A stretch of 33,099 nucleotides of DNA. It comes from Erysipelotrichaceae bacterium (GTDB lineage: Bacteria > Bacillota_I > Bacilli_A > Erysipelotrichales > Coprobacillaceae). Below, piece by piece: positions 1 to 33,099 of the stretch (the stretch's first letter is position 1; each line of letters begins with the position of its first letter). The notes under the pieces were generated by a model. That model did no database searches. It worked only from the letters and a program-made list of their open reading frames with translations, and had not been told where the DNA came from. The translations under genes and the position numbers were made by a program. The stretch covers positions 1-33,099 of the forward strand of contig JAJQFG010000112.1 in NCBI GenBank assembly GCA_021201315.1. Direction: 5' to 3'.

Positions 1-212
1 CAACACTTGACTCTTTTTTATTTAACTGTCCATTTTACAGGGTACATTTTATTATACATAGTATTTTTTTTTAAACATTTTTACACCTCAAAAAAAACAT
101 ATGAAAATAAAAGGATAATTATTCTAATTTTGATGTTATAGTTCTAGTTTTGTCGAATGGATTAACTTTTATTTAGATTTGTTATAGAATGGGCGAGTAA
201 GGAGAAATAGAT

Positions 213-542
213 ATGAATATTGAAATAGATGATTATTTTATTATTGTTTCTTTTCATGGTGAAATTGATAGTAGTCATGTAGGAAGTTATCGCAAACAAT
301 TGGATGATTTAATTGAAAATAGTCATAAAGATATGATTTTTGATTTTAGTGATACGACAATGATTGATAGTTCAGGGATTGGACTTGTGTTGGGTCGTTA
401 TAATCAATTAAAAAATGATCAACGTATCTTGATGATTACAGGATTAAATAGTGTTACTTATCGTTTATTTGAATTAACGGGTTTATTTAAGATTATGCCT
501 TATTTTAAGTCGATGGAGGATATTAAGGAGGGGAAGCTATGA
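213..542 (+). CDS. spoIIAA: Anti-sigma F factor antagonist SpoIIAA
   Basis: This is a 109-residue single STAS-domain protein. In Bacillus, dephosphorylated SpoIIAA binds SpoIIAB in the forespore and releases sigma F. The phosphorylation loop is visible as DSSGIGLVLGRY, with the candidate serine at residues 53/54, matching the family's DSSGLG motif. The length is that expected for SpoIIAA. The ATG is preceded by AAGGAG (199-204) at normal spacing. The 3' end overlaps spoIIAB by 4 bases (ATGA), which implies translational coupling. The gene order spoIIAA-spoIIAB-sigF is the classical spoIIA operon and makes the assignment secure. I found no confident sigma H or sigma A promoter upstream. Confidence 0.96.
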   Translation: MNIEIDDYFIIVSFHGEIDSSHVGSYRKQLDDLIENSHKDMIFDFSDTTMIDSSGIGLVLGRYNQLKNDQRILMITGLNSVTYRLFELTGLFKIMPYFKSMEDIKEGKL

Positions 543-976
543 ATAAGATGGAAGTATCATTTAGTGCTATATTGGATAATGAGAATTTTGCTCGTACTAC
601 AGTAGCTGCCTTTTTAACACCACTAAATCCTACCATTGATGAAATTATTGAAGTTAAAACCATTGTATCTGAAGCAGTAAGCAATGCTATTATTCATGGC
701 TATGGCCATAATGAAAAATGTCAGGTGATTATGAAAATGACAATTGAAGAAAATAAGATGACTTTAATTATACAGGATTTTGGTAAAGGTATTGAAGATA
801 TAGAAGCAGTTAGAAAACCTTTTTATACAACAGCTAAAGAAACGGAACATACGGGGATGGGTATGAGTATTATTGAAACTTTAGCTGATAGTTTTGATAT
901 TGAAAGTGTTGTTAATATTGGGACAAAATATATTATCACAAAGAAGCTTCATTGTGGCAACGTCACATACGATTGA
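539..976 (+). CDS. spoIIAB: Anti-sigma F factor / serine kinase SpoIIAB
   Basis: This is a 145-residue GHKL-fold ATPase. SpoIIAB binds and inhibits sigma F and phosphorylates SpoIIAA. The N-box is visible as EAVSNAIIHGY (about residues 45-55). The G1 box is DFGKGI and the G2 region is TGMGMSI (about 105-111). The length is that of Bacillus SpoIIAB (about 146). It overlaps spoIIAA by 4 bases at its start. At its end it overlaps the likely GTG start of sigF by about 23 bases, so all three genes are probably translationally coupled. The last residues (KLHCGNVTYD) are lineage-specific. Confidence 0.96.
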   Translation: MNKMEVSFSAILDNENFARTTVAAFLTPLNPTIDEIIEVKTIVSEAVSNAIIHGYGHNEKCQVIMKMTIEENKMTLIIQDFGKGIEDIEAVRKPFYTTAKETEHTGMGMSIIETLADSFDIESVVNIGTKYIITKKLHCGNVTYD

Positions 977-1676
977 ACTTCTTAAACGTGTCCGTTTAGG
1001 GGATGAACAGGCAAAAGAAGAAGTAGTGAATGATAATTTAGGTTTAGTATGGTCTATTGTTCATCGTTTTAAGAATAGTTATTATGATAAAGAGGATTTG
1101 TTTCAGATAGGATGCATTGGTTTAATGAAAGCTATTAATAATTTTGATACATCTTATGATGTACAATTTTCTACCTATGCAGTTCCTATTATCATGGGTG
1201 AAATTAAACGTTATTTTAGAGATGATGGCACAATCAAAGTATCTCGTTCCTTAAAAGAACTGAACATTAAAATCAACAAGGCTAAAGAAATACTACAAAA
1301 TCAAACAAACAAAGAACCAACAGTAGAAGAAGTAGCACAATACTTAAAAGTTGATAAACAAGAAGTTATTGAAGCCATAGATGCTTCTTACTATCCAACA
1401 TCACTCAATGAACCAATCTATGAAAAAGATGGTTCTACCATTCAAGTAGAAGATCGTCTCATAGATAAAAGTAATACCATGTGGTTTGAAAAACTAGCAT
1501 TAGAAATCGAAATGGAAAAACTAGACGAAAAAGAAAAAACCATCATATATTTACGCTACCATGAAGCGTATAATCAAGAAACAGTTGCACAAATACTAGG
1601 TATTTCCCAAGTTCAAGTATCAAGATTAGAAAAGAAAATCGTCACAAAATTAAGAACTCGTTTAAATGATCACTGA
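954..1676 (+). CDS. sigF: RNA polymerase sporulation sigma factor SigF
   Basis: This is a sigma-70 family factor for early forespore transcription, about 240 residues from the chosen GTG start (Bacillus SigF is 255). Region 2 includes NLGLVWSIVHRF and DLFQIGCIGLMKAINNFD. The -10 recognition helix lies near YAVPIIMGEIKRYFRDDG. Region 4 ends with a helix-turn-helix (ETVAQILGISQVQVSRLEKK). An in-frame ATG exists at 894, but the extra 20 residues it adds are simply spoIIAB read in another frame. The GTG at 954 gives a family-like N-terminus (MATSHTIELLKRVRLGD), with weak AGAAG-type pairing upstream. TTG or other starts close by cannot be excluded. Confidence 0.94.
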   Translation: MATSHTIELLKRVRLGDEQAKEEVVNDNLGLVWSIVHRFKNSYYDKEDLFQIGCIGLMKAINNFDTSYDVQFSTYAVPIIMGEIKRYFRDDGTIKVSRSLKELNIKINKAKEILQNQTNKEPTVEEVAQYLKVDKQEVIEAIDASYYPTSLNEPIYEKDGSTIQVEDRLIDKSNTMWFEKLALEIEMEKLDEKEKTIIYLRYHEAYNQETVAQILGISQVQVSRLEKKIVTKLRTRLNDH

Positions 1677-1681
1677 TAATG

Positions 1682-1690
1682 TGTTATAAT
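1682..1690 (+). promoter_or_regulatory. Candidate extended -10 promoter for signal peptidase gene
   Basis: TGTTATAAT (1682-1690) is a perfect TGn-TATAAT extended -10, lying between the sigF stop and the signal peptidase start. The -35 region at 17-base spacing (TTAAAT, 1662-1667) is weak. The promoter would let lepB be expressed independently of the sporulation operon. Confidence 0.45.
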
Positions 1691-1707
1691 AACTTCGGTG
1701 ATGAAAA

Positions 1708-2196
1708 ATGAATAAAGAAGAAATCAAAAATACCATATTAGAATATATTAAAGTCATAGTGATAACAGTTATTGTAACATTTATAATTTTACAATTTGTT
1801 CAAATATCTAGAGTTGTTGGTTCATCCATGGAACCTACTTACTATAATGGTAATATTGTATTAGTAGATAAAGTATTCTATAAAAGAGGCGAAGCTGATT
1901 ATAATGATATTGTGATTGTGCAATATGAAGATGAACAAATCATTAAAAGAGTCATTGGACTGTCAGGAGATCATATTGAAATGATTGATAATCAACTCTA
2001 TCGTAATGGTGAATTATTACAAGAGGATTATATATTAGAAGATATGGAAGGTAATGATGATTTTAGTTATGATATTCCTGAAGGTAAAGTATTTGTGATG
2101 GGAGATAATCGTAATAATAGCTTGGACTCTCGTGCTATTGGTTATGTGGATTTTGGCGAAGATGTGGTGGGAAAAGTGTTCTTAAAAGTGTTTTAA
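1708..2196 (+). CDS. lepB: Type I signal peptidase
   Basis: This 162-residue protein has one N-terminal membrane anchor (about residues 12-31) and an extracytoplasmic S26 peptidase domain. It cleaves signal peptides from exported preproteins. The catalytic serine is Ser40 in GSSMEPTY, and the general-base lysine is about Lys80 in IIKRVIG. Family box E is seen as GDNRNNSLDSR near residues 132-142. The length matches single-anchor Gram-positive SipS-type enzymes. A GGTGAT ribosome site precedes the ATG. The gene lies 31 bases after sigF, but whether it has a sporulation role cannot be told. Its stop codon lies inside the terminator hairpin. Confidence 0.93.
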   Translation: MNKEEIKNTILEYIKVIVITVIVTFIILQFVQISRVVGSSMEPTYYNGNIVLVDKVFYKRGEADYNDIVIVQYEDEQIIKRVIGLSGDHIEMIDNQLYRNGELLQEDYILEDMEGNDDFSYDIPEGKVFVMGDNRNNSLDSRAIGYVDFGEDVVGKVFLKVF

Positions 2197-2208
2197 GAAC
2201 ACTTTTTT
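2172..2208 (+). terminator. Intrinsic terminator of signal peptidase gene
   Basis: A 16-base perfect stem (AAAAGTGTTCTTAAAA / TTTTAAGAACACTTTT) with a three-base GTG loop runs into a T tract. The stem includes the last codons and the stop (2194-2196) of the signal peptidase gene. Confidence 0.9.
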
Positions 2209-2297
2209 AAATGTAAATGCTATCATTTATAATTTTAGTAGTCAAAGGATGTATTTTTTGATATGATGTTGCAAAATTAATGAAAGGAAATGAAAGT

Positions 2298-4049
2298 ATG
2301 TCATATAAATTTAGTATTAATAGAGGTAATGCAATCCTTAATTTTTCAGAAGAGTTTTGTCAAAGCCGTTGTCAATTGATTGAAAGTGAATCATTTGCAA
2401 AAGTTTTAGAAAAATATATAAAAGATATTAAAAGGAAAGATACAACCATTTATGGTTATCTTCACGGTATTCAAGAAGATGATATTGATTTATTAAAAGA
2501 TCTTCAATCTGTATTTAAGCAATTATTGGTTATGAATGCTGATGAATTAGTTAGTATTAGACCTGATAAGGCTGCTTATTTTGATGATAGAGATTTATTT
2601 ATTGCTTTAATTGAAGATATATATTTATATTGGAGAAGATTACAAAGATATGCTGTTGTTTTTAATGAAACAAGAAGAGATGGCTATCAAAATGTACAAT
2701 TTACGGATGCCCAAAGTGATTTTGAAGAATTGGTGTTAAAAGTTTATCGTTCAATGCAAAACGCTTTAGGTAAAAATGATAAGGTGTTACGTCAAATTAC
2801 AGCTGGTGTCAACGCTGGTTTAACAGTTACACATATGCGCCCATTTTTACCTTATGAATATCGTAATCTAGATGAAATTCCATTTATTGAATCAGTGGTT
2901 ATTCATCCACCATTTATTACGCATTCAAGACGAAATAAACGTGATGGTGTTTTTCCTGAAAGTAAGACAAATCCATTAGAAGATTTAAAGTTTGATAGCG
3001 ATTCATGGTTTTGTTATCCTGCTAAAGTTGGCGATTTGTTGTGTTTTGTTTATTTTAACGTGAAGTTTATGGCACAAGGAATTACCTTATGTAATTTGTT
3101 TGATTTGGCAGATGAAGCTGAATATCGTAGTCAAAAGCCTGATTTGATTTATGTTTATGGTTATGAAGATGGTAAACAACAACAAGCTTTTTATCAGGAT
3201 GAAAAGAATGATATGCTTGTAGCTTTACTTTCAGCAAGTGATGAGTTTGATTATTTTGGTTATATGAAGAAGATGTGTTTAACACTGCATAATGTACAAA
3301 AGATTAATCATGGTCAATTACCAATTCACGGAGCTATGGTACAAATGACACTTCATAATGGTGATACAAAGAATATTGTGGTTATGGGTGATAGTGGTGC
3401 TGGTAAGAGTGAAACGATTGAACAGATTAAAGTTTATGGCGCAGCTTATATTACTGATTTAAAGACGATTTATGATGATATGGGTGTTTTATCATTGGAT
3501 GAAAATGGTGTTGTGAAAACATCAGGTACTGAAATAGGCGCTTTTGTAAGATTGGATGATTTAGATGCTGGTTATAGTTTTAAGGAATTGGATAGATCAG
3601 TCTTTGTCAATCCTGATAAAGTGAATGCTAGAATTGTGATACCAATTACGGATTATAAAGATGTGGTTGCTAAACATGATGTTGATATGTTCTTATATGC
3701 TAATAACTATGAAGAAGGTGGCGAGGCTTTAAGTTTCTTTGATAGTGTTGATGAAGCATTGACGGTGTTTAGAGCAGGTAATAGAATGGCTAAGGGAACA
3801 ACAACGGAATATGGTTTGGTAGGAAGCTATTTTGCCAATCCATTTGGACCAGTCCAAAGACGTGAACAAACAGAACCATTATTACAGGATTATTTCAAAC
3901 ATATGTTTGATCAAGGTATAAAGGTTGGACAATTACGTACAAGACTTGGTATTAAAGGTAATGAACACAAAGGACCTGAAGAGGCAGCTATTGAAGTATT
4001 GAAATATATAACAGGCGAAGATACTTTAAAACAATTACCTGAAGAGTGA
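2298..4049 (+). CDS. PEPCK/HPr kinase-superfamily P-loop protein
   Basis: This cytosolic protein is about 583 residues from the ATG at 2298, which has AAAGGA at a suitable distance. The upstream ATG at 2280 has no ribosome site. The C-terminal half carries a P-loop, GDSGAGKSE (about residues 364-372), preceded by LPIHGAMVQM. GKSE resembles HPr kinase, and the overall layout resembles the nucleotide-binding half of PEP carboxykinase. The ending includes PFGPVQRREQTEPL and GQLRTRLGIKG. Such proteins are commonly annotated as phosphoenolpyruvate carboxykinase in Bacillota. However, a canonical ATP-PEPCK is encoded at 31.4-32.95 kb, and the GLSGTGKTT and GDDEHGW motifs seen there are absent here. 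The substrate is therefore unknown. It is a single-gene unit with no clear terminator. Confidence 0.75.
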   Translation: MSYKFSINRGNAILNFSEEFCQSRCQLIESESFAKVLEKYIKDIKRKDTTIYGYLHGIQEDDIDLLKDLQSVFKQLLVMNADELVSIRPDKAAYFDDRDLFIALIEDIYLYWRRLQRYAVVFNETRRDGYQNVQFTDAQSDFEELVLKVYRSMQNALGKNDKVLRQITAGVNAGLTVTHMRPFLPYEYRNLDEIPFIESVVIHPPFITHSRRNKRDGVFPESKTNPLEDLKFDSDSWFCYPAKVGDLLCFVYFNVKFMAQGITLCNLFDLADEAEYRSQKPDLIYVYGYEDGKQQQAFYQDEKNDMLVALLSASDEFDYFGYMKKMCLTLHNVQKINHGQLPIHGAMVQMTLHNGDTKNIVVMGDSGAGKSETIEQIKVYGAAYITDLKTIYDDMGVLSLDENGVVKTSGTEIGAFVRLDDLDAGYSFKELDRSVFVNPDKVNARIVIPITDYKDVVAKHDVDMFLYANNYEEGGEALSFFDSVDEALTVFRAGNRMAKGTTTEYGLVGSYFANPFGPVQRREQTEPLLQDYFKHMFDQGIKVGQLRTRLGIKGNEHKGPEEAAIEVLKYITGEDTLKQLPEE

Positions 4050-4276
4050 ACGACAACGCAGTTATCACTTTGCTTTTCTAAAATAAATATGCATAAATGA
4101 ATTTGCCTAAATGATATTCAAAACAACATTACTATATTTGCTTTGACTTTATCACTTGCAGAAATTCAAAATATAATCTATTTGATAAATAGATAGTTCA
4201 TGAAATATTAAAAATGAATAATATACGAATAATGACAATTCTTGCGACAATTTATCTTATTTAAATGTCAAAAAAA

Positions 4277-4305
4277 TTGCATATCGTGAATATTCGTGTT
4301 ATAAT
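4277..4305 (+). promoter_or_regulatory. Sigma A-type promoter of the PD-(D/E)XK gene
   Basis: A -35 TTGCAT (4277-4282) is followed by a 17-base spacer and TATAAT (4300-4305). The TGT just before the -10 makes it an extended -10. This is the best-scoring promoter by eye in the first 10 kb. Transcription would start near 4312, giving a leader of about 95 bases. Confidence 0.8.
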
Positions 4306-4318
4306 ACTTATAAGTATT
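4303..4318. promoter_or_regulatory. 16-base palindrome overlapping the -10
   Basis: AATACTTATAAGTATT is a perfect self-complementary palindrome that begins inside the -10 hexamer and covers the predicted transcription start. That placement fits a repressor operator. The binding protein is unknown. Confidence 0.5.
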
Positions 4319-4344
4319 CTCCTATTAAAAATTTTTAAAAAAAA

Positions 4345-4400
4345 TTCAATTTTAAAAAAGAAAAATGACCACTTTTGAGCGTATATAAATAATAGGAGGG
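4345..4400 (+). promoter_or_regulatory. Leader element, copy 1 (shared with 28.3 kb)
   Basis: TTTTAAAAAAGAAAAA, twelve variable bases, AGCGTATATAAATA and then TAGGAGG also occur, in the same order and spacing, just upstream of the MazF-like pair (28269-28317). Here the variable twelve bases (TGACCACTTTTG) are not complementary to the ribosome site. The element lies within the transcribed leader and ends at the Shine-Dalgarno sequence. Confidence 0.7.
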
Positions 4401-4410
4401 TTTATTATGG

Positions 4411-5415
4411 ATGGATTTTATGGAGAATTTTAGTGAATTCTATATTCAGTACATGAATGGTCATTATCTTAAAGTTCAAGAAGAAATTTCTAAGCAAGGT
4501 ATATATGGAAGCTTTCGCAGTGATTTGTTTCTACATCATGCTTTAAATAAAAATTCTGACATTCTAAGACGACTGTGTGAAGATATAAAAGGCTGTAAAA
4601 TAGATCAGATTACGATTGAAAATTCAAAGCCGTATATATTATCTATTACAAATAAGCAATTAGAACTTGATACTTTCGTAAGTGATAATGAAGGCCTAGG
4701 TTTTAATTTTGAATTTCAAAATTATGATCTCAATCTTGAAGGTAGAAAACGCATGAGTGCTTATGGTAATCGATTGTCTGAGGAACAGATAAAACGTGGT
4801 GTATCTTATAAGGATTCAAAACCATGTTTTCAGGAAATTTATTACTTTGGCAATCCATTGCCTCATTTTAATGGTTTCAAAGATGATATTATGAAGAAAA
4901 TAGATAGCAGCAATGTACGCTATGATGGTGATGTTCTTACATCTACGTTATATACAATGACATATTTAGAAAATTACCTGAACGGTAAGGAAACATTAAC
5001 ATTTACTGAACAATTCTGGTATCTATTAAAAAATGATTATCCGTATCCTTATTTGGAACCAGATAAAAAGATAAAGGAGCTGATAAAAATGCACGAAGAT
5101 TATTTAGCAACTGGTACTAACAAGTATGCAGAATTTTTAGAAGATGCACAAAACAAAGCAAACTATGTAGAAATGGAGAAAATAAGAGCTGAGAGTTTTC
5201 AAAAAGGCGAAGACTCAGGATTTAAAAAAACTTATTCTAATTGCACACAGTCATTAGCTGAAACTTTAAAAAATTTATTGATAAGCAAATTCCATGAAGT
5301 ATCAATGGAGATTGAACAATGTATAGAAAGAGCTAGCTTTGAAGCTTTAAATAATGCCATATTAAATGTACAATTCATTCAAATGCCAGAAGAAATCATA
5401 CGATTTCTAATATAA
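4411..5415 (+). CDS. PD-(D/E)XK nuclease family protein (Rpn/transposase-like)
   Basis: This 334-residue cytosolic protein resembles the Rpn/YhgA-like 'recombination-promoting nuclease or putative transposase' group of the PD-(D/E)XK superfamily. The candidate active-site stretch is LDTFVSDNEGLGFNFEFQ (about residues 88-105), with an aspartate followed by an E-x-Q-type element. Next come YGNRL and FQEIYYFGNPLPH, where these families usually have YxxRL and hydrophobic strand motifs. The C-terminal third is lysine- and glutamate-rich and helical. The strong AGGAGG (4394-4399) is 11 bases from this ATG but only 7 from an out-of-frame ATG at 4407, so the start is ambiguous. It is monocistronic, with its own promoter and terminator. 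Nuclease activity is inferred from the family. Confidence 0.7.
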   Translation: MDFMENFSEFYIQYMNGHYLKVQEEISKQGIYGSFRSDLFLHHALNKNSDILRRLCEDIKGCKIDQITIENSKPYILSITNKQLELDTFVSDNEGLGFNFEFQNYDLNLEGRKRMSAYGNRLSEEQIKRGVSYKDSKPCFQEIYYFGNPLPHFNGFKDDIMKKIDSSNVRYDGDVLTSTLYTMTYLENYLNGKETLTFTEQFWYLLKNDYPYPYLEPDKKIKELIKMHEDYLATGTNKYAEFLEDAQNKANYVEMEKIRAESFQKGEDSGFKKTYSNCTQSLAETLKNLLISKFHEVSMEIEQCIERASFEALNNAILNVQFIQMPEEIIRFLI

Positions 5416-5425
5416 GATTATTTTT

Positions 5426-5466
5426 GCAGCTATTTTTAACCCTCTTAAATAGCTGCATTCTTTTTA
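5426..5466 (+). terminator. Terminator of the PD-(D/E)XK gene
   Basis: A 10-base perfect stem (GCAGCTATTT / AAATAGCTGC) with an 11-base loop is followed by ATTCTTTTT, a convincing intrinsic terminator just after the stop codon. Confidence 0.88.
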
Positions 5467-5584
5467 TCATTAAAAATGAAACTTATAAATTATTTGATAA
5501 CTAGTAACAGTATGATTACTTTGAAAAAATTGCAAATAGTATTCTAGAAATAGTTAGTGTTTTGTAAATAACACAATGATATTT

Positions 5585-5596
5585 TGAACATGTTCA
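5585..5596. promoter_or_regulatory. 12-base palindrome upstream of dpaL
   Basis: TGAACATGTTCA is a perfect palindrome about 18 bases upstream of the candidate -35 of the next operon. It could be an operator; nothing identifies the regulator. Confidence 0.3.
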
Positions 5597-5613
5597 TTCA
5601 TTTTGCTTATATA

Positions 5614-5642
5614 TTGCTATTATTTGATGATATTTTTATATT
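5614..5642 (+). promoter_or_regulatory. Candidate promoter of dpaL operon
   Basis: TTGCTA (5614-5619), a 17-base spacer and TATATT (5637-5642) lie about 45 bases before the TTG start of dpaL. The match is moderate, but the position is right. Confidence 0.45.
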
Positions 5643-5687
5643 ATTAAGTTTGAATAAGAATATAATATTATAAAAGGAAGTGATAAA

Positions 5688-6719
5688 TTGAATTATCAAA
5701 TATTTAAAAATCAAAAAAAGTCATATACCATTAATCTGCCAACAGATTTTGATAAAGTATATGCATTTCATACATCTATGAAAGAATATCAAGTAACACC
5801 ACTACATGACTTAAAAGAACTCGCTAAAAAATATCATGTTTCACGTATTTATGTTAAAGATGAAAGCTATCGTTTTCATCTCAATGCTTTTAAAGGTTTA
5901 GGCGTTAGTTATGCCGCCAGTCAAATCAAAGGCAACCATACTTTTGTAACATGTACTGATGGTAATCATGGTAAAGCAGTTGCCTGGTATGCATATAAAA
6001 CACATCAAAAAGCTATTATTTTTATGCCTCAAGGTAGTGAGGAAAGAAGAATAAAAGCGATTGAAGCTTTTGGAGCAAAAGTCATTGTAACAAATATGAA
6101 TTATGATGATACTGTAAGATATGCTTATGATTATGCTACTAATAATGATTATATCCTACTACAAGATACAGCATTAGACCATTATACAGACATACCTACA
6201 AACATCATATTAGGCTACTCAACACTAATCCATGAAGCATTAATCCAAATGCAAGAAAAACCAACACACATATTCTTACAAGCAGGGGTGGGTTCCTTAG
6301 TGGGTGGGATTACATGGTATTTACATCATTACTATGATAATCTACCAATCATTGGTATTATCGAAGCATTTAGTTGTGCATGTATTTATGAATCAATTAA
6401 AAATGATGAAATTGTGAAAATCGGTGGGCACCCGCAAACAATCATGGCTGGACTTAATTGTGGTGAAGCTAATCCGATTACTTTGCCTATATTAAAAGCT
6501 TATGCATCTTATTTTATTAAATGTGATGATGATATCACTTTAAAAGGTATGTATCGTGCTTTAAATCCAATCGGTGATGATCCTAGTTTTTCTTCGGGAG
6601 AATCTGGTGCAGTAGGTTTAGGACTTATAGAAACTTTGTTAGAAAACAATGACCAAACAATTCAGTTTGATCAAAATTCAAAAATATTAGTGATTAATAC
6701 GGAGGGAGTTTTAGAATGA
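5688..6719 (+). CDS. dpaL: Diaminopropionate ammonia-lyase
   Basis: This 343-residue PLP enzyme has fold type II. The family (E. coli YgeX) converts 2,3-diaminopropionate to pyruvate and two ammonia. The PLP lysine lies in RFHLNAFKGLG (about residues 62-72), closely like the family's RFGLNAFKALG. The TCTDGNHGKAVAW stretch (about 88-100) is the conserved asparagine loop. GVGSLVGGI (about 202-210) resembles the phosphate-binding glycine loop. The length is slightly shorter than E. coli YgeX (398). The start is TTG, chosen because AAGGAAGTGAT lies at ideal spacing and the protein is complete from there. The stop overlaps the next ATG (ATGA), so the two genes are coupled. Confidence 0.9.
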   Translation: MNYQIFKNQKKSYTINLPTDFDKVYAFHTSMKEYQVTPLHDLKELAKKYHVSRIYVKDESYRFHLNAFKGLGVSYAASQIKGNHTFVTCTDGNHGKAVAWYAYKTHQKAIIFMPQGSEERRIKAIEAFGAKVIVTNMNYDDTVRYAYDYATNNDYILLQDTALDHYTDIPTNIILGYSTLIHEALIQMQEKPTHIFLQAGVGSLVGGITWYLHHYYDNLPIIGIIEAFSCACIYESIKNDEIVKIGGHPQTIMAGLNCGEANPITLPILKAYASYFIKCDDDITLKGMYRALNPIGDDPSFSSGESGAVGLGLIETLLENNDQTIQFDQNSKILVINTEGVLE

Positions 6720-7852
6720 ATGATTTAATAGCATTTGCCCAAAAGGCGGTACAAACAAGAAGCTATTCGGATGATGAAGAAAAAATGGCTTGTTTATTAG
6801 TGAATGAGATGAAAAAGTTACAATATGATGAAGCTTATATTGATTCAATAGGTAATGTAGTTGGTCGTATTGGTAGTGGTAAGACTGTGATTCACTTTGA
6901 TGGTCATATGGATACAGTTGAAGTGAACGATGAAGATTTGTGGGAACAGCCACCCTTTTCTGGTAATATTGTGGATGGCTATTTATGGGGTAGAGGCAGT
7001 GTAGATATGAAATCAGCCTTGTGTGCCGCTATATATGGTGCGGCTAAAGCAAGAGATTTAGGTTATTTAGAAGATAAAACAGTTTATGTGACAGGAACTG
7101 TTTGTGAAGAATATTGTGATGGTGTTAATTTAAAATTATTGTATGAAGAATTAAAAGTAAAACCTGATTATTGTATTATTTGTGAACCTAGTGGTAATGT
7201 GATTACTTTAGGACATAAAGGTAAAGCACAAATACGTATTACAACTCATGGTGTTTCTGCTCATGGTTCAGCACCAGAAAAAGGAAAGAATACTGTTTAT
7301 GAAATGGCTGAAATTATTCAACGTGTTGAAAAACTCAATCAATCATTGTATAAAGAAGGCCCTCATGGTACCATTGTTTTATCTGATATATCTTGTATAT
7401 CTGCATCTTTAAATGCAGTGCCAAGTGCTTGTTCGATTTATCTAGATAGACGTTTAGCATTGGGTGAAAGTTTAAATCAAGTTAAAAATGAAATGAATGA
7501 TTTGATTGCAGGCAAAGATGCTTTTTGGGAAGTAGGAACACTCATCCATCAAAGCTGGAAGGGGAAAGAATTATACTATGAACCAATGCATGATCCATGG
7601 ATCATTGAAAAAGAACATCCATTAACACAAGCATTAATACATGCTTATGAAAAAGTTTATCAAGCAGAAGTAGATAAATTTGATTTTTGGGATTTTGGGA
7701 CTAATGCCATTACGCCTGTAGCTTTATGTATACCAACGATTGGCTTTGGCCCAGGAGAATATAAACTAGCTCATATGAGAAATGAACATTGTAGTATTGA
7801 TCAAATCAATAAAGCTGCTGATATTTATTGTCAATTAATTAAAGAAATATAA
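6716..7852 (+). CDS. M20 family metallohydrolase, YgeY-like
   Basis: This 378-residue protein is a zinc-dependent amidohydrolase/peptidase of the M20 (ArgE/DapE/CPG2) family. Metal ligands are visible in order: His in HFDGHMDTVE (about residue 64), Asp in GRGSVDMKSA (about 98), the glutamate pair in CEEYCDG (about 128-129), Glu in ICEPSG and a C-terminal His in KLAHMRNEH. The dimerisation insert lies between. In E. coli, ygeY is adjacent to ygeX (the same lyase), and such proteins are called YgeY 'selenium metabolism-linked' hydrolases. That gene pair is preserved here, so the substrate is probably an acylated diamino acid precursor, but this is inference. It is coupled to dpaL by an ATGA overlap. 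Confidence 0.87.
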   Translation: MNDLIAFAQKAVQTRSYSDDEEKMACLLVNEMKKLQYDEAYIDSIGNVVGRIGSGKTVIHFDGHMDTVEVNDEDLWEQPPFSGNIVDGYLWGRGSVDMKSALCAAIYGAAKARDLGYLEDKTVYVTGTVCEEYCDGVNLKLLYEELKVKPDYCIICEPSGNVITLGHKGKAQIRITTHGVSAHGSAPEKGKNTVYEMAEIIQRVEKLNQSLYKEGPHGTIVLSDISCISASLNAVPSACSIYLDRRLALGESLNQVKNEMNDLIAGKDAFWEVGTLIHQSWKGKELYYEPMHDPWIIEKEHPLTQALIHAYEKVYQAEVDKFDFWDFGTNAITPVALCIPTIGFGPGEYKLAHMRNEHCSIDQINKAADIYCQLIKEI

Positions 7853-7855
7853 AAA

Positions 7856-7881
7856 ATGGTTCACGTTTGTGAACCATTTAT
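7856..7881. terminator. Bidirectional terminator between ygeY-like gene and gdhA
   Basis: An 11-base stem (AAATGGTTCAC / GTGAACCATTT) with a GTTT loop lies between two convergent genes, with T-rich flanks on both strands. Confidence 0.88.
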
Positions 7882-7884
7882 TTA

Positions 7885-9228
7885 TTAATAAATACCTTGA
7901 GCAATCATGGCATCTACAACTTTTTCAAAACCAGCAATATTAGCACCTTTGATTAAGTCATAGCCTAAACCATATTTTTCAGCAGCAGCTACTGAATTAT
8001 TATGAATACTAATCATAATATCATGTAACTTTTGATCAACTTCTTCTGCTGTCCAATTATATCTCATTGAGTTTTGAGACATTTCTAATGCAGATACTGC
8101 AACACCACCAGCATTAGCAGCTTTAGCAGGTCCTAATGTACCACCATTAGCTAAGAAATAATTAATAGCTTCTGGAGTAGTAGGCATATTAGCACCTTCA
8201 ATGATATATTTAACACCATTAGCAACTAATAATTTAGCTTCTTCTTCACCAATTTCGTTTTGTGTAGCACATGGGAAAGCCATATCAACTTTTAAGCCCC
8301 AAGGTTTTTCACCAGGATGGAATTCGCAACCAAATTTTTCTGCATAATCTTTTAATTTAACATCATTAGAACTTCTAATCTTTAATAAGAAATCAATCTT
8401 TTCATCAGTAACGATACCATCAGGATCATATACATAACCATCTCTACCTGAAATAGAAACAACCTTTGCTCCATAATCTCTAGCTTTTAAGCAAACGCCC
8501 CAAGCAACGTTACCATAACCAGAACATGCAATTGTTTTACCTTCATATGTATCATTAAAATGTTTTAATACTTCATTTCCATAATAAACAGCACCATAAC
8601 CAGTAGCTTCAGGTCTAATTAAAGAACCACCATAAGGCATACCTTTACCAGTTAAAACACCATTTTCATATGCGTCTTTAATTCTCTTATATTGACCAAA
8701 TAAATAACCAATTTCTCTACCACCAACACCAATATCTCCAGCAGGAACGTCAACGCTAGGACCGATATGACGATATAATTCAGTCATGAATGACTGACAG
8801 AAACGCATTACTTCACCATCAGATTTACCTTGTGGGTCAAAATCAGATCCACCTTTACCACCACCGATAGGTAAAGTAGTTAATGAATTCTTAAAAATTT
8901 GTTCAAAACCTAAGAATTTAATAATACCTAAATTTACTGTTGGATGGAATCTTAATCCACCTTTATAAGGTCCAATAGCACTAGAGAATTGAACACGATA
9001 TCCTCTATTAACTCTTACTTTACCTTCATCATCAACCCAAGGTACTTTAAACATTAAAGTTCTTTCAGGTTCTGTTAATCTTTCCAAAATAGCCATATCT
9101 TCATATTCAGGATGCGCAGCAATCACTGGTTCCAAGCTTTCTAATACTTCTTCAACAGCTTGAATAAATTCTGGCTGATCTGGGTTCTTAGCTTTCACTT
9201 CATTTAAAACTCTTTCAATATATTCCAT
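7885..9228 (-). CDS. gdhA: NADP-specific glutamate dehydrogenase
   Basis: This 447-residue enzyme is a hexameric type I glutamate dehydrogenase, interconverting 2-oxoglutarate plus ammonia and glutamate. The substrate site is visible as PYKGGLRFHP (about residues 87-96) and PIGGGKGGSDFDP (about 121-133, with the catalytic lysine in GGGKGG). The nucleotide-binding domain begins around the GYGNVAWG motif (about 237-244). The length is typical of bacterial NADP enzymes (about 447). GAGGATTTTA provides a strong ribosome site in front of the ATG. It is a single-gene unit, divergent from the two-component system. The cofactor is assigned from the overall type, not from a tested motif. Confidence 0.96.
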   Translation of the reverse strand: MEYIERVLNEVKAKNPDQPEFIQAVEEVLESLEPVIAAHPEYEDMAILERLTEPERTLMFKVPWVDDEGKVRVNRGYRVQFSSAIGPYKGGLRFHPTVNLGIIKFLGFEQIFKNSLTTLPIGGGKGGSDFDPQGKSDGEVMRFCQSFMTELYRHIGPSVDVPAGDIGVGGREIGYLFGQYKRIKDAYENGVLTGKGMPYGGSLIRPEATGYGAVYYGNEVLKHFNDTYEGKTIACSGYGNVAWGVCLKARDYGAKVVSISGRDGYVYDPDGIVTDEKIDFLLKIRSSNDVKLKDYAEKFGCEFHPGEKPWGLKVDMAFPCATQNEIGEEEAKLLVANGVKYIIEGANMPTTPEAINYFLANGGTLGPAKAANAGGVAVSALEMSQNSMRYNWTAEEVDQKLHDIMISIHNNSVAAAEKYGLGYDLIKGANIAGFEKVVDAMIAQGIY

Positions 9229-9251
9229 AATAAAATCCTCCTCGAGTCGCT

Positions 9252-9257
9252 ATTATA
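9252..9257 (-). promoter_or_regulatory. Candidate -10 of gdhA promoter
   Basis: On the minus strand GTGTATAATA supplies a perfect TATAAT, 24 bases upstream of the gdhA start. The -35 at 17-base spacing (TTTATT, 9275-9280) is poor, so an activator or extended contacts may be needed. Confidence 0.4.
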
Positions 9258-9378
9258 CACAAGATGAAATAAAAAATAAAACTTTTAATAAATATTTATT
9301 ATAATTTATCATCTGTTATAAAAAATAATAAAAAATCCTTATCACACTTAGAATAAAGATAATTTTTCACAAAATTTT

Positions 9379-9421
9379 TTAAGGAATTCTTAAGATATTC
9401 ATAAATATATTGTAATATAAT
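9379..9421 (+). promoter_or_regulatory. Response-regulator-type direct repeat and -10 of the two-component operon
   Basis: TTAAG-N6-TTAAG (9379-9394) is a direct repeat with an 11-base period, the spacing used by OmpR-family dimers. A TATAAT follows at 9416-9421. The -35 position expected for that -10 (9393-9398) is not a consensus and overlaps the second repeat, the arrangement of activator-dependent promoters. Autoregulation by the downstream regulator is inferred. Confidence 0.5.
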
Positions 9422-9439
9422 GCAAAGTAGGTGAGAAAA

Positions 9440-10120
9440 ATGAATATTTTAGTTGTTGATGATGAAAAAGAAATTGCAGATCTTGTTGAATTATACTTGA
9501 AAAATGAAAATTTTAATGTATTTAAATTTTATAATGGCAGTGAAACACTTAAATGTTTAGAAACACAAACCATAGATTTAGCAATATTAGATATTATGTT
9601 ACCAGATATTGATGGTTTAACAATTTGTAGTAAAATTAGAGAAAAATATGATTTTCCTATTATTATGTTAACAGCTAAAGAAACAGAAATTGATAAAATT
9701 ACTGGTTTAACTCTAGGTGCAGATGATTATGTGACTAAGCCATTTAGGCCATTAGAATTAATGGCTAGGGTTAAAGCACAGCTTAGAAGATATCAAATGA
9801 TGTCTAATAAACAAAAAGAAAATATGATTACGATTGGTGGTTTAACAATTGATAAGGATAATCATCAATGTATTTTAAATAATGAGGTCTTATCTTTAAC
9901 GCCGACTGAATTTTCAATTCTTTGGATGCTTTGTATTAATCAAGGAAAAGTAGTGCAAGCTGATCAGATTTATCAGGAATTATGGGGTGAGAAATATTAT
10001 ACGAATTCTAGTAGTTCAATCATGGTTCATATTCGTCATTTAAGAGAAAAAATGCACGATAGTGCAGAAAATCCTAAATATATTCAAACAGTATGGGGAG
10101 TAGGTTATAAAATTGGCTAA
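9440..10120 (+). CDS. OmpR/VanR-type response regulator
   Basis: This 226-residue DNA-binding regulator starts at the ATG at 9440, which has AGGTGA upstream; the GTG at 9431 overlaps that ribosome site and is rejected. The receiver domain spans about residues 1-115, with acidic residues in VVDDE, the phospho-acceptor Asp51 in LDIMLPD, and Lys in VTKPF (about 101). A winged-helix output domain follows, including LTPTEFSILWML and HIRHLREKM, ending in the usual VWGVGYKI. The receiver resembles the VanR group. It overlaps the kinase gene by 8 bases. The signal and target genes are not evident, since no resistance or transport genes are in the same operon. Confidence 0.93.
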   Translation: MNILVVDDEKEIADLVELYLKNENFNVFKFYNGSETLKCLETQTIDLAILDIMLPDIDGLTICSKIREKYDFPIIMLTAKETEIDKITGLTLGADDYVTKPFRPLELMARVKAQLRRYQMMSNKQKENMITIGGLTIDKDNHQCILNNEVLSLTPTEFSILWMLCINQGKVVQADQIYQELWGEKYYTNSSSSIMVHIRHLREKMHDSAENPKYIQTVWGVGYKIG

Positions 10121-11231
10121 AAATTATACTAGAAAATTTCAATATGAAATATTAAAAATGCATGTAATATTTGCTTTGATAACTGTTATTATTATGGCAC
10201 TATTTATGACTTTTATGGATAAGTATTATAATGGGGCATTTGTGGATACAGTAGCTGATATTATTGGTTGGAATTTTGCGCATTTTTTATTACAGAATAA
10301 GTCTATGGTTATTTGTTTTGTATTATTGGTTGTTTTATTAATGAATTCGTTATTGGTGGAAATGTATGCTATTAGAAAAATATCTAATGTTTTTTCACAG
10401 ATGAAGATTTTGTTTCAAAAAGACGATCAACGTATTCATTTAGATGAATATTTAGTAGAATTAGAAAATGATTTGAATGATTTAAAATTTAAAAGTATTG
10501 AAAATGAACAAAAAGCCATTAAAGAAGCACAACATAAAGTAGATATGATTGCTTATTTAGCTCATGATATAAAAACACCTTTAGCATCAGTTATAGGATA
10601 TTTATGTTTATTAGATGAAAATAATGATTTAACAGAAGAAAAACGCAAAGAATATACACACACTACTTTAGAAAAAGCTTATCGTTTAGAAAATCTTATT
10701 AATGAATTCTTTGATATTGCGAAAATCAATCAATCATCTTCTCCTTTACATAAAGAAGAAATCAATTTATCTATGCTTTTACAACAAATGAAAGAAGAAT
10801 TCTTTCCTATTCTCATTCAAAAAAATCAAGAAATACTTATTAAAGTTGATGAATCTATGATGTTTTATGCTGATCCTAATAAAATAGCTAGAGTATTTAA
10901 TAATATATTAAAAAATGCATTTTATTATGGAGATGAACATAGTGCGATTCATGTCGAAGCATATGAAGATGAAAGTCATACACATATATTATTTATGAAT
11001 CATGGTCATACGATACCTAAAGATAAAATAGATTTGGTGTTTGAACAATTCTATCGTTTAGATGAATCAAGATCATCTTCAACTGGTGGTTCAGGTTTAG
11101 GATTATCGATTTCAAAAACAATTGTAGAACAACATGGTGGTTCTATTAAACTAACTAGCGAAAATCATATGACCACCTTTGAAGTAACTATTCCACGCTC
11201 GATTAATGAACATATAAGCGAAAATGTCTAG
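10113..11231 (+). CDS. Membrane sensor histidine kinase, VanS-like
   Basis: This 372-residue kinase has two transmembrane segments (about 17-36 and 64-84) enclosing a short extracytoplasmic loop. A dimerisation/phosphoacceptor helix follows with the H-box AYLAHDIKTPLAS (His near residue 150). The ATPase domain has an N-box with NILKNAFYYG and a G2 box with GGSGLGLSI. The architecture and pairing match VanRS-like systems. The start is TTG, overlapping the regulator stop, with GGAG upstream; no better start lies nearby. It probably phosphorylates the preceding regulator. The short sensor loop suggests it detects envelope stress or a membrane-associated ligand, but that is only inference. Confidence 0.9.
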   Translation: MAKNYTRKFQYEILKMHVIFALITVIIMALFMTFMDKYYNGAFVDTVADIIGWNFAHFLLQNKSMVICFVLLVVLLMNSLLVEMYAIRKISNVFSQMKILFQKDDQRIHLDEYLVELENDLNDLKFKSIENEQKAIKEAQHKVDMIAYLAHDIKTPLASVIGYLCLLDENNDLTEEKRKEYTHTTLEKAYRLENLINEFFDIAKINQSSSPLHKEEINLSMLLQQMKEEFFPILIQKNQEILIKVDESMMFYADPNKIARVFNNILKNAFYYGDEHSAIHVEAYEDESHTHILFMNHGHTIPKDKIDLVFEQFYRLDESRSSSTGGSGLGLSISKTIVEQHGGSIKLTSENHMTTFEVTIPRSINEHISENV

Positions 11232-11250
11232 AGAAATATCAAAAAATAAA

Positions 11251-11279
11251 TTTACGCAATTTTATTTTTATGATAATAT
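11251..11279 (+). promoter_or_regulatory. Promoter of riboswitch-ATPase operon
   Basis: TTTACG (11251-11256), a 17-base spacer and TAATAT (11274-11279) lie immediately upstream of the yybP-ykoY aptamer, so transcription would begin just before it. Confidence 0.55.
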
Positions 11280-11287
11280 ATCTTCAG

Positions 11288-11375
11288 AAATGGAGTAGCT
11301 TATAAACTACTAATCAACAACACGGCAAGAAATTGCATGGTTAGTAACCTGAATGGTGAGCAAGAGTTTCAAATA
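11288..11375 (+). ncRNA. yybP-ykoY manganese riboswitch
   Basis: The leader of the P-type ATPase gene contains the family's signature pieces in order: a GGAGTAGC segment, a paired CTACTA that closes the first helix, an ATCAACA internal loop, and a terminal GAGCAAGAG. yybP-ykoY RNAs sense Mn2+ and often precede Mn2+ or Ca2+-type P-ATPases and MntP-like exporters. A Rho-independent terminator directly overlaps the 3' end (11360-11415), so high Mn2+ would be expected to stabilise the aptamer and permit read-through. The assignment is by motif recognition; no covariance search was run. Confidence 0.85.
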
Positions 11376-11415
11376 ATATACAACTATGTATCTTATTGAA
11401 ACATCTTGCTTTTTT
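11360..11415 (+). terminator. Riboswitch-controlled terminator
   Basis: GCAAGA (11360-11365) pairs with TCTTGC (11404-11409), and TTTCAA pairs with TTGAAA inside it; six T residues follow. The 5' arm is the conserved GCAAGA of the aptamer, so terminator and aptamer are mutually exclusive. Confidence 0.85.
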
Positions 11416-11451
11416 ATGTTAATAAGATATATGAAGAAAGGATGAAAAGTA

Positions 11452-14187
11452 ATGGGGAAAAATTGGTTTAATCAAACAAAAGAAGAAATTATTGAAAATT
11501 TTAAATCTAATGAAGAAAATGGTTTAACTGATCAACAAGTTTCTAAGAATCAGGAAAAGTATGGATTCAATGAATTGAAAGCTGCTAAAAAAGATAGTTT
11601 ACTTGTAAAGTTCTTGAATCAATTTAAGGATTTTATGATTATTGTTTTAATTATTGCAGCTATTGTATCTGGTATTGTTGGTTCGCTGCAAGGAGAAGGT
11701 ATTACTGATACAATTATTATTATGGTTGTTGTAGTAGTGAATGCGATTATTGGTGTGGCACAAGAAGATAGAGCTGAAAAATCTTTAGAGGCTTTACAAC
11801 AATTGAGTGCTCATGTGGCTAAAGTTATGCGTAATGGAGAGTTAAATGTGGTACCAGCTAAGGAATTGGTTCCTGGTGATATTGTTATATTGGAAACTGG
11901 TGATTACGTTGGCGCTGATATGCGTTTGATTGAAGCAGTTAATTTAAAAGCTCAGGAGTCTTCGTTGACAGGAGAGTCTGTACCTGTGGATAAGTCAGTG
12001 GATGTGATTGATGATGAGAAGGTTGGTATTGGTGATCGAGTGAATATGGTTTTTTCTTCATCATTGATTACATATGGTAGAGGTAAAGGTATTGTTGTTG
12101 AAACAGGTATGAATACTGAAGTTGGTAAGATTGCTGATATTTTAAATGAAACAGAAAGTAATGAGACACCTTTACAAAAGAAATTGAATGATTTGGGTAA
12201 AACTTTAGGTATTGCATGTCTTGTTATTTGTGTGGTTATTTTTGGTATTGGTTTGTTGTATGGTAAAGATGTCATTGATATGTTTATGACAGCTGTAAGC
12301 TTAGCTGTTGCAGCTATTCCAGAAGGTTTAGCTGCTGTATCAACAATTGTTTTAGCAATTGGTGTTCAACGTATGGTGAAGAAGAATGCAATTATTAAAA
12401 AGCTTCCTGCTGTTGAAGCTTTGGGTAGTGCTTCTGTTATTTGTTCTGATAAGACAGGGACATTAACACAAAATAAGATGACTGTTAAGAAAGTTTATTA
12501 TAATGGTCATATTAGTGCTTTAGAGGATATAGATGAAATCAGTGATGAATGTGATATATTGATTAAAGCTTCCATGTTATGTAATGATACGAAAGTAGCA
12601 GCTGATCAAACTTTAACAGGCGATCCTACTGAAACAGCGCTTATTGATATGGGTATGAAATTGAATTATAGTAGTGATATATCTGTAGAATATCAACGTG
12701 TAGCTGAGATTCCATTTGATTCAGATCGTAAATTAATGACAACAGTCAATCAAGTAAATGATCAATATATTGTTTATACTAAAGGTGGTATAGATGAATT
12801 ATATGCTCATTGTTCAAGTTATATAGATCATGGTGTTATTCATGATGATATGGATGCTTTTAAACAACAATTAGATCATTATAATGAAATCATGGCTAAA
12901 GATGCCTTGCGTGTATTAGCTATGGCTTATAAAATTTTAGATCATCTTCCTAGTGATGATGAATTAGATGCATTAGAACAGGATCTTATTTTTGTTGGTA
13001 TGGTTGGTATGATTGATCCACCAAGAGAAGAAGTCAAAGTCGCTATTAATAGTTGTAAGAGTGCAGGTATTAAGACGGTTATGATTACTGGAGATCATAA
13101 GATGACTGCTATTGCGATTGCTAAAGAATTAGGTATTTTAGAAAATGATGATGAAGCGATTACAGGTGCAGAACTTGAAGAAATGTCACAGGAAGATTTA
13201 GAAAAAAATATTCGTCATTATGCAGTATATGCCCGTGTTTCTCCTGAACATAAAGTAAGAATTGTTAAAGCATGGCAATCTCAAGGTGAAATTGTTGCGA
13301 TGACAGGTGATGGGGTTAATGATGCTCCAGCATTGAAGAGTGCAGATATAGGTTGTGCTATGGGTATTGTTGGTACAGATGTTTCTAAGGAAGCAGCAGA
13401 TGTTATTTTAACAGATGATAATTTTGCAACGATTGTATCTGCTGTTGAAGAAGGTAGAGTTATTTATGATAATATTTTAAAGGCTATTCAGTTCTTATTA
13501 TCAAGTAATATTGGTGAGATTGTGGTATTGTTCTTAGCTATTTTATTGACACCTTGGATTTCATCTCGTTATAACATTGATATGGATTTGATTGAAATAT
13601 TATTACCAATACATATTTTATGGATAAACTTAGTAACTGATTCTTTGCCTGCTTTGGCTTTAGCCGTTGATCCTGCTGAAGATGATGTGATGAAACGAAA
13701 ACCTTTAAAAACTAAGGGTATATTTTCTAAGGGTATGACTTGGCGTATTGCTTATCAAGGATTGATGATTGGTTTGATTACTTTAGCAGCATTCCTTATT
13801 GGTTTAGCGACTCCAGAAGCTGATTTACCTACTGTTTATGAAAATGGTGTAATGCTATCAAGTGAAGTTGTACGTGTGGAGATTGGTCAAACGATGGCGT
13901 TTGTTGTATTGGCTATGTCAGAATTGGTGCATGTGTTTAATATTAGAAATAATAAGAAATCGATCTTTACAACACATCCATTTAAAAATAAAATGTTATT
14001 ACTTGCTGAATTAGCTGCTGCTTCATTGGTATTTGTGATATTATTAATACCACAATTTAGAAGTGTTTTCTCTATTCCAGTTTTACCAGTTAATAATATA
14101 TTAGAAATTATTGGTTTAGTATTACTTCCATTAGTTATTGTTGAAATCTTTAAGTTATTAAAAATTAATACTTCAAAAGACGAATAG
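11452..14187 (+). CDS. P-type cation-transporting ATPase (Mn2+/Ca2+ type)
   Basis: This 911-residue P2-type ATPase has ten predicted membrane helices. The N-terminal cation-ATPase domain is followed by TGES in the actuator domain (LTGESVP, about residues 172-178). The PEGL ion-site motif lies in AAIPEGLAAV of helix 4. The phosphorylated aspartate is Asp333 in SDKTGTLT. The hinge is TGDGVNDAPA (about 621-630). PEGL is typical of Ca2+ and Mn2+ pumps. Control by a yybP-ykoY riboswitch argues that it exports Mn2+, as reported for related riboswitch-controlled ATPases. AAAGG precedes the ATG. Two small genes follow closely and may be co-transcribed. Confidence 0.93.
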   Translation: MGKNWFNQTKEEIIENFKSNEENGLTDQQVSKNQEKYGFNELKAAKKDSLLVKFLNQFKDFMIIVLIIAAIVSGIVGSLQGEGITDTIIIMVVVVVNAIIGVAQEDRAEKSLEALQQLSAHVAKVMRNGELNVVPAKELVPGDIVILETGDYVGADMRLIEAVNLKAQESSLTGESVPVDKSVDVIDDEKVGIGDRVNMVFSSSLITYGRGKGIVVETGMNTEVGKIADILNETESNETPLQKKLNDLGKTLGIACLVICVVIFGIGLLYGKDVIDMFMTAVSLAVAAIPEGLAAVSTIVLAIGVQRMVKKNAIIKKLPAVEALGSASVICSDKTGTLTQNKMTVKKVYYNGHISALEDIDEISDECDILIKASMLCNDTKVAADQTLTGDPTETALIDMGMKLNYSSDISVEYQRVAEIPFDSDRKLMTTVNQVNDQYIVYTKGGIDELYAHCSSYIDHGVIHDDMDAFKQQLDHYNEIMAKDALRVLAMAYKILDHLPSDDELDALEQDLIFVGMVGMIDPPREEVKVAINSCKSAGIKTVMITGDHKMTAIAIAKELGILENDDEAITGAELEEMSQEDLEKNIRHYAVYARVSPEHKVRIVKAWQSQGEIVAMTGDGVNDAPALKSADIGCAMGIVGTDVSKEAADVILTDDNFATIVSAVEEGRVIYDNILKAIQFLLSSNIGEIVVLFLAILLTPWISSRYNIDMDLIEILLPIHILWINLVTDSLPALALAVDPAEDDVMKRKPLKTKGIFSKGMTWRIAYQGLMIGLITLAAFLIGLATPEADLPTVYENGVMLSSEVVRVEIGQTMAFVVLAMSELVHVFNIRNNKKSIFTTHPFKNKMLLLAELAAASLVFVILLIPQFRSVFSIPVLPVNNILEIIGLVLLPLVIVEIFKLLKINTSKDE

Positions 14188-14220
14188 GGTTTGATATAAT
14201 ATCTCAAGGAGGCAGATATT

Positions 14221-14367
14221 ATGGGAATTAAAGTAAAGTTAGACAATGAAGATGTGAATGAAGAACTTGTAGATATTCCTTTATTTGCAACGGTTGATGA
14301 TGCTATTAAAGATATTAAAGTAGAAGATTCTTCTATTCATATTCAAATAGAAAAAGAGGATGAATAA
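14221..14367 (+). CDS. Small acidic protein of unknown function
   Basis: This 48-residue protein begins MGIKVKLDNEDV and ends IQIEKEDE. It is acidic and soluble, with no membrane segment or cysteine. I do not recognise the family. CAAGGAGG (14206-14213) is an excellent ribosome site, and the stop overlaps the next ATG (TAATG). It lies 33 bases after the ATPase gene, in the same direction, so it is likely part of the riboswitch-controlled transcript. The alternating strand-like pattern suggests a small beta-rich fold. Confidence 0.75.
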   Translation: MGIKVKLDNEDVNEELVDIPLFATVDDAIKDIKVEDSSIHIQIEKEDE

Positions 14368-14654
14368 TGCGTTTTGAAAGAGAATTATTAGCTAGAAATA
14401 TCATGAATATTATTGATGAAAAGAATCATTTTAATTATGCTATATTTAATGATAGTGATTTAAAAAATAAACTTCATGATTATCTTATAGATATGACGCA
14501 TGAAAATGATGCAGTTAATGCTTTAATCAATGATAATAGTATTATCATTGATAAGATTGCAACTTCTCAAGATATTACCATTGATGAAAGAAACGATTTC
14601 ATGAATAGCTTAATTTACTTCAAGCTTAAATATATTATGCATAAAGATGCATAA
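14367..14654 (+). CDS. Hypothetical 95-residue helical protein
   Basis: This is a soluble, probably all-helical protein (MRFERELLARNIMNIID at the start, FKLKYIMHKDA at the end) with no catalytic motif, signal peptide or membrane segment visible. I do not recognise the family. Its ATG overlaps the stop of the 48-residue gene, so the two are translationally coupled. Together they follow the P-type ATPase and end at a shared terminator. A role linked to metal homeostasis is suggested only by this context. Confidence 0.8.
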   Translation: MRFERELLARNIMNIIDEKNHFNYAIFNDSDLKNKLHDYLIDMTHENDAVNALINDNSIIIDKIATSQDITIDERNDFMNSLIYFKLKYIMHKDA

Positions 14655-14687
14655 AAAAATAACCTATCTAGATGATAGGTTATTTTT
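14655..14687. terminator. Bidirectional terminator
   Basis: A 14-base stem (AAAAATAACCTATC / GATAGGTTATTTTT) with a TAGAT loop lies between convergent genes; T tracts are present on both strands. Confidence 0.9.
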
Positions 14688-14688
14688 C

Positions 14689-15834
14689 TTATAATAATGA
14701 TTGATATAAAGCTTTAATTTCAGGTACACTTGTATCTCTTGGATTACCAGGACAGCAAGCATCAGCTAAAGCTGATTCACTTAAGAAATCTAAATCTTCT
14801 TCTTTCACGATTTCTTTTAAATCTGCAGGAATACCAACATCTTTTGATAACTGCTTAACAGCATCAATAGCAGCTTGACGATATTCATCCTGGCTCATAC
14901 CTGTTGTATCAACACCCATTGCTTCTGCGATATCTTTATACTTAGTTCCAGTATATGGAGCATTATATTCCATAACTGTTGGTAAGATAATAGCATTTGC
15001 AACACCATGAGGTGTATCATATAAAGCACCTAATGGGTGAGCCATTGAGTGAACTAATCCTAAACCAACATTTGAAAATCCCATTCCTGCAATATATTGA
15101 CCTAAAGCCATACCTTCGCGACCTTCAGGTGTATTATCAACAGCACCTCTTAATGATTTAGAAATAATTTCAATTGCTTTAAGATGGAACATATCACTCA
15201 TTTCCCATGCACCTTTAGTAATATAGCCTTCAATTGCATGTGTTAAAGCATCCATACCTGTAGCAGCTGTTAAACTTTTAGGCATTGTTGACATCATATC
15301 AGGATCAACAAAAGCAATTTGAGGAATGTCATGAACATCAACACAAACCATCTTACGATCATTTTCAACATCAGTAATAACATAGTTGATTGTAACTTCA
15401 GCAGCTGTACCAGCAGTTGTAGGTACGGCAAAAATTGGAGTGCAAGGATTTTTAGTAGGTGCAACACCTTCTAAGCTCTTAACATCCGCAAATTCAGGGT
15501 TCTTATCAATAATACCTACAGCCTTAGCAGTATCCATAGAAGAACCACCACCAATAGCGATAATATAATCAGCACCTGATGCTTTTAAAGCTGTAACACC
15601 ATGTTGAACATTTTCAACTGTTGGATTAGGTTTAATTTCTGAATAAATTTCATAAGCCATACCAGCTTCATCTAATAAATCAGTGACTTTTTTTGTAACA
15701 CCAAATTTTAATAAATCTGGATCAGAAAAAACCATAGCCTTTTGAAATCCTCTAGCTTTAGCTTCATTAGGAATTTCATTAATAGCACCTTTACCATGAT
15801 AACTTGTTTCATTTAATACAAATCTGTTTGCCAT
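14689..15834 (-). CDS. Iron-containing alcohol dehydrogenase
   Basis: This 381-residue group III (Fe-dependent) dehydrogenase is most like the FucO/1,3-propanediol/butanol dehydrogenase set. It reduces aldehydes to alcohols with NAD(P)H and would regenerate oxidised cofactor during fermentation. The nucleotide-binding AIGGGSSMDTAKA (about residues 93-105) is clear. Metal-ligand regions are MDALTHAIEGY (about 193-203) and HSMAHPLGALYDTPHG (about 261-276). The ATG at 15834 (MANRFVLNETSYHGKGA) has AAGGAG upstream; a longer in-frame extension to 15897 runs through the promoter and is rejected. The exact substrate cannot be fixed. Confidence 0.94.
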   Translation of the reverse strand: MANRFVLNETSYHGKGAINEIPNEAKARGFQKAMVFSDPDLLKFGVTKKVTDLLDEAGMAYEIYSEIKPNPTVENVQHGVTALKASGADYIIAIGGGSSMDTAKAVGIIDKNPEFADVKSLEGVAPTKNPCTPIFAVPTTAGTAAEVTINYVITDVENDRKMVCVDVHDIPQIAFVDPDMMSTMPKSLTAATGMDALTHAIEGYITKGAWEMSDMFHLKAIEIISKSLRGAVDNTPEGREGMALGQYIAGMGFSNVGLGLVHSMAHPLGALYDTPHGVANAIILPTVMEYNAPYTGTKYKDIAEAMGVDTTGMSQDEYRQAAIDAVKQLSKDVGIPADLKEIVKEEDLDFLSESALADACCPGNPRDTSVPEIKALYQSLL

Positions 15835-15862
15835 TTTTATTCTCCTTTTCTTATTTTTTTTC

Positions 15863-15890
15863 ATTTTAACATTTGTGAAATTAAAAACAA
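15863..15890 (-). promoter_or_regulatory. Promoter of the alcohol dehydrogenase gene with Rex-like half site
   Basis: On the minus strand TTGTTT (15885-15890), a 16-base spacer and TAAAAT (15863-15868) form a plausible promoter. Within it, the plus-strand sequence TTGTGAAATTAAAAACAA (15873-15890) matches the left half and the last bases of the Rex consensus TTGTGAAWWWWTTCACAA but not the central TTC. Redox control is possible but unproven. Confidence 0.45.
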
Positions 15891-15916
15891 GTGACAAACG
15901 ATTTGGTTTGTCACTT
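15889..15916. promoter_or_regulatory. Large palindrome between divergent promoters
   Basis: AAGTGACAAAC and GTTTGTCACTT are perfect 11-base arms around a 6-base centre. The palindrome abuts the -35 of the alcohol dehydrogenase gene and lies 8 bases upstream of the -35 of the small plus-strand gene, so it looks like a shared operator. It could also act as a hairpin, but no gene ends here. Confidence 0.6.
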
Positions 15917-15923
15917 TTTCACA

Positions 15924-15952
15924 TTGAAATATGGATTGTTTTCATTTATAAT
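15924..15952 (+). promoter_or_regulatory. Promoter of the 44-residue membrane peptide gene
   Basis: TTGAAA (15924-15929), exactly 17 bases, then TATAAT (15947-15952): a near-consensus sigma A promoter pointing toward 15971. Confidence 0.75.
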
Positions 15953-15970
15953 GAAAGCGAGGTGAGGAAA

Positions 15971-16105
15971 TTGATACTTGTTATTCAAATTCTTATAACC
16001 ATTTTTCTAGGTATTATAGCAATTTGTGCTATTGTATTTCCTATTCTTTTTCTAAATCAAAGAAAAAAACAACATAACAACATAAAGAATTCATTGATTG
16101 GTTAG
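15971..16105 (+). CDS. Putative 44-residue single-pass membrane peptide
   Basis: TTG start preceded by AGGTGAGG, directly downstream of a near-consensus promoter. The product is a long hydrophobic segment (about residues 2-28, ILVIQILITIFLG and on) followed by a basic and asparagine-rich tail (NQRKKQHNNIKN). No family is recognised, and no ATG is available in frame. The strong promoter and ribosome site are the main support. Function is unknown; it might be a small membrane regulator or a toxin-like peptide. Confidence 0.5.
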   Translation: MILVIQILITIFLGIIAICAIVFPILFLNQRKKQHNNIKNSLIG

Positions 16106-16219
16106 AAAAATATCAACATAAAGATTAAAATAGATATTATTCAACCAAAATGATTCCTATATATTTGTAAATGTGTTAAAATATATTAAATTTAATGTAA
16201 AAGGAGTGTTTTTGTTTAA

Positions 16220-17482
16220 ATGGACTCGAGCCAGATAGTAATGATTATTATATTGTTATTTTTGCTTGTATTGTCAGGTTTGTTTTCGATGAGTGAGACT
16301 TCTTTTATGAGCTTAAGTAAAATTAAAGTAAGAACTTTAGCTGATGAAGGAAATAAAAAAGCTATTAGAGTAATGAATTTGTTAGAAGATCAGGATCGCC
16401 TATTAAGTACCATATTAGTAGGTAATAACCTTGTAAATATAGGAGCTTCTTCTTTAACAACATCATTTGTGATATCTTTATTAGGTAATGAAGGCATTGG
16501 TGTTGGTATTGCTACTGGGGTATGTACATTAGCTATTTTGTTGTTTGGTGAAATTACTCCTAAATCTATCGCAACTAAAAATGCAGAAAGTATTGCTTTT
16601 ATGCTTAGCGGTATTATTCAATTTTTAAATGTTATTTTTATTCCAATTGTTTATATTTTAAATGTTATTTCAGGATTTTTTATTCATGTGCTTGGTGGTG
16701 ATAAAGATAGTGGTCCATCAATGACAGAAGAAGATTTGAAGACGATTGTGAATGTATCACATGAAGAAGGAGTTTTAGAAGAAGAAGAGAAAGAAATGAT
16801 TCATAATGTATTTGAATTTGGTGATACAGATATCGAAGAAATTATGACACCTCGAATACATGTAGAAAGTGTGAGTGATGAGATTACTTATGATGAATTA
16901 ATGGAAGTTGTTAGAACTTCACAATTTTCTCGTATTCCTGTTCATTCGGAATCTTATGATGAAATTATTGGTGTTTTACATATCAAAGATTTATTAATTA
17001 AAGATATTGATGAAGAGAATTTTGATGTTAAAGACTTTATGCGTGAGTCATTTGTAGTATATGAATTTAATAATATTTCAGATGTATTTGAGTCAATGCG
17101 TAAAGAACATGTATCTTTGGCTATTGTTTTAGATGAATATGGCGTTATGAGTGGTCTTGTAACGATGGAAGATATAGTGGAAGAGATTGTTGGTGAAATT
17201 GATGATGAATATGATCAAGAAGAGTATTCAATTGTTGATTTAGGTAATGATGTTTATTTGGTGGATGGTAGTTTAGATATTGATGAAGTGAATGAAGTGT
17301 GTGGTACGGATTTTGAATGTGATGATTTTGAGTCGATTGGTGGTTTGGTTTTAGGTGAATGTAGTGGTTCGCCAGAATTAAATCAAGTATTGAAGATTAA
17401 TCATTGTTTATTAACGATTAAGGAAATTGATAAAAATCGAATTGTTACATTACAATTAGAAATATTGCATGAGAAAGAGTAA
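16220..17482 (+). CDS. CNNM/CorC family transporter-associated protein (hemolysin-like)
   Basis: This 420-residue protein has an N-terminal DUF21/CNNM membrane domain with about four helices (residues 1-185, including the conserved SGLFSMSETSFMSLS). A pair of CBS domains follows (about 205-330, with MTPRIHVESV at the start and VTMEDIVEEIVGEI at the end), then a CorC_HlyC C-terminal domain (about 340-415). Family members are linked to Mg2+/Co2+ efflux, or are labelled hemolysins by tradition; the transported ion is not predictable. AAGGAG lies 13 bases upstream, rather far. The next gene follows 41 bases later in the same direction. Confidence 0.92.
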   Translation: MDSSQIVMIIILLFLLVLSGLFSMSETSFMSLSKIKVRTLADEGNKKAIRVMNLLEDQDRLLSTILVGNNLVNIGASSLTTSFVISLLGNEGIGVGIATGVCTLAILLFGEITPKSIATKNAESIAFMLSGIIQFLNVIFIPIVYILNVISGFFIHVLGGDKDSGPSMTEEDLKTIVNVSHEEGVLEEEEKEMIHNVFEFGDTDIEEIMTPRIHVESVSDEITYDELMEVVRTSQFSRIPVHSESYDEIIGVLHIKDLLIKDIDEENFDVKDFMRESFVVYEFNNISDVFESMRKEHVSLAIVLDEYGVMSGLVTMEDIVEEIVGEIDDEYDQEEYSIVDLGNDVYLVDGSLDIDEVNEVCGTDFECDDFESIGGLVLGECSGSPELNQVLKINHCLLTIKEIDKNRIVTLQLEILHEKE

Positions 17483-17523
17483 GAAGAGAAAGATTAGTTT
17501 TTTTCTTGTGGGAGGGCAACAAG

Positions 17524-18348
17524 ATGAAATTGAAATTAAGTAAATATGATTTTGAAGAGTTATATGATAGATGTATGAAAATTTTTCAGGATTATAGAGA
17601 GGTTGTGCCTTCTTATGCTTCGGCGGCTTTAGCATTTCATTTGGTTATGATATTAGTACCATGTTTTTCTTTGTTAGCAGTGGCTATGTCTGTATTAAAT
17701 GTTAATATGGCTGGTTTAGAAGCAATGATTAATGAAATAGTTACAGCAGAATATGCTTCTATATTGATAGAAGTGTTGGAGTCAAGGAATTTAAATACGA
17801 TGGCTTTTGCGACAATTATTGTTTCTTTATGGACTATTGCAAAGGGTATTGGTAATATTTATCAGATATCTAAAAATATGTTTATGAATGACCAAGATGA
17901 AAGTGCAATAGGTTTTTATATGTATGCTTTTAAAGTAACATTTCTTATATTGTTTTTATTTGTAGGTGTTTGTGCAGTATTATTAACAGGACCACTTGCA
18001 GAAATCTTTAATTCATTATATAGTTTTGCAGGTGTTAGGCATATACTTTTGTATTTTTTATTGGTACTAGTGTTTATGGTTATTTATTCTGTAGTACCAC
18101 GTTTGCATATTCATCCTGCTGATTCTTTTCAAGGAGCATTGGTTGCTTGTGCATTGTATTTGATATTATACTATGCATTGAGTATTTATTTTAGATTTGC
18201 GAATTTTTCGAACGTTTATGGATCGCTTGCATCTGTGATTATTATATTATGGGTTTTTAAATGGGCTGCAGAAATCTTTTATATTGGGATGTATGTGACA
18301 AATATTTTGCATTTAAGGAGATTAGAAGATGAGGGTAACTCAGATTGA
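17524..18348 (+). CDS. YihY/BrkB family membrane protein
   Basis: This 274-residue inner-membrane protein has about six transmembrane helices. Its N-terminus is characteristic of the YihY/'virulence factor BrkB' family: YASAALAFHLVMILVPCFSLLAV resembles the family's A-ALAF-FLLSLFPLLLL stretch (first and last parts seen at residues 33-55). The family is often mis-called ribonuclease BN; its biochemical role is unsettled. GGGAGG (17511-17516) positions the start at the ATG at 17524; an in-frame GTG at 17506 would include the ribosome site. The stop overlaps the next gene by 20 bases. Confidence 0.9.
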   Translation: MKLKLSKYDFEELYDRCMKIFQDYREVVPSYASAALAFHLVMILVPCFSLLAVAMSVLNVNMAGLEAMINEIVTAEYASILIEVLESRNLNTMAFATIIVSLWTIAKGIGNIYQISKNMFMNDQDESAIGFYMYAFKVTFLILFLFVGVCAVLLTGPLAEIFNSLYSFAGVRHILLYFLLVLVFMVIYSVVPRLHIHPADSFQGALVACALYLILYYALSIYFRFANFSNVYGSLASVIIILWVFKWAAEIFYIGMYVTNILHLRRLEDEGNSD

Positions 18349-19630
18349 GATTAAGAAGTTAGGTATTAATGGGGAAGGTATTGGTTATATTAATAAAAAA
18401 GTTTGTTTTGTTGATAATGCCTTACCTGGTGAAGTAGTAGAAGTAGAGTTGGATAATGATAATCCAAGGTATTATAAAGGAAAAGTTAAAAAGTATATTA
18501 AACAATCATCATATCGTCAAACAACGATATGTAAAGAAGACGAGCATTGTTTAGGATGCTCGCTTACTTGTTATAAATATGATCAACAATTAATTTATAA
18601 AAAAGTTTTGTTAAAAGATGCTTTAAGAAAGTATACTAAGCTTCCTTTAAAGTATTTACCAATTAGAAATACTATTCCTGGTAGTAAAGTTGTAGGATAT
18701 AAAGATGTCGTTAATTTACCTGTTACTTATTTTCAAGGTAAAGTTAGATTTGGTATTTATCAAAGAGAAAGTAAATATTTAACTTTAATGGATGAATGTG
18801 TAACTCAAAATCCTATGATTAATGAATGTTTACAACAAATTGAAGATATTCTTAATGATTGTCATGTTAGAGATTATAATGAGAAGTTTAAAAAAGGTTT
18901 GCGTTTTATACGTATGCGTCTTATTGGTAATCAAATTCAAATATTATTTGTGACTGGTAATGATGGTATCAAGGAAGAAGCTGTTAAACGTATTAGTCAA
19001 ATTCCTAATGTTAAGGCTATTTGGTATACGATTAATACAGCAAGATATCAGGATTTTGATTTAAGAGGTTATACAAAGTTGTATGGTGATTCAACATTTA
19101 CATTTGATTGTTTAGATAATACATATCAGGTATCTATTAAAGCTGATTATCCAATTAATCCTATACAAGAAGAGGTTAAGTTATCAATGATTCAATCAAT
19201 GATTGGTGAAGGTGATATCTTATCATTGAATTGTGGTATAGGGGTTTTAGAACTTTCTTTAGATAATGATATTATTGCAGTGGATGAACGTAAGGAGAAT
19301 ATCAGTGATGCTAATGATAACAAAGAATTATTACATAAGAATAATGTTCAATTTGTTTGTCGAAATGTAGATGAAGCAGTTATTACTTATTGTAAGAAAC
19401 GTTCTTTTGATTATATGATAGTTAGAGGTGAAGGTTTATCAGATACGATGATTCAAAGTATTATCTTGTCAAAAATTAAGAATGTTATAATAGTTAGTGA
19501 TCATCCATCTTCTTTAGCTAAGAATTTAGAAGAATTAAGAGAATATTATAAAATAAAAACAATGTTACCACTTGATAGCTATCCTTATACAGCTAAGTTT
19601 GATACCATTGTTCAACTTGTTAAAAATTAG
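18329..19630 (+). CDS. Degenerate TrmA/RumA-like (RNA m5U methyltransferase family) protein
   Basis: This 433-residue protein has the layout of 23S rRNA uracil-5-methyltransferases. It carries an N-terminal TRAM domain (about residues 1-58), an iron-sulphur-type cysteine set (CKEDEHCLGCSLTC, about 68-81, resembling the RumA cluster) and a Rossmann domain with LNCGIGVLELS in place of the SAM motif. The catalytic features are damaged. The expected SCNPxTLARD loop reads VSDHPSSLAKN, so the nucleophilic cysteine is absent. The DPPR motif region reads VRGEGLSD, and the FFQVN motif reads YPIN. RNA binding may be retained while methylation is probably lost. It overlaps the YihY gene and ends at a terminator. 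Confidence 0.82.
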   Translation: MRVTQIEIKKLGINGEGIGYINKKVCFVDNALPGEVVEVELDNDNPRYYKGKVKKYIKQSSYRQTTICKEDEHCLGCSLTCYKYDQQLIYKKVLLKDALRKYTKLPLKYLPIRNTIPGSKVVGYKDVVNLPVTYFQGKVRFGIYQRESKYLTLMDECVTQNPMINECLQQIEDILNDCHVRDYNEKFKKGLRFIRMRLIGNQIQILFVTGNDGIKEEAVKRISQIPNVKAIWYTINTARYQDFDLRGYTKLYGDSTFTFDCLDNTYQVSIKADYPINPIQEEVKLSMIQSMIGEGDILSLNCGIGVLELSLDNDIIAVDERKENISDANDNKELLHKNNVQFVCRNVDEAVITYCKKRSFDYMIVRGEGLSDTMIQSIILSKIKNVIIVSDHPSSLAKNLEELREYYKIKTMLPLDSYPYTAKFDTIVQLVKN

Positions 19631-19652
19631 GAATTCATTTGAATTCCTTTTT
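19629..19652. terminator. Bidirectional terminator
   Basis: AGGAATTC, ATTT loop, GAATTCCT followed by T residues, placed between the convergent TrmA-like and HAD genes. Confidence 0.82.
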
Positions 19653-20523
19653 ATATTAATTTTATATCTTTTAACATCTTTAATCCTTCATACACAGCAC
19701 CATTTTCACAAGTATGTGTGAGATGATATGTTGCAGCATTGATGGCGTGTTTTGAGGCGTTTTTTGGGGCAAAAGAATAAGTAAAACTTTTAAGCATTGG
19801 TGCATCATTTTCACCATCACCAAAAACAGCTACTTCGTCTTTTTGATATCCCTTATTTAGAATAACTTTTTCTAACAATAATCCTTTATTAGAGGTATCA
19901 GAAGTAATTTCTATATTATCTTCAAAAGAAGAAGAAATATCTAAATGATCAATATTAAGTTGTTCTCTTACTCCTTGAATGGAATAAACATCTTTATGTC
20001 TAGCATCTATTTTTAATACTTTAATACCTTTATCAACTATCTCTTGAGCATTTGATGCATAATGTAAATCCCTTAAATAACCTTCTCTTGTAGTAAAAGT
20101 TTTCTTAGGTAATTCGATATTAGGATTATTTTTTGTAAGTAGAGTGTAATGATAATCCCAAAATGTTTCCTTATCCACAAATGAATATTTACCTTGATTG
20201 GTATGTATGGCTAATAAATAGCCATAATCATTTAAAATAGTTGCTACTTTAATAAAAGCTTCATTATCCATTGGATATATCTCATTAATGGTTTGCTTTC
20301 TATTACAATATTGAGCTCCATTATTTAAAATTAAGTCACAATCTAAATTAAAATTATAAGCATCTAATACATCAATCACCATATTAATATCTCTACCAGT
20401 AGCAATAATAAATTCAATACCTTTATCCATACATTCTTTTAGTAATTGATATGTTTTTTCTTCTATTGTATCATTAAATCTAATAAGTGTCCCATCTAAA
20501 TCACATACTATACATTTTATCAT
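19651..20523 (-). CDS. Cof-type HAD-IIB phosphatase
   Basis: This 290-residue haloacid dehalogenase-superfamily hydrolase has a type IIB cap. Motif I is CDLDGTLI (nucleophile Asp8, acid Asp10). Motif II is in IATGRD (about residues 41-46). The motif III lysine lies in SNKGLLLEK (about 212-220). Motif IV is FGDGENDAPML (about 237-247). Such enzymes dephosphorylate sugar phosphates or flavin precursors; the substrate is not predictable. GGAGGG precedes the ATG, and a TGTTATAAT extended -10 lies about 20 bases upstream (minus strand, 20542-20550). Confidence 0.93.
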   Translation of the reverse strand: MIKCIVCDLDGTLIRFNDTIEEKTYQLLKECMDKGIEFIIATGRDINMVIDVLDAYNFNLDCDLILNNGAQYCNRKQTINEIYPMDNEAFIKVATILNDYGYLLAIHTNQGKYSFVDKETFWDYHYTLLTKNNPNIELPKKTFTTREGYLRDLHYASNAQEIVDKGIKVLKIDARHKDVYSIQGVREQLNIDHLDISSSFEDNIEITSDTSNKGLLLEKVILNKGYQKDEVAVFGDGENDAPMLKSFTYSFAPKNASKHAINAATYHLTHTCENGAVYEGLKMLKDIKLI

Positions 20524-20541
20524 ATCATTCCCTCCGATAGC

Positions 20542-20550
20542 ATTATAACA
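20542..20550 (-). promoter_or_regulatory. Candidate extended -10 for the HAD gene
   Basis: The minus strand reads TGTTATAAT, a perfect TGn-TATAAT, about 20 bases before the HAD start codon. No consensus -35 is seen at 17 bases. Confidence 0.4.
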
Positions 20551-20582
20551 ATTAATATTTGGTATTTCATTATTTTGCTCAA

Positions 20583-20750
20583 TTAGAAAATATATAAAAA
20601 TAGTTCATTAAGATCTAATTCTTTTGTATTCATATCCATTAACATACCCAATATTCCAAATATACTACCACCAATAGTCACAGCAGCTAAAACCCAAATA
20701 CCAGGCAAATTATAAACTACATAAAAACAATGCCAAAGTAAACATATTTT
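20583..20750 (-). pseudogene. Possible coding remnant (membrane-like C-terminal fragment)
   Basis: A 55-codon open stretch on the minus strand has no good start codon but translates into a protein-like sequence: a hydrophobic segment (VLAAVTIGGSIFGILGML) followed by a polar tail (DMNTKELDLNELF) and a stop. It lies just beyond the stop of the DUF308 gene and in the same frame, separated from it by TGA and TAA codons. It may be the remains of a small membrane-protein gene, or an ORF using a non-ATG start such as the internal TTG. No homologue is recognised. Confidence 0.3.
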
Positions 20751-20756
20751 TTATAA

Positions 20757-21446
20757 TCATTCTTCATGATTATCATCCTTTGTATCAATAAAATCTTTGA
20801 TTAATAAATCATCATCTTCACTAACTTCTTCAACCTTTTCTTTTTTCTCTTCAGTGGTTTCTTGTGCTACAGGTTCTTCTACTTTAACTTCATCCACAAT
20901 CTCTACCTTATATTTTTCCTTAGCGCCTAAAATAATAGTAACTAAATCAAATATCGCAATCACTACTAATGATAGAGCTAAAATAATCCACAAAATATCA
21001 CTATTTAAAGAGGAACTAGCTAGTACAACAATAGCTAACACTATCGTTAAAAATGAATCAAAAATACCATAATACCAATACTTTCTTTTGCTTCTTTTTA
21101 AATCAGCACCCCATTGAATCTTATCAATGCCAATCACTAACATAACTGCTCCATATAACATCGTAATAACAGTAAAAGTGTTGATAAACCATTGATATTG
21201 AAGTATACAAAATCCACCTAATAAAATATAAATAATACCTGTCGATAAACCACGATTTGATAAACTAACTTCCTTTCTAAAATAAGCAATGATATTGCCT
21301 AGACCCATACATATAAGTAATATACCACCCACAATAATAATATTAGATGTAAAATCAACAGGATTGATAAATAATAAGATACCAATGATAAATTCTCCTA
21401 GACAAATAATAATATTTCTTGTGTTTTCTTTTATTTTATTAAACAT
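20757..21446 (-). CDS. DUF308 (HdeD-like) membrane protein
   Basis: This 229-residue integral membrane protein has about six short transmembrane helices in two DUF308-like repeats (residues about 8-180, e.g. GGILLICMGLGNIIAYF and GAVMLVIGIDKIQWG). It ends in a highly acidic cytoplasmic tail rich in Glu, Lys and Val (about 183-229). HdeD-type proteins in enterobacteria are linked to acid resistance, but the function in Bacillota is unknown. It lies 3 bases downstream of the marR-like gene and is certainly co-transcribed, so it is probably the regulator's target. A weak AAGG site lies upstream of the ATG. Confidence 0.85.
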   Translation of the reverse strand: MFNKIKENTRNIIICLGEFIIGILLFINPVDFTSNIIIVGGILLICMGLGNIIAYFRKEVSLSNRGLSTGIIYILLGGFCILQYQWFINTFTVITMLYGAVMLVIGIDKIQWGADLKRSKRKYWYYGIFDSFLTIVLAIVVLASSSLNSDILWIILALSLVVIAIFDLVTIILGAKEKYKVEIVDEVKVEEPVAQETTEEKKEKVEEVSEDDDLLIKDFIDTKDDNHEE

Positions 21447-21449
21447 AGT

Positions 21450-21905
21450 TTAACCTTCTTTCATTTCTTCTAATTGTAATTCTTGTAAGTTTTTAGCTAT
21501 TGTTTGAATCGTTTGATAAAATAATTTTAGATCATCTTTAGCTATATTTTTTTCAAATGAGGTTTGTAATTGTTTCATTATTAGATCAACATCTTTGCTA
21601 AATTCTATACCTTTATTAGTAAGCATTAAACGATAACCACGTTGTTTATGAGCATCGTTAGGATTACGACATATGTAATCTTTTTCTAATAATTCATTGG
21701 TGATACGTGAAATAAGTGCTTTATCATAGCCGCTATATTTTGATAATTCGTTAGCTGCTAATCCAGTGGGGTTATTTTTGAGTAGTAGAATATAAGCAAT
21801 GTCTGAGGATTTAATATTTAAAGTATCAAATGCATGATTTTTAAGTTGTTGTAGTTTTTTTTCACTTTGTGAAAATAGAAGTGAAAATTGTTCAAATTCG
21901 TTCAT
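21450..21905 (-). CDS. MarR family transcriptional regulator
   Basis: This 151-residue winged-helix dimeric repressor has its recognition region in LSKYSGYDKALISRITNELLEKDYI (first part at about residues 57-70, wing after it, including RGYRLMLTNKG). N- and C-terminal helices form the dimer interface, as usual for the family. GGAGAA precedes the ATG. Its own promoter is overlaid by a perfect 13-base inverted repeat, so autorepression is strongly suggested. The same intergenic region faces rnfC, so it might also influence the Rnf operon. The ligand is unknown. Confidence 0.92.
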   Translation of the reverse strand: MNEFEQFSLLFSQSEKKLQQLKNHAFDTLNIKSSDIAYILLLKNNPTGLAANELSKYSGYDKALISRITNELLEKDYICRNPNDAHKQRGYRLMLTNKGIEFSKDVDLIMKQLQTSFEKNIAKDDLKLFYQTIQTIAKNLQELQLEEMKEG

Positions 21906-21923
21906 ATGATTCTCCTTTATTTA

Positions 21924-21951
21924 ATTATAATATATTAAGTTGATTTGTCAA
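21924..21951 (-). promoter_or_regulatory. Consensus promoter of the marR-DUF308 operon
   Basis: The minus strand reads TTGACA (21946-21951), a 16-base spacer and TATAAT (21924-21929). Both hexamers are perfect consensus. The palindrome at 21931-21960 covers the spacer and the -35. Confidence 0.85.
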
Positions 21952-21960
21952 CTTAATATA
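21931..21960. promoter_or_regulatory. MarR-type operator palindrome
   Basis: TATATTAAGTTGA and TCAACTTAATATA are perfect 13-base arms around TTTG. The site masks the marR promoter, which is typical of autoregulating MarR proteins. Confidence 0.8.
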
Positions 21961-22007
21961 GCTGATTTATGATAAAACTTAATATAGCTGATTTATGATA
22001 AAACTTA
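21951..22007. repeat. 26-base tandem repeat, about 2.2 copies
   Basis: The unit ACTTAATATAGCTGATTTATGATAAA (two halves: ACTTAATATAGCT, GATTTATGATAAA) is present at 21951-21976 and again, identical, at 21977-22002, followed by ACTTA. Each unit starts with the ACTTAATATA right half-site of the adjacent operator, so the duplication multiplies half-sites between marR and rnfC. Confidence 0.9.
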
Positions 22008-22034
22008 GTGTGAAAAAACTAACATGAAATTTTG

Positions 22035-22063
22035 TTTTCAAATTAACTTTTAAGTGTTATAAT
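22035..22063 (+). promoter_or_regulatory. Promoter of the rnf operon
   Basis: TGTTATAAT (22055-22063) is an extended -10, with TTTTCA (22035-22040) at 17 bases as a moderate -35. It lies 34 bases upstream of the rnfC start and downstream of the tandem repeat. Confidence 0.6.
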
Positions 22064-22096
22064 AGGAAGGAAATATTAGGAGTATGGAGGGATAAT

Positions 22097-23404
22097 ATGA
22101 GTATTTTATCTGGCATAGCAAAAGCAAAGCTTGATGGTCAGAAAGGCTTGACAAAGGATAAGCCAATTTTAACTATTGAAGATCCTGATGTTGTTTATAT
22201 TCCTTTGGTTGTAGGTATGGCTACAGATTTTGATGTTCTTGTTAAAGAGGGAGATCATGTTTGTATTGGGACAAAATTAGCAGTTAGAAAAAGTGTTTAT
22301 GTTCCTATTTATGCATCTGTATCTGGAACAGTTAAAGGTATTGAAAAAAGGATGCATGCTTCAAAGAGACAACAACAACATATAGCTATTATTAACGATC
22401 ATAAAAATGAACGTGTTAAGGCTATTGATATTGAAAATCCAGATGAGATGAAGCAAGAGGAAATTGTTGATGCTATTAAAGAATTAGGCATTGTAGGTTT
22501 AGGGGGATCGGGTTTTCCAACATTTTTAAAGTATGGTCATCCTAAAAGTATTGATACTATTATTATTAATGGGGTTGAATGTGAACCTTTTTTAACAAGT
22601 GATCATTTAGCAATGAAACGTGATATTAAAGCATTGTTTGATGGTACAAAGTTCTTAATGAAAGCAGCTGAAGCTTCTAAAGCAATCATTGCGATTAAGG
22701 AACATAAGCCTGATTTATTTGAATTATTAGTAGAAGAAGCTAAGAACTATAGTGATATTACACCTGTAGAAGTAGAAGATTGTTATCCTATGGGTTGGGA
22801 GAGAAAACTTGTAGAAACAATCACAAAGAAAACATACGATCGTTTGCCTGCTGAAGTAGGTGTTATAGTGAATAATTCTGCAACAGCTATTGCAGTGTCA
22901 AAAGGTATTAGAAATGGTGAATGTATTTCTAGACGTGTAGTTACAATGTCAGGTAATGGCTTGAAAAATCCACAAAATGTTGATGTAGCAGTTGGTACAC
23001 CAGTGAATTATATTGTTGATAAAATTGGTGGTTACATTGATGATGAAATAGATGGCTTTATTTTAGGTGGAGGACCTATGATGGGCAAATCAGTTATGAA
23101 TGATACATTTGTGATTTGTACTTATAGTAATGCTATTACTGTTTTAAAGAAGGAGAATATTAAACCTTTGCCTTGTTTAAAATGTGGGGAATGTACATTA
23201 CACTGTCCAGCACATTTACAACCAGTACGTATTATGCAAGCTGAAAAAGCAGGAGATGCTGATTTGATTGAAAAATTAAATGTTTTTGATTGTGTTGAAT
23301 GTGGTATGTGTACATATATTTGTCCAAGTAAGATAGAAGTAACAGATATGGTTGCCAAAGCTAAACGTCGTTATCAATTGGCGCAAAGAAGAAAGAAGGC
23401 ATAG
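22097..23404 (+). CDS. rnfC: Electron transport complex subunit RnfC
   Basis: This 435-residue peripheral subunit binds NADH and FMN in the ion-pumping Rnf (ferredoxin:NAD+ oxidoreductase) complex. It has an N-terminal barrel-sandwich domain (about 1-110) and the nucleotide-binding glycine loop GLGGSGFPTFLK (about 135-146). Two [4Fe-4S] motifs follow: CLKCGECTLHCP at 360-371 and CVECGMCTYICP at 399-410. The length is typical for Gram-positive RnfC. GGAGGG lies before the ATG. It is the first gene of the operon, with rnfD 9 bases downstream. Confidence 0.96.
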   Translation: MSILSGIAKAKLDGQKGLTKDKPILTIEDPDVVYIPLVVGMATDFDVLVKEGDHVCIGTKLAVRKSVYVPIYASVSGTVKGIEKRMHASKRQQQHIAIINDHKNERVKAIDIENPDEMKQEEIVDAIKELGIVGLGGSGFPTFLKYGHPKSIDTIIINGVECEPFLTSDHLAMKRDIKALFDGTKFLMKAAEASKAIIAIKEHKPDLFELLVEEAKNYSDITPVEVEDCYPMGWERKLVETITKKTYDRLPAEVGVIVNNSATAIAVSKGIRNGECISRRVVTMSGNGLKNPQNVDVAVGTPVNYIVDKIGGYIDDEIDGFILGGGPMMGKSVMNDTFVICTYSNAITVLKKENIKPLPCLKCGECTLHCPAHLQPVRIMQAEKAGDADLIEKLNVFDCVECGMCTYICPSKIEVTDMVAKAKRRYQLAQRRKKA

Positions 23405-23413
23405 GAGGTATAT

Positions 23414-24916
23414 ATGAAGGTTACATTACAAAGAACATCACCAAACTATCGTCAAAAACTTTCAACACAGCGTATTATGCGTGATTTAACGATTGCTTTA
23501 TTGGTGATTGTGGCTTATACATTGTTCTATTATTATTATAATTACTTATCTAATGAACCATTTATTCAAGTAGCTTTGATGTTTGTGGTTTCATTGGTTG
23601 TAGCTTTTGCTACAGAGATTGTTTGGGCATATATGCACAAACAAAATATATTGGATTATTTAAAAAGCAGTTTTCCTTGGATAACAGCGATTATTTTAGT
23701 TTTGACTTTACCTATAGGAACACCTTTATATGTTGTTGGAATATCATCATTTATTGCAATTTTCTTAGGAAAATTGGTTTATGGTGGTTTTGGTCAAAAT
23801 ATTTTTAACCCAGCTTTAGTTGGTCGTGTTGTGGCTCATTTGGCTTTTAGTTCAGATTTGATTGCGACTGCAACACCTTCTGGTGTTGATGTGTCATCAT
23901 CTGCAACGCCTATTACGATGATGGCTGCTACCAATTGGCTTGGTGGAGAAGGATTTACTTATTCTTTGACTGATTTATTTTTTGGTAGTCATACAGGAGC
24001 ATTAGGTGAAACTTGTATTATTTTGTTATTGATTTTAGGGATTGTCATGATTCTTAGAAAAGTGATTGATGCAAGAATTCCTGTTTCTTATTTATTGACT
24101 GTTGTCATTTTAAGTGAAGTTTTTGCTGTGATTAATGGTTTGGATTTACTAACTTATCCACTTTATCATTTATGTTTAGGTGGTTTGATGTTTGGAGCAT
24201 TCTTTATGGCTACTGATCCTGTAACATCACCTACTAGTCCACAGGGTAAAATTATTTATGGTGTGGGATTAGGATTTCTTACAATGATTATTCGTTTGAA
24301 AGCTAATTATCCTGAAGGTGTGTTGTTTTCAATTTTAATCATGAATATGTTAACACCTTTGATTGATTCATTGATTTTAGGTAGAATAGATACAAAGATT
24401 GCTCAAAAGTGGTTAAGTATTGTAGCTGTACTTGCTGTATCTATTGTTTGTGTTGCAGGTATTAGTTATACGATAAAAAGTGAAGTAGAAGCTGAAGAAT
24501 TGGCTGCAAAAGAAGAGGCAGAAGAAGCTGCAAGAATTGCTGAAGAAGAAGCTAATAAAGCTGACTGGACTTATGTAGAAACTACTGATGATGGTTATGT
24601 TATGGAAGTTTCTGGGTTTGGTTCATCAATGAAAGTAGCTGTGCAAATTGATGGTGATACAATTACTTCTGTTAAAGTATTAGAATATGCTGGTGAAACA
24701 GCAGGTTATGGTAAAGATTTGATAGAGAATGGTGAAGTACCAAATGATTCTTCTAAGGCAGATGTAGCTACAACCTTTGTTGAAACAGTTTTTGGTGGTA
24801 ATTTAAATAGTGATGATGTTGATGATATAGATGTATCAACAGGTGCTACAAAGACATCTACTGGTATTGTAAATGCTATTAAAGGTGCGCTTGAACAAGC
24901 GGAAATAGGAGGTTAA
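23414..24916 (+). CDS. rnfD: RnfD with a fused C-terminal FMN-binding domain
   Basis: This 500-residue protein is much longer than ordinary RnfD (about 320-350). Residues 1-354 are the usual multi-helix RnfD part, with FNPALVGRV and DPVTSPTSPQGK landmarks. A covalent-flavin-like DVSSSATP motif lies at 159-166 (Thr165), with Ser replacing the usual Gly. A 30-residue Glu/Ala-rich, coiled-coil-like linker (355-384) follows. Residues 385-500 then form an extra FMN_bind domain ending in DVSTGATKTS (Thr479 as the expected flavinylation site). A separate rnfG follows, so the operon encodes two FMN_bind domains. The reading frame is continuous with no sign of misassembly. AGGAGG precedes the ATG. Confidence 0.93.
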   Translation: MKVTLQRTSPNYRQKLSTQRIMRDLTIALLVIVAYTLFYYYYNYLSNEPFIQVALMFVVSLVVAFATEIVWAYMHKQNILDYLKSSFPWITAIILVLTLPIGTPLYVVGISSFIAIFLGKLVYGGFGQNIFNPALVGRVVAHLAFSSDLIATATPSGVDVSSSATPITMMAATNWLGGEGFTYSLTDLFFGSHTGALGETCIILLLILGIVMILRKVIDARIPVSYLLTVVILSEVFAVINGLDLLTYPLYHLCLGGLMFGAFFMATDPVTSPTSPQGKIIYGVGLGFLTMIIRLKANYPEGVLFSILIMNMLTPLIDSLILGRIDTKIAQKWLSIVAVLAVSIVCVAGISYTIKSEVEAEELAAKEEAEEAARIAEEEANKADWTYVETTDDGYVMEVSGFGSSMKVAVQIDGDTITSVKVLEYAGETAGYGKDLIENGEVPNDSSKADVATTFVETVFGGNLNSDDVDDIDVSTGATKTSTGIVNAIKGALEQAEIGG

Positions 24917-24920
24917 AGAT

Positions 24921-25436
24921 ATGTCTAAGATAGTAAAATTAACCGTTTTCCTAGCGATTGTTGCAGGTATTTCAGGTGGTATTATGTCTTTTGTTTATTC
25001 ACAAACAAATCCTATTATTCAAGAAGCTGCCATTGCAACTGTAAAAGAAAGCTTGGAAGAAATTTATCCAGGAGAAGAATTTGAAGAAGAATCCACTGAT
25101 TTAGATGATTATGAAGGTATTGAAGCTGTTTATAAAGCAGGGGATTCAGGTTATGTTTATGAATGTAGTGTTTATGGTTATTCTTCATCAACACCTATTA
25201 CATTTTTAATTGGTTTAGATAATGATGGTATTTATAAAGGGTATATAGTTACTGATTTAAGTGGAGAGACAAAAGGTCTTGGATCTCAAGTTGGTGACGA
25301 GGCTTTTGTAAGTTCAATTGTTGGTAGTGATATTGGTAGTGATATTGATACAATTTCTGGAGCAACGATTTCATCTAGTGCTGTTTTAGGAGTTATTGAC
25401 AATTGTGCTGCTCATTTTGCGGATAATTATCAATAG
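24921..25436 (+). CDS. rnfG: Electron transport complex subunit RnfG
   Basis: This 171-residue protein has one N-terminal transmembrane helix (about 6-26) and an extracytoplasmic FMN_bind domain. RnfG carries covalently bound FMN attached by ApbE to a threonine; the motif DTISGATISS is present with Thr149 as acceptor. The length is slightly below the typical 180-210. It lies 4 bases after rnfD, with AGGAGG upstream of rnfD and GGAGG-type spacing throughout the operon. No apbE gene is present in this window. Confidence 0.95.
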   Translation: MSKIVKLTVFLAIVAGISGGIMSFVYSQTNPIIQEAAIATVKESLEEIYPGEEFEEESTDLDDYEGIEAVYKAGDSGYVYECSVYGYSSSTPITFLIGLDNDGIYKGYIVTDLSGETKGLGSQVGDEAFVSSIVGSDIGSDIDTISGATISSSAVLGVIDNCAAHFADNYQ

Positions 25437-25447
25437 GAGGTATTGGT

Positions 25448-26107
25448 ATGAAGAAATTTGATATTTTTAAAAAAGGTATATTTCAAGAAAATCCTATATT
25501 TGTATTACAATTAGGTATGTGTTCAGCACTGGCAATAACGACTTCACTTACCAATGCTGTTGGTATGGGTATAGCAGTAATTTGTGTTTTGATGATGAGT
25601 AACATTATTATTTCATTGCTAAGAAATATTATTCCTAATGAAATAAGAATACCTGTTTATATTGTTATTATTGCTACATTGGTTAAATGTGTACAAATGA
25701 TTATGAATGCTTATACACCTGAATTATATAATTCATTAGGTGTGTTTATTCCATTGATTGTTGTTAACTGTATTATATTAGGTAGAGCAGAGGCATTTGC
25801 TTCTAAAAATGGGGTTATTGATTCTATTTTAGATGCTTTAGGCATGGGTATAGGTTATTTGTTTGCAGTACTTGTAATTTCTTTTGTGAGACAACTTCTT
25901 GGTACTGGAGGTATTTCATTATATAATCCATTAGATGCTACCCAAGTGATTTTCAATATTGAATTATTCCCAGATTATGCGATTGGTATATTTACACAAT
26001 CAGCTGGTGCATTTATTGCATTGGGATGTATTTTAGCGTTTATTCAATATCTTAAAGTTAGAAAAGAACATAATGCAAAAAAAGTAGAGAAAGCGAGTGT
26101 GAAGTAG
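25448..26107 (+). CDS. rnfE: Electron transport complex subunit RnfE
   Basis: This 219-residue membrane protein has about six helices. It is one of the two homologous NqrD/E-like subunits that, with RnfA, form the ion-translocating, inverted-topology core. Landmarks are QENPIFVLQLGMCSALAI (about residues 12-29) and FIPLIVVNCIILGRAEAFA (about 99-117). Those cysteines are the ones proposed to hold the intramembrane [2Fe-2S] cluster shared with RnfA. GGAGG precedes the ATG, and the start of rnfA follows directly after its stop. Confidence 0.95.
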   Translation: MKKFDIFKKGIFQENPIFVLQLGMCSALAITTSLTNAVGMGIAVICVLMMSNIIISLLRNIIPNEIRIPVYIVIIATLVKCVQMIMNAYTPELYNSLGVFIPLIVVNCIILGRAEAFASKNGVIDSILDALGMGIGYLFAVLVISFVRQLLGTGGISLYNPLDATQVIFNIELFPDYAIGIFTQSAGAFIALGCILAFIQYLKVRKEHNAKKVEKASVK

Positions 26108-26108
26108 G

Positions 26109-26681
26109 ATGGAATTAATTGGTTTATTTGTCAGCTTAACATTTGTTAATAACGTTGTATTAAGTAAATTCTATGCTATTTGTCCATTAATGGGGTTATC
26201 TAAAAAACCTCAAAATGCTTTAAATATGGGCTTAGCTGTTACTTTTGTTATATTTGTCGCATCTATTGTAACTTATTTCATTTATTATTATGTATTAGTT
26301 CCATTAGAAATTACATACTTAGATTTAATTACATTTATTCTTGTTATTGCATCTTTAGTACAATTTGTAGAAATGTTCTTAAAGAAAACAAGTCCGGAAA
26401 TTTATAAATCTATGGGTGTTTATTTACCATTGATTACTACAAACTGTGCTGTTTTAGGTGTTGCTTTGGATAATATTTCTGCTGGTTATAATTTAATAGA
26501 AGCAGCTGTTGCTGGACTTGCAGTTCCTATTGGTTTTGCTATTGTTATTTATGTATTTGCAACAATTCGTGAAAGATTAGATATTGCTGATGTTCCTGAA
26601 AGTTTTGAAGGAGCTCCAATTGCTTTAATTACAGCAGGTATTATGGCTTGCGCCATTATGGGAATCGCAGGTATTGTTTAA
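26109..26681 (+). CDS. rnfA: Electron transport complex subunit RnfA
   Basis: This 190-residue membrane protein has six helices and is homologous to RnfE. It carries the paired cysteine landmarks: SKFYAICPLMG (Cys near residue 25) and LPLITTNCAVLGVALDN (Cys near 110). With RnfE it forms the membrane core that carries electrons across the bilayer through a [2Fe-2S] cluster. The length is family-typical (about 190-195). Its TAA overlaps the ATG of the following small gene by one base, implying coupled translation. Confidence 0.95.
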   Translation: MELIGLFVSLTFVNNVVLSKFYAICPLMGLSKKPQNALNMGLAVTFVIFVASIVTYFIYYYVLVPLEITYLDLITFILVIASLVQFVEMFLKKTSPEIYKSMGVYLPLITTNCAVLGVALDNISAGYNLIEAAVAGLAVPIGFAIVIYVFATIRERLDIADVPESFEGAPIALITAGIMACAIMGIAGIV

Positions 26682-26854
26682 TGAGTATTTATGCAATAAT
26701 ATTTTTAGCAATTATGATTGCCATATTTATAGGTACATATTTGTTAAATAAAAACACCCCAAAACCAGAAGGGTGTGACGATATGGAGGAATGTAGTGCA
26801 TGTGGTAATTTTGGTTGCACTATGAACTCACATCATAAAGAGGAAAACAATTAA
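26681..26854 (+). CDS. 57-residue membrane protein with RnfB-like cysteine cluster
   Basis: One N-terminal transmembrane helix (about residues 3-22) is followed by a short soluble tail with four cysteines: GCDDMEECSACGNFGC. The spacing C-x2-C-x4-C (Cys38, 41, 46) is exactly that of the RnfB [4Fe-4S] motif encoded next door (CGGCGYPGC), and Cys32 could be the fourth ligand. It also has a His-His near its end. It overlaps rnfA and rnfB by one base on each side (TAATG at both junctions), so it is a coupled member of the operon rather than chance. I know no named Rnf subunit of this kind. Its likely role is as an auxiliary iron-sulphur or metal-binding subunit. Confidence 0.85.
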   Translation: MSIYAIIFLAIMIAIFIGTYLLNKNTPKPEGCDDMEECSACGNFGCTMNSHHKEENN

Positions 26855-27165
26855 TGGATATGAGTGCAATATTAGCTTTAGCGGTTATTGGTGCGATAGC
26901 TGGATGCGTTTTAGGTGTTGCTAATCAATTTTTAAAAGTTGAAGATGATCCACGTGTTGAAGCTGTTTCTAGTATGTTACCAAATGCTAATTGTGGTGGC
27001 TGTGGTTATCCAGGATGTGCTGGCTTTGCTGATGCCCTAGTTAGTGGTGAAGTAAAAAGTGTTAAAAACTGTGTTGCCAGCAACCCACAAATTAGATCAG
27101 ATATTCAAAAATATCTTAGTGAAACACCAGGACCTGATGGTGAAACCATTAAAGTTACGATATAA
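26854..27165 (+). CDS. rnfB: Short RnfB lacking ferredoxin domains
   Basis: At 103 residues, this has only the N-terminal transmembrane helix (about 5-25) and the first [4Fe-4S] domain of RnfB, with Cys47, 50, 55 and 73 in the pattern C-x2-C-x4-C-x17-C. Typical RnfB proteins continue with two to several ferredoxin-type clusters that take electrons from ferredoxin, usually totalling 190-330 residues. Here the protein ends after GPDGETIKVTI, and a clean terminator follows at once, so no frameshifted remainder is present. It may start at either ATG (26854 or 26860). How ferredoxin docks with this complex is unclear. Confidence 0.9.
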   Translation: MDMSAILALAVIGAIAGCVLGVANQFLKVEDDPRVEAVSSMLPNANCGGCGYPGCAGFADALVSGEVKSVKNCVASNPQIRSDIQKYLSETPGPDGETIKVTI

Positions 27166-27190
27166 ACATGAGCTTTGCTCATGTTTTTTT
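27166..27190 (+). terminator. Terminator of the rnf operon
   Basis: ACATGAGC, TTT loop, GCTCATGT, then seven T residues, beginning one base after the rnfB stop. Confidence 0.92.
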
Positions 27191-27199
27191 GCATATTCT

Positions 27200-27228
27200 T
27201 TGATTAATAATTAAAAAACATGTAAAGT
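27200..27228 (+). promoter_or_regulatory. Candidate promoter of the flavodiiron-like gene
   Basis: TTGATT (27200-27205), 17 bases, TAAAGT (27223-27228): a fair -35 and a weak -10, placed between the rnf terminator and the next start codon. Confidence 0.4.
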
Positions 27229-27246
27229 TAGTATGAAGGTGATAAA

Positions 27247-28248
27247 ATGCAACTAACAAATTCAATCTATTGTATAAAAAAGAATTATTGCAATTCATAT
27301 ATAATTATTGACAATCAAATTGTCATTATTGATGTTATTAATGAGGAATGGTTTCAACAAGTTATTCATTTATTATCAAATCGACAACCAGATTACTTTA
27401 TCATTACTCATCAATATCATAGTTCTGCTATTTTATCATTATGCCAAAAATATCCTCATATGAAACTCATTATCAATCATCAAATAAGTGATTATTTGAA
27501 TCTTCATATTTCTAATCCTATACATATTATTGATAAAAATGAAACCATGACTTTAGATCATCATACTTTATTATTACAGGTTATTAATGATATGATACTC
27601 ATATATCATCAAGAAAAGAAGATTTTATTTAGTTCCCATGTTTTTTCTACAAAAAATTTACATCAATTATGGAATGAAGAGGCCAGATACTATTATGTAC
27701 AAAATAAAGATTCTTTTACTTATTCATTGTTAGATATACTTAAATCATTTGATTATACAATGATTTGTCCGTATAAGGGACAAATCATTACCCATCATTT
27801 TAAACAATATATACATTATCTAGAATTATGGTTATCATCTATACCTGAAGAAGATGGTGTTTTAATATTAACTCATAGTGATTATATATTGGTTTATCAG
27901 GCTTGCCTATATTTACAAGAGGAATTGATTGCTCATGGAGATAATGTTTTGCTTTATGATATTTCTAAAGGTGATTTAACATTTGCTAATTCTTTAGTGT
28001 TAAAATATGACCGTATTATTATTGGTGGCTATAGGTTTGATTCTCATGGATTTGTAGTAAATAATCGTGTGTTTAGTGGTATATTTGATAGTGTTAATGA
28101 AGCTATTGATTTAAAAAATAGGCTATTAGATTTTAATAATATTCTTTATGTGGAGCCGACGATTATTAATCAGGATTATCAATTATTAATGAATTTATTA
28201 GTGCATCAAATTATGGAAGTTGGATGTAGTAATGGTGTATGTGTTTAA
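27247..28248 (+). CDS. Flavodiiron-like protein lacking the metal ligands
   Basis: This 333-residue protein has a degenerate metallo-beta-lactamase-like half (about 1-190) and a flavodoxin-like half (about 195-333, starting GVLILTHSDY). The layout follows flavodiiron proteins (usually about 400 residues), with recognisable relics: ITHQYHSSA (52-61) where the family has HxExDHSG, FSSHVF (128-133) for the Asp-x-Phe site, NEEARYYY, and ICPYKGQI (173-180) for the terminal P-x-HGP. Only isolated histidines remain, and the key Glu, Asp and last His are gone, so di-iron binding and O2/NO reduction are improbable. Two cysteines occur in the C-terminal GCSNGVCV. GGTGAT lies before the ATG. A role as electron carrier or scaffold beside Rnf is speculative. 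Confidence 0.65.
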   Translation: MQLTNSIYCIKKNYCNSYIIIDNQIVIIDVINEEWFQQVIHLLSNRQPDYFIITHQYHSSAILSLCQKYPHMKLIINHQISDYLNLHISNPIHIIDKNETMTLDHHTLLLQVINDMILIYHQEKKILFSSHVFSTKNLHQLWNEEARYYYVQNKDSFTYSLLDILKSFDYTMICPYKGQIITHHFKQYIHYLELWLSSIPEEDGVLILTHSDYILVYQACLYLQEELIAHGDNVLLYDISKGDLTFANSLVLKYDRIIIGGYRFDSHGFVVNNRVFSGIFDSVNEAIDLKNRLLDFNNILYVEPTIINQDYQLLMNLLVHQIMEVGCSNGVCV

Positions 28249-28268
28249 ATTTATTAAAAAAATTTCAT

Positions 28269-28317
28269 TTTAAAAAAGAAAAACCTCCTAAAAAAAGCGT
28301 ATATAAATATTAGGAGG
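28269..28317 (+). promoter_or_regulatory. Leader element, copy 2, with SD-sequestering hairpin
   Basis: TTTTAAAAAAGAAAAA, 12 variable bases, AGCGTATATAAATA and TTAGGAGG repeat the arrangement at 4345-4400. Here the variable block contains ACCTCCTAA (28284-28292), a perfect 9-base complement of TTAGGAGGT (28310-28318), which includes the Shine-Dalgarno sequence. Folding would hide the ribosome site of the first MazF-like gene. Confidence 0.75.
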
Positions 28318-28327
28318 TGTTTTATTT

Positions 28328-28831
28328 ATGTGTATCAAAGAAAACTTAATTTTAATGAATGAATCTTTAATAGAATTAGAGAAAACAGGGAAATATGATG
28401 TTTTAAGATATACGGATAGTTTACTATATCAAACGAATCAACTAGAGTATTTCTATTGTCATCTTGTTAAAAATGGAGATTATGATCATACTTATTATCA
28501 TGTATCTCATCGTCCGCATGTACATGAACTAGCTTATTTTAATATTGGCAGAGGATATCCTAAAGAGTTGATGGATGGACATTGGTGTTATGTCGTTAAA
28601 GATATGAAATATAAAGTATTAATTATACCATGTACTATATTTAAAAATCATCAATATATTCATCATTATGAAATGCCGATAAAAGTTAATCATATGAATT
28701 GTTTATATTGTTTACAATTAAGCGATATCAAATGTATTGATATACAAAGAATTGATTTGCGAAAACCATTTTATCAAGTATTAACACCACGTCATGAAAT
28801 TATGAGTTGTATCAAAGATAAGCTTTTATGA
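28328..28831 (+). CDS. MazF/PemK-like protein A
   Basis: This 167-residue protein has an N-terminal helical extension (about 1-65) before a core resembling the MazF/PemK fold. HELAYFNIGRGYPKE (about 75-89) stands where MazF has the strand entering GSEQGG. DGHWCYVVK is the next strand, and VLIIPCT (about 104-110) corresponds to the VIVAPIT strand with its threonine. QLSDIKCIDIQRIDL (about 140-154) matches the MazF signature QIRTIDKxRL. The catalytic arginine position of MazF appears to be histidine. mRNA cleavage is therefore uncertain. No antitoxin gene adjoins. It sits 8 bases before its paralogue, behind an unusual leader. Confidence 0.6.
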   Translation: MCIKENLILMNESLIELEKTGKYDVLRYTDSLLYQTNQLEYFYCHLVKNGDYDHTYYHVSHRPHVHELAYFNIGRGYPKELMDGHWCYVVKDMKYKVLIIPCTIFKNHQYIHHYEMPIKVNHMNCLYCLQLSDIKCIDIQRIDLRKPFYQVLTPRHEIMSCIKDKLL

Positions 28832-28839
28832 GGTATTAT

Positions 28840-29328
28840 ATGAATAAAAAATATCATTTAGATCATATCTACCAATCATTAAAACACTTATCATTATCAA
28901 GTTATGATAGTAATAAATATAGTTATAGTATTTTACAACAAACCAAACAATTAGAATATTATTATTGTCATCAAGAAAACTTACATATGTGGAAAATACC
29001 CCATTTTCATCAATTGGCTTACTTTAATATAGGACGTGGTTTTCCTAAAGAAATTATGGATGGACATTGGTGCTATGTTGTAAAGAATTTAGGGGATAAG
29101 ATGCTAGTGATTCCATGTACATCGATAAAAGATAATAAGCATATAAACAATAAAAATGAAAAATATATTGGTATTAGATATTATAATCGTATCGGTTATT
29201 GTTGTATGCATTTATCAGATATAAGAGCAATAGATATTCAACGATTAGATTTAAGAAAACCGATCTATCAGGTTATAACACCTAGAAAAGAAATTATTGA
29301 TTTTATTGAAGAAAATTTATTCAATTAA
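28840..29328 (+). CDS. MazF/PemK-like protein B (tandem paralogue)
   Basis: This 162-residue paralogue of the preceding protein arose by tandem duplication. The core is nearly identical (LAYFNIGRGFPKEIMDGHW, VIPCT, LSDIRAIDIQRLDLRKP, QVITPRKEI), while the N-terminal third and the loop after IPCT have diverged. The start at 28840 is chosen because TGAGGT lies directly upstream; an in-frame ATG at 28828 overlaps the previous stop and lacks a ribosome site. LSDIRAID is very close to the MazF consensus. It ends at a bidirectional terminator shared with ackA. The function is unknown: either a toxin-like RNase or an RNA-binding regulator. Confidence 0.6.
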   Translation: MNKKYHLDHIYQSLKHLSLSSYDSNKYSYSILQQTKQLEYYYCHQENLHMWKIPHFHQLAYFNIGRGFPKEIMDGHWCYVVKNLGDKMLVIPCTSIKDNKHINNKNEKYIGIRYYNRIGYCCMHLSDIRAIDIQRLDLRKPIYQVITPRKEIIDFIEENLFN

Positions 29329-29349
29329 AAAAGGGCTAAGCCCTTTTTA
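29328..29349. terminator. Bidirectional terminator
   Basis: AAAAAGGGC, TAA loop, GCCCTTTTT: a 9-base stem with T tracts on both strands, between the MazF-like pair and ackA. Confidence 0.88.
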
Positions 29350-30540
29350 TTATAAATTTAATAAACGTTTTGTATCTCTTGCAATCATTAATTCTTCATT
29401 TGTTGGTACAACAAATACTTTAATCTTTGATTCAGGTTTTGTAATAAGTCTTTCACCTTTACCATTTTCATTAGCATCATCATCAATCACAATACCTAAA
29501 GCTTCACTAATCAAATTGATAATCTCTTTTCTAGCAAAGGCAGAATTTTCACCAATACCAGCTGTAAATGCAATGGCATCACATCCACCCAAGGCAATAA
29601 AATATCTACCAATATAAGCAATAACACGTCTAAAGAAAATATCAATAGCTAATTTTGCTCTCTCATTACCTTCATCAGCAGCTGCACAAACATCTCTAAA
29701 ATCACTAGAAACACCTGAAACACCAAGTAATCCAGATTCCTTATTCAACATATTGATAACTTCATTACCATCTAAACCAACTTCTTTAATCAAATAATCA
29801 ATAACAGATGCATCAATATCACCACTACGTGTACCCATCATAATACCTGCAAGAGGTGTAAATCCCATTGATGTATTAATTGATTTTCCATCCTTAACAG
29901 CTGTTAAAGAACCTCCAGCACCTAAGTGAGCAACAATAATCTTAGAATGTTCTGGATTACCTAATAAATCAATCACACGTTGTGAGACATATTTATGACT
30001 TGTTCCATGAGCCCCATATTTTCTAATGCCATAATCTGTATAATATTTATATGGAATTGGATAAACGTAACAACGAGGTTCCAATGTTTGATGGAAAGCA
30101 GTATCAAATACTGCAACTGCACCAGCATTTGGAATCGCTTTTTTAAAAGCATAATAACCTGTTAAGTTAGCTGGATTATGTAAAGGTGCTAAAGATTTTA
30201 ATTCATCAATCTTTGCGACAACATCATCATCAATAATAGCTGATTCACTAAAATAAGTACCACCTTGAACAACTCTATGTCCAACACCTTTAATTTCATC
30301 CAAAGAAGACACAATATTCTTTTCCAATAAAGTATTTAACAACATATCAACAGCTTCACTATGTGTTGGAATAGATAATGTACGACTATCCTTTTCGCCA
30401 TTATACTTAATTGTAAAAACTGAATCCTCTAATCCTATTCTTTCTACTACACCAGATGTAATAACTGTTTCATCATCCATTTCAAATAATTGAAACTTTA
30501 ATGAAGAACTACCTGCATTAACTGCAATAACTTTTGCCAT
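29350..30540 (-). CDS. ackA: Acetate kinase
   Basis: This 396-residue ASKHA-fold enzyme converts acetyl phosphate and ADP to acetate and ATP. It has the family opening VIAVNAGSSSLKFQLF (about residues 4-19), the FDTAFH motif (about 146-151), IVAHLGAGGSLTAV (about 204-217) and FTAGIGENS (about 325-333). The length is standard (about 396-400). The start is the ATG at 30540, with AAGGAGG nearby; an in-frame extension to 30603 has no ribosome site. It is a single-gene unit, with no pta adjacent. A TATAAT on the minus strand (30563-30568) is a candidate -10. Confidence 0.97.
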   Translation of the reverse strand: MAKVIAVNAGSSSLKFQLFEMDDETVITSGVVERIGLEDSVFTIKYNGEKDSRTLSIPTHSEAVDMLLNTLLEKNIVSSLDEIKGVGHRVVQGGTYFSESAIIDDDVVAKIDELKSLAPLHNPANLTGYYAFKKAIPNAGAVAVFDTAFHQTLEPRCYVYPIPYKYYTDYGIRKYGAHGTSHKYVSQRVIDLLGNPEHSKIIVAHLGAGGSLTAVKDGKSINTSMGFTPLAGIMMGTRSGDIDASVIDYLIKEVGLDGNEVINMLNKESGLLGVSGVSSDFRDVCAAADEGNERAKLAIDIFFRRVIAYIGRYFIALGGCDAIAFTAGIGENSAFARKEIINLISEALGIVIDDDANENGKGERLITKPESKIKVFVVPTNEELMIARDTKRLLNL

Positions 30541-30610
30541 GTATAAAATCCTCCTTGAAAATATTATATCATTAATTACTTTAAAAATTAATGGGAAAAA
30601 CAATAAAAAC

Positions 30611-30638
30611 TTGATTTATATATGAAATAGTATATAAT
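30611..30638 (+). promoter_or_regulatory. Promoter of the TPP riboswitch-thiT unit
   Basis: TTGATT (30611-30616), 16-base spacer, TATAAT (30633-30638), directly upstream of the aptamer. Confidence 0.7.
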
Positions 30639-30640
30639 AC

Positions 30641-30731
30641 CTATGAGCCAGGGGTGCTAATGCTGAGAAAGATGAAAATCTTATCCCTTATGATCTGAAC
30701 TGGATAATGCCAGCGTAGAGAGTGCAAATAG
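30641..30731 (+). ncRNA. TPP (THI-box) riboswitch
   Basis: The conserved THI-box elements are present in order: AGGGGTGCTAATGCTGAGA (30650-30668), then CTGAACTGGATAATGCCAGC (30697-30716) followed by GTAGAGAG. These form the pyrimidine- and pyrophosphate-sensing arms that bind thiamine pyrophosphate. A terminator hairpin (30739-30768) follows, and the downstream gene is a thiamine transporter, as expected. Confidence 0.96.
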
Positions 30732-30738
30732 ATTTTTT

Positions 30739-30768
30739 GCTTTCCTATTCTGGAAAGCTTTTTGTTTG
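30739..30768 (+). terminator. Riboswitch expression-platform terminator
   Basis: GCTTTCC, TATTCT loop, GGAAAGC then TTTTTGTTT. It lies between the TPP aptamer and the ribosome site of thiT, so TPP binding is expected to cause termination. A short CTCC/GGAG pairing (30773-30785) could additionally mask the ribosome site. Confidence 0.85.
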
Positions 30769-30790
30769 TTGGCTCCAAAAAGGAGGAAAA

Positions 30791-31342
30791 ATAAAAAAAT
30801 TAGAAATCAAATTAAACGCAAAAACAATGTCCTATATGGCCATGTTTATTGCCTTACAAGTGGTACTACAGTTAGCTTTTAGCTTTATTCCATCACAACC
30901 AGAGGGTGGTAATATTTCTATTGATTTATTGCCTGTTATTTTATCTAGTTATTTAATGGGACCTGGTTATGGATTGTTGGTTGGATTTATGGCTACGATT
31001 ATTCAATTTGCGTTAGGAATGGCTGTTTATTATGGACCTTGGTCAGTGATACTAGATTATTTGGTACCTGTATCTATTGTCGGTTTGGCTGCTTTATTTC
31101 CTAATACCAAGTTAAAGAATACAAGTATTTATTGGGGTATTATTATTACGATGATATTAAAGTTCTTGTCTCATTTTGCTTCAGGAGCATGGTTGTTTGG
31201 TATGTATGCACCAGAAGGTATGAATGTTTATGTGTATTCTTTTACATATAATATAGTTTATTGTTTACCTACATTAATATTATGTTATATTGCTTTTGTG
31301 GTGGTTTATCCTAGACTTAAAAATGCTATCAAAATCCGTTAA
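30791..31342 (+). CDS. thiT: Thiamine ECF transporter S component ThiT
   Basis: This integral membrane protein of about 183 residues has six helices and is the substrate-binding S component of an energy-coupling-factor transporter for thiamine; the shared ATPase module is not in this window. Family landmarks include the acid/aromatic region in YYGPWSVILDYLVP and KFLSHFASGAWLFG. The start is odd. AAAGGAGG (30779-30786) is ideally spaced only for ATA at 30791, which gives (M)KKLEIKLNAKTMSYMAMF, a normal-looking N-terminus. The next ATG (30827) is 40 bases from the ribosome site. The upstream GTG at 30722 lies inside the riboswitch and is rejected. Confidence 0.93.
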   Translation: MKKLEIKLNAKTMSYMAMFIALQVVLQLAFSFIPSQPEGGNISIDLLPVILSSYLMGPGYGLLVGFMATIIQFALGMAVYYGPWSVILDYLVPVSIVGLAALFPNTKLKNTSIYWGIIITMILKFLSHFASGAWLFGMYAPEGMNVYVYSFTYNIVYCLPTLILCYIAFVVVYPRLKNAIKIR

Positions 31343-31371
31343 AAAAACTCTGCTTTTTTAGCAGAGTTTTT
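31343..31371. terminator. Bidirectional terminator between thiT and pckA
   Basis: AAAAACTCTGCT, TTTTT loop, AGCAGAGTTTTT: a 12-base stem starting right after the thiT stop and 3 bases before the pckA stop. Confidence 0.9.
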
Positions 31372-31373
31372 GT

Positions 31374-32951
31374 TTAGTCTAAATGAGGTCCAGCTTTTTT
31401 TACACGTTCTGGGAAATTTTCATATTGTTTGAAGTTTTCTTCGAACATTTTTACTAACTTTTTAGCTGTTTCATCATATTGATCTTTATGTGTCCAAGTT
31501 GCCTTAGGATCTAATAATTCACTAGGAATATCTGGACAGAATTTAGGAATATCTAAATTAAAGTATGGATCTGTTTCATAAGCTACATAATCTAATTCAC
31601 CATTAATAGCAGCATTAATCATACGTCTTGTATATTTCAAAGGAATACGTTTACCAACACCATAGCTTCCGCCAACCCATCCAGTATTGACTAAGAAAAC
31701 ATTGGCATTAGCCTTACCAACACGTCTTTCAAACATATTAGCATATAACAATGGATCTAATGGTAAGAATGGTTCGCCAAAACATGTAGAGAATGTTGCT
31801 TCAGGTTCAGTAATACCAGCTTCAGTACCAGCTAATTTACTTGTATAACCTGATACAAAGTGATAAATAGCAGCATCGCTAGATAATCTAGAAATTGGTG
31901 GTAATACACCAAAAGCATCAGCAGCCAAGAAGAAAATTGTCTTTGGAATTGGTGCAACTCCTTTAGGATCAATATTAGCAATAAAGTTAACTGGATATCC
32001 AACTCTTGTATTTTCTGTAATAGAATCATCATTAAAGTCAATAACACGTGAATCTTCAAACAATTGCACATTTTCTGCTACTGCACCAAATCTTACAGCA
32101 TCCCAAATCTCTGGTTCAGTTTCCTTTGATAAACCTATACACTTAGCATAACATCCACCTTCAAAATTGAAAACAGTTGTACGTGACCAACCATGTTCAT
32201 CATCACCAATTAATTTTCTATTTGGATCAGCAGATAATGTTGTTTTACCAGTACCTGATAAACCAAAGAATAAAGCAGTCTTGCCATCTTCACCAACATT
32301 GGCAGAACAATGCATTGTAAAGACATTTCTTTGAGGCAACATATAATTCATGATTGTAAATACACATTTCTTAATTTCACCACAATATCCAGTACCTGCA
32401 ATAACAACTAAATGTCTTTCAAAATCAATCAAAATTGCGACTTCACTATTTAAACCTAATGTTTTATAATCAACCTTATATTCTGGTGCAACTAAAATAA
32501 GAAAATCTTCTGTAAAGTGTTGTAATTCACGATGTGTAGGTTTAATCAACAAATTAGAAATAAATAAATTTTGACTAGGTTTTTCATTGACAATTCTAAA
32601 AGCATATGAATATTCAGGATTAGCTCCAGCAAAACCATCAAATACATATAAGTCTTTATCGGTAAAATGCTTACAAACTTCATTATAAACAATATCAAAG
32701 ACTTCTTTTGATACAGGTTTATTAACCTTACCCCAAGCAATCTTATCATGAACTGCAGGCGTATCAACAATAAACTTATCATTAGGAGAACGACCAGTAT
32801 GTTCACCAGTATTAATACATAAAGCCCCTGCACGTGAAAGTCTACCTTCACCATTTAATAATGCTTTTTCTACAAGTGAACCTGCTGGTATATTACGATG
32901 CACAGTTCCATGAGTTTCAATACCATATTTTTTTAAATCAACTTTATCCAT
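31374..32951 (-). CDS. pckA: Phosphoenolpyruvate carboxykinase (ATP)
   Basis: This 525-residue cytosolic enzyme interconverts oxaloacetate + ATP and PEP + CO2 + ADP. In fermenters the carboxylating, ATP-forming direction is common. The kinase-1a P-loop GLSGTGKTTLSADP (about residues 231-244), the metal site GDDEHGW (about 251-257), and FEGGCYAKCIGL, together with the RIPLKYTRRMINAAI tail, are all canonical. The length is typical (about 525-540). GGGGG serves as ribosome site. The 5' leader contains an inverted repeat. It is the second PEPCK-superfamily gene in the window; the other (2.3 kb) is divergent. Confidence 0.97.
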   Translation of the reverse strand: MDKVDLKKYGIETHGTVHRNIPAGSLVEKALLNGEGRLSRAGALCINTGEHTGRSPNDKFIVDTPAVHDKIAWGKVNKPVSKEVFDIVYNEVCKHFTDKDLYVFDGFAGANPEYSYAFRIVNEKPSQNLFISNLLIKPTHRELQHFTEDFLILVAPEYKVDYKTLGLNSEVAILIDFERHLVVIAGTGYCGEIKKCVFTIMNYMLPQRNVFTMHCSANVGEDGKTALFFGLSGTGKTTLSADPNRKLIGDDEHGWSRTTVFNFEGGCYAKCIGLSKETEPEIWDAVRFGAVAENVQLFEDSRVIDFNDDSITENTRVGYPVNFIANIDPKGVAPIPKTIFFLAADAFGVLPPISRLSSDAAIYHFVSGYTSKLAGTEAGITEPEATFSTCFGEPFLPLDPLLYANMFERRVGKANANVFLVNTGWVGGSYGVGKRIPLKYTRRMINAAINGELDYVAYETDPYFNLDIPKFCPDIPSELLDPKATWTHKDQYDETAKKLVKMFEENFKQYENFPERVKKAGPHLD

Positions 32952-32995
32952 TTAATAACCCCCTTATTTGAATATTGTGATTTTATGTTTTCACA

Positions 32996-33033
32996 TAGAA
33001 GATATTTTCACCCCGATAAAATTTTATCTTCTA
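32996..33033 (-). promoter_or_regulatory. Hairpin in the pckA leader
   Basis: TAGAAGATA and TATCTTCTA are perfect 9-base arms, with further TTTT/AAAA pairing inside, around an 11-base GC-containing centre. Located between the promoter and the ribosome site on the minus strand, it would be transcribed. It may stabilise the mRNA or act as a regulatory target. Confidence 0.5.
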
Positions 33034-33040
33034 CCGTTGT

Positions 33041-33069
33041 ATTATTTCATATTTCTATGTAAAAATCAA
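33041..33069 (-). promoter_or_regulatory. Candidate pckA promoter
   Basis: The minus strand reads TTGATT (33064-33069), 17 bases, AATAAT (33041-33046): one mismatch from the -10 consensus and two from the -35. Confidence 0.55.
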
Positions 33070-33099
33070 CATAATTAAAATAAAATTAGCTAATATTAT

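Follow-up and report, generated by a model that had tools for sequence, protein, structure and literature searches.

An overlooked cysteine-rich membrane micro-gene between rnfA and rnfB accompanies short-RnfB Rnf operons in Bacillota

Introduction

Descriptions of the Rnf operon usually list six genes. In an Erysipelotrichaceae bacterium (assembly GCA_021201315.1, contig JAJQFG010000112.1), a further reading frame of 57 residues lies between rnfA and rnfB, and a domain search finds no C-terminal Fer4 (input) domain in the adjacent 103-aa RnfB. Is this micro-gene real, how widely does it occur, and what might its product do for the complex? An earlier note on this DNA had proposed an unrecognized membrane protein that might replace or complement the clusters missing from RnfB. 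Here, we follow up that proposal in the window (the whole stretch of 33,099 nucleotides that was analyzed) and across Bacillota genomes. E-values and P values throughout treat related genomes as independent.

Results

The micro-gene is part of an operon, rnfC-D-G-E-A-micro-B, that spans positions 22097 to 27165 of the window (Table 1). The rnfA stop codon TAA (26679-26681) shares one base with the ATG of the micro-gene, and the TAA of the micro-gene (26852-26854) shares one base with the ATG of rnfB, giving TAATG at both junctions. The coordinates and overlaps given in the earlier note are thus correct. The predicted product is MSIYAIIFLAIMIAIFIGTYLLNKNTPKPEGCDDMEECSACGNFGCTMNSHHKEENN, with cysteines at residues 32, 38, 41, and 46. 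Hydropathy (residues 3 to 21, mean KD 2.5) and AlphaFold2 (helix 3 to 24, pLDDT 85 to 97) agree with the single membrane helix noted earlier; the tail is modeled at low confidence (pLDDT 50 to 62). From a positive-inside reading, the cysteine tail probably faces the cytoplasm. As the earlier note had seen, CSACGNFGC (residues 38 to 46) has the C-x2-C-x4-C spacing of CGGCGYPGC in RnfB. It overlooked a fourth conserved cysteine, C32, which extends the motif to C-x5-C-x2-C-x4-C.

Table 1. Features of the rnf operon and of the micro-gene in the window.
Feature	Position	Strand	Description
rnfC	22097..23404	+	NADH module, two 4Fe-4S motifs
rnfD	23414..24916	+	Extra C-terminal FMN_bind domain (TGAT)
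rnfG	24921..25436	+	FMN_bind with SGAT flavinylation motif
rnfE	25448..26107	+	TIGR01948, 240 bits; Cys 25, 46, 81, 108, 194
rnfA	26109..26681	+	TIGR01943, 236 bits; half of the RnfA/RnfE membrane pair; Cys 25, 113, 181
Micro-gene	26681..26854	+	57 aa, ATG start; N-terminal membrane helix, then C-x5-C-x2-C-x4-C tail
Membrane helix, micro-protein residues 3-24	26687..26752	+	Hydropathy and AlphaFold2
Cys32, variable fourth candidate ligand	26774..26776	+	Upstream Cys in 75/86 relatives
Core motif Cys38-x2-Cys41-x4-Cys46	26792..26818	+	Three Cys in 86/86; C-x2-C-x4-C in 81/86
Short rnfB	26854..27165	+	103 aa: membrane helix and one PF04060 Fe-S domain

Some surrounding features are recorded here as observations in their own right. 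RnfD ranges from ~350 to ~740 aa within the short-RnfB clade (L092-L132), and the TGAT-bearing extra FMN_bind domain of the window RnfD may provide a second extracytoplasmic electron path. Downstream of rnfB, ORF 27247-28248 (333 aa) sits where four other loci (L096, L099, L007, and L015) have a gene of ~390 aa, judged by eye to be flavodiiron-like (A-type flavoprotein); at the position of SHMEPDHG in those genes, the window ORF has THQYHSSA, which suggests loss of the metal site. Two overlapping tandem paralogues follow (28328-28831 and 28828-29328, 167 and 166 aa), the former with no significant Pfam match. The host genome (G000) has no ApbE match, yet its congeners G022 and G023 have one each; this is probably an assembly gap, because RnfG and RnfD retain their flavinylation motifs.

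We confirm that ORF 26681-26854 is a real gene. Relatives were found at E < 1e-9 in 21 of the 43 genomes of the host's family, and dN/dS between close relatives is 0.015 to 0.28. Among 18 family sequences, with identities down to 39%, the four cysteines, A5, Y20, N23, T26, and P29 are invariant. The consensus of the micro-protein family after the helix is N-[KR]-x-T-P-x-P-x-x-C-x5-C-x2-C-x4-C. P29 stays invariant among wider relatives, with N23 and T26, just past the helix, near-invariant. There was no meaningful match to the micro-protein in NCBIfam, no match in a plasmid collection, and no convincing relative in the PDB, and a literature search found nothing on a gene between rnfA and rnfB, nor on short RnfB. 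Judged by their sequences, the micro-proteins form a distinct family of one membrane helix plus a cysteine motif that the family databases searched have missed. The view of an unrecognized, rnf-linked gene holds.

Motif anatomy was counted over 86 distinct profile-identified sequences. The earlier note would have given up its claim if the ORF or its cysteines were absent from related rnf operons; the three-cysteine core is present in every sequence and its spacing is exactly C-x2-C-x4-C in 81, so the claim is not refuted. The last pair is separated by x5 in two of the remainder and by x7 in three. The fourth cysteine is more mobile. It lies upstream in 75 sequences; among the 11 others, 8 have a downstream cysteine 12 to 20 residues away, versus 1 of the 75 (P = 3e-8, with related sequences treated as independent), and in 3 of the 86 it is missing altogether. 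In positional candidates from the most reduced genomes, the spacing shrinks to C-x2-C-x2/3-C. Because the core is invariant, the fourth ligand movable, and the spacing loose, the pattern seems to fit an exposed site for handing on iron or Fe-S better than a fixed electron relay.

Across 392 Bacillota genomes, the micro-gene profile (presence defined as E ≤ 0.01) matches 115. About a third of the genomes (132) have an rnfA-type gene, most of these with a short RnfB. Matches occur in 110 of the 132, versus 5 of the 260 other genomes (Fisher's exact test, P ~ 1e-67, with related genomes counted as independent), and four of those five are low-scoring. The micro-gene lies directly upstream of a short rnfB in 87 of 88 annotated loci (some operons are represented twice), and downstream of rnfA except at one contig edge; the exception is a solo copy (L087). 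A pattern scan reached close relatives only and took a single genome for each species; its 45 named loci belong to Holdemanella, Longibaculum, Massilimicrobiota, Candidatus Stoquefichus, Sharpea, Allobaculum, Bacilli/Acholeplasmatales MAGs, and two Leptotrichiaceae MAGs. Within the host's own family, the 21 loci with a micro-gene have an RnfB of about 87 to 126 aa, and at loci with a full-length RnfB (~260 aa), rnfA runs straight into rnfB with no micro-gene. In the loci compared, the micro-gene does accompany RnfB proteins without the C-terminal ferredoxin clusters, as had been proposed.

Twenty-two rnfA-type genomes had no first-pass match. Five gave later profile matches, either to a divergent adjacent copy (G069, G178, and G208) or to a solo copy (G155 and G344). 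Five more (G272, G212, G355, G245, and G099) have an ORF of 35 to 47 aa with a membrane helix and cysteines between rnfA and rnfB, a candidate by position and layout alone. Thus, all 10 short-RnfB exceptions examined hold a divergent, relocated, or positional candidate. Four genomes have a full-length RnfB and no convincing micro-gene copy (G010, G012, G013, and G270). Seven are NQR-type: G133, G140, and G274 lack RnfB at the loci read, and G058, G096, G289, and G406 are assumed to be NQR-type from belonging to the same genus as G133 and G140. The last genome, G317, was left out. Note that an adjacent micro-gene is not a strict rule for short RnfB, an idea we rejected since several rnf operons have none in cis.

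Three further observations concern unusual loci. Loci L266, L267, and L268, from reduced genomes, carry ORFs of 35 to 38 aa with a membrane helix and cysteines between rnfA and rnfB, under the usual ORF-calling limit. In G257 and G401, which have the micro-gene, RnfB is 183 to 187 aa long, carries a pair of PF04060-type C-x2-C-x4-C domains in succession, and lacks a Fer4 domain (L205:5782 and L204:6625, respectively); G401 has two micro-gene copies. Two MAGs labeled Leptotrichiaceae (L109 and L114) carry a Bacilli-type short-RnfB operon with a micro-gene and fall inside the Bacilli clade of the tree, reflecting either gene transfer or mis-binning.

In a tree of RnfE plus RnfA (90 tips), all short-RnfB operons form one clade (support 0.91) nested among full-length-RnfB Rnf. 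RnfB therefore lost its input domain, and the micro-gene was gained, together and only once; with a single clade origin, the association with RnfB length is not in itself proof of compensation. Later retention tells more: a micro-gene gone from the operon is kept elsewhere. Unlinked copies occur in genomes where short rnfB directly follows rnfA. One lies in the order HisRS-AspRS-micro-dCMP deaminase (L213) and another between genes for phosphoglucomutase and uracil-DNA glycosylase (L218), with neighbors named by eye from their sequences; L206 and L211 likewise have relocated copies beside other genes. In each of three genomes (G066, G138, and G162), three Rnf operons are accompanied by two micro-genes, of which one is part of an operon and the other is solo. 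Unlinked copies, and copies fewer than operons, would fit a trans-acting factor.

We compared the micro-protein with four families of similar build. RseC/MucC (PF04246), including the RseC half of Rhodobacter RnfF, is likewise membrane-tethered and may share an invariant C-x2-C-x4/5-C with a dispensable upstream cysteine (C-x5); the RseC spacing, C-x2-C-x5-C, was read in six sequences. RseC is an Rnf/Rsx accessory, as the micro-protein may be, and like the micro-gene it is often unlinked to rnf and found with ApbE. However, RseC has ~140 to 160 aa, with an N-terminal cytoplasmic cysteine domain followed by two helices, whereas the micro-protein has 35 to 80 aa, with one helix followed by the cysteine tail. 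PF04246 matched one of the 18 family members at E 9.7 and reached its 24.4-bit cut-off in none; Thermotoga maritima RseC served as the control when the 392 genomes were scanned with PF04246. HHalign gave RseC and the micro profile a probability of 10%, a likeness at the level of the motif with no significant homology.

NqrM (PF04400/DUF539) shares a single N-terminal helix, four cysteines soon after it, and loose later spacing; the micro-protein core is joined by an upstream cysteine in 75 of 86 sequences. NqrM is also dedicated to one NQR/RNF-type complex, but as a companion of NQR, not Rnf, and its motif differs (K[TS]IxGSCGG...CxC or CxxC). We rejected homology with NqrM: a profile comparison with eight NqrM sequences scored within the null. 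PF04400 (22-bit cut-off) found none of the 18 members at E ≤ 10 and exceeded its cut-off in no genome of the family, and the NQR-type operons read (L270-L272 and L274) have no micro-gene. The FeoB_associated family (PF12669) also has ~50 to 60 aa, an N-terminal helix, and a C-terminal cysteine cluster; membership was rejected on a score below gathering and on separate paralogues in the same genomes. The first Fe-S domain of RnfB (PF04060) likewise follows an N-terminal helix with C-x2-C-x4-C, but its fourth cysteine lies x17 downstream in a folded domain of ~35 aa, whereas that of the micro-protein is usually x5 upstream and the short tail has no recognizable domain. HHalign gave 76 to 90% for full profiles, yet this score was also attained by 3 of 150 permuted tails, and the probability was 11% for the soluble part by itself. 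We therefore do not claim an origin by RnfB duplication.

Discussion

The micro-gene is real and conserved, tied to one Rnf clade, dependent on its cysteines as judged by their conservation, relocatable, and present where RseC is unrecognizable. By analogy, we propose that it encodes a dedicated maturation or service factor of the Bacilli-type short-RnfB Rnf, a counterpart of RseC and NqrM, with a probability of roughly one half. The core of RNF/NQR depends on a [2Fe-2S] cluster lying in the membrane between RnfA and RnfE, and in these complexes ApbE inserts FMN and NqrM the NQR cluster (PMC12174285; PMC6209661). RseC has a cytoplasmic C-x5-C-x2-C-x5-C motif, of which the last three cysteines alone are conserved; an oxygen-labile Fe-S cluster can be reconstituted on it, it makes contact with RsxB and RsxD, and Rsx function requires it (PMC11729352). 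Clostridium ljungdahlii without RseC loses autotrophy, and the authors of that study argue that RseC is a regulator (PMC9124969).

We infer that the micro-protein binds metal, faces the cytoplasm, and delivers to RnfA/E. The membrane helix would anchor a site for Fe or Fe-S, made of three or four cysteines and exposed at the cytoplasmic face, where C-x2-C-x4-C and a movable fourth ligand would bind iron or a labile Fe-S cluster. This would pass to the cysteine-ligated [2Fe-2S] of RnfA-RnfE, or to the single RnfB cluster, during assembly; alternatively, the micro-protein would reduce or repair one of these clusters. In function it would then correspond to RseC, in the Rnf/Rsx systems that carry RseC, and to NqrM in Na+-NQR. 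This reading draws on the near-RseC motif logic, the membrane tether, the Rnf-tied distribution, the scarcity of recognizable RseC, and the ApbE neighbors. Among the 392 Bacillota genomes, PF04246 exceeds its cut-off in just two, one not rnfA-positive (G267) and the other over profile positions 47 to 112 only (G147). In L225, L228, and L231, short rnfB is followed directly by an apbE gene, and nqrM genes adjoin apbE at the NqrM loci inspected. Against it are the undetectable homology with NqrM, a likeness to RseC that appears at motif level only, the single clade origin, and the regulator role argued for C. ljungdahlii RseC. Some bacteria are reported to assemble Rnf without RseC (PMC11729352), and full-length-RnfB Bacillota appear in our profile scans to have neither the micro-gene nor RseC; such a factor is thus not universally needed.

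The main rival is a true seventh subunit, in which an Fe-S cluster on the cysteine tail relays electrons from a donor (ferredoxin or another protein) to the single RnfB cluster, replacing the lost polyferredoxin domain. The conserved operon position, the overlapping reading frames, and the pairing with RnfB that lacks a Fer4 domain, with absence beside full-length RnfB, speak for it. So do the spacing shared with the RnfB Fe-S site, a downstream fourth cysteine (x12 to x20) that nears RnfB C-x17-C, and a tail profile that scores against the RnfB Fe-S motif above 150 of 150 permutations, though at just 11% probability. We nevertheless regard it as unlikely. T. maritima RnfB is 10.56 kDa with one cluster, the reported gene order is CDGEAB (annotated genes), and the purified Rnf transports Na+ and, given clostridial ferredoxin, reduces NAD+ (PMC7414866). 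Because that complex works with ferredoxin, a one-cluster RnfB probably suffices to take up electrons, with no additional cluster protein known, going by the annotated genes; T. maritima also has an RseC, THEMA_1487 (PMC9124969). Loose ligand spacing, 3 of 86 sequences with no fourth ligand, unlinked copies, and too few copies in multi-operon genomes also argue against a relay. For the same reasons (ferredoxin oxidation by the T. maritima complex, unlinked copies, and two copies for three operons), the earlier suggestion that the micro-protein replaces the missing RnfB clusters fares poorly, and the association with RnfB length reflects one clade origin.

Two other readings carry less weight. 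In one, the product is a stabilizing micro-subunit that uses its cysteines for Zn binding or disulfides and clamps short RnfB to RnfA/E, with no redox or delivery role. Just past the helix, P29 is invariant and N23 and T26 are nearly so, a pattern that suggests protein contact; yet the gene persists at unlinked positions, and a Zn site should keep four ligands, whereas here the fourth moves or disappears, so we consider this reading improbable. It is more improbable still that the protein belongs to the FeoB-associated family in ferrous iron uptake and sits beside rnf incidentally. PF12669 is the nearest Pfam model, with the same helix and cysteine layout and matches to 6 of 18 members (best E 0.0014), but the window protein (E 0.015) scores 16 bits against the curated 27-bit cut-off, and 5 to 8 of 150 permutations reach the observed score. 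Moreover, in 42 of the 43 family genomes another gene, at a different place, passes the PF12669 cut-off, and micro-gene presence tracks rnf, not feoB. The micro-gene is not adjacent to feoB, lying beside rnfA/rnfB in 87 of 88 loci and, where relocated (L213, L218, L206, and L211), beside other genes.

A broader view, which we hold only tentatively and think somewhat doubtful, is that NQR/RNF branches independently recruited small membrane-tethered cysteine proteins for assembly or upkeep of the [2Fe-2S] buried between subunits: NqrM for NQR, RseC for many Rnf/Rsx, and the micro-protein for the Bacilli short-RnfB Rnf. If true, intramembrane cluster insertion would be needed in general, and convergent factors would provide it.

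Our findings indicate that most short-RnfB Rnf operons in the sampled Bacillota have an overlooked seventh gene, and that expressing this branch of Rnf heterologously without it could give an incomplete enzyme. If the micro-protein is a counterpart of RseC and NqrM, this would support RseC, a regulator to some, as a maturation factor, and the poorly understood placement of an Fe-S cluster mid-membrane between two inverted subunits would become testable with a protein of 35 to 80 residues.
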